54,372 nucleotides of DNA from a virus, in IMG/VR virus record IMGVR_UViG_3300042691_035573, positions 1-54,372 of that record; one strand, written 5' to 3'. The position numbers and the translations under genes are program-made. Numbering within the stretch: position 1 is the stretch's first letter; each line of letters begins with the position of its first letter. Below the pieces are notes generated by a model that searched no databases, had not been told where the DNA came from, and worked only from the letters and a program-made list of their open reading frames with translations. Below, in pieces: positions 1 to 54,372 of this stretch.

Positions 1-52
1 GCTATCCTTTGAGACTATACTGCAAGAACAGTAAGCAATAAGGAGTTCAAAG

Positions 53-808
53 ATGTTCCAAGAACGCTGCATCCAGATCAAGGCCAAGGTCAATCAACTG
101 ATCGCAGAGTACGAACATCGTCACCCGGGCCAAAAGGTTCCCCAGATCGACATCCGCTTTGATCTGCGTGGCCGCTCAGCAGGTCAAGCAGGCTACAAAG
201 GTTGGAACTACTTCATGCGTTTCAACCGCGACATGATCGTGAACCAATCCTGGGACCACTTGTTTAACGACACCGTGCCACACGAACTGGCACACATCAT
301 CTGCTTTGCTAACGGTAGCGATCGTGGACATGGTGTGTTCTGGAAGCGGACCTGCATTGAACTGGGCGGTAACGGTGAGCGCTGCCATAGCGAAGCAGTG
401 GTCTACGCAAAAGGACGCACCTTCGTTTACACCACCAGCACCGGCGCTACCGTTAACCTTAGCGAGACCAAGCATCGCAAGATCCAACAAGGTGCTTCCT
501 ACCTGTTCAAGGATCGCAGCAAGGGCAGACTGGATCGTGCTTGCTCCTACAGTGTGCTTGGTAGCACCACAGTGGTTAAGCCTGCTGTGCAGACTAAGGC
601 TGTGCCCGTAGAAACACTGCTGCCTAAGGCTACGCCCTGGAACCTGCCCTTGGGCGCTAGCAAAGCAGATCAAGTCCGCGCCCGTATCGCCCTAGCCAAG
701 AGCAACGGCGAAGGCTCCAGCGTGGTGGTCAACTGGGCAGTCACGGTGCTTGGTATGACACTAGCATTGGCCAAGACCTATGTCAAGAACAATTGGTCAA
801 AGGCCTGA
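53..808 (+). CDS. SprT-like zinc metallopeptidase
   Basis: 251 residues. HELAH at residues 77-81 followed by H93 is the zinc site of SprT-like (minigluzincin) peptidases: two His and the catalytic Glu, then a third His. In cells this family (SprT, Spartan) is linked to DNA-protein crosslink processing; the phage role is unknown. The part after about residue 120 has no domain I recognise; its last 45 residues look helical. The start is an ATG seven bases after AAGGAG. Composition is striking: the gene is GC-rich and favours CTG, CGC and ACC codons, while everything after about position 1000 is strongly AT-rich. That points to recent transfer, a compositional domain boundary, or a chimeric assembly join. 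Confidence 0.8.
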   Translation: MFQERCIQIKAKVNQLIAEYEHRHPGQKVPQIDIRFDLRGRSAGQAGYKGWNYFMRFNRDMIVNQSWDHLFNDTVPHELAHIICFANGSDRGHGVFWKRTCIELGGNGERCHSEAVVYAKGRTFVYTTSTGATVNLSETKHRKIQQGASYLFKDRSKGRLDRACSYSVLGSTTVVKPAVQTKAVPVETLLPKATPWNLPLGASKADQVRARIALAKSNGEGSSVVVNWAVTVLGMTLALAKTYVKNNWSKA

Positions 809-850
809 GGCGGTGGAGGGGCTTTGAGGAGGCGAGGAGGTAGTGGGGGG
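807..850 (+). other. G-rich purine tract after the SprT gene
   Basis: From the SprT stop codon to about 850 the plus strand carries many GG/GGG/GGGG runs separated by short spacers, ending in a run of six G. Such a tract could form a two-layer G-quadruplex or act as a purine-rich regulatory element. It does not look coding. Nothing else in the window resembles it. Confidence 0.35.
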
Positions 851-876
851 CTGTAAACTTACAAAACTTACAGCCC
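848..876. repeat. 9-bp inverted repeat (hairpin)
   Basis: GGGCTGTAA at 848-856 pairs perfectly with TTACAGCCC at 868-876 across an 11-base loop. It sits 40 bases after the SprT stop, where a terminator would be expected. No T-tract follows on the plus strand, so it is not a typical intrinsic terminator. It overlaps the CTTACA repeats. Confidence 0.5.
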
Positions 877-893
877 GCTTACAACCGCTTGCA
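858..893 (+). repeat. Helically phased CTTACA direct repeats
   Basis: CTTACA occurs at 858-863, 867-872 and 878-883, with a fourth variant CTTGCA at 888-893. Start-to-start spacing is 9, 11 and 10 bases, about one helical turn. The copies would lie on one DNA face, as protein-binding iterons or operators do. The recognising protein is unknown. Confidence 0.4.
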
Positions 894-1009
894 AAACCCC
901 ACCATGGTTAGACTAGATCACCAGGGGCCGAGATCTCCAGACCTTTTAAAAATTTTGCAGCAAAAATTTTAGGGTTGTATATAGGTCGGTTGGGAGTATA
1001 GTGGTATAT

Positions 1010-1675
1010 TTAGATTATATTATTATTAGAGTAAACGCCGCTAGGTATACCTAATTTTTCCAAGTCCATATTTACGTCAGTTTTGCCCAATATTCCCACT
1101 GCGGGATTCAGGACGTATTTACTATACCAACTATGGTTATTATCTTCTCTCCAAAATTCTCCAATGAAGTCCAATTTTCCGTAGTATTGTTTAGTACGTT
1201 TTATAAGGTCTCTATCGGTTGATTCTTTACCTTTCAAGTTAGGGTTAAAGCCCACGGTGTTAAAAAATTCTTCAGTATACATATAAGCCACTGGATCTAG
1301 GTCAGTAGAAAAACTAACTATGTGTGCGCCCAAGTTAATTTTTTCCAGTGCTTTTTCTATAAATCCGTGTTCTAGTATCAGTATATCGTCTGCGCTAAAG
1401 CATAGTATTTTATGTTTTTCGAATAGTATTTTGCTGTATTCTATTTGATTAATTGTCAGTGGTTTAATAGTTTTATTATTAGACAGTACAGTAGTAAGTG
1501 GGTATTTTGAAGTAATTGGGTTTAAGTTAAATTGTTCGCCGTTGTTATCTATAATGTAAGTATGTAAGTTCGGGTAGTAGGATTTCAATGAGTTTAAGTG
1601 GTTATTTAAGCAAGAATCGCGTAGTGTAACCACTGTATACCAAGCAATATCGTTAAAAGTGTAGTTATAGTTCAT
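1010..1675 (-). CDS. Glycosyltransferase-like protein (GT-A type)
   Basis: 221 residues. The first half looks like a short nucleotide-sugar glycosyltransferase: a beta-strand start (IAWYTVVTLRDSCLNNHLNSL), a conserved Asp-Asp in SADDILIL near residue 95, and alternating strands and helices. GT2/GT-A enzymes use such an acidic pair to bind metal and nucleotide sugar. The C-terminal half (after about 130) is not recognised. It faces away from the next gene and has its own TAAATA late-promoter-like element ten bases before the ATG. The target could be host envelope or virion glycan. Family assignment is moderate; substrate unknown. Confidence 0.5.
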   Translation of the reverse strand: MNYNYTFNDIAWYTVVTLRDSCLNNHLNSLKSYYPNLHTYIIDNNGEQFNLNPITSKYPLTTVLSNNKTIKPLTINQIEYSKILFEKHKILCFSADDILILEHGFIEKALEKINLGAHIVSFSTDLDPVAYMYTEEFFNTVGFNPNLKGKESTDRDLIKRTKQYYGKLDFIGEFWREDNNHSWYSKYVLNPAVGILGKTDVNMDLEKLGIPSGVYSNNNII

Positions 1676-1685
1676 TATAGTAATT

Positions 1686-1691
1686 TATTTA
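1686..1691 (-). promoter_or_regulatory. Candidate late promoter core (TAAATA)
   Basis: TAAATA on the minus strand, ten bases before the ATG at 1675, back to back with the rightward element at 1717-1722. It matches the 3' part of the T4 late consensus TATAAATA. Confidence 0.4.
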
Positions 1692-1716
1692 ATGTTATGT
1701 TACTCAGGAAAGGTAA

Positions 1717-1722
1717 TAAATA
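1717..1722 (+). promoter_or_regulatory. Candidate late promoter core (TAAATA), near-leaderless
   Basis: ATAAATA ends at 1722 and the ATG of the next gene is at 1730, leaving seven bases. By T4 geometry transcription would start about two bases before the ATG. A purine run (AGGAAAGG) lies upstream of the element and so would not be in such a transcript. Confidence 0.5.
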
Positions 1723-1729
1723 TTAGATT

Positions 1730-3037
1730 ATGCGATTCAAAGAAATTATCAATCCTTTAATAGAATTTGTAGATCAAAGTAGTGATCCTTCTAAAGATCT
1801 TGAGTATTTAATATTACATACTGAACTAAGTCCTGAAGTCAGGAAGTTTATTACCAATACTGTTCAAGATATATTAAGTAAGGAAAAGTCTTCTGCAATG
1901 CCAGTTCAAAGCACTGGTACGGCAATATCTAAAAATGTACAAGATCCAAATACACAGTCTCAACCTGTACCAGCGCCTATTGTCAAACAGCCTGCTCGTC
2001 CTGAAGATCAAGTAGTCAGTGAAGGAAGTTCTGAGGAAGATGAGTTATTAAGTTACATAAATGATGTAAAGAACAAGGGTGAGTTAAGTAGATTATTATA
2101 TGTAGTACGTGACAAGCAATTCAAGGACATTGCCAGTGAAATAGTCGAAATCAAGATCAAGTTTAAGCCCAAAGAAACCTATGAATTAATCAAGGGTAAG
2201 ATAAGGGCGTTAAGTTCTAAAGTCCCAGTCAATGTAATGACTGATTTTTTAAACCAATGTAAAGCGGGTGGAGTACTAGACGCATCGGCTATGTTAAAGA
2301 CTATTGGGGTAAGCAATATACCGTTAGTTGATCCCAGATTTCAAGTAGTAGCGCAGGCTTTTTTAGATTTAAACCTTGAGCGATTAGGCAAGGGTGAAAT
2401 TGGATTAGCGTTCATGGGGATTAATGCCGTAAAAGAAAAGTCTGATATATCTATAGATAATTTGCAGATTGAAGTTAAGGCCAGCAAAGGTACTGATTTT
2501 TTCATGAAAGGGAATCCGGATGAAGGTGGATTCGGTAATCAAAGTGAAGCGGTAGCATATTTGACTGATCAGTTAAATCGTGCCGGAGGTAAGTTTAAGA
2601 AGACCAATCTTGCCAAGCAGGGAGGTATTGCTGTAATAGGCAGGGCTAACATTAGTGCGTTAAATCAATATTTTGCTGTCATGGGTAGAGCAAAAGTAAT
2701 TGATGTATTAGTTAATGTATTAAAAATTTTAAACAAGGGTGCGCCGGAATTAGTTGATAATTATATCGAAGATATATCTAAATCTGTATTACCAGACGGG
2801 TCGATACATTATAATGTATTAAGTATGACCACAGCCAAAATAAATTTTGATTATTATAAAACAATGAGTCAACATAATGGGGTATTATTGTTAGATTTAA
2901 CAGCATTTCAATATGCTTACACCGATAATGCAAAGTCGTTTGTTGATCTAATCAGCAAGGGTATACTACATCAAATGTACGCTGTGGATTTTAGATCTAA
3001 TGGACTTGGTGGTATTGCGTATATGATGGGCAAGTAA
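1730..3037 (+). CDS. Unknown protein with PD-(D/E)XK nuclease-like core
   Basis: 435 residues. Residues 1-50 are a helical N-terminus beginning MRFKEI, 55-105 is a Pro/Gln/Ser-rich linker, and 105-200 is helical. Residues 215-255 carry E223, D243 and E248-V-K250 in the order and spacing of the restriction-endonuclease-like fold (Glu, Asp, then ExK). The K251-F270 region is Gly-rich. Known phage members of this fold act in recombination, packaging or host DNA degradation. A late-promoter-like element sits directly before the ATG, so a virion or late role is likely. The nuclease call rests on these few residues only; a structural protein is the alternative. Confidence 0.45.
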   Translation: MRFKEIINPLIEFVDQSSDPSKDLEYLILHTELSPEVRKFITNTVQDILSKEKSSAMPVQSTGTAISKNVQDPNTQSQPVPAPIVKQPARPEDQVVSEGSSEEDELLSYINDVKNKGELSRLLYVVRDKQFKDIASEIVEIKIKFKPKETYELIKGKIRALSSKVPVNVMTDFLNQCKAGGVLDASAMLKTIGVSNIPLVDPRFQVVAQAFLDLNLERLGKGEIGLAFMGINAVKEKSDISIDNLQIEVKASKGTDFFMKGNPDEGGFGNQSEAVAYLTDQLNRAGGKFKKTNLAKQGGIAVIGRANISALNQYFAVMGRAKVIDVLVNVLKILNKGAPELVDNYIEDISKSVLPDGSIHYNVLSMTTAKINFDYYKTMSQHNGVLLLDLTAFQYAYTDNAKSFVDLISKGILHQMYAVDFRSNGLGGIAYMMGK

Positions 3038-3053
3038 AAATAGGAGAAAAATC

Positions 3054-3230
3054 ATGGAAAGTAAAAAGTTTTGGGAAAGTAAGACTATGTGGGTTAATGT
3101 AATTGCTGCTGCGGCTGTAGTTATACAAACGCAAACAGGATTTATAGTGGGTCCAGAATTGCAGGCCTTAGCATTAACTGTGTTGAATTTATTTTTACGT
3201 AGTATTACCGAAAAGCCTTTAGAGTGGTAA
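3054..3230 (+). CDS. Small membrane protein, holin-like candidate
   Basis: 58 residues: a charged N-terminus (MESKKFWESKT), a hydrophobic Ala/Val/Ile stretch (about 13-22), then PELQALALTVLNLFLRSIT and a short polar tail ending PLEW. It follows the previous gene by 16 bases and has a good ribosome site (AGGAGAAAAATC before the ATG). Short phage proteins with the same plan (charged start, one or two hydrophobic helices with a central PE-x-QA) are common and often sit in lysis or late regions. A holin role is possible but not shown; no endolysin is visible nearby. Confidence 0.6.
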   Translation: MESKKFWESKTMWVNVIAAAAVVIQTQTGFIVGPELQALALTVLNLFLRSITEKPLEW

Positions 3231-3249
3231 TTAAGTAGGTATATAATTT

Positions 3250-3346
3250 AGAAAAAAGTTTTTCTTTAGTTTGCGCTTCGCGCTGTTCTGATTTTTGTAG
3301 GTAGGTTGCCCGGCAACGTTAAATATCTGTTTACAAAAATCAGGAG
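3250..3346 (+). promoter_or_regulatory. Structured leader: nested hairpins ahead of methyltransferase gene
   Basis: Four inverted repeats fall within 95 bases: AGAAAAA/TTTTTCT (3250-3256, 3259-3265), GCGC-TTC-GCGC (3273-3283), an outer perfect 12-bp pair CTGATTTTTGTA/TACAAAAATCAG (3288-3299, 3332-3343), and inside it GTTGCC-C-GGCAAC (3305-3317). The outer right arm ends in the first bases of the AGGAG ribosome site (3342-3346), so folding could partly mask it. Confidence 0.5.
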
Positions 3347-3359
3347 TAAAACATATTCT

Positions 3360-3923
3360 ATGGAACATTTTCATAAAAGCATATTCGGTTGGTTCAGTTA
3401 TGATTACATATACAAGGACATGGTTGAGCAAGCAGATGATAACAGTTTATTTGTTGAAATAGGTTCGTTTCAAGGAGCAAGTACAGCATTCATGTGTGTT
3501 GAAATTGCCAACAGTGGTAAAAACATCAAATTCGAATGCATAGATCCTATGATTCCTATCGGTCATTACCAAGCATCTTCATTAGAAAAACCGCATGAGT
3601 TTGAGGGATATGGAGTTGACAAGTTCCATGAAAGATTAATATCAGTCAAAGATTATTATAAATTACATCAGATGGCAAGTTTTGATGCACACAAGTTATA
3701 TGATGATCAAAGTATAGATTTCATCATGATTGATGGAGATCATAGTTATGATGGTGTATTCAAAGATGTAACAAATTTTTTACCTAAGATGCGTAGTGGG
3801 GGATTAATGACTGGTGATGATGCTTATGATCCAGAAATTATGAGAGCAGTAAGAGATGCAATCAAAGACCTAGATCTAGAAGTAGTATCAAATGGTCTGC
3901 ATTTTTTTATAAGTATTCCTTGA
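3360..3923 (+). CDS. Class I SAM-dependent methyltransferase
   Basis: 187 residues from the ATG at 3360. FVEIGSFQGAS is motif I (SAM binding), FECIDPM the acidic end of strand 2, and DFIMIDGDHSYDGVFKDV matches the DGDHSY signature of the Methyltransf_24 type often found in sugar and cell-surface pathways. An upstream TTG at 3306 is in frame but lies inside a hairpin and lacks a ribosome site, so the ATG with AGGAG 13 bases upstream is preferred, though that spacing is long. The stop (3921-3923) nearly touches the next start. Substrate unknown; O-methylation of a sugar is the usual role of this type. Confidence 0.7.
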   Translation: MEHFHKSIFGWFSYDYIYKDMVEQADDNSLFVEIGSFQGASTAFMCVEIANSGKNIKFECIDPMIPIGHYQASSLEKPHEFEGYGVDKFHERLISVKDYYKLHQMASFDAHKLYDDQSIDFIMIDGDHSYDGVFKDVTNFLPKMRSGGLMTGDDAYDPEIMRAVRDAIKDLDLEVVSNGLHFFISIP

Positions 3924-3925
3924 TT

Positions 3926-4468
3926 ATGTATGAATATTTAGGCAAGTTACTAATAGCAAATCCAATGGTGTTAGAGCCCACACATCATAAAAATGTCTAC
4001 ATGGTCATAGAAGACACAAATACTCATATGATCGGAGTATGTATCAATAGACCTATGCAAAATGGAGCAGTATTTGGAAATGTAATGGCTTCAGTAGGGT
4101 TAGATAGTGATTATAATGATATTCCTTTGTATTTCGGCGGGCTCGAAATCACCAATAGAGTGTTTATATTACATTCGTTAGATTGGTCGGGAATGACTAC
4201 AAAGAATCTCACAGATCATATAGGTGTTACGACAGATGTATCTATATTGGCTGCGCTAAGTCAAAATCAAGGGCCTGAATATTTTAGACCTTGTGTAGGT
4301 TATACAAGGTGGCTTCCGGGGCAGATTGAATTAGAGTTAGAAAGTAAAAATTCAGTATGGAGTATAACCACTGCTACTACAGACATTTGTTTCGGAACTG
4401 ATGATTCGTCTATATGGACTGCTGCGTTAGTTGAATCCACTAAGGCTCAAGTAAACCAATGGTTTTAA
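3926..4468 (+). CDS. YqgE/AlgH family protein
   Basis: 180 residues. It keeps the family's landmarks in order: GKLLIANP near the start, MIGVCINRP, YFGGLEITNRVFILHS, and ALSQNQGP...VGYTRWLPGQIELEL near the C-terminus. YqgE/AlgH (UPF0301) proteins are small bacterial cytosolic proteins of uncertain function; AlgH was named as a regulator of alginate production in Pseudomonas. A phage copy is unusual. The ATG at 3926 is preferred to the TTG at 3920. It starts two bases after the methyltransferase stop, suggesting coupled translation. It overlaps the oppositely directed helicase gene by four bases at the 3' end. Confidence 0.75.
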   Translation: MYEYLGKLLIANPMVLEPTHHKNVYMVIEDTNTHMIGVCINRPMQNGAVFGNVMASVGLDSDYNDIPLYFGGLEITNRVFILHSLDWSGMTTKNLTDHIGVTTDVSILAALSQNQGPEYFRPCVGYTRWLPGQIELELESKNSVWSITTATTDICFGTDDSSIWTAALVESTKAQVNQWF

Positions 4469-5883
4469 TCTTTTTCAGAATTTAAACTAGCCAATATATT
4501 TCTAATATCTCCAACTGCTTTTACATTTTTCACAGGTTTAATTTCTATAATTTCTCCTGTCTCGGGATCTGTACTAGTAGTAACTGCACTAGTTCGCTTC
4601 AATGAATTAATAATATTTTGTTGTTGTTTTTGTTGAGTAAAACTAGGCTCTTCGTCTTCCATAAGGTCATTAATTCTCAAAGTATCTATATTAAATTCTA
4701 GATCTACTTTTTGTCCTACGCCTGAACTCGAGCGTGTTTTCATAAATTGTATTTGATAGCGTCCGCGTTCTTTCATAGCGCGACTAGTAAAGATACCAAT
4801 AACGTTATCAGCAGTTTGAATTTTGCTAAGACCTCCGCTGATATGACTATGATCAAATTCAATTTCCTCAACGGCTGATCTATTCAATTGACTAGCAGTA
4901 ACAGTAATACATTGTGTTTCCATTGCTAGGTTTCTAATCTCTTCTGACACATATTTGTCTTTTACGAACAAATCGCTGGGCGATACCTTCACACTTAAAG
5001 GCATCATCAAATCGAGGTAATCTATTAACAAAACGTCTGGTTTTCTGCCTTTTTTGACCTGATATTCCTTCAAATAGGCTCGAATATCGTTACAATTTTT
5101 ACCTGAAGGCATATACTTAATCTGTATGCTTCCTGCACGTTTTTCCGCCATTTTTACCTTAAGTTCAACATCGTCGATTGATTTAAAAATCTCTCTAGTG
5201 CTAATGCCAGTCATCATAGAATCCAGTCGCATAGCAACTAGATTTTCACTAAGTTCGAATGTTAAGTAAACTACGTTCAATCCCATCATAGCCCAATTAA
5301 CGCCCAAGTTAGCAAGGAACAGTGATTTACCTCCGCCGGATGCTGCTGCGAAGATATTCAGTTCTCCTCGATTAAAACCGCCGTATAATTTCTTATCTAC
5401 ACTAGGCCAACCAGTGGATGTTTGTCCGTTATTGCTTTTAATTTTTTCAAGACGTGACCTCGGATCTTCAAAGTAATCTGTACCCATATCTTTATTAAGA
5501 CTAATTTGAATAGCATCTTTGACCAGTTTTTCTACAGGGCCGTAATCGCCTTTTTCTAATAGATCTGCGGATTTTAGAATAGCACGTTCTAGTCCTTTAT
5601 GGCGACTAAATCTTTCAAATTCGTCCATAAGCCAATCATAATTTTCTCTAGGCAATTGTAAGGTTTCTAGTTGTGTTCCGCAAGTAGAGTTAACTATTTT
5701 TGGTTCTGGCATTACTTTATATTCATCAACATAAGTATTAATGAATTTAGCAACATCTCGTAGTCGTTGGTCAAAATTTTCCGAATCAAAGATATTTTGA
5801 CAACGTATAAATGTTTCTGCATCGCTCAAAAACATTTCTAGAAATAGTGTTTGGGTTTCTAAATTGTAATTTATTTTATCCAT
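4465..5883 (-). CDS. 41: Replicative DNA helicase, T4 gp41 / DnaB type
   Basis: 472 residues. RecA-type helicase core with Walker A ASGGGKS at 181-187, Walker B VLLIDYLD around 284-291, and the DnaB-like start of the core (STGWPSVDKKLYGGF). The N-terminal 150 residues match the helical gp41/DnaB N domain in length. It forms the hexameric helicase that works with primase at the fork. The ATG lies inside the end of the primase gene (8-base overlap), so the two are translationally coupled as replisome partners. The C-terminus (from about 410) is a polar tail. Confidence 0.92.
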   Translation of the reverse strand: MDKINYNLETQTLFLEMFLSDAETFIRCQNIFDSENFDQRLRDVAKFINTYVDEYKVMPEPKIVNSTCGTQLETLQLPRENYDWLMDEFERFSRHKGLERAILKSADLLEKGDYGPVEKLVKDAIQISLNKDMGTDYFEDPRSRLEKIKSNNGQTSTGWPSVDKKLYGGFNRGELNIFAAASGGGKSLFLANLGVNWAMMGLNVVYLTFELSENLVAMRLDSMMTGISTREIFKSIDDVELKVKMAEKRAGSIQIKYMPSGKNCNDIRAYLKEYQVKKGRKPDVLLIDYLDLMMPLSVKVSPSDLFVKDKYVSEEIRNLAMETQCITVTASQLNRSAVEEIEFDHSHISGGLSKIQTADNVIGIFTSRAMKERGRYQIQFMKTRSSSGVGQKVDLEFNIDTLRINDLMEDEEPSFTQQKQQQNIINSLKRTSAVTTSTDPETGEIIEIKPVKNVKAVGDIRNILASLNSEKD

Positions 5884-6886
5884 TTATTGTTTCTAATTTT
5901 TTCTTAAGTAGTTGTATTTTTATCTCGTTTGTTTCCCTGTAGTGCAAAATTGTGAATAGCGTATAAATTCTTCCATAGCGTTTCACTGCATCGGCTACAT
6001 CTTTAATATCTTCTTCCCAAGGAGGGAGACTAACTGACCAATTATTTTCTAAGGCTGCGTTAATTAACTTTGCGCCAGGGCGATCTTTATCCGGAACTAC
6101 TATTACTTCCTTGCCTAAACTTTGTATTCTTGCTATTTGAGTTTTATTCAAGGTATTATGCATAGCAGCCACACCGTCTATAGCAATTGCATCTAATTGT
6201 CCTTCGACTACAATAATATATTTTCTGTTATAAGTTTGATTATCTAAATTAAACAAATACCCAGCCTGAACCTCGGTCAAATATTTTGGTTTACCGTTAT
6301 CTATTTTACGTCCAGTCCAGCCTACAATTTTACCTTGATTATAGAATGGTATAATAAGTCTATCAGTGTATCCTTTAGCAGGGGACCAATGCCAGTCGTA
6401 CCAATCTAGTTGCATTCCCCTATCTGCAATATATTTTATTATATTGTTTAATGATAATTGTTCTTGTTCATCGAGTGATTGTGTAGTCCAAGCCGATATA
6501 GGTGCCGAATATCGAGGTAATTCTTTATCGTCAAGATCAAAATTTAAATCTAAAATTAGTTTTTGTGATGACGACTCATCTTTAAGTTTCAACGCATACA
6601 GACCAATTTTGTTTACATCTGTATCGTTCATACCTAGCCAAGTAAGTAAATTTTTTGTATATTGATTTAATAAATTGCCCGGTTTCCAACCTGCGTTGAA
6701 GTTGCAATTAAAGCAATGGTATTGAAAGCCTCCGTCCGGAGTTAATATCATTCCACCTCTTTGTCTATTATCTTTACTCTCACCTCTATTATGGCAGCAT
6801 GGTGCATTAAAACTAATCCAACCGCTGGGTGTATTTTTTCTTTTAGGAGGTAAAAAGTTAGAAACTGTAATCTGAATCTCGTTCAT
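5876..6886 (-). CDS. 61: DNA primase, T4 gp61 type
   Basis: 336 residues. An N-terminal zinc-binding region has C30, C31/H32 and C58, C61 (APCCHN...YHCFNCNF). A TOPRIM catalytic domain has VEGQLDA at 227-233 (metal-binding Glu) and VPDKD at 264-268 (Asp pair). It makes RNA primers for lagging-strand synthesis. It is directly upstream of the gp41 helicase gene with overlapping codons. ATG start at 6886, 42 bases from the next upstream gene. All expected catalytic acids are present. Confidence 0.92.
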   Translation of the reverse strand: MNEIQITVSNFLPPKRKNTPSGWISFNAPCCHNRGESKDNRQRGGMILTPDGGFQYHCFNCNFNAGWKPGNLLNQYTKNLLTWLGMNDTDVNKIGLYALKLKDESSSQKLILDLNFDLDDKELPRYSAPISAWTTQSLDEQEQLSLNNIIKYIADRGMQLDWYDWHWSPAKGYTDRLIIPFYNQGKIVGWTGRKIDNGKPKYLTEVQAGYLFNLDNQTYNRKYIIVVEGQLDAIAIDGVAAMHNTLNKTQIARIQSLGKEVIVVPDKDRPGAKLINAALENNWSVSLPPWEEDIKDVADAVKRYGRIYTLFTILHYRETNEIKIQLLKKKLETING

Positions 6887-6928
6887 TATTACAGTTTAAT
6901 ATCTAGCACAAAGTTTGTCAAAAATTTA

Positions 6929-7480
6929 TTATTCAGATATTTTTTTGTAGGCAACCAAAGTCCAAAATGGTTCAACGCGGACTCTATATACATCATAACC
7001 TATGCTTTCGTAAAAAGCAGTATCTGGTCCGCTATAATGATCGTTATGTATGTTTCCGTCGTCGTTGTGTTGTTCTTGCCAGCCGTCGGGTGAACCTAGT
7101 ATTATCACGCCGTTGTTGTTTAGTTTAGTTTCGATATCTGTTATAGTTTTTACTAGTTCGTTTTCGTAAACATGTTCAGGGCCGTGCCACCAAAATATCA
7201 AATCAAATTTTTCGTTAGTTAGTTCTTTAATATTTCGTACATCGCCGTTAATAAAACTATGATTTGGATATTTGCTTCTTCCTACCTGACAATTTCTTTC
7301 AAATATTTCCAAATGTGTTATATTGGGATTAATATTTAGGCCTTGTATAACTCTAACCAATGTATCTATTTCATACATTTTATGTGGCAAATTAACTATG
7401 CCTATGTTCAATACATTTTTAATATTTTCTTTTTCATTTTGTAACAAATCAAATGCTTTTTGTTCGTGTGCTGGGTACAT
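6929..7480 (-). CDS. Class I SAM-dependent methyltransferase-like protein
   Basis: 183 residues with a Rossmann-like plan: NVLNIGIVNL in the motif I position but without the usual Gly-x-Gly-x-Gly, HLEIFERN as the acidic strand 2, FINGDVRNI then FDLIFWWHGPEHV as motif IV and post-motif, and a late strand GVIILGSPDG. The degenerate motif I leaves open whether it still binds SAM. It follows a structural-type gene with 10 bases between them and precedes primase. Substrate unknown; a sugar or small-molecule methyltransferase is most likely. Confidence 0.55.
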   Translation of the reverse strand: MYPAHEQKAFDLLQNEKENIKNVLNIGIVNLPHKMYEIDTLVRVIQGLNINPNITHLEIFERNCQVGRSKYPNHSFINGDVRNIKELTNEKFDLIFWWHGPEHVYENELVKTITDIETKLNNNGVIILGSPDGWQEQHNDDGNIHNDHYSGPDTAFYESIGYDVYRVRVEPFWTLVAYKKISE

Positions 7481-7490
7481 TAATATTCCT

Positions 7491-8327
7491 TTAACTTCTG
7501 TATAATGCTTTATTAAACGATCCGTAATAAGATGGATTATCGTTATCTGGGTCTCCCGGTCCTTGATCCGGGATATGGATTATTCGTATATGACTGTAAA
7601 TTCCGTTAAAATTTATATAATCTAAACTGGTATTACCGTTATATGTTTTAGTAGATATAGTGCTATAATTTCCGTTAGGACCTGGATTATTATCTAATGT
7701 TCCTTGTAATAACACAGTTCCTTTATAGTTTGTCATGTAGTAAACAATAGTGTGTAATGCGGTGTTGCCGTTGTATTCTGGATTGGCATATATTGCACTA
7801 CTTTTATGTTCGTATCTAAATTCGTCGCCGTTATAAAATTTATTAAATGTAGAAACAACGGTACTATCTTTCAAAACGGGAAAGATCTCAGTCATGAGGT
7901 GTAGTGTTCCTGCCATACCGTAATAGGTATTAGAATATGTCGGCAAATAAGTACCGTCTGAATCTTGTAATTTAACATTATATTGATAACTAGTTCTATC
8001 TAAGTCAAGTGTATCATTTTCAGTCAAAGTAAGTAGTGCAAGACCTTTAGTTGAAGTAGTACCGTCATCAATTATTGATAAATTCTTTTCAATAATCAAT
8101 CTTTGATTAATAGCATCAAACATGCTGAATACAAATGTTTGGGTATTGTAGACTCTTATCTTCTTTTGATCGCTATTTTTAAATTGTATCCTTACTTGAT
8201 TTTTAATTCCTTTTTGAATTTTTAAGTCACGCTGATACATAACTTGATTCACTCCTCTAATAGTAGCGTCCAAATCTAGTGTAATATCAAGTGTATTTGA
8301 GTATAAATAGACTGGTAAATTTTGCAT
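7491..8327 (-). CDS. Beta-rich structural-type protein (tail or baseplate candidate)
   Basis: 278 residues, strongly beta-rich, many Asn/Thr/Tyr, no Cys, no signal peptide. The first 130 residues (VNQVMYQRDLKIQKGIKNQVRI..FKN) look like an immunoglobulin-like or baseplate-attachment domain. The second half has NGNTALHTI, NPGPNGNYSTISTKT and a C-terminal loop rich in Asp/Pro/Asn. I do not recognise the family. Its promoter is a clean TAAATA five bases before the ATG with no ribosome site, a pattern shared with known late structural genes here, which supports a virion role despite its position among replication genes. Confidence 0.45.
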   Translation of the reverse strand: MQNLPVYLYSNTLDITLDLDATIRGVNQVMYQRDLKIQKGIKNQVRIQFKNSDQKKIRVYNTQTFVFSMFDAINQRLIIEKNLSIIDDGTTSTKGLALLTLTENDTLDLDRTSYQYNVKLQDSDGTYLPTYSNTYYGMAGTLHLMTEIFPVLKDSTVVSTFNKFYNGDEFRYEHKSSAIYANPEYNGNTALHTIVYYMTNYKGTVLLQGTLDNNPGPNGNYSTISTKTYNGNTSLDYINFNGIYSHIRIIHIPDQGPGDPDNDNPSYYGSFNKALYRS

Positions 8328-8332
8328 AATAG

Positions 8333-8338
8333 TATTTA
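8333..8338 (-). promoter_or_regulatory. Candidate late promoter core (TAAATA), leaderless
   Basis: Minus strand reads AATAAATACTATTATG: the core is five bases from the ATG at 8327, which places the start codon at the expected +1. No Shine-Dalgarno sequence is present. Confidence 0.6.
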
Positions 8339-8347
8339 TTGAATATA

Positions 8348-8725
8348 ATGAAAGATAAATTTCAAGACAATTATCCTTTTTTAAGTTGTATAAAATCCAA
8401 TGATAGGGAATATATAGGAGTTATTATTAACTTTGATCACAACATCGCCAGTATATATGATATATCCATGATCAGTGATGATGAAGAACGACAGTTATTT
8501 TTAGAGATGGGCGAGTTATGGTGGTGGGAAAGTAACCGTAAAATTCCTATCAATATTTTTCTTAAAAAAGAGATGCAAATTTTCAGACCTTATGTTAAAA
8601 CTTTTAATTCTAAAGATGTTGATTTATTATTTGGGCCTACAGTAAATCTAAGTGAAATTGCAGAAAAAAGAGTTAAGCGTAAGTCTATTCAATTAGTAAG
8701 AACTGTTAAGAATAGTCGTAACTAA
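8348..8725 (+). CDS. Conserved-type hypothetical protein
   Basis: 125 residues from the ATG at 8348; the in-frame TTG at 8339 lies in the divergent promoter and is less likely. Soluble, acidic in the middle (MISDDEERQLFLEMGELWWWES), with a basic C-terminus (KRVKRKSIQLVRTVKNSRN). The triple Trp is distinctive. No domain recognised. Its 3' end overlaps the oppositely directed DnaE-like gene by 20 bases. It is one of only a few rightward genes in a leftward region. Confidence 0.5.
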   Translation: MKDKFQDNYPFLSCIKSNDREYIGVIINFDHNIASIYDISMISDDEERQLFLEMGELWWWESNRKIPINIFLKKEMQIFRPYVKTFNSKDVDLLFGPTVNLSEIAEKRVKRKSIQLVRTVKNSRN

Positions 8726-9281
8726 TCTTTTCGCAAATTAAATTCATCTGTACAATTACAGCCATAGCATATGCAGTAGCGTGTGATTTTTTGAAATAGT
8801 ATTCGTCGTTACTTGGTTTAATCCAAACTTCTTTTAATATAGCATCCCAATTTTTTCCTATCAAATGTCTTTTAGCAGGTCTAATAATTGCTAATACTGC
8901 TGCTAATTGTTCAATATTTTTAGGTTTTAATTGTTGTAAAATGTTGCTATGTCCATTTACATGGAATAATAGATCTGTAAATTCAGTTTGTTCTAAAAGT
9001 TCCCAAAGTGGTTCAGTTTCCATTAATTTTATGAGATGGGCTTCGTCTCGAATATCGTTATACATACTGACATTCAAAAAATCAATTTTAAAGTATCCTC
9101 GTTTTTCTGCTTCTCGATAATCTAAAGATGCAGTTTGTGTCAATGGATTAACTGGAATTTGCTGACAATACACACCTGTATTATGTTTTTTTAATTTATT
9201 ATTTTCGTTAATAGATGCAGGAATATGTTGAATAAGATTCAAAATTTTTGATCTATCTGAAAAATCTATATCAACGTCCAT
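8706..9281 (-). CDS. Miniature DnaE-like (family C DNA polymerase) protein
   Basis: 191 residues holding, in the right order, short blocks that resemble bacterial DNA polymerase III alpha: DVDIDF (2-7) like the PDxDxDF motif with two catalytic Asp; HNTGVY (33-38) like the H-x-x-GV block; YFKIDFLNV (63-71) like the KFDFLGL motif with the third catalytic Asp; LQQLKPKNIEQLAAVLAIIRPA (115-136) like the KP-x-FED..ALYRPG block; FKKSHATAYAMAV (163-175) like the FNKSHAAAYA motif. Real DnaE is over 1,100 residues; the PHP domain, most of the fingers and the tau/beta-binding parts are missing. It is the last gene of the ADP-heptose operon, directly after the kinase. It could be a minimal nucleotidyltransferase or a remnant kept for another role. 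Confidence 0.6.
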   Translation of the reverse strand: MDVDIDFSDRSKILNLIQHIPASINENNKLKKHNTGVYCQQIPVNPLTQTASLDYREAEKRGYFKIDFLNVSMYNDIRDEAHLIKLMETEPLWELLEQTEFTDLLFHVNGHSNILQQLKPKNIEQLAAVLAIIRPAKRHLIGKNWDAILKEVWIKPSNDEYYFKKSHATAYAMAVIVQMNLICEKISYDYS

Positions 9282-10061
9282 TTAAATTTTAATACTTTCT
9301 AAGTCTTCTTTAGTCAATGTATACACGCCTCTATGTTGGACGCTTATTGATGCACATTTATTAGCGTAAATTATAGCAGATTCTATAGATTTTGTTAATA
9401 GATAAAAGTAAGACAATGCTGCCAAAAATGTATCTCCAGCGCCACACACATCGATAACTTCAACAGTATCTGTTGGGAACAATTTATTTTTATATTTTGC
9501 CCCATTTGCTCCTAGCGTGACAATTAAATTTTCGCAGGTTGATAAAATTTGATTACTTTCAAGTTCGTTAATTTTTACGTAGCATCCTTCAAATTTTTGC
9601 AAATCAGTTTTTTTGCTATCAATAAAAATTGGACCTCTAAAAATAGTTCTTATTGCTTTTACATTATCGTAAGTTATAAACCCTTTGTTATAATCACTAA
9701 TAACAATTGCATCGTATTGATTAAATGCAAGAGATTTTAATTCTGGATTAAAGGGTGTGCTAATTTTATCTTCGTCTACTCGAACTATATGTTGTTTGCT
9801 ACGATCGTCAATATATCGGCGTTTTATTGATTTTTTACCGCTGGTCATAAAATCAATATCGCAGTTAAATGCTTCTAGATTATTTTTAACATTTGCAGCC
9901 ATTCCTTGTTTTACACTCCAATTAGTGATTTTTAATATAGGAACAGGTGCTTCCGGATTTAATCTCTCGCAAGTACCGTAATAATATTCATCGATACAAC
10001 TATCTCCGATCAATAATATCTTGAATTTTTTTTGTTGATGAGTATCTGTCAAGTCTTTCAT
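9282..10061 (-). CDS. PfkB-family sugar kinase, HldE/HldA-like (heptose 7-phosphate kinase)
   Basis: 259 residues. The opening ILLIGDSCIDEYYYG, the block RLNPEAPVPILK and the C-terminal DVCGAGDTFLAAL (anion hole GAGD and catalytic Asp) match the kinase domain of HldE, which phosphorylates D-glycero-D-manno-heptose 7-phosphate at C1. IKRRYID and QHIVRVDED match the later substrate region. Compared with usual domains of about 310 residues, roughly 45 residues between QGMAANVKNNLEAF and the IKRRY block are missing. The start overlaps the end of the nucleotidyltransferase gene by 62 bases in another frame. Another ribokinase-family sugar kinase is possible, but the neighbours favour heptose. Confidence 0.75.
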   Translation of the reverse strand: MKDLTDTHQQKKFKILLIGDSCIDEYYYGTCERLNPEAPVPILKITNWSVKQGMAANVKNNLEAFNCDIDFMTSGKKSIKRRYIDDRSKQHIVRVDEDKISTPFNPELKSLAFNQYDAIVISDYNKGFITYDNVKAIRTIFRGPIFIDSKKTDLQKFEGCYVKINELESNQILSTCENLIVTLGANGAKYKNKLFPTDTVEVIDVCGAGDTFLAALSYFYLLTKSIESAIIYANKCASISVQHRGVYTLTKEDLESIKI

Positions 10062-10401
10062 AAAATTTTATTTCTTTACAGTATTCTGATCCTATAATCG
10101 GATTATCTCTGTAGTCGCTACCTTTAATCATCAAGTCAGGTTCGTAGTTTTTAATATAATCTCTAAGTTCTTGATCGGTATTAAAAATGTCTACCTTATC
10201 AACACATTTTAATGCTGCTAATAAACTGGCTCTTTCGTATTCGTTATTAACTGGCCTAGTAGGTCCCTTAAGTTGTTTAATTCTAGAATCGCTATCTATT
10301 AAAACATAAACATATGAGTTTGGGTAAGATTTTGCATATTCTAAAAGACGAATGTGGCCAACATGTACAATATCAAATGAACCGTTGACAATTATTTTCA
10401 T
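10000..10401 (-). CDS. Heptose 1-phosphate nucleotidyltransferase, HldE C-domain/HldC-like
   Basis: 133 residues. GSFDIVHVGHIRLL contains the HxGH nucleotide-binding motif of the cytidylyltransferase superfamily; RPVNNEYERASLLAALKCVD and the late RYSSTKKIQDI match the RfaE domain II / HldC type, which joins heptose 1-phosphate to ATP to give ADP-heptose. In many bacteria this domain is fused to the kinase as HldE; here the two are separate overlapping genes, nucleotidyltransferase first. The ATG overlaps the epimerase stop by four bases. All motif residues look intact. Confidence 0.78.
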   Translation of the reverse strand: MKIIVNGSFDIVHVGHIRLLEYAKSYPNSYVYVLIDSDSRIKQLKGPTRPVNNEYERASLLAALKCVDKVDIFNTDQELRDYIKNYEPDLMIKGSDYRDNPIIGSEYCKEIKFYERLDRYSSTKKIQDIIDRR

Positions 10402-11174
10402 CGCAAAATATAATGTTTATGTAATTTAGTTAAATCTGCACAAGTATAACTCTGATATTGAGATTTAATGTTTTCAGGCATTGGAATATATTCTATTCGT
10501 GTATTGTATTTACTAGCAATTTCGTTTGCTACATCTTGAAATGATTTTGGTTTTCCTGTACCTACATTCCATATTCCAGATTCTTTAACTTTGAAGAATG
10601 TTTTATGAATATCGATTACTTGATCTACATGTACAAAGTCTCTATAAAATTTATCTGAATTTTCAAACAACCTAATTACACCAGTTTCCCTTGCTTGTTT
10701 TTCAAATTTATGATATGGACTTGCTTGGTCTCCTTTATGATCTTCATGTGGACCGTACACATTAAAGTATCTAAATCCTTGAACAATAATATTGTCAAAT
10801 CTTGTTGATCTAATAGATCTATCAAACAAATATTTGCTCCACGCATATGGACTTCGAGGATCTAATTGTGAATCTTCGTTAAAATTTTTATTAAGTCCAT
10901 ACACACTTGCAGAACTAGCGTATTGTAAATTTACGTTATGTGTTTGACATGCAACCAACACAATACAACTAAAGTCATGATTTTGTCTCATGATCTTTTC
11001 AACATCAGTTTCAGTAGTTGAACTGATTGCGCCGAGATGGATACACCAGTCTAGGCCTTCAAAATCTGGTGGAGGATCACCCCACTCATAAAATGAAAGT
11101 TCATGATCATTTTTTAATTGTTGGACCATGTTTTGTCCAATAAATCCTTTATATCCTGTAATTAGTATCTTCAT
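10398..11174 (-). CDS. hldD: ADP-heptose 6-epimerase (HldD)-like SDR
   Basis: 258 residues. NAD(P)-binding GYKGFIGQN (GxxGxxG) at 7-15, HLGAISSTTETD (47-57) typical of HldD, and catalytic Y110-x3-K114 in SPYAWSK. FRYFNVYGPHEDHKGDQASP and the SFQDVANEI block also fit ADP-L-glycero-D-manno-heptose 6-epimerase, which converts the D,D form to the L,D form used in LPS core. The usual protein is about 310 residues; this one ends after the ADLTKLHKHYILR block, so the last 25-50 residues are missing. Four-base overlaps with both neighbours show a tight operon. Confidence 0.8.
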   Translation of the reverse strand: MKILITGYKGFIGQNMVQQLKNDHELSFYEWGDPPPDFEGLDWCIHLGAISSTTETDVEKIMRQNHDFSCIVLVACQTHNVNLQYASSASVYGLNKNFNEDSQLDPRSPYAWSKYLFDRSIRSTRFDNIIVQGFRYFNVYGPHEDHKGDQASPYHKFEKQARETGVIRLFENSDKFYRDFVHVDQVIDIHKTFFKVKESGIWNVGTGKPKSFQDVANEIASKYNTRIEYIPMPENIKSQYQSYTCADLTKLHKHYILR

Positions 11175-11662
11175 AATAATTTAGATAATTCCTGTATAGT
11201 TTCAGATAAATTACCCCGATGTAAAATTGCTTTTCCTTGTCCTTTAGTTATCCAATCTTCGTAATTGCTCGGTCTATCGTCAATTAATATATCCCCGGGC
11301 CGACAGTGTTTCCATTTGTCGTAACTATGAGGGCCGAACATCACAGGTATAGTAGGGTAATATTTCTGAACCCATAATATTTTATCATAGTATGCCCAAG
11401 GCATATCGTCATCTTTAGGAACAGCAGTTAAGAACAATAAATTCCAGTCTTGATTATCGCTAACAATTTGTTGACAAAAATTAACTAATTTATCTGCTTC
11501 CGAGGTCTTATTTAGATCTCTATATAATCTAGGATTACTTGCAATTTTTTTCCAAGATTCGTGAGGCCATGAATGAGTTGTTTTATCAGTGTTCAATATT
11601 TTTCTAGCGTAACTATCAAAATCAGCAACAACACCATCCATGTCTAAATAAATCGTGGTCAT
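11171..11662 (-). CDS. HAD-family phosphatase, 5'(3')-deoxyribonucleotidase type
   Basis: 163 residues. HAD motif I DMDGVVADFD (nucleophile and acid/base Asp) near residue 7, motif II LFLTAVP, and motif IV DILIDDRPSNYEDW. The arrangement resembles phage and mitochondrial 5'(3')-deoxyribonucleotidases. Its place in the ADP-heptose operon, where a heptose 1,7-bisphosphate phosphatase (GmhB) is needed, makes that an attractive alternative role, since GmhB is also a HAD enzyme. Sequence alone does not decide. Four-base overlaps on both sides. Confidence 0.75.
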   Translation of the reverse strand: MTTIYLDMDGVVADFDSYARKILNTDKTTHSWPHESWKKIASNPRLYRDLNKTSEADKLVNFCQQIVSDNQDWNLLFLTAVPKDDDMPWAYYDKILWVQKYYPTIPVMFGPHSYDKWKHCRPGDILIDDRPSNYEDWITKGQGKAILHRGNLSETIQELSKLL

Positions 11663-12015
11663 TTTTGATTATCACCTTTTGCTACACGATAGTTATCTTC
11701 TACAGAGTCAGGTGTACTAACCTCTATCAAAGTACCTTCTTCTAAACAAATGACCTGATGGGGAAATAGCGGAGGATTGTGCCAAGTATCTCCTACGTTT
11801 AATTCTTTTTCAAAAACATCAGCATTATTTGTTTCAATGTATTTTACAATAAATTTTCCACTTAATACATACCATGCTTCATCTTTTTCTGCGTGGAAGT
11901 GCATACTAAATTTTGCACCTTTATTAAATTTCATTAACTTACTGCAATATTTGTCATTGGTTACCCAAATTAACTCGTGTCCCCAACCTTTTTTTACCAT
12001 TCCTTCTAATCTCAT
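11659..12015 (-). CDS. Single-domain cupin, mannose-6-phosphate isomerase type II-like
   Basis: 118 residues. The cupin motifs are clear: FSMHFHAEKDEAWYVLSGK (two His and Glu for metal) and NVGDTWHNPPLFPHQV (third His). The opening KKGWGHELIWV resembles the C-terminal phosphomannose isomerase domain of bifunctional ManC-type enzymes, where PWG..E is typical. A sugar-phosphate isomerase or epimerase role is plausible. The ADP-heptose pathway begins with an aldose-ketose isomerisation (GmhA) and no GmhA is seen here, so this cupin may fill that step. That is inference only. First gene of the overlapping sugar operon. Confidence 0.7.
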   Translation of the reverse strand: MRLEGMVKKGWGHELIWVTNDKYCSKLMKFNKGAKFSMHFHAEKDEAWYVLSGKFIVKYIETNNADVFEKELNVGDTWHNPPLFPHQVICLEEGTLIEVSTPDSVEDNYRVAKGDNQK

Positions 12016-12395
12016 AAATTCTCACTTTCTGCCATTTTTAATATTAAACTATATTGTTCATATGCTTTTTTCACTGCTGGATACTTATCTTTTAAGTAAC
12101 GTTCGCGTTCTTTTTGTTGCATTATAGAATCAAAAATTCCATAATGGCCGCTGTCTTTCATATGATTATAAACTTCAGATTCAAATCTTGCAATTCTTTC
12201 TAATTCACTTTCAGCAATCTCTACAGTATACAATTTTTCTGTTTCAAACCTTGTAATTTCTTCTTGTAAAAATTTATTATAGTCCTCAGGAAATTGAAAG
12301 AGGGCAGTGTTAAATCTAGTATGTTTGTGTGCTCTTTTAGAATCGTCAATAATTCTAATTGAATGATTATGTAAAAATTTTCTAATATCAGTCAT
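12012..12395 (-). CDS. Conserved-type hypothetical protein, helical
   Basis: 127 residues, charged and helical throughout, with no signal or membrane segment. Basic stretch KRAHKHTRFN near residue 20, then long helices rich in Glu/Lys (FLQEEITRFETEKLYTVEIAESELERIARFE). No domain recognised. Start and stop codons overlap both neighbours by four bases, so it belongs to the same transcription unit as the zinc-finger protein upstream and the cupin downstream. Confidence 0.55.
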   Translation of the reverse strand: MTDIRKFLHNHSIRIIDDSKRAHKHTRFNTALFQFPEDYNKFLQEEITRFETEKLYTVEIAESELERIARFESEVYNHMKDSGHYGIFDSIMQQKERERYLKDKYPAVKKAYEQYSLILKMAESENL

Positions 12396-13087
12396 TCTAT
12401 TCCTATTTCTTTACAAATTTCTTTTACTAGTGCAACATCGGCAGGAGTTTCTTTAAATTTTTTCAACCAATACTTAACTTCAAATGCCGGAGCAATCATT
12501 GCTAATTGTTCGTCGTTCATTTTTTGAACCATAGTTTTTCCTGCCGAACTATTTAATACTACCCAACAACTAATACGACCATTTAAGATATCATGCACTG
12601 CTCGACTTAACGTAACGTAATTAAAATAGTGTTCAAACTGTGCATTATTTTCGTCTGCCCATTCCATCATTGTTTGAACAGATCTCTGCACAGCAGATTC
12701 CACTGGTTCAGTTTTTAATATGTCATAAAGATATTTTTCGTAGAGTTTATCCTTACACCAATTATCTAATTTTTCACCGCTTTTAATAACGTAGTCAATA
12801 AACTTATCAGGGTACAGTGGATTAACATTATTAACAAAACTACCAAACTTTACAAACGCATTATAGTAACTGCTGTCAGCAAACTCATCATATGTTTTAG
12901 ATTTCTTTGCATTTTGTGTCAATTGCCAAAATCTATTATAAGCCATAAATCCGGCTTGTACACGCTTTTCATCTTTTTGTAAAGCACGACGCTTGCGCTC
13001 GCACATATGCGCCACAAGTGTTTTTTCCTGCATGAATTTTTTATTACAATGTACGCAGGTATACGGTTGTTCAACTAGTGCTATCAT
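12392..13087 (-). CDS. Zinc-finger-containing hypothetical protein
   Basis: 231 residues. The N-terminus carries one zinc-finger-like motif, C11-x2-C14-x12-H27-x-C29 (CVHCNKKFMQEKTLVAHMC), followed by a basic patch CERKRR. The remainder is helical with many aromatic residues and no recognised domain. The finger plus basic patch suggests nucleic-acid binding. It is embedded between small conserved phage genes with four-base overlaps. It could be a transcription or replication accessory protein; nothing in the sequence settles this. Confidence 0.55.
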   Translation of the reverse strand: MIALVEQPYTCVHCNKKFMQEKTLVAHMCERKRRALQKDEKRVQAGFMAYNRFWQLTQNAKKSKTYDEFADSSYYNAFVKFGSFVNNVNPLYPDKFIDYVIKSGEKLDNWCKDKLYEKYLYDILKTEPVESAVQRSVQTMMEWADENNAQFEHYFNYVTLSRAVHDILNGRISCWVVLNSSAGKTMVQKMNDEQLAMIAPAFEVKYWLKKFKETPADVALVKEICKEIGIE

Positions 13088-13548
13088 TCGTATTCTTTAC
13101 GTTGTTTTTTATCAAAACCCATTTTATCAAATAGTTCTTCGCAATCTTCTTTAGACATTAACTTTGCTAATAATTTAACATCTTCTAATTTATAAGTTGG
13201 ATGTATTTCTATCAATAGTTTTTCTATTTTATTGGCTTTTTCTTTTTTGCCTTGTGCAAGATAAGGATGGTACATAGAAGAACCAATACCTGTTGCAGCA
13301 AATAATTTCCAAAGTAATTCTTTATGGTTTTTGCTTAAATCCCAATGATTTTTATTAACGTATTCGTTTGTAGTTTCAATGAACCATTCTTGCAAATCAC
13401 TGTTACCTTGAACGTTACTAGTATACCGCATTAGGATATATGGACTAAATGCTTTCTTTTCTTCATCAGTGAGATTACTATAAAAGTTATAATCTTTAGT
13501 ATCTACTGCCCTTAGTTCTCGTTTAATGTCAAGTTTTGCAGTTGCCAT
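13084..13548 (-). CDS. T4-like phage conserved protein, possible replication accessory
   Basis: 154 residues from the ATG at 13548 (MATAKLDIKREL), one base after the stop of the upstream gene. A longer reading from 13584 would overlap that gene and add twelve residues. The block FSPYILMRYTSNVQG followed by NKNHWDLSKNHKELLWKLFAATG is memorable and I believe widespread in T4-like phages of aquatic bacteria. Helical, no membrane segment, C-terminus acidic then basic. A clamp-loader small-subunit role was considered, but I cannot support it from motifs. Confidence 0.55.
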   Translation of the reverse strand: MATAKLDIKRELRAVDTKDYNFYSNLTDEEKKAFSPYILMRYTSNVQGNSDLQEWFIETTNEYVNKNHWDLSKNHKELLWKLFAATGIGSSMYHPYLAQGKKEKANKIEKLLIEIHPTYKLEDVKLLAKLMSKEDCEELFDKMGFDKKQRKEYE

Positions 13549-13549
13549 T

Positions 13550-13798
13550 TTAGTTTTTGCTAATCTTATATAAGAGCATAACATTTTCTATTGCTTTTTG
13601 TAAAGCAGGATTGTTTTCAGATTCTTTTAGAATATCTATCCAAATATCTTTTTGTTTTGCATCTTCTAGGAATTTTTGTTTTGTTAAACTAATACCTATT
13701 AGATTACGTTCTGTAGAACCAGGTAGTCTAGCATAAACAGTGTGGCCGCCGTCTGGACTTTCGTATATATATTTTGTATCTTGTATTAATGTTCCCAT
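13550..13798 (-). CDS. Small conserved-type hypothetical protein
   Basis: 82 residues. The N-terminal half is a beta-hairpin-like stretch (KYIYESPDGGHTVYARLPGSTERNLIG) and the rest is helical (FLEDAKQKDIWIDILKESENNPAL). It starts five bases after the upstream stop and its own stop lies one base before the next ATG. Function unknown. The compact placement in the replication/recombination operon argues that it is a real gene. Confidence 0.55.
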   Translation of the reverse strand: MGTLIQDTKYIYESPDGGHTVYARLPGSTERNLIGISLTKQKFLEDAKQKDIWIDILKESENNPALQKAIENVMLLYKISKN

Positions 13799-13802
13799 GA
13801 TT

Positions 13803-14306
13803 TTACCAACATTTTGTATAATCTAAAATTTCACTTTGTCTGCTTACCTCTTTAACAAAGTATGCACATTTTGGTTCGTTACCTGCATGTAAGGGTGTGC
13901 AAAGTAATTGTCCTGATCTCATTTTAGGAAAATACCATTTAACTTCTTGATAAACATCTATAATATCTATTTCTAAAAATTCTGGTCTAAAACTGTTTAT
14001 TGGATTGAAGCAAAAAGTTTTAAATCCTCGATCATTTAAACTTGTTAAAGGAAGAACTTCCATATCCGGTCCGTCGGGTTCTCCAACTACTGTACACCAA
14101 TCTAGTGGCATAATGATTTCATTATCTCCGATTTGTAATACTGCTGCTGGGCTAGTAAAACTTTCTAAAAAAATCAACGGAATAAAAAAGTAATCAGGAT
14201 TTTGATTATCGCTATTATCAAGTATAGCAAACCTCAGGTCTTCGTTTATTTCTTCTGGTAATTCATTAAGAAAAAATGTTTTATTTTCTAATGTTAAAAT
14301 TTGCAT
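13803..14306 (-). CDS. Conserved-type hypothetical protein
   Basis: 167 residues, acidic, with several Trp and Cys. Distinctive blocks are MPLDWCTVVGEP, LPLTSLNDRGFKTFCFNP and VKWYFPKMRSGQLLCTPL, which I associate with proteins conserved in T4-like phages of cyanobacteria and other aquatic hosts, without a known function. It begins three bases after the uvsW stop. No catalytic motif, signal peptide or membrane segment seen. Confidence 0.55.
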   Translation of the reverse strand: MQILTLENKTFFLNELPEEINEDLRFAILDNSDNQNPDYFFIPLIFLESFTSPAAVLQIGDNEIIMPLDWCTVVGEPDGPDMEVLPLTSLNDRGFKTFCFNPINSFRPEFLEIDIIDVYQEVKWYFPKMRSGQLLCTPLHAGNEPKCAYFVKEVSRQSEILDYTKCW

Positions 14307-14308
14307 AA

Positions 14309-15766
14309 TTATTGGTATGTTACTTTCTCTATAGTAAAGGGGTATCTTGCGTCTTTATAGAATTTTTTTCGTTCTGTTAAATGTTTTTTAGCATATTTTG
14401 TAGTTGCTGTCAAGTCCCATATTTCTACATGGTCTTTGTCTTCAGCCTTTCTAATACCACGCCCAATGCTTTGTATAACTCTAACAAAGCTTTTTCCGGG
14501 TTCCAGAAGAACCAAATTAAAAATACGAGGGATATTAATACCCACAGCGGCCACACCGTAAGTCGCCACAATAATCTTGTTATTAGCAGTTTTAATCTCA
14601 TCGTATTCTTCTTTTCTATCTTTTGTTTTTACTTCACCTGAAATAAAGACACTATCTGGTAATTCGTTAATTAAAAATTTTCCACTTTCGATTCTATCAA
14701 CAAGTACCAGTGTATTGCCAGATTGACTTATTTGATTTATCAATTTACTGATGTAAGTCATTCTATCTGAATCTGTAACCAAATATTTTAGTTCTGCTGC
14801 ATAGCCTGCAAATTCTTTCCATTCAGACGTTTGTACAATGTTAACATGGCAATTGCTTAGTACTCCTTTTTCTTGCAATTCGTATGCAGAAACACGATGT
14901 ACTACATCCCCAAGACTTGCTCTAAGTGATTGATATTCAAAATCTTCTTTAGGTATAGTCCCAGTTAATCCCCAACGTATAGGGGCGTTGGCTAGATTTT
15001 GTGTTAGAATTTTTTTCAATACTTCGGCTTTAGCCATATGTACTTCGTCAACCATCACACATTTAATTCCGTCTAAAAATTCCGCCAATTTTAGCATTTC
15101 TATTTCGTTATCGTGTGATTTTTTGTCTAGAATATTCAAACTTTGCCAAGTACAAATAGTATGTGTACGTGTTAGGTCTTTTCTATCACCATAATACACA
15201 CCGACATCTAAACCGCAATTAATAAAGTCTTCTTCTGTCTGTTCAACAAGACTTTTGTTAGGTACAATTGTAACAGTGTTTCCATATTTTTCACAAATTT
15301 TTGCCAAAGTTGCGGTAGTAATAGTTTTGCCAAACCCTGTGGCAATTTCTTGTAGACATTGGGGATTTTCTAAAAATTTATTAATAACTTCAACTTGATC
15401 GTCACGTAGACGAATAGGATTCCCTTCAAAGCGATGACCAGTTGGCCAGCATTTTTCACCCCAAAAATCCTCAGAAATTCGTTGAAATTTTAAGTCATGT
15501 GTTACCCGTTTATCCTCTAGTTCTATGTAGTAATTTCTTTCTTCTAAAAATTCTAAAACTTGAGGAAGCATCGACATGTATGTTGTACCGCCAAGGCCAA
15601 AAAATGAAATAGTACCGTCCCATCTACCTAATTTATAGGCCGGGCGGAACCGAGCAGTAGGGTCTTCGTACTTAAATTTCTTGACTAATGCTTTTCTAGT
15701 GTCGAGATCAAGATTTTCTATTTTAATATTAATCTCGTCTTTGATTATAATTTTACAGGTAGTCAA
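14309..15766 (-). CDS. uvsW: UvsW-type SF2 DNA/RNA helicase
   Basis: 485 residues. Walker A ATGFGKT at 142-148, DEVH box at 240-243, motif III LTGTIP, and motif VI QSIGRGIRK in the C-terminal RecA fold. The N-terminal 120 residues (YKLGRWDGTISFF) match the UvsW accessory domain. In T4, UvsW unwinds branched recombination intermediates and R-loops and helps switch from origin-based to recombination-based replication. The start is TTG; no nearby ATG exists, and GAGAG lies seven bases upstream. It follows a 387-residue protein that may be a helicase-like partner. Confidence 0.9.
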   Translation of the reverse strand: MTTCKIIIKDEINIKIENLDLDTRKALVKKFKYEDPTARFRPAYKLGRWDGTISFFGLGGTTYMSMLPQVLEFLEERNYYIELEDKRVTHDLKFQRISEDFWGEKCWPTGHRFEGNPIRLRDDQVEVINKFLENPQCLQEIATGFGKTITTATLAKICEKYGNTVTIVPNKSLVEQTEEDFINCGLDVGVYYGDRKDLTRTHTICTWQSLNILDKKSHDNEIEMLKLAEFLDGIKCVMVDEVHMAKAEVLKKILTQNLANAPIRWGLTGTIPKEDFEYQSLRASLGDVVHRVSAYELQEKGVLSNCHVNIVQTSEWKEFAGYAAELKYLVTDSDRMTYISKLINQISQSGNTLVLVDRIESGKFLINELPDSVFISGEVKTKDRKEEYDEIKTANNKIIVATYGVAAVGINIPRIFNLVLLEPGKSFVRVIQSIGRGIRKAEDKDHVEIWDLTATTKYAKKHLTERKKFYKDARYPFTIEKVTYQ

Positions 15767-15769
15767 CTT

Positions 15770-16933
15770 TTATCTCTCTTTTTGTGTTTTTTCTAAAATG
15801 TTAATAACATTTTTATGAGTAATTATAAAATTTCGTATTTTATAATGTGCTGAATAGTAATTATAGTTTAAAACACTATTAAATTCTATATCTGCTTTAA
15901 AAATAGTTTTAGGAATGTCGTTACCTATAAAAATGACTTTAGAGTTTTCTGAAATTGGAGAATTTAGATTATTATTTTTTACAAAATTGTTGAAGTCAGT
16001 ACCAGTTTCTGAGGGCAATCTAAAAAGTACAGACATTTCTGTATTGTCTATACCTGCACTAAGAAATAAGTTTAACATATACTCTAATTTTTCAAGTTCT
16101 TTACTAGGAGATATGATTACAAGACAAGGTAATAGATTTTTTATTGCTGGCAACAGGTCAAACAATGAATTTTGATTTAAATCTACATCAAAACTCTTGC
16201 CCGGGTCGTGGATAATAAATTTTTTTAAAAGTTTATTTGGTAAATTTTCAATTTTTTCGTCAATTTTATTATCCCACGTAGTAATTCCAACATTTTTTGC
16301 AAAAATCATAGATTCTAAAAAATCAATTGATTGATTTTGCGGAGTGTAAGATGAAGTATTAACAAATTTTACTAAATTTTCATCTAAAACAGCCATAGGA
16401 ATGCAACTTGCTATATTTTCTCTAATAGAAAGCACCTGCTTTACATAATCATTAAATTGTTCATCTCCAGTAAACCCATTTTCGTTCATTAAAGTCATAG
16501 AAAATTGGATACTTTTTTCGTTTAAGTTTAAAAACCATGATTTTTCATCCTTATCCCATATAGCGTAATCTAGAATGCCTTTTTGTTCTCTAAATTTTTT
16601 CAAAAGTTCTTCATCATAGGGAAATTGTATTTTTATTGCCCGAGTAAACTCAGGATACTCGACGATTGATATTGTTTTTCCCGAACTAATGGTTCTGAAA
16701 GGATATTTAAACTGAGGATTGTCTATCCATGGACCGATATTTTGGCCTAAAAACGTACTAATTTTAGTTTCATACTTTTTTAAAATACTAATAGACAAAT
16801 TTGCCTGTTTTAATGTTAGGGTAGTACCTGTTAACAGTTGCGTAGACATATTTTGCAAAATTCTTAGTTCGTAAGAATGCATTAAAAAGGCAATTGATGA
16901 AGAAACTTTGGTAATTAGTGTTTCAATATACAT
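15770..16933 (-). CDS. Unknown protein, possible degenerate helicase partner of UvsW
   Basis: 387 residues. FPYDEELLKKFREQKGILDYAIWDKDEKSWFLNL (about 103-136) resembles the HARP-type accessory module placed before SF2 helicase cores. The C-terminal third (PCLVIISPSKELEKLEYML...SKVIFIGNDIPKTIFKADIEF) resembles a RecA-like second domain. I see no Walker A GKT/GKS and no DEAD-type box, so it is unlikely to be an active helicase. Placed immediately upstream of uvsW, three bases before its TTG, which suggests a functional link. Low certainty for the family call. Confidence 0.4.
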   Translation of the reverse strand: MYIETLITKVSSSIAFLMHSYELRILQNMSTQLLTGTTLTLKQANLSISILKKYETKISTFLGQNIGPWIDNPQFKYPFRTISSGKTISIVEYPEFTRAIKIQFPYDEELLKKFREQKGILDYAIWDKDEKSWFLNLNEKSIQFSMTLMNENGFTGDEQFNDYVKQVLSIRENIASCIPMAVLDENLVKFVNTSSYTPQNQSIDFLESMIFAKNVGITTWDNKIDEKIENLPNKLLKKFIIHDPGKSFDVDLNQNSLFDLLPAIKNLLPCLVIISPSKELEKLEYMLNLFLSAGIDNTEMSVLFRLPSETGTDFNNFVKNNNLNSPISENSKVIFIGNDIPKTIFKADIEFNSVLNYNYYSAHYKIRNFIITHKNVINILEKTQKER

Positions 16934-16948
16934 AATTTATTAAGTAGG

Positions 16949-17374
16949 TTACGTTTTCCACTTTTCTAGTATCCAACTACTTGAATTCTTTTTATCTGTG
17001 CCACCTATACCGAACTCAAATTTTAGATTATGATCAATTACATCCATTTCTGGAATATTTTCTTTAGTCCTATCTCCGCCATTTGCAAAAATTAATTCGT
17101 CGTTAGGGTAATGTGCTCTAACTTGATGAATAAATTTTCTTGCAGAGCCATCTTCATCGTCAAATGTGTAAACTTCATCTACCATTCGGAGGTTATTGAC
17201 TATGCACAACCTCTCATTCCACGGCATAAAGGCTTTACCCTTCTTGCGTTCAAGCCATTCGTCACTATTTAGACCCACTACAAGATAGTCACCTAAACTT
17301 TTAGCCGCTTTAAAGTAAGCAATATGGCCAGAGTGGATAGGATCAAAGCCGCCTGTAACTAAAACTATTTTCAT
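16949..17374 (-). CDS. Cytidylyltransferase-superfamily nucleotidyltransferase
   Basis: 141 residues. GGFDPIHSGHIAYFKAAK holds the HxGH nucleotide-binding motif, GLNSDEWL and MPWNERL match the rest of the fold, and the late NSSSWILEKW corresponds to the usual STT/SSS-x-I motif. This superfamily attaches a nucleotide to sugar or alcohol phosphates. It is a second copy of the fold besides the heptose one at 10000-10401, and the two differ enough to suggest different substrates. It overlaps uvsY by four bases. Confidence 0.7.
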   Translation of the reverse strand: MKIVLVTGGFDPIHSGHIAYFKAAKSLGDYLVVGLNSDEWLERKKGKAFMPWNERLCIVNNLRMVDEVYTFDDEDGSARKFIHQVRAHYPNDELIFANGGDRTKENIPEMDVIDHNLKFEFGIGGTDKKNSSSWILEKWKT

Positions 17375-17826
17375 ATAACTATATCTTCCAGTCCTGCTGT
17401 TCGCAATTTAATGATGTTACTCAGTTGCCATTGTTTTATTTCTAACGACTTAATAATTCCCAGCCATTGATTGCGAAGCATAGCAAATTCGTTGATAATT
17501 TTTTCCATGTCAACAACATCGTCTTCGCCATCGACATATTTTTCAACATCTCTACTACTTAATGCACGTTGATAGTTTTCTAAATATTTTTTAAAAATTT
17601 TACTACGTATTTTTCGTAGTTCTATATTTAGAAATTCTAGTATTGCTTCAATTTCTTGAAGTTGGTTAAATCGTTGTTCAACTATACCAGGTAAAGAAGC
17701 CGAGGCTTTTTCCACGTTTCCATGAATTTTTGCCTCGGCTCGAGCGCTATCAAGTTCTTTGTAAAAGTATTCTATGCAGTTAGGAAGATTTGAAATATCT
17801 CTAGTAACTTTAGAATACCATCCCAT
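17371..17826 (-). CDS. uvsY: Recombination mediator UvsY
   Basis: 151 residues, helical, with the typical C-terminal block LRNQWLGIIKSLEIKQWQLSNIIKLR that I associate with UvsY of T4-like phages. UvsY loads UvsX recombinase onto gp32-coated single-stranded DNA. Its neighbours support the call: a small acidic protein and uvsX lie directly upstream in the same operon. The middle has a basic helix (LRKIRSKIFKKYLENYQRAL) fitting a DNA-binding face. Confidence 0.85.
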   Translation of the reverse strand: MGWYSKVTRDISNLPNCIEYFYKELDSARAEAKIHGNVEKASASLPGIVEQRFNQLQEIEAILEFLNIELRKIRSKIFKKYLENYQRALSSRDVEKYVDGEDDVVDMEKIINEFAMLRNQWLGIIKSLEIKQWQLSNIIKLRTAGLEDIVI

Positions 17827-18071
17827 TAATAATCCTCGTCTTCTTCGTATCCCTCGTCTTCTTCACCATCTAGACTTTTATGTTCTTCTAGAATAAGATT
17901 AACTGCATCATCTAGATGAGGATCGAATCCTTGCAAACTTTCAAAAGTTGCAATATCAACATCTTTACCAACAAGAAAATCTACAAATTGATTTGCAGCA
18001 GTTTCTCTATTTTTTTCCGGAATATATTGTTTAAATGTATCCCATATTTCAATAATTAAACTATCGTCCAT
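17826..18071 (-). CDS. Small acidic protein between uvsX and uvsY
   Basis: 81 residues. A helical N-terminal part (IIEIWDTFKQYIPEKNRETAANQFVDFLV) is followed by an acidic tail of Asp/Glu/Tyr (residues 69-81). The position between uvsX and uvsY, with the start one base after the uvsX stop and the stop overlapping the uvsY start, matches a small protein seen in T4-like aquatic phages. Function unknown; the acidic tail could mimic DNA or contact gp32/UvsX/UvsY. Confidence 0.65.
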   Translation of the reverse strand: MDDSLIIEIWDTFKQYIPEKNRETAANQFVDFLVGKDVDIATFESLQGFDPHLDDAVNLILEEHKSLDGEEDEGYEEDEDY

Positions 18072-19121
18072 TTATTCTTCCTCTGAAATTACAGCAGGGG
18101 TACTAACTAACGAATCATCCCATTCAAGCATAATAGTCATTAGTCTATCTTCTGACCAATTTTTGCGGAATTCGCTAGTTATTTCTCCTGTTTTTTTACT
18201 TACATATTGTAGTTTATTTCCGCTTTTTGTCAATACACCCATTTTTTCAAACATATCTACAAGTCCGCTAGTAGGACTCATACCAGTTGAATATGGAATT
18301 TTAACTTGTACTGATTCAAACGGTTTAGCATAACGTGTTTTCATAATTTTACAAGCACTACGTATGCCTAATACGTCACTGACTTTATTGCCATCATCGT
18401 CTTCTTTAAGTTTCAACTTTTTCATTGCAACTACAATACTTGAGGCATAAATGAATCCTTGACCGCCACTGATTTTATCATCTGGATCAAACATATCTTG
18501 ACTTGCATATGTATGATTAGTTGCAACTAACCCTACGTTATAACTACCAAACATGTTAACACAATTACGAACCAATGCAGTTAGTGCCTTAGGCTTACGG
18601 CCCATATCACCTTTCAAATCACCTGCTTCGAATTGATTCAAATCTGTCGGAGTAAGTAGCATTCCGAGAGAATCGATAACAAACAATACCTTCATACGGT
18701 CTTCTTCAGGCATTGCGCGATATTCTTTCATAAACTCGCTAATAGTTTTAGCAACATCGTCGATCATTGCGATGTTAAGTTTAAGAAGTTTATTTTCGCT
18801 TGTGTCAACGCCTAGTGCATGTAGCCATGCTTCGTCAAGGGCATTTTCTGTATCAACTAGGATAACATAAATTCCCTGTTCTTGTGCATGACGGATAATA
18901 TTGCCTGAACAGATATAACTTTTACCTGCTCCGGATTCGCCAGCAAACACTGTTACCTTACCAAGGGGAACTCCCTTAAAGAAGTCCCCACTGATAAGAT
19001 AATTTAGAGCGTAATTGCCGGTTGAAACCCAATCTGTAGGATCGTTAAATCCAACACCTAGACCTTCGATAGATTTAGTAATAGATTTACGAAATTTTGA
19101 GATATCAAATGCTTTGCCCAT
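18072..19121 (-). CDS. uvsX: RecA-like recombinase UvsX
   Basis: 349 residues. Walker A GESGAGKS at 61-68, Walker B VLFVIDSLGML near 145-155, and the RecA-type block ALVRNCVNMFGSYNVGLVATNHTY. It forms filaments on single-stranded DNA and carries out strand exchange in phage recombination and recombination-dependent replication. It sits 15 bases after gp32 and directly before the small acidic protein and uvsY, the expected presynaptic-filament gene set. All ATPase motifs intact. Confidence 0.93.
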   Translation of the reverse strand: MGKAFDISKFRKSITKSIEGLGVGFNDPTDWVSTGNYALNYLISGDFFKGVPLGKVTVFAGESGAGKSYICSGNIIRHAQEQGIYVILVDTENALDEAWLHALGVDTSENKLLKLNIAMIDDVAKTISEFMKEYRAMPEEDRMKVLFVIDSLGMLLTPTDLNQFEAGDLKGDMGRKPKALTALVRNCVNMFGSYNVGLVATNHTYASQDMFDPDDKISGGQGFIYASSIVVAMKKLKLKEDDDGNKVSDVLGIRSACKIMKTRYAKPFESVQVKIPYSTGMSPTSGLVDMFEKMGVLTKSGNKLQYVSKKTGEITSEFRKNWSEDRLMTIMLEWDDSLVSTPAVISEEE

Positions 19122-19136
19122 AATAGTAATTCCTTA

Positions 19137-20141
19137 TCACTTATTACGATTGCGAATCATTGCAATAATATCTGCTGCTCTACTAGAGGCTTCAGAACCG
19201 TCAGTTTTTGTCGATTGTGCAACTGGTGCATCATCTTCTTTAACAACTGTTGGTTTCACAGCAGTTTTAGCGGTTACTGGAGCCGCCTTCTCAAAAGGGA
19301 CGTCGTCTTCCTCGATTTTATTTGCTGCTGGTTTATTGATTTCGGCTAGTGCAGTATTCAATACTCCTGCTGGTTTAAAATATTGACCCCAACGATCTAG
19401 GTCGTATGCTTCGCCGTCGACGCTGGCTTCGAACATTTCTTTAATAACCTTAATTTCCACATCAGTTGGTTTCTTAGGCAAAAAGTCAGATAACTTAAAT
19501 AGTCCAAATTGTTCAATAGCAGTTTTTTCTGCTTCGGCTAATGCACGTTCGCGACGTGCCCAATTTGATGTTGAGTAATCAGCATATCCACCTTTACTAG
19601 TCTTAACGATTTTAAAATCTAAACCACGAACATAATCTGTCGGTAGTTCTTCAATTTCACTGTCCATTAGTGCGTTCTTAACAATATTAAAGATTTGTGA
19701 ACCAATAATAAAGCGACGGATTGGATTCTCTGGAGTTTTATCTTCCTGTAGTTTTGTATCAACTACAAATCCTTGGAACAAGTAAGACTTCTTTTTCCAA
19801 TACTTACGACCCATTTCTTCAAGACTTTTATCCTTGAACCAAGGACGTACTTCAGAAAGTACAGGGCAAGTTTCATTCCACATTTCCATACAAGGAACTT
19901 GTACAGTAACAGGCTTTGAATTTGTTTCGCCTTTAATACCAGCAAATGGAAGACGAATCATTGCTCGTTCAAGCCAGAAAAATGTGTTATTAGAGTCGCC
20001 GTCTGGAAGAAAACGAATAGTAGTAGTTGTACCTTCTGGCATATTCCAATGCGGATAAATTGCATTGTCACTACCTGATGTGCCGGATGCGGCTTGTGAT
20101 GATTGTTGAAGTTTTGCGCGAATTTCTGCTAAAGTTGCCAT
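19137..20141 (-). CDS. 32: Single-stranded DNA-binding protein gp32
   Basis: 334 residues. The layout is that of gp32: a short basic N-terminus (cooperativity region), a central DNA-binding core with aromatic and basic residues (MPEGTTTTIRFLPDGD, VPCMEMWNETCPVLSEVRPWF, the last containing Cys of the zinc region) and an acidic, Ala/Pro/Thr-rich C-terminal tail from about 275. It coats single-stranded DNA and recruits UvsX, UvsY and the replisome. A strong ribosome site AAGGAGAAAC precedes the ATG, and a terminator upstream insulates it from the late genes. Confidence 0.9.
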   Translation of the reverse strand: MATLAEIRAKLQQSSQAASGTSGSDNAIYPHWNMPEGTTTTIRFLPDGDSNNTFFWLERAMIRLPFAGIKGETNSKPVTVQVPCMEMWNETCPVLSEVRPWFKDKSLEEMGRKYWKKKSYLFQGFVVDTKLQEDKTPENPIRRFIIGSQIFNIVKNALMDSEIEELPTDYVRGLDFKIVKTSKGGYADYSTSNWARRERALAEAEKTAIEQFGLFKLSDFLPKKPTDVEIKVIKEMFEASVDGEAYDLDRWGQYFKPAGVLNTALAEINKPAANKIEEDDVPFEKAAPVTAKTAVKPTVVKEDDAPVAQSTKTDGSEASSRAADIIAMIRNRNK

Positions 20142-20195
20142 AATGTTTCTCCTTAATGTTATGCCTTTAGTATGCCATTTCTTTAAAGCCCACTG

Positions 20196-20238
20196 ACTAA
20201 AAAGAAAAAGTGCGTATAGAGTTAACTATACACACTTT
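20196..20238 (-). terminator. Intrinsic terminator after the 777-residue late gene
   Basis: AAAGTGCGTATAG (20207-20219) and CTATACACACTTT (20226-20238) pair with one mismatch around a six-base loop. Read leftward the hairpin is followed by TTCTTTTT. It separates the late gene upstream from gp32, so the two sides can be expressed independently. Confidence 0.75.
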
Positions 20239-20267
20239 ATTTATAAAAAACAACAATAACGATTAAA

Positions 20268-22601
20268 TTATTTTGCCATACCTGCCAATTTTAATATTGC
20301 AGCCATTTCACTTTCTGCAACATTGTCTTTTTTTGCTATCTTATCTGCTAATTTCTTGCCAGGTTCTGCCCTTGCATCAGATGCCATTTTGTCTTTTGCT
20401 GCCTGAACTTTTGCCTTAGATTCCGGACTATTTCTGTCAACATACTTGCTGTGTTGTTTTTCTTTAGGTCCAGATCCTTCCTCCATACTACCTTTTATTT
20501 TTGGTTCAAACTGTGGAGGGATTCTGCCGCCGCTGTCTTTTTCTAATTTCTTTAAAAGAGTTGCATCATCTGGTGCTACTTTATCTAAAACTTTTTTACC
20601 GAAAGATTTAACCTTATCCATCATGCCTTCGTCTGTTTCTGGTTTTAATTTTCCTGTTCTTTCTAAATCTCTCAACATATCAATACGATCTCGATATCCC
20701 TTAACACCAGGTTGAATGTCGTGTGCTGCCATACGTTGTTGAACAGTTGGATTATCAGCATGTTTCATTGTAGTTTTGTATGCATGTGATTTCGGATCAA
20801 ACGTATCATTATGTTCTTTAGTGTTTGCTGACATTCCCTCAACTTTTGCTTTAACGTTACCTAATAATTCTTTTAATCGTTGAATATCATCTGTTTCTCC
20901 CATCACTTGCTCTCCGTGACGTTGTTGCCATTTATGGGTTAATTTTTCCATAAATTTTTCAGCGATAGTTCTTGCTTGTTTACCGGCTTTATCTCCAAAT
21001 TTTTCTGCAATAGTTTTTTCAACATCAATTAAAATCCCTTCGTGTCCGTTAAATGGTCCTACGTTGGGGTTGGATTCATTAAATCTGCTTTTTACTAATT
21101 TAGCAATTTCACTTATCATAGATTCTTGCTTACTTTCTGCAACAGGTTGTTCTGGAGCAGGTTGTTCTGGAGCAGGTGGTGCAGAAGCGGGTTGTTCTGG
21201 AGCAGGTTCTGGTTGAGTTGCTGGCATACTCATACCTAATGTCACTAACAACTCTGGATAACTTTCTTGTGCCCATGTTTGAAAAACTTCAACCGGATCA
21301 CTTTCTGGAAATTCGTCTGCTGCTAATTTTAATTTATCTTGTAAATCAGTATCTTCTATTCCTAACCCATTAAAAAATTGCCATGCTGTTTCGCCGTTAG
21401 GACCTAATTCTAGTTCTTGATTAGTTGATTGTAGATCAGTGAATGCTTGCTTTATATCTTCAATTTGATCGTCTGTTAGTTTGCCTTGTTCTGTCGCTTC
21501 TGCCCATTCTTCAAATTCATTAAATAAATCTTCTTTAACATCGTCGGTTTCGTCTAATTCGTCTGTAGTTTCTTCTTTAACGTAATCTTCCAAATCTATT
21601 TTTTCTTGCATGATACTGTGTATCAGAGGAAATAATTTTCCTAATTCTTCATTAAAAGATGAACTAGTAAATTTTGATTTATATTCTTCAAAAGTTACAG
21701 GATCTAATTCAGAAAGCATTTCATCATTTTGCTCAACTTCGTTAAATTCATTTACCCATGTTTCGTAATATTGACGTTTGCCTAAAGATTCTACTCTTGC
21801 TTTAAGTTCTTGTAATCGGCCTATGGCTCTTTCAGTAATTCCAGTTGCGTCATCATTAAGAGTAGAATGTTGTACTTGTTTTCTAAATTGTTGTAATTGA
21901 GCAATTTGCTCACTCATTTTAATAATTGCCTTACCTGCTGGATCATGAGGAATGCCGCCGTGATCCACGTGCTGTGCCATAGCAAATGCACCTGCTGGAT
22001 GTATAAACGGATATTTAAATCTTTCACCTTCTGCATTTTCTATATAAATTGCCTTAATTCTTTTTGGATTACTACGGTCACCTATTCGACGTTCAGACAT
22101 AGATTCTGTATGTCTAACAATAACTTGTGTTCTGCCCTTTACAGCACGACTTGTTTTTTTGGTGCTTTTTTCAAGCATCCAGCGAGATTCATTCATTGTA
22201 TTCGGTGTCATAGTTTCTTCCTTTGGTCCTTTAGTTGCCAAATATTGAAAATCATTTCGATCTAAGTTGTCTTTTGCAATATCTCTAGTATCAAATCTTA
22301 ACAATCTACGCATTGCAAACATACGCATTTCTTTTAAAAAATCGTACCATACTCTTTTTGCTAGATCATCTTGATCTTCGGTTATACCTTGACTATAGTA
22401 AATCTTAAGACTGCCTACGTCGTTTAAATTAATACTGATACGACCTAAATTAATTCCTTCAGAGACAAAATCAAAATCAAAAAATCTTGCTTCTGCAGGA
22501 TCGATAGTAACAGCCCCAGTTTCGTCGCCCATTTCTAAGTTAGTAAAACGGCTTCGAACTTTATCAAAGAGATCTTGCGAAATTATTTGTATTGCTTTCA
22601 T
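20268..22601 (-). CDS. Large unknown virion-type protein
   Basis: 777 residues. Residues 1-240 are a folded mixed domain (DPAEARFFDFDF, HPAGAFAMAQHVDHGGIPHDP). Residues 240-460 are mostly helical and acidic, 460-490 is a Pro/Ala/Glu/Gln linker made of repeated PAPEQ units, and 490-777 is charged and helical. The C-terminus EMAAILKLAGMAK closely resembles the end of the 380-residue protein at 24262-25404. It sits between terL and gp32, starts from a near-leaderless late promoter and is followed by a terminator, so it is a separate late transcription unit. A head-internal or structural protein is my best guess; family not recognised. Confidence 0.55.
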   Translation of the reverse strand: MKAIQIISQDLFDKVRSRFTNLEMGDETGAVTIDPAEARFFDFDFVSEGINLGRISINLNDVGSLKIYYSQGITEDQDDLAKRVWYDFLKEMRMFAMRRLLRFDTRDIAKDNLDRNDFQYLATKGPKEETMTPNTMNESRWMLEKSTKKTSRAVKGRTQVIVRHTESMSERRIGDRSNPKRIKAIYIENAEGERFKYPFIHPAGAFAMAQHVDHGGIPHDPAGKAIIKMSEQIAQLQQFRKQVQHSTLNDDATGITERAIGRLQELKARVESLGKRQYYETWVNEFNEVEQNDEMLSELDPVTFEEYKSKFTSSSFNEELGKLFPLIHSIMQEKIDLEDYVKEETTDELDETDDVKEDLFNEFEEWAEATEQGKLTDDQIEDIKQAFTDLQSTNQELELGPNGETAWQFFNGLGIEDTDLQDKLKLAADEFPESDPVEVFQTWAQESYPELLVTLGMSMPATQPEPAPEQPASAPPAPEQPAPEQPVAESKQESMISEIAKLVKSRFNESNPNVGPFNGHEGILIDVEKTIAEKFGDKAGKQARTIAEKFMEKLTHKWQQRHGEQVMGETDDIQRLKELLGNVKAKVEGMSANTKEHNDTFDPKSHAYKTTMKHADNPTVQQRMAAHDIQPGVKGYRDRIDMLRDLERTGKLKPETDEGMMDKVKSFGKKVLDKVAPDDATLLKKLEKDSGGRIPPQFEPKIKGSMEEGSGPKEKQHSKYVDRNSPESKAKVQAAKDKMASDARAEPGKKLADKIAKKDNVAESEMAAILKLAGMAK
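21145..21204. repeat. 15-bp direct repeats coding a PAPEQ linker
   Basis: GGTTGTTCTGGAGCA occurs at 21145-21159, 21160-21174 and 21190-21204 on the plus strand. On the minus strand it encodes the Pro/Ala/Glu/Gln linker of the 777-residue protein. The copies are identical, so the linker may vary in length by slippage. Confidence 0.7.
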
Positions 22602-22608
22602 AATAGTG

Positions 22609-22614
22609 TATTTA
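22609..22614 (-). promoter_or_regulatory. Candidate late promoter core (TAAATA), near-leaderless
   Basis: The minus strand has AATAAATACACTATTATG: seven bases separate the core from the ATG at 22601. The element abuts the terL stop codon (22615-22617). No Shine-Dalgarno sequence is present. Confidence 0.6.
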
Positions 22615-24201
22615 TTAATAATTACTTATATAAATGGGCATGGGCATTACGAACTCATCTTCTCGTTCTTCTCTCATTTTATCATAAATTGCAGGATCCC
22701 AATCCTGCAACATCATAATCATTCGTAATGCTAATAACAAACTACTAACAAGGTCGTCAGTTGATCCAGTTTTACCTTCAAAACTTATACCTTTAGCAAC
22801 GAAAGTTTTAAGTTCAGATATCAAAGGTTTAGAAAATATCTTTAACCTATTGCTTTCGATTAGATGTTTTAATTTTGCACAGATAGCAATTTTGCTAGTA
22901 TGTGTTGTATTAAATCCTTTTCTAAATCTTCTTACATGTCCTTTTTTAATTGGTTCACTTAAAAATAATCCTGGTATACTTTCTTCACCAATTTCCGTAA
23001 TTGAAACTAAAGCCGCTTCGCCTACAGTGTTGTTTTCGACAGAGTAATAGATACTGGCTTGTGCTCCTTTTGCTGCAAATTCGTCGTTAATGTGAGTACA
23101 TATATCTCTTAATATTCTTACTTGAGCCTGAATTGTTGTCAAATTATGTTGCCATTCTGCAACTTGTATAAACGAAGGGATTTCTATTACTTGTATAGCA
23201 GCAGGATCACCGCCTGTTCCTAAACTAGGATCAAGTGCAACAATGTATGTACATGATGCATTAATCTTTTTATACCACCTACATTGCCCCATTTTCATAA
23301 ATGGTTCTTTACCTTCAAGGTCGGCTAATTTAATACTACTAATTAACGTTTCGTCAAATACTAAGAATTCGCAATCGTGTTCACGTCTAAATCGCTCTTC
23401 GCCAATTCTACTACGTTCAATTTCTGCCCATTTTTCATCTCTATCAGGATGTTCGTTCCAATATGCTCTAAATGGAAAAAATCCATTACGTCCTGTTGTA
23501 GTAGTATTTCCATGTTCGTCAAATCTTTTATTTGCTTCTTTCCATATACTTGCAAATTGATCCTCGTCGCTATTAGGAGTACTTGTAATAATTGCCTTAC
23601 CGCCAGTTGCAAGTGTAGGTGAAATACTAGTCCAGAATTCACTAGCAATATTTGGTGCAACGAATGCAAACTCGTCTGCATATAGTAATGACAAACTCAT
23701 ACCCCGGCCAGTTGTTTCAGTAGTAGTTTGAGCAATAATACGACTACCGTTTTCAAATTCAATACTTTGTTTGTTATAACTTGTACAACCTGCTCGGATA
23801 TTGTCAGGACACATTTCGTATGCGTAACGAATACGAACCATAATTTCTTGTGCACCTGTATATTTGTGTGCTGCAATAAGAATAGTGCTATCTGGTACAA
23901 ACATTGCATACCAAAGTAAGTAACCGGCGGCAGTTGTTGTTTTACCAGTTTGTCGAGGTAATAAGTTAACATTAAATCTATGTTGGTGATAACTATCTAT
24001 CAATCTACGTTGATAGTCAAATGGTTCGTATTTTAGTTTGCCTCTAACAGGATGTTGAATGTAGAAAAAGTTTTCAAGGAAGTAATGTGGACCTGTTTCT
24101 GGATCCATACATTTAGCAAGATTTTCTAGATCTTCTTCTGTAAATCTTTGTGTACTGTGGGCTTGTTTTACAAGTTTCCCATCTAAGTTTTTGCTTCCCA
24201 T
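22615..24201 (-). CDS. 17: Terminase large subunit gp17
   Basis: 528 residues. ATPase domain: Walker A LPRQTGKTT at 81-89, Walker B LLYADE at 172-177, coupling motif TSTPN near 207. Nuclease domain: VALDPS with D324 and the later ENNTVGEA (Glu/Asn) and STDDLVSSLLLAL blocks. It cuts concatemeric DNA and drives it into the prohead. Transcribed from its own leaderless-type late promoter just downstream of a terminator. All catalytic motifs intact; T4 gp17 is longer, at 610 residues. Confidence 0.93.
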   Translation of the reverse strand: MGSKNLDGKLVKQAHSTQRFTEEDLENLAKCMDPETGPHYFLENFFYIQHPVRGKLKYEPFDYQRRLIDSYHQHRFNVNLLPRQTGKTTTAAGYLLWYAMFVPDSTILIAAHKYTGAQEIMVRIRYAYEMCPDNIRAGCTSYNKQSIEFENGSRIIAQTTTETTGRGMSLSLLYADEFAFVAPNIASEFWTSISPTLATGGKAIITSTPNSDEDQFASIWKEANKRFDEHGNTTTTGRNGFFPFRAYWNEHPDRDEKWAEIERSRIGEERFRREHDCEFLVFDETLISSIKLADLEGKEPFMKMGQCRWYKKINASCTYIVALDPSLGTGGDPAAIQVIEIPSFIQVAEWQHNLTTIQAQVRILRDICTHINDEFAAKGAQASIYYSVENNTVGEAALVSITEIGEESIPGLFLSEPIKKGHVRRFRKGFNTTHTSKIAICAKLKHLIESNRLKIFSKPLISELKTFVAKGISFEGKTGSTDDLVSSLLLALRMIMMLQDWDPAIYDKMREEREDEFVMPMPIYISNY

Positions 24202-24206
24202 AATAT

Positions 24207-24212
24207 TATTTA
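24207..24212 (-). promoter_or_regulatory. Candidate late promoter core (TAAATA), leaderless
   Basis: AGTAAATAATATTATG on the minus strand: five bases separate the core from the terL ATG at 24201, which puts +1 at the start codon. It lies directly after the terminator at 24216-24243. No ribosome site. Confidence 0.6.
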
Positions 24213-24215
24213 CTG

Positions 24216-24243
24216 AAAAAAATAGCCACCTAAGTGGCTATTT
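24216..24243 (-). terminator. Intrinsic terminator after the 380-residue gene
   Basis: AAATAGCCAC (24220-24229) and GTGGCTATTT (24234-24243) form a perfect 10-bp stem with a four-base loop. On the minus strand the stem runs into seven consecutive T. It ends the head-gene transcript before terL's own promoter. Confidence 0.85.
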
Positions 24244-24261
24244 GGTTAACTTAAACAGTAA

Positions 24262-25404
24262 TTATTTTTTAAGTCCTGCTAATTTTAGCATCGATTCCAT
24301 TGTGTCTTCTAATGTGCCTTGATCTTTTTTGATAGCAGCATCAGTAGCATCTTTGCCCCAACGGTTGTCCATTCTGGCTTTCATACGATCGCTTTGATCA
24401 CCTGCTAGACCTGTTCTATTTTTCCAAGGATCGTCACCAACCGCCATTTTGTTGTAGGCTTTTGCGGCTAATTTTTGAGAAATTTCTGATACTCCTTGAT
24501 TGTTTCCTAAAACAGACATTGCTTGTTGTACTACGTTTGCCATCATTTCAGGATTACCTTCTGCTTCGGCACCTTCTTCTCGTGCAAATCTATATGCTTT
24601 CATTAGTTCACTATCACCGCTCTGTTCTACTTCGTCGTAATAGTCACCTAGTTCATCTGCAACAGTGTCGATCATTTCTTCACCTGCTGATGCTCCGTCA
24701 TATATAGTTTGTAATACATCTAACACTGCACTACGTATAGATAATTCATCTTCGTGGTCTGACATACCTTCTGTTGCATTTTGATCTTCACTGATAAACT
24801 TACGATATTCTGCCATTAGACTTTCGTAAGTTGCAGACATTGCGTTATCACCAGGTTGTGCTGCTGGATATTGTTGTTTTTCTTTATGTAGATCATTACC
24901 ACTAGGAACAGCAGCACCATAACCTGCAACTTGTTCGTCAGGTGTATTATCGTATTCGTCTACTTTTTCTTCATCATCTGATGAATCGATTTCTTGATCA
25001 CCGTCGTTTTCATCATCATTTGATGTTGGGTTAAGTTTATCTATCATAGAACGCATTACAGAAGTATCATCTGCACCAACTTCTGGACTTGGCTCGACTT
25101 CGGAACTAGGCTCAACATCTACTACTGCAATACCGTCTGCTCCGCCTATTGGCTCTTCATCGCCCATTGGCATTTCTGGTTCTGCTGTCGATTGTCCTGC
25201 TAAAGTCATAATGTCTTTCAGCATTGCACTTAGTTCTTCACCTGTTGCTGCTGTCATATTAATGCTTGCAGGTGAATGAGGTTGACTCATCCCGCCCATC
25301 ATGCCACATTCATCTAAACTTTCGTTTAATTTTTTTTCTTGGACAACACTAGGATTCTGTGCATCTAGTTCTGCAAGACGCTTTAATACATCAATCATTT
25401 GCAT
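24262..25404 (-). CDS. Acidic unknown late protein sharing a C-terminal tail with the 777-residue protein
   Basis: 380 residues, strongly acidic in the middle (DNDENDGDQEIDSSDDEEKVDEY), Met/Gly/Pro-rich near the N-terminus (CGMMGGMSQPHSP), helical later. It ends DTMESMLKLAGLKK, close to EMAAILKLAGMAK at the end of the 777-residue protein, and begins MIDVLKRLAELDAQNP. Low-complexity acidic proteins with short conserved ends are typical of phage head core or internal proteins. It lies between terminase genes and starts two bases from the next gene. No catalytic motif seen. Confidence 0.5.
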   Translation of the reverse strand: MQMIDVLKRLAELDAQNPSVVQEKKLNESLDECGMMGGMSQPHSPASINMTAATGEELSAMLKDIMTLAGQSTAEPEMPMGDEEPIGGADGIAVVDVEPSSEVEPSPEVGADDTSVMRSMIDKLNPTSNDDENDGDQEIDSSDDEEKVDEYDNTPDEQVAGYGAAVPSGNDLHKEKQQYPAAQPGDNAMSATYESLMAEYRKFISEDQNATEGMSDHEDELSIRSAVLDVLQTIYDGASAGEEMIDTVADELGDYYDEVEQSGDSELMKAYRFAREEGAEAEGNPEMMANVVQQAMSVLGNNQGVSEISQKLAAKAYNKMAVGDDPWKNRTGLAGDQSDRMKARMDNRWGKDATDAAIKKDQGTLEDTMESMLKLAGLKK

Positions 25405-25405
25405 A

Positions 25406-25987
25406 TTATTTTCCTTTGCCGCTAATTGGGCCTAGTTTTTTATCTTCAGAGTCTGTGTTAAATTTTGCAGCACCCTCTGTAGGAATTTGTTCATTGCGTT
25501 CTTTACGCTGAAGTTTTAGTATATCATTTAATTCTTTAACAAATCCACTATTGTATTTGTCACCGTAAAAGTCTTCAAATTTAGCGTTTGGAGATTCTTT
25601 ATAGTTAGGATCATCTAATAAAGCACCTTCACGTTTTGTAGGTTCAATATGTTGATATTCTTCACTAGGTTCGCCTGGACGACGAACAGCAAGATGTGTT
25701 TTATTAATACCACAGTTATTTGCAATATATTCTGTTAGTTCATGTTGTGTTGTTGGATATTCAAAAGTAACTTCATAAATATTAACTTCACAATTTTTTA
25801 CTTGTGGAAAATCAAGTGGTAATTCTTGAATAGGTGTCTTACCTGATTTTTTCCATCCACTAACAGTATATCTTTCAAGAGCATTTTTTAGTTTAGTTTC
25901 TTGCTCAGTGGTAAAATCTCCAGCAATTTTAATGCGGAAATCATATTGCTTTTTTGATTCTGTTAAATGTTCTTTAAATGATTTCAT
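25406..25987 (-). CDS. Candidate internal head protein with capsid-targeting-like N-terminus
   Basis: 193 residues. The first ten residues, MKSFKEHLTE, closely parallel the T4 capsid-targeting sequence MKTYQEFIAE that sends internal proteins into the prohead core and is cut after Glu10 by protease gp21; here the L-T-E then Ser fits the L/I-x-E cut rule. After it come a folded domain of about 90 residues (YDFRIKIAGDFTTEQETKLKNAL) and a polar C-terminal tail. It has its own near-leaderless late promoter inside the terS stop region. Assignment as an internal head protein is inference. Confidence 0.5.
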   Translation of the reverse strand: MKSFKEHLTESKKQYDFRIKIAGDFTTEQETKLKNALERYTVSGWKKSGKTPIQELPLDFPQVKNCEVNIYEVTFEYPTTQHELTEYIANNCGINKTHLAVRRPGEPSEEYQHIEPTKREGALLDDPNYKESPNAKFEDFYGDKYNSGFVKELNDILKLQRKERNEQIPTEGAAKFNTDSEDKKLGPISGKGK

Positions 25988-25993
25988 AGTTTA

Positions 25994-26479
25994 TTATTTA
26001 TTCAAATTCTTAAGTTTTTCAAGAATGCTATTTCGATCTGTAATAATATATCCTTCGCCTTCGATCGGTTCTCCTTCTTTTGAACCTGATTTTTTATCTA
26101 TTGCTAATTTTTTTAATTGCAGGTCTACCATTTTAAGTTTTTTATCAATTTTGGCTGACTTTGCTTGTATAGCAGCATTCATCATTTGTGCTGCAACTTC
26201 AAACATCCGTGCACCATATCTTGCTTCAACATTCATACCTAAGTCCATTAAGTCGTCGTAGGCTTGTTCGGCTTTAGATGCTAATGCATCTAATTCACCG
26301 TCAGCCAAGTCCCCTAACCCTTTTACTCTAGGCAATGCTGATGCAATTTTATCAAACTCTTCTAATTTTTCTTGTAAGTCAATAGTAGGAGTAGGTACAG
26401 ATGAAGACTCGACTGCTGGAGATATAAACTCTGTTTCTTCAGGTTGAATATTTAAAATTTCTTCAAGTTTTTTTGTCAT
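25994..26479 (-). CDS. 16: Terminase small subunit, gp16-like
   Basis: 161 residues. An N-terminal polar region is followed by a long helical centre (LASKAEQAYDDLMDLGMNVEARYGARMFEVAAQMMNAA) and a second helix with many Lys, as in gp16, which forms a helical oligomer that recognises DNA and regulates gp17. The ending (YIITDRNSILEKLKNLNK) is short and polar. Position among terL, gp4 and head genes supports the call. The exact family match is by pattern and size (T4 gp16 164 residues). Confidence 0.75.
   Translation of the reverse strand: MTKKLEEILNIQPEETEFISPAVESSSVPTPTIDLQEKLEEFDKIASALPRVKGLGDLADGELDALASKAEQAYDDLMDLGMNVEARYGARMFEVAAQMMNAAIQAKSAKIDKKLKMVDLQLKKLAIDKKSGSKEGEPIEGEGYIITDRNSILEKLKNLNK
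25995..26000 (-). promoter_or_regulatory. Candidate late promoter core (TAAATA), near-leaderless
   Basis: The minus strand reads GAATAAATAATAAACTATG: seven bases separate the core from the ATG at 25987. The element overlaps the stop codon of the terS gene. No ribosome site. Confidence 0.55.
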
Positions 26480-26487
26480 AACACTAC

Positions 26488-26931
26488 TTATTTTATTTTT
26501 GATCCGGTATGAAAAATATCAGACTCATTTAAAATTCTAAATTTAATTCCTTGCTGGTTGCACCATTTTCCAGCCGCTTCCCATTTTGCCATATTTTTTA
26601 CATATTGGGCTTGATTGTATGGATTTTTACCAACACGTTCTTTTATCATTTGATTAGCCGGTTTTATTTCTATCAGTTCAGCATGTTTTTTCATATTTTT
26701 ATCTTCGTAGACGATAAAAAAATCCGGTACGTAAACTGTATTTTTTCCTGTTAGTGGATCTCTATAAGGAATTTTAATACTTTCACTTGCCCACTGTTTT
26801 ATATTAGGGTTATTGTCGCAAAACTGCATAAAAATTCTTTCCCAACTACTTCTATACCTCGGCTCATTTACACCAATATATTTTTCGGGATTTTTTATTT
26901 TATAATTTCCTTGGCTAAATTTTAAAGTCAT
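26488..26931 (-). CDS. 4: Head completion protein gp4
   Basis: 147 residues. YRSSWERIFMQFCDNN near the start, IKIPYRDPLTGKNTVYVPDFFI in the middle and LIEIKPANQM after it match the gp4 (gp50/4) head completion family, which carries an endonuclease-like PD...ExK arrangement (PDFF then EIKP). gp4 is needed to finish DNA-filled heads before tail joining. Overlaps the next upstream gene by four bases. ATG start; no unusual features. Confidence 0.85.
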   Translation of the reverse strand: MTLKFSQGNYKIKNPEKYIGVNEPRYRSSWERIFMQFCDNNPNIKQWASESIKIPYRDPLTGKNTVYVPDFFIVYEDKNMKKHAELIEIKPANQMIKERVGKNPYNQAQYVKNMAKWEAAGKWCNQQGIKFRILNESDIFHTGSKIK

Positions 26932-27296
26932 GGAATAATGTTTCTTGCAATTTCTAGATTAGTTCTAAATGGTTTCGATATTCCTAAACTACTAGTGCTA
27001 AGTCTATTGTAATTTAAAATTTCAGCAACAATACCAGAAAGTTCTACATCAGATAATCCTCTTAAACTATCTAAAATTTTCATAGGATCGTAACTATCTT
27101 GTCTAGCCTGACGCATTATAATAGTCGAAATGGCCTCGGCGGCTGTGATATCAAATCCTTTGCTATTAAAATATCCAGTCATTGCTGCATATGCAGTTGC
27201 ATTTATTTCTATAGGCGTAGAATAATACGCATCAAATGCTTGTATTGTAGATTCTAAATTGTTATTATTAATTGGTAAATTTGAAAAATTGTTCAC
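26928..27296 (-). CDS. Conserved T4-like structural protein (baseplate candidate)
   Basis: 122 residues. The block YDPMKILDSLRGLSDVELSGIVAEILNYNRLSTSSLGI is distinctive and I associate it with a small protein conserved beside gp4 and tail genes in aquatic T4-like phages. Start is GTG at 27296, whose last two bases are shared with the TGA stop of the upstream tail gene (GTGA), showing translational coupling. Helical; no catalytic motif. Exact role unknown. Confidence 0.6.
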   Translation of the reverse strand: MNNFSNLPINNNNLESTIQAFDAYYSTPIEINATAYAAMTGYFNSKGFDITAAEAISTIIMRQARQDSYDPMKILDSLRGLSDVELSGIVAEILNYNRLSTSSLGISKPFRTNLEIARNIIP

Positions 27297-28489
27297 GGTC
27301 CGCTACCACCTGTCTTTGGAAATATAATTGCAGCAGGATTTGCTCGTATTTTACCATCTACACTGGTATTCAATCCCTTGAATATGTTAATACCGACACC
27401 GCCTGGTAAATTTATAATTCCTGGTTGATTTTGTGTAGGAGGAGGATCGGAATATTTTCCTGAACCAGAATTTCCCAATGCCCCCAATATTCCGCTTGCA
27501 ATATTATAGCCTCCTGGCTTTACTCTGCCTAATCCTGTTTTGTTTATTTGGTTTCTGATTAATATCGATGCAATGTCTGTAATAGGATTTCGTGTTTTAT
27601 AATTTCCGCCTACTACACCGAATACTCTTGCCTTGCCTGGTTGATCAAATTCTGATTTCTGTCTCGAATATTGCGGTGCATTTTGCGAATTACCTGCAAT
27701 TTGTAACGGACTAGGAGTTTTATCATAATATACTGCTGCAAATCCTTCTGGATTTGTACCTGCTTGAATTTGTCCTTGATTGTAAAAAACATTTTCATAA
27801 GCAACAGACATTCTATTTTGTAGAATTTTTGCACCTTCTGATTGACTTAATGTATCGTGTGCCCAGTCAGTTATTTTTGGATTAACTAAAGTTATTTGTG
27901 TAAATTGCTGTTGATGTAAAACATATATATCAATAGATGTTATAAAAGGTCCTTGAGTACGTGCCGAATTATACCTTCCATACAAATAATCAGATTGTTT
28001 ATATTTTGTATCATTAAATTCTGGAACAGATTGATCTCTAACTGCGCCAGAAGTCGATGCTCCGCCATAATTACTGTCATAGTAATAATGTTTATAGTAA
28101 TGTACCCAAAAACTGTTTACAATATCTGCATTATCGTCGTGAAATTCTATAGTAACAGGATCGTATGTTAATTTTGTTTGTACAACAGTTTTTCGATTAT
28201 ATTGATTTAATGTATCGGTATGAATTTTAAATTTCGGAAGATCTATTTTTTTTACCAGTAGTCCAAAATCTTGAGAATCTCTATTTGCCCATGTATCGTT
28301 TTCAGATAAAGCATCTCGATTGAGATTAAATGAAACAAAATATAAAAATCCTACTTTTGGTGATAAAGAGTAAAAATCGTCAACATATAATCTCGAAGCG
28401 TGTTGATAATCTTTTAATATAGGGACTCCGCCGGACTTTGGATCAATAGATCTAGCGTTCGTTAACCAGTTTGTAAATGCGTTACTCAT
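27293..28489 (-). CDS. Baseplate tail-tube initiator/cap protein (gp54 or gp48 type)
   Basis: 398 residues. The opening NWLTNARSIDPKSGGVPILKDYQHASRLYVDDFYSLSPKVGFLYFV followed by LLVKKIDLPKFKIHTDTLNQYNRK matches the tube-like baseplate protein of aquatic T4-like phages that starts or caps the gp19 tube (T4 gp54/gp48). KYYYDSNYGG-type aromatic loops follow. The last 100 residues are Gly/Pro/Asn-rich with repeated small hydrophobic segments. Driven by a promoter just downstream of the gp19 terminator. gp48 versus gp54 cannot be decided here. Confidence 0.7.
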   Translation of the reverse strand: MSNAFTNWLTNARSIDPKSGGVPILKDYQHASRLYVDDFYSLSPKVGFLYFVSFNLNRDALSENDTWANRDSQDFGLLVKKIDLPKFKIHTDTLNQYNRKTVVQTKLTYDPVTIEFHDDNADIVNSFWVHYYKHYYYDSNYGGASTSGAVRDQSVPEFNDTKYKQSDYLYGRYNSARTQGPFITSIDIYVLHQQQFTQITLVNPKITDWAHDTLSQSEGAKILQNRMSVAYENVFYNQGQIQAGTNPEGFAAVYYDKTPSPLQIAGNSQNAPQYSRQKSEFDQPGKARVFGVVGGNYKTRNPITDIASILIRNQINKTGLGRVKPGGYNIASGILGALGNSGSGKYSDPPPTQNQPGIINLPGGVGINIFKGLNTSVDGKIRANPAAIIFPKTGGSGP

Positions 28490-28495
28490 AATTAA

Positions 28496-28501
28496 TATTT
28501 A
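28496..28501 (-). promoter_or_regulatory. Candidate late promoter core (TAAATA), near-leaderless
   Basis: GACTAAATATTAATTATG on the minus strand: six bases separate the core from the ATG at 28489, right after the terminator at 28509-28537. No ribosome site. Confidence 0.55.
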
Positions 28502-28508
28502 GTCAAAT

Positions 28509-28537
28509 AAAAAAGCCCAGTTTTTAGGCTGGGCTTT
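28509..28537 (-). terminator. Intrinsic terminator after gp19
   Basis: AAAGCCCAG (28512-28520) and CTGGGCTTT (28529-28537) form a perfect 9-bp stem with an eight-base loop. Leftward reading continues into TTTTTT. It ends the sheath/tube transcript. Confidence 0.85.
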
Positions 28538-28556
28538 ATAATTATTATCAATTTTA

Positions 28557-29204
28557 TTAGCCTGTAGTTAGGCCTTGTGATGTAGGTGGTCTTACAACAC
28601 GGCCGACTTCTAAACCAATTCCGCTTGCTGCACCGCCTGGTGCTTCTAATTGAATAGCATTATCAAATCTTATTGTTAACGAAATATCCATAGCAGCATT
28701 TTCACTATAATTGCCTTCTGCATATGTTGCTTGTTTAATATAGCATCCTAAAAATTCAAAACTTTCTAGTGTAACTGGTTCGTATTGTCCGTTACCACCG
28801 TCAAGAATTTCAACACGCATTCTAAACTTATAATCAATACCTGAAGCAGCGCCGCTTTGTTCAAAGAAATCAAATTGTTTCTGAAGTTGTTCACCGACCT
28901 TTTTACTTACAACACCGCTAGCATCATCACGTAACACAAGTTTTGTGTCTGCAAAACTATGTTTACCTGCTAATTTAATTGTGCTATTGTACACAGGAAG
29001 ATTAATATCTTCAAAAGTAACATCGGGCCTTGCAGCACTTACAACTTGTTTTGTTAATTCAGTGCTAGGATTGCCCTGAACACCAAAATTATCAAATGTG
29101 ACTCTGAAACGATATTTTAATTTTGGCATCAACAGTCCTTGAGTTGTTGCTGCTTGTGTAGCGCTCAAGGGTACTGTGAATCTATTTAAACTTGCAATTG
29201 GCAT
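28557..29204 (-). CDS. 19: Tail tube protein gp19
   Basis: 215 residues. Beta-rich with the T4 gp19 plan: LMPKLKYRFRVTFDNFG at the start, RPDVTFEDINLPVYNSTIKLAGKH, and a C-terminal AAMDISLTIRFDNA strand. Hexamers of this protein stack to make the inner tail tube. It follows the sheath gene and precedes a terminator. A strong ribosome site AAGGAG eight bases before the ATG and a TAAATA promoter 24 bases upstream fit high-level late expression. Confidence 0.88.
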   Translation of the reverse strand: MPIASLNRFTVPLSATQAATTQGLLMPKLKYRFRVTFDNFGVQGNPSTELTKQVVSAARPDVTFEDINLPVYNSTIKLAGKHSFADTKLVLRDDASGVVSKKVGEQLQKQFDFFEQSGAASGIDYKFRMRVEILDGGNGQYEPVTLESFEFLGCYIKQATYAEGNYSENAAMDISLTIRFDNAIQLEAPGGAASGIGLEVGRVVRPPTSQGLTTG

Positions 29205-29228
29205 TTAAATGCTCCTTAATTTTTTTAG

Positions 29229-29234
29229 TATTTA
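29229..29234 (-). promoter_or_regulatory. Candidate late promoter core (TAAATA) with leader and ribosome site
   Basis: AAGTAAATACT on the minus strand, 24 bases before the gp19 ATG. AAGGAG lies within the leader. This contrasts with the leaderless-type promoters elsewhere in the window. Confidence 0.6.
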
Positions 29235-29238
29235 CTTA

Positions 29239-32160
29239 TTATAGTCCTGCTGCAATGTCACCAGTATTTTTCAATCTTAGTGGTATGTAAATATATTCAA
29301 CTGCCTTAACAGGTTCAACTGCTATATCTAACCATAACTCATTACGATCTATTCTTGCTGATGTATTATTTGTTTCATCACACACTACAATAAAGTCATA
29401 CAAAGCACGTTGACCTACTAATTCTAATAATAGGCTTTCTGCGGCTGCTTTAATTTCTCTACGTGTTTGAGCGTCGTTTGGTTCAAATAAGAACGGACGA
29501 GCCATAATATCTAATTGTCTGCGTAGATAAACAACTAATCTTGCTACATTAATTCTATCTAATGCACTAGCATTTCTTGCACGAGTTTTTTGTCCGTATG
29601 CAACAACACCGACACCAGTTAATGTTGCAATTGGATTAACTTTTGCATCGTACAATACATCTCTTAGTCCTTCATATAATGCTACTGATTTAAATTCACC
29701 TTCATCAGTAATATATCCGACTGATGTTGCATTATCAACTCCACCACGACGAGTACCTGCTGGAGCAAACCATTGATAACTCTTGTTGTCGCTATTAATA
29801 ATAGTACGCAACATCATATGACTCGGAGGTACAACAATATAATTTCCAGTGTTATCGTTTGTATAACCACTTGGATACCACATTGCCATATATTCGTCAT
29901 AAGTTGTTGCACCGACATCGTTGTTGTCTAATGCATTATTAGTGTTTTTTGCCCAAGCACTTAATTCTGTACCAGTAGGCTTTAATCTAAATGGTGTATC
30001 ACCAACAACAAATGCAGTTAATTTACGATCTGTATTTAATTGTACCATATTTGCAATTGCTTCGGAGTATCCCGGTGTTGCTAATAAATTAAACACTAGC
30101 GTATCTGTATCTCTTATTGATGTATTGCTATCTATTGTTTCTTTTAGAGCATTTACTACTTGTGCTCGCTGTGCTAAACGACCAAATTGTGGGCTTCCGT
30201 CTTCTGCGGTCGGATACTGACTTACCCAACGATCCGGGGCATATGCACTCATAGATGCATTACTCATACGTACATTTGTGCTGTTAACGTCTATGTAATC
30301 TGTTATATATTTCTTAACATTGAATCCCGAACGACGTGTATTCCATAAACGCATTCCTTTCGGATACAATGCAGGATCAGGTGCATCAAAATCAACAAAG
30401 TCACTTGTTAACAAATCAACAATACTACTAGGAGTTGCTGAGGTCCCTGTTGTTGCCCATCGTGCATCAGCAAATAGCCATCCGTCAGGTGTGGATTGAT
30501 CAGTAGTGTCCTGTTTAACCCAACCGCTTGTTGTGTTGTATACATAGATATTTTTACCTATACTATCAACATCAGATGTATCTATCCATATATCACCGTC
30601 AACTAGTGCATTTCCACCACTTTGTTCAGTTGGTTCAGTTGCACTTACAATAGGACCATTAGGATCTGTAGTCGAATAACCTGTGAAGTTTCTATAACCT
30701 ACCCATTTTGACCCTTCGTGGATCATTATATCAATTTCGTCAAGAAGTTTACTATCATACCATAGGCTACCATTTGCAGGATTTGTGTATGGCGCATTAG
30801 CAGATGATTCGTAAGTTAATGGCTTCCATGCAGTAATCATATAATCTGCACTATCTCCAGAAGGACCTGCATAAACATTTGTTAAACTTGTAGTAAATCC
30901 TGCTGATGCAAATGGTGTGCCAGAAGTTTCATTTATTTGAAGATCCCCGCCAGCAACATGTTTAATACTTAATTTATTTGAGGTAGCATTAAATGTTGCA
31001 ACAACATTTGTTAATCCTGCTGCCGATATACCACTTGCAATTAATGAACCTATTTTTGTAGTAGTATTTTCTGCAATGGTAACAGTTTTCCAATCACTCC
31101 AATTTGTTGTAGTGTTAGCATAACTTTCACGTATTTGGAAAGTAGAACTTGATATTGCCGTAGTAAGTGATGCATTACTTATTGCAATAGTTTCACCACT
31201 TGAATTTCTTCTCCAAAGTTTAAACTCTGCCTTATTTGTTTTATTAGGATCAGTATCTACGAATAATGTACCTACTGCAATATTTTTTCCGCCAGTGGAA
31301 TCATAACCTAAAGATGCATTATTTACACCATTATATAATGGGGCAGAAACTGTTGTCCAACTTTGACTTGCACCGTTGTAATATTTGACACTCCATTTTG
31401 CACCATTTGAAGGTGTAGTTGTAGTTATCCAAACACTGCCTGTTGCTGTTGATGTAGTAAATGCTGGATACTTATAATGCTGACTTATTGCTAATGTTTT
31501 TCCGCTATCAAATGAACTGTCAACTTCTGTCCATGTTGTATTAGAATCTTTATAATACAATTTTCCTGTTGTAGAGCCAGTTAATACCATACAGTAATCA
31601 CCTCTAGAGCCTACTGTTATGCCGTCCGGTGCAGCACCATCAAAACTTGAACTACTGCTATCATCATTTAATACGATAGGAGTTTTAACAGTAAATTTTT
31701 GTGTACTAGAATTCCACTCTTTAATACCATATAAACTTTCATCTGTATCTAACCAATATGTACCAGCGACAGGGTTGCCTTTTGGTTCAATACTTGTTGG
31801 TTCAAGTTGAGCGGTATCTAGATCTGCTCTAACTACATAGACTCTAGAACTTACACCTAGTGCGCTATATGCGGCTTGCAAACCATATTCATTTAATTCG
31901 CTACCGTGTTGTGGTTTTCCGCTAGCGTCTGTGTAAAACAAAGGTGTACCGAATGTATCAACTAAATCACGTTGTCCGGTAATTAACCAAATTTTTCCAG
32001 CATTTTCGGCAGTGGTTCCTTGTGCAACATCTCCGCTTGGATTTATTTTATCTTGTGCAGATGCTACAAAAATCATTGGTGTGGTACCAGGTGCGGCAGG
32101 AAGATAAAAACTCTCGTCAACTACAGTAACCTGTACGCCTGGTGATTGCATATTAGCCAT
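29239..32160 (-). CDS. 18: Contractile tail sheath protein gp18, enlarged
   Basis: 973 residues against 659 in T4. The N-terminal (MQSPGVQVTVVDESFY, LGVSSRVYVVRADLD) and C-terminal parts (RLVVYLRRQLDIMARPFLFEPND, AVEPVKAVEYIYIPLRL) are conserved sheath core. About residues 115-595 are an insertion built of repeated beta modules of the form G-x-x-W-x-D-T...W, for example GTYWLDTD (133-140), GSVWITTT (241-248), GTLFVDTD (297-304), GSLWYDS (464-470), GDIWIDTS (522-529). These would stick out from the sheath surface. Ribosome site GAGGAG is eight bases before the ATG. Confidence 0.9.
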   Translation of the reverse strand: MANMQSPGVQVTVVDESFYLPAAPGTTPMIFVASAQDKINPSGDVAQGTTAENAGKIWLITGQRDLVDTFGTPLFYTDASGKPQHGSELNEYGLQAAYSALGVSSRVYVVRADLDTAQLEPTSIEPKGNPVAGTYWLDTDESLYGIKEWNSSTQKFTVKTPIVLNDDSSSSSFDGAAPDGITVGSRGDYCMVLTGSTTGKLYYKDSNTTWTEVDSSFDSGKTLAISQHYKYPAFTTSTATGSVWITTTTPSNGAKWSVKYYNGASQSWTTVSAPLYNGVNNASLGYDSTGGKNIAVGTLFVDTDPNKTNKAEFKLWRRNSSGETIAISNASLTTAISSSTFQIRESYANTTTNWSDWKTVTIAENTTTKIGSLIASGISAAGLTNVVATFNATSNKLSIKHVAGGDLQINETSGTPFASAGFTTSLTNVYAGPSGDSADYMITAWKPLTYESSANAPYTNPANGSLWYDSKLLDEIDIMIHEGSKWVGYRNFTGYSTTDPNGPIVSATEPTEQSGGNALVDGDIWIDTSDVDSIGKNIYVYNTTSGWVKQDTTDQSTPDGWLFADARWATTGTSATPSSIVDLLTSDFVDFDAPDPALYPKGMRLWNTRRSGFNVKKYITDYIDVNSTNVRMSNASMSAYAPDRWVSQYPTAEDGSPQFGRLAQRAQVVNALKETIDSNTSIRDTDTLVFNLLATPGYSEAIANMVQLNTDRKLTAFVVGDTPFRLKPTGTELSAWAKNTNNALDNNDVGATTYDEYMAMWYPSGYTNDNTGNYIVVPPSHMMLRTIINSDNKSYQWFAPAGTRRGGVDNATSVGYITDEGEFKSVALYEGLRDVLYDAKVNPIATLTGVGVVAYGQKTRARNASALDRINVARLVVYLRRQLDIMARPFLFEPNDAQTRREIKAAAESLLLELVGQRALYDFIVVCDETNNTSARIDRNELWLDIAVEPVKAVEYIYIPLRLKNTGDIAAGL

Positions 32161-32193
32161 TATTTGATCTCCTCAATGGATTGTACTTTGATA

Positions 32194-32199
32194 TATTTA
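32194..32199 (-). promoter_or_regulatory. Candidate late promoter core (CTAAATA) with leader and ribosome site
   Basis: Minus strand ACTAAATATATC, 33 bases before the gp18 ATG; the leader carries GAGGAG. Divergent from the rightward element at 32227-32232. Confidence 0.55.
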
Positions 32200-32226
32200 G
32201 TTAATAATTCAAAAAAATACAATTGA

Positions 32227-32232
32227 TAAATA
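32227..32232 (+). promoter_or_regulatory. Candidate late promoter core (GATAAATA)
   Basis: Plus strand TTGATAAATACC, 25 bases before the ATG at 32258. The leader contains an AAAGGG ribosome-site-like run close to the start. Confidence 0.45.
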
Positions 32233-32257
32233 CCAAAAAGGGATTGAAAAAGGGCGC

Positions 32258-32596
32258 ATGATAAGAAATTTATGTAATTATTGCAACCAAAGACCTGTTG
32301 CTATTAACTACTATAAAAATGAGAAAGCATTCTACAGGAAATTATGCGATCACTGCTCTAAAAAAAGAAAAAAAGAAAGACCTCTTTGGGCCTTATCTGG
32401 TTATAAGAAAAAACTTGAATGTGATAAATGCGGATTTACATCAAAATATCAAGATCAATTTAATGTATATTATATAGACGGAAATCCTCTCAATTGTCGA
32501 TTCAATAACCTAAAAACAGTATGTGCTAACTGTCAACGAATTTTACACAAACTTAAACTTGCATGGAAACAGGGAGATCTAAAACCTGATTTTTAA
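32258..32596 (+). CDS. Degenerate HNH-like zinc protein
   Basis: 112 residues with four CxxC-type pairs: CNYC (6-9), CDHC, CDKC and CANC. The block FNVYYIDGNPLNCRFNNLKTVCANCQ matches the HNH nuclease core, but the usual HH before the IDGN is YY and the usual CH near the end is CQ, so the catalytic and metal His are lost. It is probably a DNA- or protein-binding zinc protein rather than a nuclease. N-terminus and centre are very basic (KKRKKERP). Its 3' end overlaps the oppositely directed gp1 gene by 44 bases. Confidence 0.6.
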   Translation: MIRNLCNYCNQRPVAINYYKNEKAFYRKLCDHCSKKRKKERPLWALSGYKKKLECDKCGFTSKYQDQFNVYYIDGNPLNCRFNNLKTVCANCQRILHKLKLAWKQGDLKPDF

Positions 32597-33206
32597 TTTG
32601 TTCAAATAGATGATCAATAGTTCCGTTATTGTCTAACTCAAGATCAATACCGTTACCTATCCATGCCCATTCTGAACTATGAATTTTACTCGCTCTCATT
32701 CTTGCACGAGCAATGGCAGATCCTAGTACGTGATCTCCTGCATTGGCTAATTTAGCATCAGCATACCAATCCGGATCTTGACCTCTAATTATACGAACTA
32801 CTTTTCCGCCGGCACGTTTAATTGCTTGTATTTCATTCGGAAATCTAACATCACTAATAACAATGTCATCTTTACTTTTGCGTAGTCTATTTTCTAAACT
32901 AGCAATCCAAATATCATCGTGGAATCCTTGACGACAAACTTCTGTACCCCAATTTTGTAAAACCCATCGAGGAGTAAGTTGCGGCATATTCAGTCGTTCT
33001 GACCACCAAGTATCTACTTGTTCTCTCCACTCTCGTGCTTGTTTAGTGCGTCCTTCGAGGAGAATTCTATCCCAACCAAATACTTGACTTACTGCATCTT
33101 TAAGAGAATTAGCAAAACTATCTCGTCGAAATCCGTGGTAATTAATCAAATAATCTGCGGCTGTGTCCTTGCCGCTGCCAATAAAACCACAGAATCCAAC
33201 TATCAT
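32553..33206 (-). CDS. 1: Deoxynucleoside monophosphate kinase gp1
   Basis: 217 residues from the ATG at 33206. A longer reading would start at a TTG that is itself part of the TTGGAG ribosome site, so the ATG is preferred. Walker A is GFIGSGKDT near residue 7; WREQVDTWWSERL and TPRWVLQNWGTEVCRQGFHDDIW follow, and IVISDVRFPNE is the P-loop kinase acidic strand. gp1 phosphorylates dNMPs (in T4 including hydroxymethyl-dCMP) for DNA synthesis. A consensus-like TTGACA element upstream suggests an early-type promoter, unlike its late neighbours. Confidence 0.88.
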   Translation of the reverse strand: MIVGFCGFIGSGKDTAADYLINYHGFRRDSFANSLKDAVSQVFGWDRILLEGRTKQAREWREQVDTWWSERLNMPQLTPRWVLQNWGTEVCRQGFHDDIWIASLENRLRKSKDDIVISDVRFPNEIQAIKRAGGKVVRIIRGQDPDWYADAKLANAGDHVLGSAIARARMRASKIHSSEWAWIGNGIDLELDNNGTIDHLFEQIKNQVLDLPVSMQV

Positions 33207-33230
33207 AGTATTCTCCAAGCAATACTATAA

Positions 33231-33257
33231 TTTATACTGTAGATGTTTAGATGTCAA
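33231..33257 (-). promoter_or_regulatory. Candidate host sigma-70-type promoter for gp1
   Basis: On the minus strand TTGACA (33257-33252) is followed after 15 bases by TATAAA (33236-33231), then the gp1 ribosome site. The -35 match is perfect; the spacer is shorter than the usual 17, so strength is uncertain. Confidence 0.4.
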
Positions 33258-33265
33258 TAAATTTA

Positions 33266-34024
33266 TCAACCAATTACAAATGTAAGTGGAGTGTCACCAG
33301 TTTTGTAATTAATTAGATCTTGTTCTAATCTTTCTAATTCTGCTTTTCCCTCAGTTTTTAAGGCAGTACCATTCAGTTGTGTTCCACCTTGAGGACTTGC
33401 TACTTGTGAAAACTTTTCTCTTGCTTCACCTAACATAATTTTGCAAGTTGCTAAACTATAATCTTTAAGCCATTGATTAGCATACGGATCTTGTATTAAG
33501 TTAAAATCAGGTCTATAGTTATATAACCACAGCAGAACTTCTTCTTCGCTACGCGGTCTCTGCATCAACGTAATTTTTTTAGTAGTCCTGTTAAATGTGA
33601 AGTTTATTTCACTGCCAAACATTTTACCAACTTGTTTTTGGTAACTAGCAAATGCATAGTATGTTGCTAATCCCCCCATATTTGTTGCAGTAAGCAAATA
33701 TGTGTTAGAATATGCAAGATTAAATGGTTCAAATAATGTGCCGCCTTGGCCGCCACCCGACCTGCTACCTATACTACGTCTAAAAATTTGACGAACTTGT
33801 GTAACTTCTTGAGGTAAAATATAGTCGTTACGATCTACTTCGATAGTTAAAAATGCAAAACTTTCTTCCACTGCATTACTGCTTCTTGTTCTAAAATAAT
33901 TCAAAGAACGATCAATAGCAGTATTATAGTGAATAGGATCTAGTTCTACATCTACCATGCCATCACCTAGCATAGCCTTGCAGTAGTCTATAATTTTTTG
34001 GCGTTCATTTTCGTTTTCGGTCAT
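33266..34024 (-). CDS. 13: Neck protein gp13
   Basis: 252 residues from the ATG at 34024 (MTENENERQKIIDYCKAMLGDGM). A longer reading reaches 34090 but would run through the divergent promoter and into gp14. TAAATA lies five bases before this ATG. Helical N-terminus, then ELDPIHYNTAIDRSLNYFRTRSSNAVEESF and a beta-rich centre ending PRSEEEVLLWLYNYRPD. gp13 joins the portal/head to the tail with gp14. It is divergent from gp14, whereas in T4 the two genes are adjacent and co-directional. Confidence 0.8.
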   Translation of the reverse strand: MTENENERQKIIDYCKAMLGDGMVDVELDPIHYNTAIDRSLNYFRTRSSNAVEESFAFLTIEVDRNDYILPQEVTQVRQIFRRSIGSRSGGGQGGTLFEPFNLAYSNTYLLTATNMGGLATYYAFASYQKQVGKMFGSEINFTFNRTTKKITLMQRPRSEEEVLLWLYNYRPDFNLIQDPYANQWLKDYSLATCKIMLGEAREKFSQVASPQGGTQLNGTALKTEGKAELERLEQDLINYKTGDTPLTFVIG

Positions 34025-34029
34025 AATCA

Positions 34030-34035
34030 TATTTA
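34030..34035 (-). promoter_or_regulatory. Candidate late promoter core (CTAAATA), leaderless, for gp13
   Basis: GCTAAATATGATTATG on the minus strand: five bases separate the core from the ATG at 34024. Only four bases separate it from the rightward core at 34040. Confidence 0.6.
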
Positions 34036-34039
34036 GCAA

Positions 34040-34045
34040 TAAATA
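34040..34045 (+). promoter_or_regulatory. Candidate late promoter core (ATAAATA), near-leaderless, for gp14
   Basis: CAATAAATATACTACTATG on the plus strand: seven bases separate the core from the ATG at 34053. Back to back with the gp13 element. Confidence 0.6.
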
Positions 34046-34052
34046 TACTACT

Positions 34053-35240
34053 ATGCCAAGACTAAGTTTATATAGGCCCGAAAAAGGCAATGATTTTCGA
34101 TTTTTAGATCGTGTAATTAACGAACAATTTCAAGTTGGCGGAACTGATATCTATTTACACAAATATAAAGGTCCGGTTGATCCTCTAGCGGGTGAAAGTA
34201 CTCCTACAACTCCGAATAATTCTAATCCTATACCAGAATTAGGTATACAAGATTTGTTGTTTATGGAAAATAGAGATAGAAAATATGATCCTGACATTTA
34301 TATTATTCGAGGGATATACACTTTACAAGACATTGATTTTAATCTTAGCCAGTTCGGGTTATTTTTACAAAACGATAATATTATGATAACATTTCATTTG
34401 CGTTCTAGCGTAGAGTCGTTAGGACGTAAAATAATGGCCGGTGATGTTATTGAATTACCCCATCAAAAAGATGAATACGCTTTAGATGATAACTTAGTTG
34501 CATTAAAAAGATTTTATGTTGTACAAGAAGTAGCACGTCCTGCATCCGGATATAGTCAAACTTGGTATCCACATTTAATACGTGCTAAATGTGCACCTCT
34601 AGTTGATACTCAAGAATTTAAAGAAATTTTAGACCAGGACTCTGGAGCAGAAGATGGTAGTACGTTGCGTGATTTATTGTCAACGTATCAACAAAACATA
34701 GAAGTTAATAATCAAATTATTGCTCAAGCACAAGAAGATACTGGAAAAACAGGATACGATACTCAACATCTTTATGTTATTCCGGAAAATGATAAAGGGT
34801 TAATTGATACTATAGATGTATCTAACACAGATATAAATGCTAGTACAACATATGTTGACGCTAGTATAGTTTTAAATACACCTAAACAAGATTATTATAT
34901 AGGTTATTTAACTGGAGATAAGTTACCGCCTAACGGAGCGCCTTACGGCTTTGGAATTTCATTTCCGATGAATCCAGTAAACGGACAGTTTTATCTTAGA
35001 ACAGATTACATGCCAAATCGACTATTTAGGTACGACGGACGTACATGGATTAAATTCGAAGACAACGTAAGAATGTCAAATACCATGTTAGGTCAAACAC
35101 AAACTACAGATCCTACAATGGTTAGAAATAATCAAAAATCTGGATTTATTAACAATACAAACACAGCAACTATTGCAGGTGAAGTTGTACAAGAACGTCA
35201 AGCATTGAGCAAAGCATTAAAACCAAGAGCAGATAATTAA
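34053..35240 (+). CDS. 14: Neck protein gp14
   Basis: 395 residues. MPRLSLYRPEKGNDFRFLDRVINEQFQVGGTDIYLHKYKGP and YDPDIYIIRGIYTLQDIDFNLSQFGL are typical of gp14 in aquatic T4-like phages; it closes the head-tail joint with gp13. T4 gp14 is about 256 residues. The extra C-terminal part includes GQFYLRTDYMPNRLFRYDGRTWIKFE (about 314-339), a module like those inserted in gp18. Followed 13 bases later by gp15. Confidence 0.8.
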   Translation: MPRLSLYRPEKGNDFRFLDRVINEQFQVGGTDIYLHKYKGPVDPLAGESTPTTPNNSNPIPELGIQDLLFMENRDRKYDPDIYIIRGIYTLQDIDFNLSQFGLFLQNDNIMITFHLRSSVESLGRKIMAGDVIELPHQKDEYALDDNLVALKRFYVVQEVARPASGYSQTWYPHLIRAKCAPLVDTQEFKEILDQDSGAEDGSTLRDLLSTYQQNIEVNNQIIAQAQEDTGKTGYDTQHLYVIPENDKGLIDTIDVSNTDINASTTYVDASIVLNTPKQDYYIGYLTGDKLPPNGAPYGFGISFPMNPVNGQFYLRTDYMPNRLFRYDGRTWIKFEDNVRMSNTMLGQTQTTDPTMVRNNQKSGFINNTNTATIAGEVVQERQALSKALKPRADN

Positions 35241-35253
35241 CTAGGAGATTAAA

Positions 35254-36654
35254 TTGGATTATTTTTATGACGGCCAGATAAGACGCTATCTATCACAATT
35301 CATTCACATAATGAGTAACTTTAGTTATAAAGATTCTAAAGGCCAACTAGTTCAGGTTCCTGTGCGCTATGGTGATATATCAAGACAAGTTTCTCAAATT
35401 CTTAAAAAGAATAGTGAAAACACTATTCCTAGTGCTCCTTTTATCGCCTGTTATATCAAAGACCTTCAATTCGATCGTCCTAGAATACAAGATCCTTCTT
35501 TTGTTAGCAAAATACATATTAGAGAAAGAGCATGGGACGATAATAATCAAGAATATTTAAATGTACAAGGATCTAATTATACTATAGAACGTATAATGCC
35601 AACTCCATATCTTATTACATTTGCTGCTGATGTTTGGACAAGTAGTACTGATCAAAAATTACAACTATGGGAACAAATTGCAGTTTTGTTTACTCCTAGT
35701 TTTGAGATACAAACTACTGATAATTATGTCGATTGGACTAGTTTAAGTGTATTAGATATCGAAAGCCAGACATTTTCAAGTCGACAGATTCCTCAGGGAG
35801 TATCGGAAGATATTGACATTTTTTCGTGGACATTTAAGGCTCCCGTTTGGATTACACCTCCTGCTAAAGTTAAAAAATTAGGAATTATTACTAAAATTAT
35901 TTCTAATATATTTTCTTCTAATGTTCACGGTACCATTAGTTCATTGTATGACAAAGCAGGTGCTTCAGAAATGTTCGAAGGTACTCAGCCCGATTCAACA
36001 TTAGTTATTACTCCGGGAGATTTTGATTTATTAGTATTAAACAATACTGCAAGATTAATTAAATCAAATGGTGATGGGGAGGATATAGATTTATCTAATC
36101 CAAAAAATTCTACATCGTGGCATAAGATTTTAGATTTTTATCCCGGAAAATTTAGAGCAGGCCTAAGTCAATTAAGATTTAGTGAAGCAAATTCAACTGA
36201 CATTATTGCATATATAAGTTTAGATCCCACTAACGATAAAGTTATGAGTTTAAATATAGATCCAGATACTGTTCCTACAAATACAATATTATCTGGTAGA
36301 GGAACTGTAGATGCAATCATTAATCCAGAAACCTACAATCCTACAGGAGTTACTGCTGGTACACGTTATTTAATTTTAGAAGATATAAATGTCAATGATC
36401 AATTTGGATCTATAGGGTACGATGGCCCTGATGCTTGGAAAAATACTAATGGTACAGATTTCCAAGCACACGGAAATGATATCATAGAATGGAACGGAAC
36501 TTCTTGGACAATAATCTTCGATTCTACATCAAGTGATGATCCAATTTACATAACTAATGCATATACAGGAATACAATATAAATGGAATATCGATTCTTGG
36601 AAAAAAACTTATGAAGGAATTTACGATAAAAGTTTATGGAGACTAGTTCTATAA
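35254..36654 (+). CDS. 15: Tail sheath stabiliser/completion protein gp15
   Basis: 466 residues. The start is TTG at 35254, supported by AGGAG six bases upstream and by the match of YFYDGQIRRYLSQFIHIMSNF to the gp15 N-terminus (YFYnssfRRY in T4). Residues 1-215 are the gp15 core, ending TFKAPVWITPPAKVKKLGII. T4 gp15 has 272 residues; here about 230 extra residues follow with beta-rich blocks such as NPTGVTAGTRYLILEDI and NDIIEWNGTSWTIIFDS, again resembling the gp18 and gp14 inserts. It sits at the top of the tail. Confidence 0.8.
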   Translation: MDYFYDGQIRRYLSQFIHIMSNFSYKDSKGQLVQVPVRYGDISRQVSQILKKNSENTIPSAPFIACYIKDLQFDRPRIQDPSFVSKIHIRERAWDDNNQEYLNVQGSNYTIERIMPTPYLITFAADVWTSSTDQKLQLWEQIAVLFTPSFEIQTTDNYVDWTSLSVLDIESQTFSSRQIPQGVSEDIDIFSWTFKAPVWITPPAKVKKLGIITKIISNIFSSNVHGTISSLYDKAGASEMFEGTQPDSTLVITPGDFDLLVLNNTARLIKSNGDGEDIDLSNPKNSTSWHKILDFYPGKFRAGLSQLRFSEANSTDIIAYISLDPTNDKVMSLNIDPDTVPTNTILSGRGTVDAIINPETYNPTGVTAGTRYLILEDINVNDQFGSIGYDGPDAWKNTNGTDFQAHGNDIIEWNGTSWTIIFDSTSSDDPIYITNAYTGIQYKWNIDSWKKTYEGIYDKSLWRLVL

Positions 36655-37067
36655 TATGTAGTGGCGGATTATTTTTAAGTAAAGATACTAAACGTTTTTT
36701 ATTTTTATTAAGAAATCAAGGAAAAACAGCAGGGACTTGGGGTATTGTAGGTGGTAAAAAAGAACCCGGTGATTTTACTCTGTTAGATACGTTAACAAGA
36801 GAAATAACTGAAGAAATAACAATAGCCCCAACAATTATAAAAACAATACCTTTAGAATATTTTATAAGTAATGATCAAAATTTTCAATACAATACTTACA
36901 TATTAATTGTTGAAAAAGAATTTATCCCAATATTAAATGCAGAACATGTTGGATATGCATGGTGCAATTACGAGGCTTGGCCTAAACCTCTTCATCGAGC
37001 ACTTAAAAATTCTCTTAATAATAAAATTATTAAAGCAAAATTAGATATTTTATTAGATTTAATCTAA
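36636..37067 (+). CDS. Nudix hydrolase
   Basis: 143 residues. GIVGGKKEPGDFTLLDTLTREITEEITIA is a Nudix box: REITEE is intact, but the first Glu position is Asp and the spacer has one extra residue compared with GX5EX7REUXEEXGU. Nudix enzymes cleave nucleoside diphosphates linked to another group, for example NDP-sugars, dNTPs or RNA caps. The start ATG lies inside the end of gp15 (19-base overlap) and its end overlaps the oppositely directed gene by nine bases. Substrate unknown; NDP-sugars are plausible given the glycan genes next door. Confidence 0.75.
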   Translation: METSSIICSGGLFLSKDTKRFLFLLRNQGKTAGTWGIVGGKKEPGDFTLLDTLTREITEEITIAPTIIKTIPLEYFISNDQNFQYNTYILIVEKEFIPILNAEHVGYAWCNYEAWPKPLHRALKNSLNNKIIKAKLDILLDLI

Positions 37068-37715
37068 TAAGTCGGGACCAAACGCCCATGTTCCGAGATG
37101 ACGTAATTCTTGACTTAGTAGAGTATCTACTTTAATTGTATAACCTAGGGAATTTATTTTTTGGCACAATATCATATCCTCACCTAAGAAATCGTTTGAT
37201 TCGGGGCTCCACCCAAATTCAAACCAAGGTTTAGACATATTTTTAAATATTTCTGTTTGCATAAGAATACAGCCCATTCCTATACCTTCTACTTCTACTA
37301 GATTATCGCGCACATCAAATGATAGAGGATTTTCCCAGTCTCCAATTGTTTCATACGCAACCCCTTTTGCAGGCAATTGTCTACGAACATAATTAGCCGC
37401 AACTATCGGTTCATTGTGATTTAATAATCTTACTGCTGTGGTTGACGGGAATACAATATCACTATCTAACCAAAGAATATATTCTGCATCTATTTCTAAT
37501 GCCATAGTTGCTAATCGTTCTCTTTGAGTTAGCAATATTGTACTAGCATCCATGAATACATGAGTATCAATGTCGTTCATAGTATTAAATTTTACAAGTT
37601 CTGCTAAACTCATAGCGTGAGCAGAATGTAAAGTATCCCGACAAGGAATACAAACTGCTAATTTACCTTTTTTACTCGACCATTTACTGGATGAAAATAC
37701 TGAACTCTTCTTCAT
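37059..37715 (-). CDS. GT-A glycosyltransferase-like protein
   Basis: 218 residues. The opening KLAVCIPCRDTLHSAHAMSLAEL, the metal-binding YILWLDSDIVFP (DxD) and the late DFLGEDMILCQKINSLGY are the landmarks of a GT2-like glycosyltransferase domain. GMGCILMQTEIF is typical of the acceptor-side strand. It is convergent with the Nudix gene and overlaps the upstream gene by four bases. Possible targets are virion proteins or host glycan. Confidence 0.7.
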   Translation of the reverse strand: MKKSSVFSSSKWSSKKGKLAVCIPCRDTLHSAHAMSLAELVKFNTMNDIDTHVFMDASTILLTQRERLATMALEIDAEYILWLDSDIVFPSTTAVRLLNHNEPIVAANYVRRQLPAKGVAYETIGDWENPLSFDVRDNLVEVEGIGMGCILMQTEIFKNMSKPWFEFGWSPESNDFLGEDMILCQKINSLGYTIKVDTLLSQELRHLGTWAFGPDLLD

Positions 37716-38182
37716 GCGCCTGCTACATCTTTGCTTAAAGTTTCACCTTTAATAACTAACCCTTGTACTGAAGTTATTAAATCTTGTGTTCTTTTCGCAC
37801 ATAGTATAAAGTCAGTAGGGCTTAATTTGCAAGCAGTATTCATTGAATCATAACTTATTTTTCCACCAGTTAATACTTCAATTGCACTAACCCTGGCTAG
37901 ATTTTCAATGAATGAATCTTTTAGTTCATCATCGGATCTAGATAATAATTCTTCACAATCGTTCTCATCCATATCTTCTAATAGTTCAAGTAGATATGAT
38001 AGTTCTTGTTTTTCGGCAATAGTTAATTTTTTTGAAGAATTTAATGTTTTGATCCTGGTCAAAAACTCAACTAACGTTTGAACGTTTGATGTTCTATCGT
38101 AATAGGTAATTGTATCTAATTCCCATTTACTAGGACAAATTACAATTTTAGTTAAAAATTTATCAATATTTTCTTTTTTCAT
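37712..38182 (-). CDS. Unknown helical protein
   Basis: 156 residues, helical, with an acidic centre (LLEDMDENDCEELLSRSDDELKD). ITYYDRTSNVQTLVEFLTRIKTLN near the N-terminus. No family recognised, no membrane segment. It lies one base after a small fibre-like gene and overlaps the glycosyltransferase downstream by four bases. A chaperone for the small Gly-rich protein or for fibres is conceivable, but only from position. Confidence 0.45.
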   Translation of the reverse strand: MKKENIDKFLTKIVICPSKWELDTITYYDRTSNVQTLVEFLTRIKTLNSSKKLTIAEKQELSYLLELLEDMDENDCEELLSRSDDELKDSFIENLARVSAIEVLTGGKISYDSMNTACKLSPTDFILCAKRTQDLITSVQGLVIKGETLSKDVAGA

Positions 38183-38183
38183 A

Positions 38184-38414
38184 TTATGGATAATTGTAAG
38201 GTGTTGTTCTGCCGCCGAATGTTGCCGAGAAACTTATTTGTGTACCTGCTGTTTGGTTAACGCCATACGTAGCATTATTTCCCAATACTGCACTGAGTTT
38301 AATATTTTGACCTCCAGAAGGTGCATTTCCGGCAGAACCTGGCGTATTATTAGTATATGCCTGATTAACTTTTCCAAATGAAATTGCACTTCCTGTTGCC
38401 GGTAATATTGCCAT
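38184..38414 (-). CDS. Small Gly/Asn/Ser-rich fibre-tip-like protein
   Basis: 76 residues. The pattern LPATGSAISFGKVNQAYTN...QNIKLSAVLG is like the short repeated unit (LP-x-SG-x-IS...) found at ends of tail fibre and receptor-binding proteins in many phages; the rest is Gly/Asn/Thr-rich (TFGGRTTPYNYP). No Cys or charge clusters. Preceded by a TAAATA element 21 bases upstream. Probably a small structural or adhesion protein. Confidence 0.5.
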   Translation of the reverse strand: MAILPATGSAISFGKVNQAYTNNTPGSAGNAPSGGQNIKLSAVLGNNATYGVNQTAGTQISFSATFGGRTTPYNYP

Positions 38415-38435
38415 AAGTTTCTCTTGCGGCCTTTC

Positions 38436-38441
38436 TATTTA
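38436..38441 (-). promoter_or_regulatory. Candidate late promoter core (ATAAATA)
   Basis: CTAATAAATAG on the minus strand, 21 bases before the ATG at 38414; the leader contains AAGAGAAAC, a weak ribosome-site match. Confidence 0.45.
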
Positions 38442-38500
38442 TTAGCCTTAAAATATCCTCAATAAAATATTGATTCGAATCCTTTATAAGAATATTTATC

Positions 38501-38965
38501 TCAAATGTTATTTTTGAAATTTTCATTAAAGATTTCAAAGATTTTATCCGGAGATTCAAAACAGTCTTTTCTAAATTCTGCTTGTTCCCATATCCAAAAT
38601 TGTTTTGTTCTTAGATATTTTCTAGATTTTAATACATTGATATTTTCGTCATGTCCAAAAATTTTAGGATCGCTTTGCCCAAATATAACTAATCCTCTAA
38701 CACCTAGATCCCAACATAAATGTTGACCAAAACTATCTACTCCTATCCATGTATCACATGTTTTAATAAGGTCACTTAATTCTGTTATACTGAGATTTTT
38801 TCTAAAATCAGGAACAAGTTGTTCCTCACCTTCTAATCCAACTTGAATTATTTCATTTCCGTTATTTATTAATAAATTTATTAGTTCTGGCCACCAAGGA
38901 TAATTTTTAGGATGAGGTTTATTGTCTCTCATAGGTTTTGCAAATGGAAAAATTATAACTTTCAT
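38501..38965 (-). CDS. GT9-like C-terminal half (heptosyltransferase family)
   Basis: 154 residues. LSDLIKTCDTWIGVDSFGQHLCWDLGVRGLVIFGQSDPKIFGH (64-105) matches the nucleotide-sugar-binding half of GT9 enzymes (ADP-heptose:LPS heptosyltransferases), where D-S..HL and FG-x-(T/S)-x-P are typical. KVIIFPFAKPM at the start fits the first strand of that half. The N-terminal GT-B half is absent here but seems to be fused to the upstream protein (38962-39936). ATG overlaps that gene's TGA (ATGA), favouring co-translation and pairing. The split is inference. Confidence 0.65.
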   Translation of the reverse strand: MKVIIFPFAKPMRDNKPHPKNYPWWPELINLLINNGNEIIQVGLEGEEQLVPDFRKNLSITELSDLIKTCDTWIGVDSFGQHLCWDLGVRGLVIFGQSDPKIFGHDENINVLKSRKYLRTKQFWIWEQAEFRKDCFESPDKIFEIFNENFKNNI

Positions 38966-39936
38966 TGTTTTCCTTCTACATATAATTTTCTAAAAGCATT
39001 TTCTAAACTATCAGTCCAATTCCATTTATCCATTTTTTCGTATATATTAAAATTATCTATATTTCCAAATAGATCTTTTGCTTCTTGTATACTTCTTCCA
39101 GGAACAATCTCAGGAAAGCATGAAAAAATTATAGGATTTTTAATTTCTGGTAATACATGTTTGAACACAATATGATCACCTAATCCACAATCTAATACAA
39201 CTATGGTGTTATTTTTTAAATTTAAGGTATTTCTAAAAATGTGTTCGTCGTGATCAAATAGTTCCTTAACTTCCATACGTATTCCGCCGTATTGATTTTT
39301 CAAATGCCATGTGATTGCATTTGGAACTAACAATAATTTATAACCTTTTTGTTTTAATCCATAAGTAAACAAAGTTTCTTCTCGGTGAGCAACTCTACTT
39401 AAGCCTAAATTATAATCGTGTATACCTGCTCTGTATAAAAAACTACAATGTAAATGATCTACATCGTACACTCCTTTAATATAGTCCCATTGTAAATTGG
39501 CTTCTTTATCTATGTTTTCTAATTTACCAGTAGAGCCGATAACAGGTGAAAAAGGCGGTGTAAGTATCGACCCTGCAACTCCACCTACATCCGGATTTGT
39601 ATATTTGTATAATTCTTCTAACGTGTTAGGGTCAGGAACACAATCGTCATCAACTCTCCAAACCCAAGTATAACCCATATAGTTTGCTATTTGATGATTG
39701 TAATGTTGACCTTTTTTTGCACCAAATAAAACTTCCCATTGTATACCTTTCTGGTCCATGATACTAAAAAGGTACCTGTATAATTGTATTTCTCTTAGAT
39801 CTTTAGGACTATCATTATCGTCAAAAATAACTAATTTATCAACTCGTAAAGTTTGATTTATAACAGCATTAATTGCTAACGGTAAAGTAGTATCGTATCT
39901 ACCTCTAGTAGAAATAGAACATAGAATGTTATTCAT
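38962..39936 (-). CDS. GT2 glycosyltransferase fused to a GT9-like N-terminal half
   Basis: 324 residues. Residues 1-235 are a GT2 (GT-A) domain: LCSISTRGRYDTTLPLAINAVINQT, metal-binding VDDDC at 95-99, and the later HREETLFTYGLKQKGY. Residues 243-324 (TIVVLDCGLGDHIVFKHVLPEIK...) match the start of GT9/GT-B enzymes, where a GLGD-type loop (251-254) follows the first strand. The GT9 second half lies in the next gene. Together they could make a complete GT9 from two chains. It overlaps the 625-residue enzyme by four bases. Confidence 0.7.
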   Translation of the reverse strand: MNNILCSISTRGRYDTTLPLAINAVINQTLRVDKLVIFDDNDSPKDLREIQLYRYLFSIMDQKGIQWEVLFGAKKGQHYNHQIANYMGYTWVWRVDDDCVPDPNTLEELYKYTNPDVGGVAGSILTPPFSPVIGSTGKLENIDKEANLQWDYIKGVYDVDHLHCSFLYRAGIHDYNLGLSRVAHREETLFTYGLKQKGYKLLLVPNAITWHLKNQYGGIRMEVKELFDHDEHIFRNTLNLKNNTIVVLDCGLGDHIVFKHVLPEIKNPIIFSCFPEIVPGRSIQEAKDLFGNIDNFNIYEKMDKWNWTDSLENAFRKLYVEGKQ

Positions 39937-41810
39937 TTATATGCTTCTACGGTTAAAAATAATTTTATTGTATTTGGCATTACATAATTTGAAGCAGGTG
40001 CAACACGAATAACTTGGTTAAATTTTGCCCACGACAATTGCGTTCTTAATTGGTCTTCTGTAAATAAAAATTTATGTGTTTGACCCGGAACCCACGGATG
40101 AGCAAAAAAATGCCCATACAATGCAACCCTAAAATCATTATCTGCTTCAACAAACGCTCTGCATGTTTCTAAAAAATCAGGAGTTTCTAAATAAAGTTTG
40201 CCACCTGGTTTTAACACTCTATACCATTCTTTTAAGACTTCTTGTCCTTCAAAAAAATCAAAATGTTCTATAATATGAAATGCTCGAATTTCATCTACAC
40301 TATTATCTTCATAAGGTAAACTTCTTACATCGTGTCTAAAGTCTACTTTAGCAGTATCCGGTGCATATAAATCAATGTTTATGTAATCATCTTGATAATC
40401 ATGCCCGCAAGCAAGATGTAATTTAAGTTTAGGTAAAAGTTTATGTTTTTGATCAAGTAAACTGTGTTTAGTATGACCTAAACTAGCACCACCATTAGAT
40501 TTTACAATGTAATTAGTAGTAGTAGATTTTTTAAATACAAATTTACGATCTTGGTCGTATAACCTACACCACATATCCCAGTCTTCTACACTGTTTAATG
40601 CATTATCAAATTCGTTATTTAAAAAACAATCTATTTTAGCAACTACACTTGATATCCAAATAAAATTGTTGTGCTTTAACTGTCTGCCTATAAATTCTTT
40701 AGGTATAGGAATATTAACAGGAGATGCAAAATCTCCGTTTTCTAAAATAAAATTAGGTGTTGAATATACTATGTCATTGTTGCCTAATTCAATTAAACTA
40801 GATTCTAAATGGTCAATAAACCAATGATCGTCAGCATCAAGGAATGCAAGATGTGTACATCCATCTTTTATAGCCTGTTTAATTAATACGTTTCTTGCAT
40901 TACTTTGCCCTTGATTTATTTCGCCGTTAATAATAACTTTATCTTTAGTAAAAGAATAATTGTCAATTATATTTTTACTGTTATCCGATCCGCAATCACT
41001 GTATATATAATGTATAACATTCGGAAACGTTTGAAAATTTACCGAATTAAGCGAATCAACGATAAATTTTTCGTCGTTGTAAACCGGTGTTATAACACCT
41101 ATTTTATATTTTAATAATTCATCTTTCATTTTATTATATCTTTGCCTTAAAATTAATTTATTTCTTTTTACTGTAACTGAACTATAAGTTGATATTTCGC
41201 TGAATGTTTTATTATTTTTATGGTATAATGGAAAATTGCCTACATTAGTTCCATTTTTAAATTCTACGTCACTGATACATTTTATTTCGTATCCAGCCTG
41301 TTTTATTCTTACTGCAAAATCAATATCCTCACCGAACCCGGGACTAAAAATTTCATCTAGTATGCCAATTTTATCAAATATTTCTTTACGTATCATTGCA
41401 CACCAAAAAACAATGAAGTCACTATTTGCATCGTTGTCATAAAGACTAAGAGGACCAGTTAACATTAATTTAGAATTTTTTCTAAAAGGTTCTTCTAGTG
41501 CGTTTACCCAATCATTCTTATTTGATGGTAAAATTTCAGTATCATTGTTTAAAACAATTACAAATTCTCCGATGGATTTTTTTATGCCTTCGTTAGTTGC
41601 CTTTGTATACCCTAATGCTTCGTCGAACCAAATTAATTGAAATGGGTTTCCTAGTGATTCTACATATTCTTTTGTAGAATCTGTGCAACCGTTAGCAACA
41701 ACTAAAATTTCAATATTTTGTAAATCAGTATATTTTTTAATAGACTCTAAACAAGGTTTTAACAGGTCTTCACAATGATTGTAGGTAGGAATTATTATAG
41801 AGTATTTCAT
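39933..41810 (-). CDS. Three-domain GT2-GT2-methyltransferase
   Basis: 625 residues. Domain 1 (1-225) is GT2: SIIIPTYNHCEDLL, VLNNDTEI at 86-93. Domain 2 (236-445) is a second GT2: GVITPVYNDEKFI, FLDADDHW at 323-330, VEDWDMWCRL at 408-416. Domain 3 (462-625) is a class I methyltransferase: LHLACGHDYQDDYINIDL, FHIIEHF, WYRVLKPGGKLYLETPD. Such a chain could add two sugars and methyl-cap the product. Start codon is 12 bases after the next upstream stop. Glycan identity unknown. Confidence 0.8.
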   Translation of the reverse strand: MKYSIIIPTYNHCEDLLKPCLESIKKYTDLQNIEILVVANGCTDSTKEYVESLGNPFQLIWFDEALGYTKATNEGIKKSIGEFVIVLNNDTEILPSNKNDWVNALEEPFRKNSKLMLTGPLSLYDNDANSDFIVFWCAMIRKEIFDKIGILDEIFSPGFGEDIDFAVRIKQAGYEIKCISDVEFKNGTNVGNFPLYHKNNKTFSEISTYSSVTVKRNKLILRQRYNKMKDELLKYKIGVITPVYNDEKFIVDSLNSVNFQTFPNVIHYIYSDCGSDNSKNIIDNYSFTKDKVIINGEINQGQSNARNVLIKQAIKDGCTHLAFLDADDHWFIDHLESSLIELGNNDIVYSTPNFILENGDFASPVNIPIPKEFIGRQLKHNNFIWISSVVAKIDCFLNNEFDNALNSVEDWDMWCRLYDQDRKFVFKKSTTTNYIVKSNGGASLGHTKHSLLDQKHKLLPKLKLHLACGHDYQDDYINIDLYAPDTAKVDFRHDVRSLPYEDNSVDEIRAFHIIEHFDFFEGQEVLKEWYRVLKPGGKLYLETPDFLETCRAFVEADNDFRVALYGHFFAHPWVPGQTHKFLFTEDQLRTQLSWAKFNQVIRVAPASNYVMPNTIKLFLTVEAYK

Positions 41811-41821
41811 ATTGTAAAAAA

Positions 41822-44158
41822 TTAATCAAAAAAGAACATTTGCCATAATCTAGAATTTTCAATATATGTGCCGAAATACTCAGAAGCAGAGTGTATAGAA
41901 CTTGCATCAAATATAACTAAACGATTATACACATTTCCTAAAACATCTACAGGCTCAAATGGTGTTCTATCTAAATGGGGATCACCAGGGGCATTTTTTT
42001 TCCAAGAATCGTCCCATCCTGGATCATAAAAACTTCTTGCTCTTGATACTTTATGGGCATACAAAGTAGTTCCGCATTGGTATGGTGCATTTGGTGTTAA
42101 GTACAACATACCTGCCCATCGTTGATCGTCACAATGATAAACTAAAGGTTCTCCAGAATGACAGTTTTGGAATCTTCCATTCATTCCGTGATCTTCCCAT
42201 TTTATAATTTTTATTCCCATAATTTCTTCAAATTTTTCTTTTAACCCTGGAAATAAAAATTGTTTTTCTGTTCTTCTACCAATAAAACCTCTACCAAACC
42301 CTCCTTCGATATATTGCTGTTCTAATGCAAATTTTCTTACAGTATCGGGATCTGAATAAAAATCATCTACTATCCAGGCTTTTGATTTTGTGTTTACCGA
42401 AACACTAAATCTTGAATAAGGCTTATTTTCTACTTTTGGTAATAAAAACTCTTTAACTTTAGGTAATTTAAAAATTAATTCTGGTAGATTTTCTAAAGGA
42501 TATTCTTTTAGAATTAAATTTCCAGTACCTGAAAATGCTACATCTCCTACCTTTAGGTTTTCATTCCCTACAACTTTACGTTTTTCTTCGCTCGACCACG
42601 GGGTAGGTTGTTCATCACCGATAACGTCGTTATAATGTGCCCACGCATTTGCTTTTATAGCACGTTTATCAACACCCCCCATCCAAGAAAAATGCCAACC
42701 TAGATCTTCTAGCATTTTATTCTTTTCATGCAGCCGAGCATTTTCTAACGGTATTCTAAAATTTGCACGTAATCTATGAGGATTAATTTTTTTTAATTGA
42801 GATTTAGTACATAAAATTAAACCTAGCCAAGGAAACCATTCTTGATGTTCGTTATCATATACTCTAAGATCTGCTCTTCCTTCTAAATGAACTAGCGGGA
42901 TTCTAACTAAAGAAGTTTCTTGTGTTTGTCTAACTATATTCGGAACCCAACTAAGCAACTGAGGATTTATTATTTCATCTGAATCACCAAATATAAAAAC
43001 AGTATCGTCGTCGTATTCATCAATAACTTGAAGCAACGAATCTTTTTGTAATCGTTCTCTGACTCTAGATCTTAAAGAATTTAAATTAACCATGTTGTCT
43101 TTACCGTAAACAACTGCATTATATCTATCGATATCTTGTATTTCTAATTTGTTATCTTCCGGTATGTCTAATTGTATAATTCTAATCTTTTCTTTAGGCA
43201 AATTTAATTCTTCAATTACTTTATGTAAATTAAATTCAATAGGGATACCACTTTGAGTCTTATTAGATTCGCAAATAACAAATTCATCTACGTAATCTTG
43301 AAATAATTTAATTCTAAATTCTAATAACTCTCTACCATACGCATCAAAATACGGAAAAAAATCTACTATTTTTTTATTTTTTTTCATAACAGGTACCACG
43401 GGATTTAATTGTTTAGTTTTTTTACATACAGCAATAAAATAACCATTATGCCAATCGCTAAATTCTCCACCTAATCCGAATCCTTCGGGCTTAGTAGGAA
43501 CGATTTCTATCGATGACAACATCTCTAATTCTAAATTTTGTATTGCCTTGTGTGTTCCGTTTTTTACACTACTCCAGTTCCAGTCATCACATATAAAAAC
43601 AAACTCATCATCTAGCGAATTATAAGGTATTACTAATCCATCGTAATGATCGTTTTCTTCGTGAGGGCCATCAAAAAAGAAAATATTATATTTGTCTTCA
43701 TTAGAAAAATTAACTTTTCTAAAATCATCATTAATAATTTTCATACTGTTTTGATTTTTATCGTTCATACATTTAGATATATTGTCGATAAATTCTGTTT
43801 TTGGTCCTCCGAACTGTGACCAGTTGTCAACAAACATAGTTTTTACATTGTTCGAATACAGTACTGAACATGCTGTGGATCCTTTCCAGCATCCTATTTC
43901 TAAATATCTAGGATTTTCAATTTTTGACACTAATACATTAATAAAATTTCTATATTTTTTTCCAGACATTCCGTTTAAATTTACGATCCAGTTGGGTATA
44001 GAAAAACTATTATTTTTTAAAACATTATCCAATGCGTGTTGAATTAAATCTGTATATTTGTTTTCTAAATTAACATTCTTTTTAACATTAATAGTTAAGT
44101 CGTACCCTTCTGTATCTTTTAAGGTATAAGAAATCATTTTTGTTTTGCTATCTATCAT
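41822..44158 (-). CDS. Methyltransferase - GT17 - 2OG-Fe(II) oxygenase-like fusion
   Basis: 778 residues. Residues 55-250 are a class I methyltransferase (RYLEIGCWKGSTA, motif I; FFFDGPHEENDH). Residues 263-575 resemble glycosyltransferase family 17 (FPYFDAYGRELLEFRI, VFIFGDSDEIINP, HLEGRADLRVY, LGWHFSWMGG). Residues 592-778 look like a 2-oxoglutarate/iron dioxygenase: VYHCDDQRW (H675-x-D677), VIFDASSIHSA (H756) and a late Arg (770). It may modify, glycosylate and hydroxylate one acceptor. The next gene upstream has the same GT17 type, pointing to duplication. Overlap of 11 bases with it. Confidence 0.7.
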   Translation of the reverse strand: MIDSKTKMISYTLKDTEGYDLTINVKKNVNLENKYTDLIQHALDNVLKNNSFSIPNWIVNLNGMSGKKYRNFINVLVSKIENPRYLEIGCWKGSTACSVLYSNNVKTMFVDNWSQFGGPKTEFIDNISKCMNDKNQNSMKIINDDFRKVNFSNEDKYNIFFFDGPHEENDHYDGLVIPYNSLDDEFVFICDDWNWSSVKNGTHKAIQNLELEMLSSIEIVPTKPEGFGLGGEFSDWHNGYFIAVCKKTKQLNPVVPVMKKNKKIVDFFPYFDAYGRELLEFRIKLFQDYVDEFVICESNKTQSGIPIEFNLHKVIEELNLPKEKIRIIQLDIPEDNKLEIQDIDRYNAVVYGKDNMVNLNSLRSRVRERLQKDSLLQVIDEYDDDTVFIFGDSDEIINPQLLSWVPNIVRQTQETSLVRIPLVHLEGRADLRVYDNEHQEWFPWLGLILCTKSQLKKINPHRLRANFRIPLENARLHEKNKMLEDLGWHFSWMGGVDKRAIKANAWAHYNDVIGDEQPTPWSSEEKRKVVGNENLKVGDVAFSGTGNLILKEYPLENLPELIFKLPKVKEFLLPKVENKPYSRFSVSVNTKSKAWIVDDFYSDPDTVRKFALEQQYIEGGFGRGFIGRRTEKQFLFPGLKEKFEEIMGIKIIKWEDHGMNGRFQNCHSGEPLVYHCDDQRWAGMLYLTPNAPYQCGTTLYAHKVSRARSFYDPGWDDSWKKNAPGDPHLDRTPFEPVDVLGNVYNRLVIFDASSIHSASEYFGTYIENSRLWQMFFFD

Positions 44159-47045
44159 TTAGTGTTCCTGGAAATAAAAATTTTTCTACTATCGGTAATT
44201 CAAAAATTTCTTTAGGAAGGTATTCTTTTGGAAACTTTTTAAGAACTAATTCTACATTACCACACGGTGGAATATCGCCTTCATTATAATCGTTATTCAA
44301 AAATTCATCGCTTTGGTCATAATTTTTAGTTACCAACCAATCATACGAGTCATATCTGTGTTCCCATGATTGTTTTTTAATTAACCTAGATTCTTTTCCA
44401 CCCATCCAAGAAAAATGCCAACCTATGTCAGTGTAAGGTTTATTGGTATAATAGTCATTAATAAAAAAACTATATAACTCACTGGGAATTAATTTATTTG
44501 ACCTTATTTTAGTAGGCGTTAGTTTTTTTAATACAGATTTAGAACATGCAAACATTGCCCAATCCCATGCTTGTGGACAATTCCATGTTCTGTTGTATAC
44601 TCTAAGATCTGCTCTACCTTCTAAGTAAATTAAAGGAATATATGTAAATCCGTTAATGTTAGTTTTGCAAGCATTAACTACACTAGGAATGTATAACGGA
44701 TTAATAATCTCATCAACATCACCGTGAATAAAAACAGTGTTATCATCGTACTCGTCTAAAACTTTTAAAAGAGCATCTTTAGAAAACCTATCTCGAACTC
44801 TTGCTAATTTAGATTTTAAGTTCGATTGTGTATTCCCGCTTATAAAATCTAAACAGTTTAATTCATCAATTTCTTCAAGGACTAATTCATCATCAGGGGG
44901 TGTATTCAATTCAATGACTTTAAATCTATGTTCCGGTAATCCCCATTCTTTAAGTTTATTTTTACATTCAAATTTTACAGGAATACCAGTATGACTATAA
45001 CTAGATTCAGAAACAACAAACTCATCTACATAATCTTTAAGTATATGATATCTTAAAAGAAGCATTTCGCTTCCGTAAGGCCCATAAAAAGAACAATAGT
45101 CAATAACTTTTGTTTTATTTTGTGAATTAGATAACTGTATTGATTGTCTATTGTCTATGTATATGTTTACCCAACCGTATTTTTGACAAAAATCATCGTT
45201 CCAAAGTTCTTCGGTGATGTCAAATGAATTAGAATCGTTGTCAATGAATAAAATTTTAAAATTTTTAAAATGTTTTAAATATTTTTCTCTAAATTCATAG
45301 AACTTTTCTCTTTTATCTTCTTTATAAAAATGCCATTCTCCGGATATTTTTTTTACATTAGTAATAATCCAATCAAAATTTTCTTCACTAAAGAAATCGT
45401 ATTCTCCACCTTCGCAATCTATTTTTAGAAAATCTATTTTTTCTAAATTATACTCTTTTATTAAACTAGAAAGAGTTAGCCCAGTACCTCTTTCATTTTT
45501 TTCCCAAGAGGTATAATCAGTAGTTTCATCATATAATGTTTCAAAAAGGACATTACCGTCTACTTTAGAAATTCCTTTGTTCAAACAAATAACATTAGAA
45601 CAATTTGAAAGATTAGATTTTAATGTGTTAAATAATTTACTGTGTGGTTCTAAACAAATTACAGTTTTAGGTTTTTTGTTTAAAATCGAATATGTAAAGG
45701 GGCCTACACTAGCACCAATATCTAAAACAATATCTCCTTCTTCTACTTCAAATAACTTTTCGTAAAATCGATTATCTAAAATATCTTTTTTAAAACAGTT
45801 GTTTAAAAAGTTATTGTTTTTAAAAATTCCCCAATCAAAGTCTTCTTTTTTATCGTAAACATGATGTAAATTTTTACCTGTTTCGTTAAATTTTTCTAAA
45901 TGCATCAATACTTTACTTTTAAAATTTTCATCTAAGTTATAATTTTGATTTAAGTCGTTAAAAATATTTCTAGATTCATGGCATAATCCGCACCACCAAG
46001 CAGATAATGCTTTTTGATATAGTAAAGCATGTATGCCGGGATAATCGACTTTAGTTTTTAACGGTTCTGCATTAAACTTGCATACGTGTTCACCTATCGA
46101 AGCAATTAAAAATGAATCTTTCCAATTACCATCTTTATTTTCAAATTCATAAAATCGACTTAACAAGTAATATGCTTCAGGTCTTGTAGGACAAATAGAT
46201 ATTGCGTTTTGTAATAACCCTTTTACTGTAAAGTTTCGTGTACCTTGCCTATCAAAACACATACTTGCACGAATAAGAGATTCGTATTGATTTATTAAAA
46301 CATTAGTTCTTTCGGCAGCACGTAGATAATAAGAAACAGCAGATGCTAATTGACCAATTGATTCATAATGAAATGCTAAATCAAAATTAGTTTGATAATT
46401 TTCAGAATTAAAAACATAGTCTTTTAGGAGACGTTGTAATTGTTGGTTAGTATTCATAGTTTTTTTAACCATAAAAATAACATCATCTATCTTATTTTTT
46501 TCTTTTCGATGATCATATACAGTAACTTCGTAATCAAAATTTTGAGATTTTGGAATATTATTTTTTAGTTTTTCTAGAAAATCAAAATTTAATATATCTT
46601 CAATTATCAGTACTCCGTTGTTGTTTAAACAATCTAAGTATAGTTCAATACATTTAAGTTGACTTTCTTCTGTATGTGGTCCGTCATCTATTATAACATC
46701 AAAACCGTTAGGTACAATAGTTTTTAAATAATTAACAGTGTTTACACTATACGCATCTTGAAATAACAGTTGTACTGTATTATCAGATAATTTTAATTTA
46801 CTTTTTACACTTTCGTGAATATTATTTTCAATATCAATTCCGACAATTTTAAAATTTTTAAGTAGTTCTTGCCACAGTATTAAAGATCCGCCCCAACTAA
46901 CGCCTATTTCTAATAAAGAACCTTTTGAATTTATAAATTCAGATAATACTTCATCGTATATTTTACCGTAAGAATGAAATGTATCTTTATCTGTTATGTT
47001 GGTTAAATTATGTTGTGCTAATATCTCTGCAACTTTTTTATTCAT
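44148..47045 (-). CDS. Methyltransferase - helical repeat - FkbM methyltransferase - GT17 fusion
   Basis: 965 residues. 1-190: class I methyltransferase (SLLEIGVSWGGSLIL 43-57, DVIIDDGPH). 200-400: helical repeats, TPR-like (FHYESIGQLASAVSYYLRAAE), likely protein-binding. 430-625: FkbM-type methyltransferase (VLDIGASVGPF, CLEPHSKLF, FLKIDCEGGEYD). 646-960: GT17-like (DYCSFYGPYGSEMLLLRYHILKDYVDEFVVSES, VFIHGDVDEIINP, LEGRADLRVY, IGWHFSWMGG). The GT17 part is clearly paralogous to that of the 778-residue enzyme. One chain could add and methylate sugars while docked on a protein target. Substrate unknown. Confidence 0.7.
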   Translation of the reverse strand: MNKKVAEILAQHNLTNITDKDTFHSYGKIYDEVLSEFINSKGSLLEIGVSWGGSLILWQELLKNFKIVGIDIENNIHESVKSKLKLSDNTVQLLFQDAYSVNTVNYLKTIVPNGFDVIIDDGPHTEESQLKCIELYLDCLNNNGVLIIEDILNFDFLEKLKNNIPKSQNFDYEVTVYDHRKEKNKIDDVIFMVKKTMNTNQQLQRLLKDYVFNSENYQTNFDLAFHYESIGQLASAVSYYLRAAERTNVLINQYESLIRASMCFDRQGTRNFTVKGLLQNAISICPTRPEAYYLLSRFYEFENKDGNWKDSFLIASIGEHVCKFNAEPLKTKVDYPGIHALLYQKALSAWWCGLCHESRNIFNDLNQNYNLDENFKSKVLMHLEKFNETGKNLHHVYDKKEDFDWGIFKNNNFLNNCFKKDILDNRFYEKLFEVEEGDIVLDIGASVGPFTYSILNKKPKTVICLEPHSKLFNTLKSNLSNCSNVICLNKGISKVDGNVLFETLYDETTDYTSWEKNERGTGLTLSSLIKEYNLEKIDFLKIDCEGGEYDFFSEENFDWIITNVKKISGEWHFYKEDKREKFYEFREKYLKHFKNFKILFIDNDSNSFDITEELWNDDFCQKYGWVNIYIDNRQSIQLSNSQNKTKVIDYCSFYGPYGSEMLLLRYHILKDYVDEFVVSESSYSHTGIPVKFECKNKLKEWGLPEHRFKVIELNTPPDDELVLEEIDELNCLDFISGNTQSNLKSKLARVRDRFSKDALLKVLDEYDDNTVFIHGDVDEIINPLYIPSVVNACKTNINGFTYIPLIYLEGRADLRVYNRTWNCPQAWDWAMFACSKSVLKKLTPTKIRSNKLIPSELYSFFINDYYTNKPYTDIGWHFSWMGGKESRLIKKQSWEHRYDSYDWLVTKNYDQSDEFLNNDYNEGDIPPCGNVELVLKKFPKEYLPKEIFELPIVEKFLFPGTLNDR

Positions 47046-47051
47046 ATCAAT

Positions 47052-48032
47052 TTATTGTAAATTTATAAAATTTTCTAAAACTTTTTGAGGAATTTTCAAT
47101 ATATAAGCAGCATTATCTTGAAATCCAAAACTCATTAAAATATCGTCGTTATGCACACACATCCCGACACAAAACTCAACATGCCCTTCCATAAAATTAA
47201 ATTCTTTAGAGGCATGTACAATATTAAAATTTTTATCCCAAAACATAAAACGATGTTTGTAAATAGCGTCTTTTCTTCCTACTTCACTGTTAAATAACTC
47301 AACTTCGTGAGTACATGAAACATAATAATTTCCTAAATTAATTACTTGGGACCCACCCCTTAGATCATTCGGTAATGGAATGCTTTGAGATAACGAAACT
47401 GTTTTTGAAGATTTAGAATTTACATCAATTTTTACAACTTCTGTCGGATTGCTCCATTTAACATAATGATATGGATTGTCTAACACAGGCATCCAATTTT
47501 TTTCACAATAAGAATTTGGATCGTTAGGGGGAGGTATTCTATCTCTTGAAATTTCTACTACTGAATTTTCTTCTACTACAATTTCACATAACTCCATTCG
47601 CCCTGTTCCAATAGTATCAAGGTCTCTTCGAACGCCGGATGTATAAAGTTTATTGTTCCATCTAAAAATTCTTGCATCTTCTAGCCCGACAAAATCCCAT
47701 TGCGGTTGATAGTTATCGAATTTGCTTGTGTCTATTTTATTGTATCTAGAAATATTTAAATTATTATCAAGTTCGTAATAATAATTAATAGTTCTTAAAT
47801 GCATATCATTTTCGGGGTGAACATATGTTAATGGCCCCCATGCATGTTGAAACAATTTTTTTTCAGAATGATAAAAGGTATAATTTACATGTCTAATAAT
47901 TCCTATTATTTTACCATTATCATTAAAGATGCTAGGGTTCATTAACCCAGTACCGTTTGTAAGTTCTGCAGGAATAACTAAAGGATAAATGCTGCCTCCG
48001 TTTGACAAGGCATACTGTGCTAAACAATTCAT
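47052..48032 (-). CDS. Five-bladed propeller glycosidase/phosphorylase-like protein (GH130-type)
   Basis: 326 residues. The motifs MNPSIF (31-36), GLEDARIF (116-123), EKNWMP (177-182), GGSQVI and EGHVEFCVGM are placed as in GH130/GH43-like five-bladed propellers, whose members phosphorolyse or hydrolyse mannosides and related sugars. Usual GH130 EDPR is EDAR here, so activity is uncertain; it might instead be a sugar-binding propeller. First gene of the glycan block, with a TAAATA element 27 bases upstream. Confidence 0.6.
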   Translation of the reverse strand: MNCLAQYALSNGGSIYPLVIPAELTNGTGLMNPSIFNDNGKIIGIIRHVNYTFYHSEKKLFQHAWGPLTYVHPENDMHLRTINYYYELDNNLNISRYNKIDTSKFDNYQPQWDFVGLEDARIFRWNNKLYTSGVRRDLDTIGTGRMELCEIVVEENSVVEISRDRIPPPNDPNSYCEKNWMPVLDNPYHYVKWSNPTEVVKIDVNSKSSKTVSLSQSIPLPNDLRGGSQVINLGNYYVSCTHEVELFNSEVGRKDAIYKHRFMFWDKNFNIVHASKEFNFMEGHVEFCVGMCVHNDDILMSFGFQDNAAYILKIPQKVLENFINLQ

Positions 48033-48059
48033 AAAATTTTATACTATTAAATTTAAATC

Positions 48060-48065
48060 TATTTA
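48060..48065 (-). promoter_or_regulatory. Candidate late promoter core (CTAAATA)
   Basis: Minus strand ACTAAATAG, 27 bases before the ATG at 48032. The leader is AT-only with no ribosome site. It could drive the whole leftward glycan operon. Confidence 0.4.
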
Positions 48066-48098
48066 GTAGGTGCAAAGGCAAGTATAAAATAATTTTGT

Positions 48099-49292
48099 TT
48101 AAAGTCCAAATTTTCCTTTATAAGCATTAAAATTTTGTAGTATTTCGGCGGCTGTCAATGCTCTATTAAAATGAGAATATTGATATATTTCAAAGTTCTG
48201 TGTTGATCCGCCTCTATCATAACCAATTCTATACATTTCTCCTGTTGTGCCGGAAATAGAATTAGTGTGCACCCCCGTAACAGTATCCCAAAGTACCCCA
48301 TTTAAATAATGTTTTATATTATTGTTTGCTCTATCTACTACAGTGGTTATATTTTGTATAGATCCAGCAGGTAACGTCGATACTGTTGATTGGTATGATT
48401 GTTGACTGCTATTATGATTTAAAAATATTGTTATCTGGCCTGTGCTAGGATAATTTAGTACCCAAAGATATCCTAGTAAATTAGTATCTCTTGCTTCTAC
48501 AATTACATTAGCACCATTATCTATCTGTTTAATCCAACAACTTAATGTAAAATTAGAAGTTCCCATCCTAAAAGGTGTTGTCGGGGTTACATCTAAAAAA
48601 GCAGTATTTACATTAGGGATAGTTATACTATTTGTATTATACGTAGGAGAACCGTTTATTGTAATGGTCTCATTTCCTGTTAAATCTAATATAGCCTGCG
48701 AACTAGACCGGGTACCTGCAACGAAAGGAGTTGCATAACTTTTTTGCTCAAGTTGAATATTTGTTATAAAAACAACTATTCCTGTATTATCATTATCAAA
48801 AAATAATTGTTCTAAAGTAGTTGTAGTTGCTAAAGTTTGAAATGTACCAACACAATACCTCCAACCATCTCCTAAACTTGTAACCGAAAAACTTCCGTTC
48901 CTAGTTACAGATTGACTTGAAAATGGTTGTATATAGGTCGTACTTTCAGGCCAGCCTGCATCAGAAAATTTCAAATACACATCATCAAGTAAATCGTTGC
49001 TGCTCCAGTATAAACAAGACAATGTATAGTATGTCGATGCATTCACAGATAAAGTTGAATTATAAAGAGTTGTCCTCGGATTATCATTTGCAATACCAGT
49101 TGTTTGCCAACCTCTATATGTTCCTCTATATGATCCAAGATACAAATCTTTAGTAGCAGTTGTTGCTGATAAATTAGATCCGAATAAATTTGTAGTAGAT
49201 TCGCCTATGAATGATTTTTTATTGTTTAGCAGATCAAAATTAAACAATAAAGAATTATCTATGATATAATTTAGTCCATTAGAAACGCTCAT
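48099..49292 (-). CDS. LamG/concanavalin-like tail adhesin, paralogue 1
   Basis: 397 residues. Opening LNYIIDNSLLFNFDLLNNKKSFIG, a carbohydrate-binding jelly-roll region (about 35-190), a bridging TRSSQAILDLTGNETITINGSPTYN, then a LamG-type lectin domain (NFTLSCWIKQID, YLNGVLWDTVTG, IYQYSHFNRALTAAEIL) and the end FNAYKGKFGL. Such modules bind glycans at the phage tail. One of four adjacent paralogues with the same plan. Its ATG overlaps the stop of the upstream paralogue by four bases. Confidence 0.75.
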   Translation of the reverse strand: MSVSNGLNYIIDNSLLFNFDLLNNKKSFIGESTTNLFGSNLSATTATKDLYLGSYRGTYRGWQTTGIANDNPRTTLYNSTLSVNASTYYTLSCLYWSSNDLLDDVYLKFSDAGWPESTTYIQPFSSQSVTRNGSFSVTSLGDGWRYCVGTFQTLATTTTLEQLFFDNDNTGIVVFITNIQLEQKSYATPFVAGTRSSSQAILDLTGNETITINGSPTYNTNSITIPNVNTAFLDVTPTTPFRMGTSNFTLSCWIKQIDNGANVIVEARDTNLLGYLWVLNYPSTGQITIFLNHNSSQQSYQSTVSTLPAGSIQNITTVVDRANNNIKHYLNGVLWDTVTGVHTNSISGTTGEMYRIGYDRGGSTQNFEIYQYSHFNRALTAAEILQNFNAYKGKFGL

Positions 49293-50527
49293 AATCCAAA
49301 TTTTCTTCTATGGGCATTAAAATTTTGAAGGATTTCAAGATCTGATAATACTCTATTATATTGATATGCTGAATATATATCCCCGTACCACATTCTAGAT
49401 CCGGCATAGTCATCACTTGCTGGTCCTCCAAAAATTACATTGTCACTTACTGCTGCTCCTAGTTGTCTCGACCCTGTTGCATCAATATTGCCATTTAAAT
49501 AAACTTTTATATTATTTGTAGTAATTGATCTGTCTACAGTAACAGCAATCATGTAAACATTATTAATACTAGTCAGTGTTGCTCCGCGTAGTGTCCAATC
49601 ACCGTCTGTAGTTCCGCTTGTTCCTGTTTTGGTATACTGATGAAACGCTGGATATCCTGCTTCTATCCCTACGGCTAAGTCTGCATTGTTTCCTATTTGA
49701 TTTAAAAATGCACTTTTCATATCTCCGCTTGTTGCAGTAGGCTTAACCCAAACTATTCGAGTATATTGGGTTAATGCACTACTACCGGTCATTGTAAGAT
49801 TTAATCTATCAGCACCACTAAAACTAAATGTACCATTACTATTATATGTTAAACTTGTTGCTGTTATTGTGTAATTTTTGGTTAGATCAAGAATTGCTGC
49901 TGTACTTGCCCGTGTACCTGCAACAAAAGGGCGAATTTCAGATGCCGTAGAGCCGAAAATAACTTGTGGATTTTTATAAAGAATATAGCCGCTACTAGCC
50001 AAATAACTACTACTACATGCTCCTGGATATAAGTACATATTAATTCCACCAGTTGCTGTTGCTTGTGTAGTAAAAGTAGCAGTTTGCCAAGTTCCTTTAA
50101 TATTATTAGGTGCTGTTACATTATTGCCAGCCCCGGAACCTGTATTTTCCATGTTTGCCAAATAGTTAAGCGTAATATAATTTGCTGCATCAGGGCTTAT
50201 GTAATAATCAAATGTAAAAGTTGCCCATTGTCCCGAAGTTAGTGTTGCGCTGTTTCCATGATAATGACAGCCTGTTAGACCTAAGTCATATCTATAAACT
50301 ATATCTTCTGGCTGGATTTCGTACCCTCCGAAAATTCCTCTAAAAACTCTTTTAAAAGTTCCAGTTCCTTGAACAGCAAATGTTACATTATCATTAGAGT
50401 CTGGTGTAGGAATTGCAAATTGGTTTGTAATCGGTTTGCCCTTCCACGAATTTTTAGTGTTGTACATATCAAAATACAATACTAATGAATTATCAATTAC
50501 AGGTGAGGTCCCATTTATAATACTCAT
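49289..50527 (-). CDS. LamG/concanavalin-like tail adhesin, paralogue 2
   Basis: 412 residues. Same plan as its neighbours: VIDNSLVLYFDMYNTKNSWKG, a jelly-roll carbohydrate-binding part (GTWQTATFTTQATATGG), the hinge TRASTAAILDLTKNYTITATSLTYN, a LamG part (TRIVWVKPTATSG, KVYLNGNIDATG, SAYQYNRVLSDLEIL) and the end FNAHRRKFGL. The hinge and last residues are nearly identical to paralogue 1, while the jelly-roll diverges. Four-base overlaps on both sides. Confidence 0.75.
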   Translation of the reverse strand: MSIINGTSPVIDNSLVLYFDMYNTKNSWKGKPITNQFAIPTPDSNDNVTFAVQGTGTFKRVFRGIFGGYEIQPEDIVYRYDLGLTGCHYHGNSATLTSGQWATFTFDYYISPDAANYITLNYLANMENTGSGAGNNVTAPNNIKGTWQTATFTTQATATGGINMYLYPGACSSSYLASSGYILYKNPQVIFGSTASEIRPFVAGTRASTAAILDLTKNYTITATSLTYNSNGTFSFSGADRLNLTMTGSSALTQYTRIVWVKPTATSGDMKSAFLNQIGNNADLAVGIEAGYPAFHQYTKTGTSGTTDGDWTLRGATLTSINNVYMIAVTVDRSITTNNIKVYLNGNIDATGSRQLGAAVSDNVIFGGPASDDYAGSRMWYGDIYSAYQYNRVLSDLEILQNFNAHRRKFGL

Positions 50528-52029
50528 AAACCAAATCTTCCTTTATGAGCATTAAAATTTCGAAGTATTTCTGTTGCGGTTAATGTTCGATTATAAATGC
50601 GTACCATAGGAACTTTGCCATCAAACCTATACCAATTTGCAGCATACCCGTCACCAACAGAAAAAGTGTAACCGGCATTTTCGTTAGTTTGTGCTCCTGC
50701 AAAAGAACTAGATGCAGTTTCTACACCATTGGTATAAATCTTCATAGTGGTATTAGTACCGTTATAACTAGTAGTAAAAGCCGCATGATACCAATTATTA
50801 GCAGCAAGGGTTGCTGAAGTTTGTATAGTTTGCTGAGCACCTCCTATACTGTTTGAAAAATATAATTTATTCCCGGCTTCTAACGCAAAATAAGGCAAAT
50901 ATCTTCCCATAAACATATTGTAAGCACTTGCGCTTCCGTTTGTACAATATATCCATGCTTCCCATGTTGCATTTTGACCAAACGTGTGTATGCTTGTATC
51001 TAACCTTTGATTTGCTCCACTAAAATTAAATGTACCATCACTATTATGAGTTACACTATTTGCTGTAATGGTATTATTACCTCCTAAATCAAATACAACT
51101 TGTGTATTTGCCCTAGTAGCATTACTATTTACATATTCCCTGCTTGACCCCGATCCTTGAAAAAGCATTATTTCTGATATATCAAATGCACTTTGTGCTG
51201 GCATATCTGTATTAAACCAATAGAAATATGTAGCACCTGATTGTGTAGTTGTAAAAGTGTGTTTAAATTGTTGCCAATTTTTTCTTAAAGTAAACTCTAC
51301 ATTATCAGTATTTCCGTTAGTCCATCTTTGCCAATTAGCACGTTTTCCAATAGCATTTGGAGTTGCTGCTCTATAATAAAATGTAGCAGTGTAAGTATTT
51401 GTTGCAGTTATTGAAGGTTCATTACCATATGCCATGCCATCGGTAACACCATCAGGTCTATACCAATGTATTCTTACACAATCATGATATCTTCCTTCTA
51501 CCCGAAATCCGTTAGGAATGATTTGTTTCATTATTCCAGAATTTGGTTCATGCGGAGATCCCCACCACATTGTCGGAAAACTAGTAGCATTAACAGACAC
51601 CCTAGTATCGTTATTTAAATTACTGTGTGCTGTGTCAAAAATTGTAGTGCTGTCTTGTGTATTGTTATGTGCGTGGAGACTAAATGTTGTATTGGACCAT
51701 TTTCTAACCAAATACATCGTCCCTGCGGTAACTCCGCCACCTGTTGTTTGTGGAGTAACTACATCATATGTTCTTAACGGATGATTTCCTGATGTTGTAA
51801 CAATATTACCGCTAACACTACTAATAGTACCTATTGAAAAATATGCATTGCTGTTATATTGATTTGTATTATATGTGCCCCAACCAGACCCGCTAGACGG
51901 ATACCCTGCTGTTGTTCCATTTGGCACAAGGTTAGTTAAAGGCGCACCGACGTATGATCTCGGATTACCTGCATCATAATAAAAAGTTAACCCATCTGTA
52001 ACAATAGCCGGTGAATATGTTATTGCCAT
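50524..52029 (-). CDS. LamG/concanavalin-like tail adhesin, paralogue 3 (longest)
   Basis: 501 residues. Opening AIVTDGLTFYYDAGNPRSYVGAPLTNLV. It has an extra beta-rich insert (about 50-150, with VVTPQTTGGGVTAGTMYLVRKW) absent from paralogues 1 and 2, then a carbohydrate-binding part (YTATFYYRAATPNAIG) and a LamG part (NATWEAWIYCTNGSA, KIYTNGVETASSS, VRIYNRTLTATEIL) ending FNAHKGRFGL. The insert resembles the accessory modules of gp15. Its ATG follows the previous stop with no gap. Confidence 0.75.
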   Translation of the reverse strand: MAITYSPAIVTDGLTFYYDAGNPRSYVGAPLTNLVPNGTTAGYPSSGSGWGTYNTNQYNSNAYFSIGTISSVSGNIVTTSGNHPLRTYDVVTPQTTGGGVTAGTMYLVRKWSNTTFSLHAHNNTQDSTTIFDTAHSNLNNDTRVSVNATSFPTMWWGSPHEPNSGIMKQIIPNGFRVEGRYHDCVRIHWYRPDGVTDGMAYGNEPSITATNTYTATFYYRAATPNAIGKRANWQRWTNGNTDNVEFTLRKNWQQFKHTFTTTQSGATYFYWFNTDMPAQSAFDISEIMLFQGSGSSREYVNSNATRANTQVVFDLGGNNTITANSVTHNSDGTFNFSGANQRLDTSIHTFGQNATWEAWIYCTNGSASAYNMFMGRYLPYFALEAGNKLYFSNSIGGAQQTIQTSATLAANNWYHAAFTTSYNGTNTTMKIYTNGVETASSSFAGAQTNENAGYTFSVGDGYAANWYRFDGKVPMVRIYNRTLTATEILRNFNAHKGRFGL

Positions 52030-53202
52030 TTATAATCCAAATCTTTGTTTTGATGCGTTATAATTTTGAAGAACATCTTCTAAATCGAACATACGACTAT
52101 ATGTTCTAACCACTGCTACACCGCCCGCATCAACAGTTCCTGCATAACCTCCCCCTATGCGAATTTCATTTGCTTTCGGAGGTAGTTGTCTTGCAGATTG
52201 TGAATATGATCCCGATGCAACTCCATTTAGATACCATTGTCCCGGAGACAAGTGCGGATTTAACACCAATACAACATGATTCCATGCGTTGTTTGTTAAT
52301 GCTCCGGAACTTCCGGAATCGTATGGATTGTAGGCTCGATAACAACTAATATCGTTAGCAGTCTCCCAAGTCATAGCAAGTTCTTGTTCATAACTTTGAT
52401 AAGTATTTCCGGCTTTTTCAAAAACAGTTCTTCTTGCGGCTTTAGTTTGATTATATAACCATAACTCAATTGTTGCACCGTATCTGTAATCTGTTTTTTG
52501 AGCGTCTGTAGTTGTACTAGACCAATACATCGAACTATTAAATCCAAAACATCTTGCTCCGCCTAATGTAGTAAAGTTAATAGTTCCGGTAGGAGAAAGA
52601 TGGATTTTATTTTCACTTAAATCGTACCATTTTCTAGTAGGATTTCCCATTGAATTAAAAGTAGTTGCAGATGAACTCTGTTCAAGTTGCAATCCATCCC
52701 ACCAAATCGTAGGTGAACCTCCTGCGTCAGGTCCGTCTAAACGTATTGCAATGCCAACAGTAGAAGCGTTTCCAAACGTAGTTGTAAAAGTAAATCTTTG
52801 CCAATTTGTTGTTATATTAATTGTTGTACTAGGAGCCTCAATATAAGTATTAGATGAATTTAATCCTAAAATAAAAAGTTGTCCTGTAGTTGCAATACTT
52901 GCTTTAGCATAAACACTTATAGTCCATGTTTGTGCATTTGCTGCCGGTGCAATATAAGTATTTGTTGTTGTTATGTGCGGATCAGCACCACTTACTACCA
53001 TTTTCAAAGGAATGCCGCCAACAGGACTATCTGTTACAGTGGTGTCTCTTGAAATGGTAGCGTTGTTGCCTCCAGAACCCGACCATCCAAAAATATCTAA
53101 AGGGCTCGGATGAACATTGGGACTCCAACTTGCAGGATTTCCAGCATCTACACTAAATGTTAATTGATCATCAATTGTTGAGTATCCTAATGCTGAAGCC
53201 AT
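52030..53202 (-). CDS. LamG/concanavalin-like tail adhesin, paralogue 4
   Basis: 390 residues. Opening YSTIDDQLTFSVDAGNPASW, a carbohydrate-binding part (TNTYIAPAANAQTWTISVYAKAS, RFTFTTTFGNASTVGIAIRLDG, WWDGLQLEQ), then a hinge (NPTRKWYDLSENKIHLSPTG) and a LamG part (YGATIELWLYNQTK, QWYLNGVASGS, VRTYSRMFDLEDVL) ending YNASKQRFGL. It is the most divergent of the four at the hinge. First of the array, one base after the small Cys protein. Confidence 0.75.
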   Translation of the reverse strand: MASALGYSTIDDQLTFSVDAGNPASWSPNVHPSPLDIFGWSGSGGNNATISRDTTVTDSPVGGIPLKMVVSGADPHITTTNTYIAPAANAQTWTISVYAKASIATTGQLFILGLNSSNTYIEAPSTTINITTNWQRFTFTTTFGNASTVGIAIRLDGPDAGGSPTIWWDGLQLEQSSSATTFNSMGNPTRKWYDLSENKIHLSPTGTINFTTLGGARCFGFNSSMYWSSTTTDAQKTDYRYGATIELWLYNQTKAARRTVFEKAGNTYQSYEQELAMTWETANDISCYRAYNPYDSGSSGALTNNAWNHVVLVLNPHLSPGQWYLNGVASGSYSQSARQLPPKANEIRIGGGYAGTVDAGGVAVVRTYSRMFDLEDVLQNYNASKQRFGL

Positions 53203-53445
53203 TTACCACAATCCTTTGGGGCAAGTTTCCGAAGTTTTTAAATTAGAAAATACTATACTTTTTCCTGTTATTGTACAAAGTTGAATTGTTTTTATAACTT
53301 CAATCGTTTCTTCAACACCTTCTGCATTTCTTCTAGTCTCTGATGTTACTTCATAATTTAAATAATCACTACAATTTATACAAATATTTTCTATATTTGT
53401 TTTTTCAATTAAAGTTTTATCTATTATTTGAATATCGTCATTCAT
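53203..53445 (-). CDS. Small unknown protein between fibre and adhesins
   Basis: 80 residues, four Cys (ICINCSDY, QLCTITG, ETCPKG), mostly beta and polar, ending ETCPKGLW. No family recognised. It overlaps the fibre gene upstream by eight bases and precedes the adhesin array, so it is probably co-expressed and may be an assembly or connecting protein for the fibres. Confidence 0.5.
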   Translation of the reverse strand: MNDDIQIIDKTLIEKTNIENICINCSDYLNYEVTSETRRNAEGVEETIEVIKTIQLCTITGKSIVFSNLKTSETCPKGLW

Positions 53446-54372
53446 AATTATTAAAATTTATTTTAATTTTATTAACATCGGTTTTTAACATATCTATCGT
53501 ATGTTGTTGTTCTTTTATTGCTTCAATTAATAAAGGAACTAATTTATCATATTTTATTGCTTTTACTCCGTTAAATCTAGTAGCAACAATTTCTGGTAGA
53601 ATTTTTTCAACTTCTTGAGCAATGGTTCCGACATCATGCTTTCTAACATAATACCCGTCTTCACCGCCTCTTGATTGTATATAATCATCTGTCCAATCGA
53701 AATATACTCCACGAAGTTGTTTAATTTTTTCAATAGGATCGGATATAAGTGTTATATTTTCTTTTAATCGTTCGTCTGAACTGTAATAAGCAGTAATTTC
53801 ATTTGCTGCTCTAATTTCTCCCAATGTTCCACTTGCTGCTGTACCTACTCCTAAAGATAGTACATAAGTCGAGGTAAACACTGTTAAACCACTACTTGAA
53901 ATAGCACTAGCAGTACTTATAGTAACAGGACCTTTTGTTTTTGCTATTCTTACTAACCCAGTGTCTAAAACTTCTATGCTCGAAACCCCAGATACATCGT
54001 TAACTGAGAAAATAGTTCCAGTGAATGTATCCGAAATACTAAACAATTGTCCGCTAGTACCGTGAACTTCAAATCTGTTTGTAGGTCCATTAATTCCTAT
54101 TCCAAAATTTCCTGTGCCAGGATTAACTGTAAAGGTGCTACTTGTATATAAATTTTCTTCTGTTGCAGACGTATTGTTTGAGTTTACAAAAGTTATAAAA
54201 TGGCTAGCATTAGTTGTTATAGCCGAAGTATCAACTGTTCCTCTAGTGCCTTGAATACCTTGACGCCCTTGAACTCCTTGGATACCTTGTGTACCTTGCA
54301 AGCCTTGTACGTTAGCACCTGATCCCTGTATACCTTGAGTTCCTTGAACGCCTTGCGGTCCTTGAATACCTT
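53438..54372 (-). CDS. Tail fibre with collagen-like stalk and S74 chaperone (5' part outside window)
   Basis: 311 codons are visible; the frame stays open to the window edge, so the start lies outside. The visible N-terminal part is collagen-like Gly-x-Gln repeats (GIQGPQGVQGTQGIQG). A beta-rich part follows (FGIGINGPTNRFEVHGTSGQLFSI). The C-terminus is an S74-type intramolecular chaperone: SDERLKENI with the Ser-Lys pair of the self-cleavage site, GVYFDWTDDY, VGTIAQEVEKILPEIV, KYDKLVPLLIEAIKEQ. Such chaperones fold trimeric fibres and then cut themselves off. Confidence 0.85.
   Translation of the reverse strand, partial: GIQGPQGVQGTQGIQGSGANVQGLQGTQGIQGVQGRQGIQGTRGTVDTSAITTNASHFITFVNSNNTSATEENLYTSSTFTVNPGTGNFGIGINGPTNRFEVHGTSGQLFSISDTFTGTIFSVNDVSGVSSIEVLDTGLVRIAKTKGPVTISTASAISSSGLTVFTSTYVLSLGVGTAASGTLGEIRAANEITAYYSSDERLKENITLISDPIEKIKQLRGVYFDWTDDYIQSRGGEDGYYVRKHDVGTIAQEVEKILPEIVATRFNGVKAIKYDKLVPLLIEAIKEQQHTIDMLKTDVNKIKINFNNYE
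54233..54372 (-). repeat. Collagen-like Gly-x-Gln repeat coding DNA
   Basis: The plus strand shows CCTTG/ACC-type nine-base periodicity coding Gly-x-Gln triplets on the minus strand, broken once by a SGANV interruption (about 54308-54325). It reaches the window edge. It forms a triple-helical fibre stalk. Confidence 0.8.

Follow-up and report, generated by a model that had tools for sequence, protein, structure and literature searches.

We analyzed a 54,372-nt stretch of viral DNA (the window; IMG/VR record IMGVR_UViG_3300042691_035573) from a giant T4-like bacterial virus and examined a minus-strand open reading frame whose product, here called the C-half, begins with MDVDIDF. The genes and motifs at this locus are listed in Table 1. 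The C-half matched PHROG_11778, annotated 'DNA polymerase', across its full length (6.6e-67). Two phage families of full-length DnaE were also matched, with values of 1.1e-7 and 6.7e-6. Pfam returned just the Pol III alpha finger domain, PF17657, at a sub-threshold E-value of 0.0015, and the NCBIfam Pol III alpha models matched weakly, TIGR00594 being matched by 81 of 105 relatives. A phmmer search of the PDB with the single C-half sequence gave no polymerase match and a family profile was required; the profile of the 105 relatives retrieved Pol III alpha chains only, with 5lew_A at the top (E 5.2e-5). Blocks of the C-half were colinear with residues 413-425, 566-663 and 773-788 of 5lew_A and with residues 399-420, 597-641 and 752-767 of E. 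coli DnaE, while hhalign placed C-half residues 31-137 on E. coli DnaE 509-642. The AlphaFold model of the C-half had a pLDDT of 89.7, and its nine top PDB matches in Foldseek were all C-family polymerases, the best with a probability of 0.99, whereas matches to anything else reached 0.06 or less. The Foldseek E-values were modest (0.007-0.015), which is to be expected of halves that are small fragments of a large target. A preliminary description had read colinear DnaE blocks in this 191-residue product; the PHROG, PDB profile and hhalign matches confirmed them, and the relationship that it proposed to DnaE held in the profile search and in the fold comparison alike. Judged from sequence, the homology of the C-half to Pol III alpha exceeds chance.

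Table 1. Genes and motifs in the window at and around the C-half gene (E. coli residue numbers are those of DnaE)
Feature	Position	Strand	Details
C-half of split minimal DnaE-type Pol III alpha core, PHROG_11778	8706..9281	-	191 aa
DVDIDF, residues 2-7; D2/D4/D6 = E. coli D401/D403/D405	9261..9278	-	invariant in 105/105 relatives and 14/14 genomes
HNTGV, residues 33-37 = E. coli H511-x-x-G514	9171..9185	-	H33, G36 invariant; hhalign
KIDFLNV, residues 65-71; K65 = K553, D67 = D555	9069..9089	-	K65, D67 invariant; hhalign
QQLKPKNIEQLAAVLAIIRPAK, residues 116-137, first finger helices (E. coli ~620-642)	8871..8936	-	PF17657 E 0.0015, below cut-off; profile, hhalign
FKKSHATAYA, residues 163-172, O helix; H167 = H760	8766..8795	-	H167, Y171 invariant; colinear with E. 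coli 752-767
PHROG_11637 gene, convergent neighbour	8339..8725	+	3' end overlaps C-half by 20 bases
DnaG-type primase, downstream neighbour	5876..6886	-	PHROG_47, 6.6e-44
DnaB/gp41-like replicative helicase	4465..5883	-	PHROG_19, 3.9e-72; DnaB_C, 2e-19
PHROG_11058 protein, upstream neighbour, C2H2-like zinc finger	12392..13087	-	157/163 loci
Sugar cassette: PfkB-like kinase, CTP_transf_like adenylyltransferase, epimerase	9282-11174	-	minority of relatives

The C-half was present in 63 phage records and 165 IMG/VR stretches and was a stand-alone ORF in all relatives examined. Its carriers were T4-like, mostly jumbo phages, so that the small protein first noticed in the window runs throughout a T4-like lineage. 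A search of cellular genomes gave 11 GTDB contig matches (L274-L284), which lie in metagenome bins of unrelated phyla and are likely mis-binned phage DNA. The deposited records label the C-half mostly as 'hypothetical protein' or 'putative membrane protein'.

The catalytic-metal ligands of E. coli DnaE are D401, D403 and D555 (PMC3919608), and this triad is present in the C-half as D2, D4 and D67. Every DnaE group has Asp at the position of E. coli D405, but PolC has Asn (PMC3919608); since the C-half has Asp (D6) there, it was classed as DnaE-type and not PolC-type. The three catalytic Asp positions had been thought from the outset to be preserved, and they are, with the metal ligands refined to D2, D4 and D67. 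Twelve positions (D2, D4, D6, H33, G36, K65, D67, R134, P135, K137, H167 and Y171) were invariant in all 105 relatives and in 14 of 14 divergent genomes, the latter including phages of Enterobacteria, Pseudomonas, Agrobacterium, Sinorhizobium, Vibrio, Salicola, Xanthomonas, Stenotrophomonas and Alishewanella. By alignment, R134 and P135 correspond to E. coli R639 and P640, and Y171 to Y764. The O helix was also found, with a predicted steric-gate His (H167) equivalent to E. coli H760; that residue lies in the finger O helix and has been modelled as the gate that excludes ribonucleotides (PMC8485763). In the structural model, D4 and D6 lay in a strand formed by residues 3-7 and D67 in a strand formed by residues 65-70. 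Pairwise dN/dS was ~0.04-0.08, a sign of strong purifying selection on the gene. The C-half is a member of the wider DnaE family that has retained the catalytic Asps, and its predicted active site is of the DnaE type, including the gate for the dNTP sugar.

The C-half chain opens directly with the catalytic strand; it lacks the N-terminal part of the palm and the G-R-G-S motif found there (E. coli G361-R362-G363-S364). E. coli DnaE residues 1-398, ~421-508, 642-751 and those beyond ~770 were without a sequence equivalent in the C-half. The loss of the PHP domain, most of the fingers and the clamp- and tau-binding regions, which had been noticed before, was confirmed, and the thumb and everything after the fingers were found to be absent as well. 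We located the missing palm part in a separate, distant gene of ~170 aa in related phages, the N-half, which matched PHROG_11127 (9.4e-43) and the palm profile PF07733 (4.7e-12). In phage CBB this protein is gp328 (172 aa; PF07733 E 2.1e-8). A profile of 69 N-half members aligned by hhalign with E. coli DnaE 273-393 (probability 97.4%, E 1.4e-11), and G134, G136, R137, G138 and S139 were invariant in 13 of 13 genomes. Its AlphaFold model (pLDDT 92.5) matched DnaE in Foldseek with a probability of 1.00 and superposed at 1.2 A over 71 columns of Taq DnaE; the top matches were C-family polymerases and nothing else notable. In the large records the two proteins tiled the PF07733 profile, the N-half covering positions 13-95 and the C-half positions 100-193. 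The alignments therefore place the break within the palm, between E. coli residues 393 and ~399, just ahead of the first metal-binding strand. Among the matches obtained, a non-exhaustive set, we met no unsplit minimal core.

These observations bear on the suggestion in the preliminary description that the C-half might be a complete polymerase of 191 residues. Such an enzyme would have its catalytic triad and O helix in a single chain, as the C-half does, but it would have to act without the G-R-G-S part of the palm, a part that comes from another conserved gene, whose product tiles the same profile. The suggestion was not supported, and we regard a stand-alone enzyme as very improbable. The pair of halves together shares with E. 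coli Pol III alpha (1160 aa) the Asp triad, K553, H511/G514, R639-P640, the O helix with H760 and, in the N-half, G-R-G-S. In contrast to E. coli DnaE, the phage core has no PHP domain, thumb, most of the fingers, clamp-binding motif, OB domain or C-terminal domain, and it is cut in two between residues 393 and 399. PolC has the same C-family palm and triad but carries Asn at the D405 position, where the phage protein has Asp (PMC3919608).

The N-half had been noticed earlier (2017-2018): CBB_328 was annotated as a truncated Pol III alpha (PMC5259590) and Atu_ph07 gp316 as 'DNA polymerase III alpha subunit' (PMC6102473). We found that both are N-halves and come from the same phages as C-halves. 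A phage-specific, minimal split Pol III alpha has also been described from sequences in group 2.2 jumbo phages (Viruses 2021, 13:63; PMC7824862). By the description of that family in the relevant part of the article, and by shared phages such as Atu_ph07, the C-half is a member of it. The traits given there can be compared with our data as far as that description goes. The first, a C-terminal Mg2+/DNA-binding part encoded as its own gene, is common to the C-half. The second is a distant gene for an N-terminal NTP-binding part. A tblastn search found the N-half in 60 of the 63 phage records with a C-half, and a profile detected it in Alishewanella phage Slicko01, which tblastn had missed, giving 61/63; the remaining two are Slickus01, for which its twin Slicko01 stood in the profile search, and PP728206, a 109-kb fragment. 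Both halves were also present in four of six large IMG/VR records tested, the four being of 270-400 kb. The third trait is an accompanying family B polymerase, which the relatives have: an intact ORF of 887-908 aa was present in all six large records, and in the four with both halves the N-half lay ~25 kb beyond it. Relative to what the article sets out on this family, the split site, the steric gate, the DnaE-type D405 position, the dN/dS values, the co-inheritance of the halves, the ~141-kb carriers and the conserved neighbours are new here. In the open-licence literature we found no experimental work on either half.

The two large records with a C-half and no N-half, G004 and G018, were considered as exceptions to the pairing and rejected as such, since both end short of the ~25-kb point known from the other four; G018 is also without the GroES-like neighbour of the N-half. 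The 54-kb window itself contained neither an N-half (motif scan and PF07733) nor a family B polymerase. Because the fragment does not include the gene, the N-half of the window's own phage is inferred from its relatives. Pairwise distances of the N- and C-halves were correlated across 13 genomes (r 0.82; 0 of 2000 permutations as high), a measure of co-inheritance and not of contact, as co-inheritance in one lineage also arises without contact. Since the large related records hold an intact family B polymerase, the role of main replicase probably does not fall to the split core. In close relatives, we could not confirm a stand-alone 3'-5' exonuclease (PF00929) as a partner that is always present; in CBB and XacN1 an epsilon-like exonuclease is annotated near the C-half.

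We surveyed the neighbourhoods of 163 C-half loci, counting only the loci eligible for each comparison. PHROG_11058 lay upstream of the C-half in 157/163, PHROG_11637 was convergent with the C-half and overlapped or touched its 3' end in 122 of 146 eligible loci, and a primase followed downstream in 121/123. Past PHROG_11637, the conserved order was a structural protein, then the primase and then the helicase. The N-half was found near a GroES-like gene and a T4 gp44-like clamp loader. PHROG_11637 is conserved from Agrobacterium to Klebsiella phages and is a candidate partner of the C-half, and sub-threshold Pfam matches place a C2H2-like zinc finger at the N-terminus of PHROG_11058. Slicko01 (L108, 524-15519), a non-jumbo phage of ~141 kb, carries both halves; within ~6 kb it has a clamp loader (RFC small subunit), the C-half and a primase/helicase gene, uniting the two neighbourhoods.

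In the window, the C-half does end an ADP-heptose operon, as the preliminary description had it, and the adjoining heptose kinase and adenylyltransferase genes led to the suggestion that the protein is a nucleotidyltransferase repurposed for that pathway. The arrangement is not that of the family: a heptose kinase adjoins the C-half in just 13/155 loci, against the near-constant downstream primase, and the ADP-heptose genes are therefore variable cargo, the conserved neighbours being the primase and helicase. The pathway moreover has its own CTP_transf_like enzyme, and the C-half retains a dNTP steric gate. This gate contradicts the suggestion, as do the primase, helicase and PHROG_11637 genes that make up the conserved neighbourhood, and we give the idea almost no credence.

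Two further readings concern what the halves do. They might be a replisome scaffold or adaptor, with a polymerase fold that performs no DNA synthesis. This would accord with a core that has no thumb, PHP or clamp-binding parts and little of the fingers, and with the full family B polymerase that the phages already possess. A scaffold would however be free to lose its active site, whereas the metal-binding Asps, K65, H167 and the G-R-G-S of the partner are invariant across the sampled diversity, and we consider a non-catalytic role unlikely. Alternatively, the C-half could interfere with the host by mimicking part of its DnaE and capturing partners or substrates, an idea that draws on the sequence kinship with the palm and fingers of the bacterial enzyme. 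The C-half is nevertheless without the PHP, clamp- and tau-binding parts through which DnaE contacts its partners, and it has retained catalytic residues for which a decoy would have no use. The pair is also co-inherited beside replication genes, with an invariant active site divided over two genes. Host interference is accordingly a quite improbable explanation.

We consider it likely that the C-half is the metal-binding subunit of a two-subunit minimal DnaE-type core, which would serve in short DNA synthesis at the replication fork beside a family B main replicase. This reading starts from what was observed, namely the homology, the point of the split, the co-occurrence and neighbourhoods of the halves, the conservation of the active site and the purifying selection, from which we infer that the two proteins assemble, catalyze and act at the fork. 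The N-half would supply the palm part with G-R-G-S, expected to hold the incoming triphosphate. Binding of the halves would then form one palm active site, with G-R-G-S from the N-half and D2, D4, D67 and K65 from the C-half, over which the O helix and the steric-gate H167 may close on the dNTP. A separate family B polymerase would remain the main replicase, and the split core would most likely synthesize DNA non-processively and in short stretches, at the fork or close to it, for example in primer extension or gap filling. With no thumb or clamp-binding parts and little of the fingers, the pair would be expected to hold DNA weakly and probably to work on short stretches, perhaps with the assistance of neighbours such as primase-helicase, clamp loader or PHROG_11637.

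In B. subtilis, DnaE hands over to PolC. By this analogy and from the neighbourhoods, primer extension ahead of a handover to the family B polymerase would be the favoured role of the split core, although gap filling is equally compatible. The fullest form of the proposal is a working heterodimeric DnaE-type polymerase of ~360 residues, a small fraction of the size of complete DnaE and without PHP, thumb or clamp-binding part, which extends primers or fills gaps beside the family B replicase and is linked to the primase-helicase and clamp loader; we put this forward tentatively, with the odds somewhat against it. If the pair is a working enzyme, it would show how little a replicative polymerase of the bacterial type needs as its core and that the palm is separable between its triphosphate-holding and metal-holding parts, and the T4-like replisome would gain a second, bacterial-type polymerase. 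Such minimal versions have been proposed to resemble an ancestral form of Pol III alpha (PMC7824862), and the split core would bear on that proposal. For annotation, C-half genes now labelled 'hypothetical' or 'putative membrane protein' should be paired with the N-half.

Two other genes of the window were noted. A second CTP_transf_like protein (E 2.4e-14) is encoded at 16949-17374 on the minus strand, and an AlgH-like (DUF179) protein at 3920-4468 on the plus strand (Pfam E 4.2e-24). The latter is, to our knowledge, an unusual cargo for a phage.
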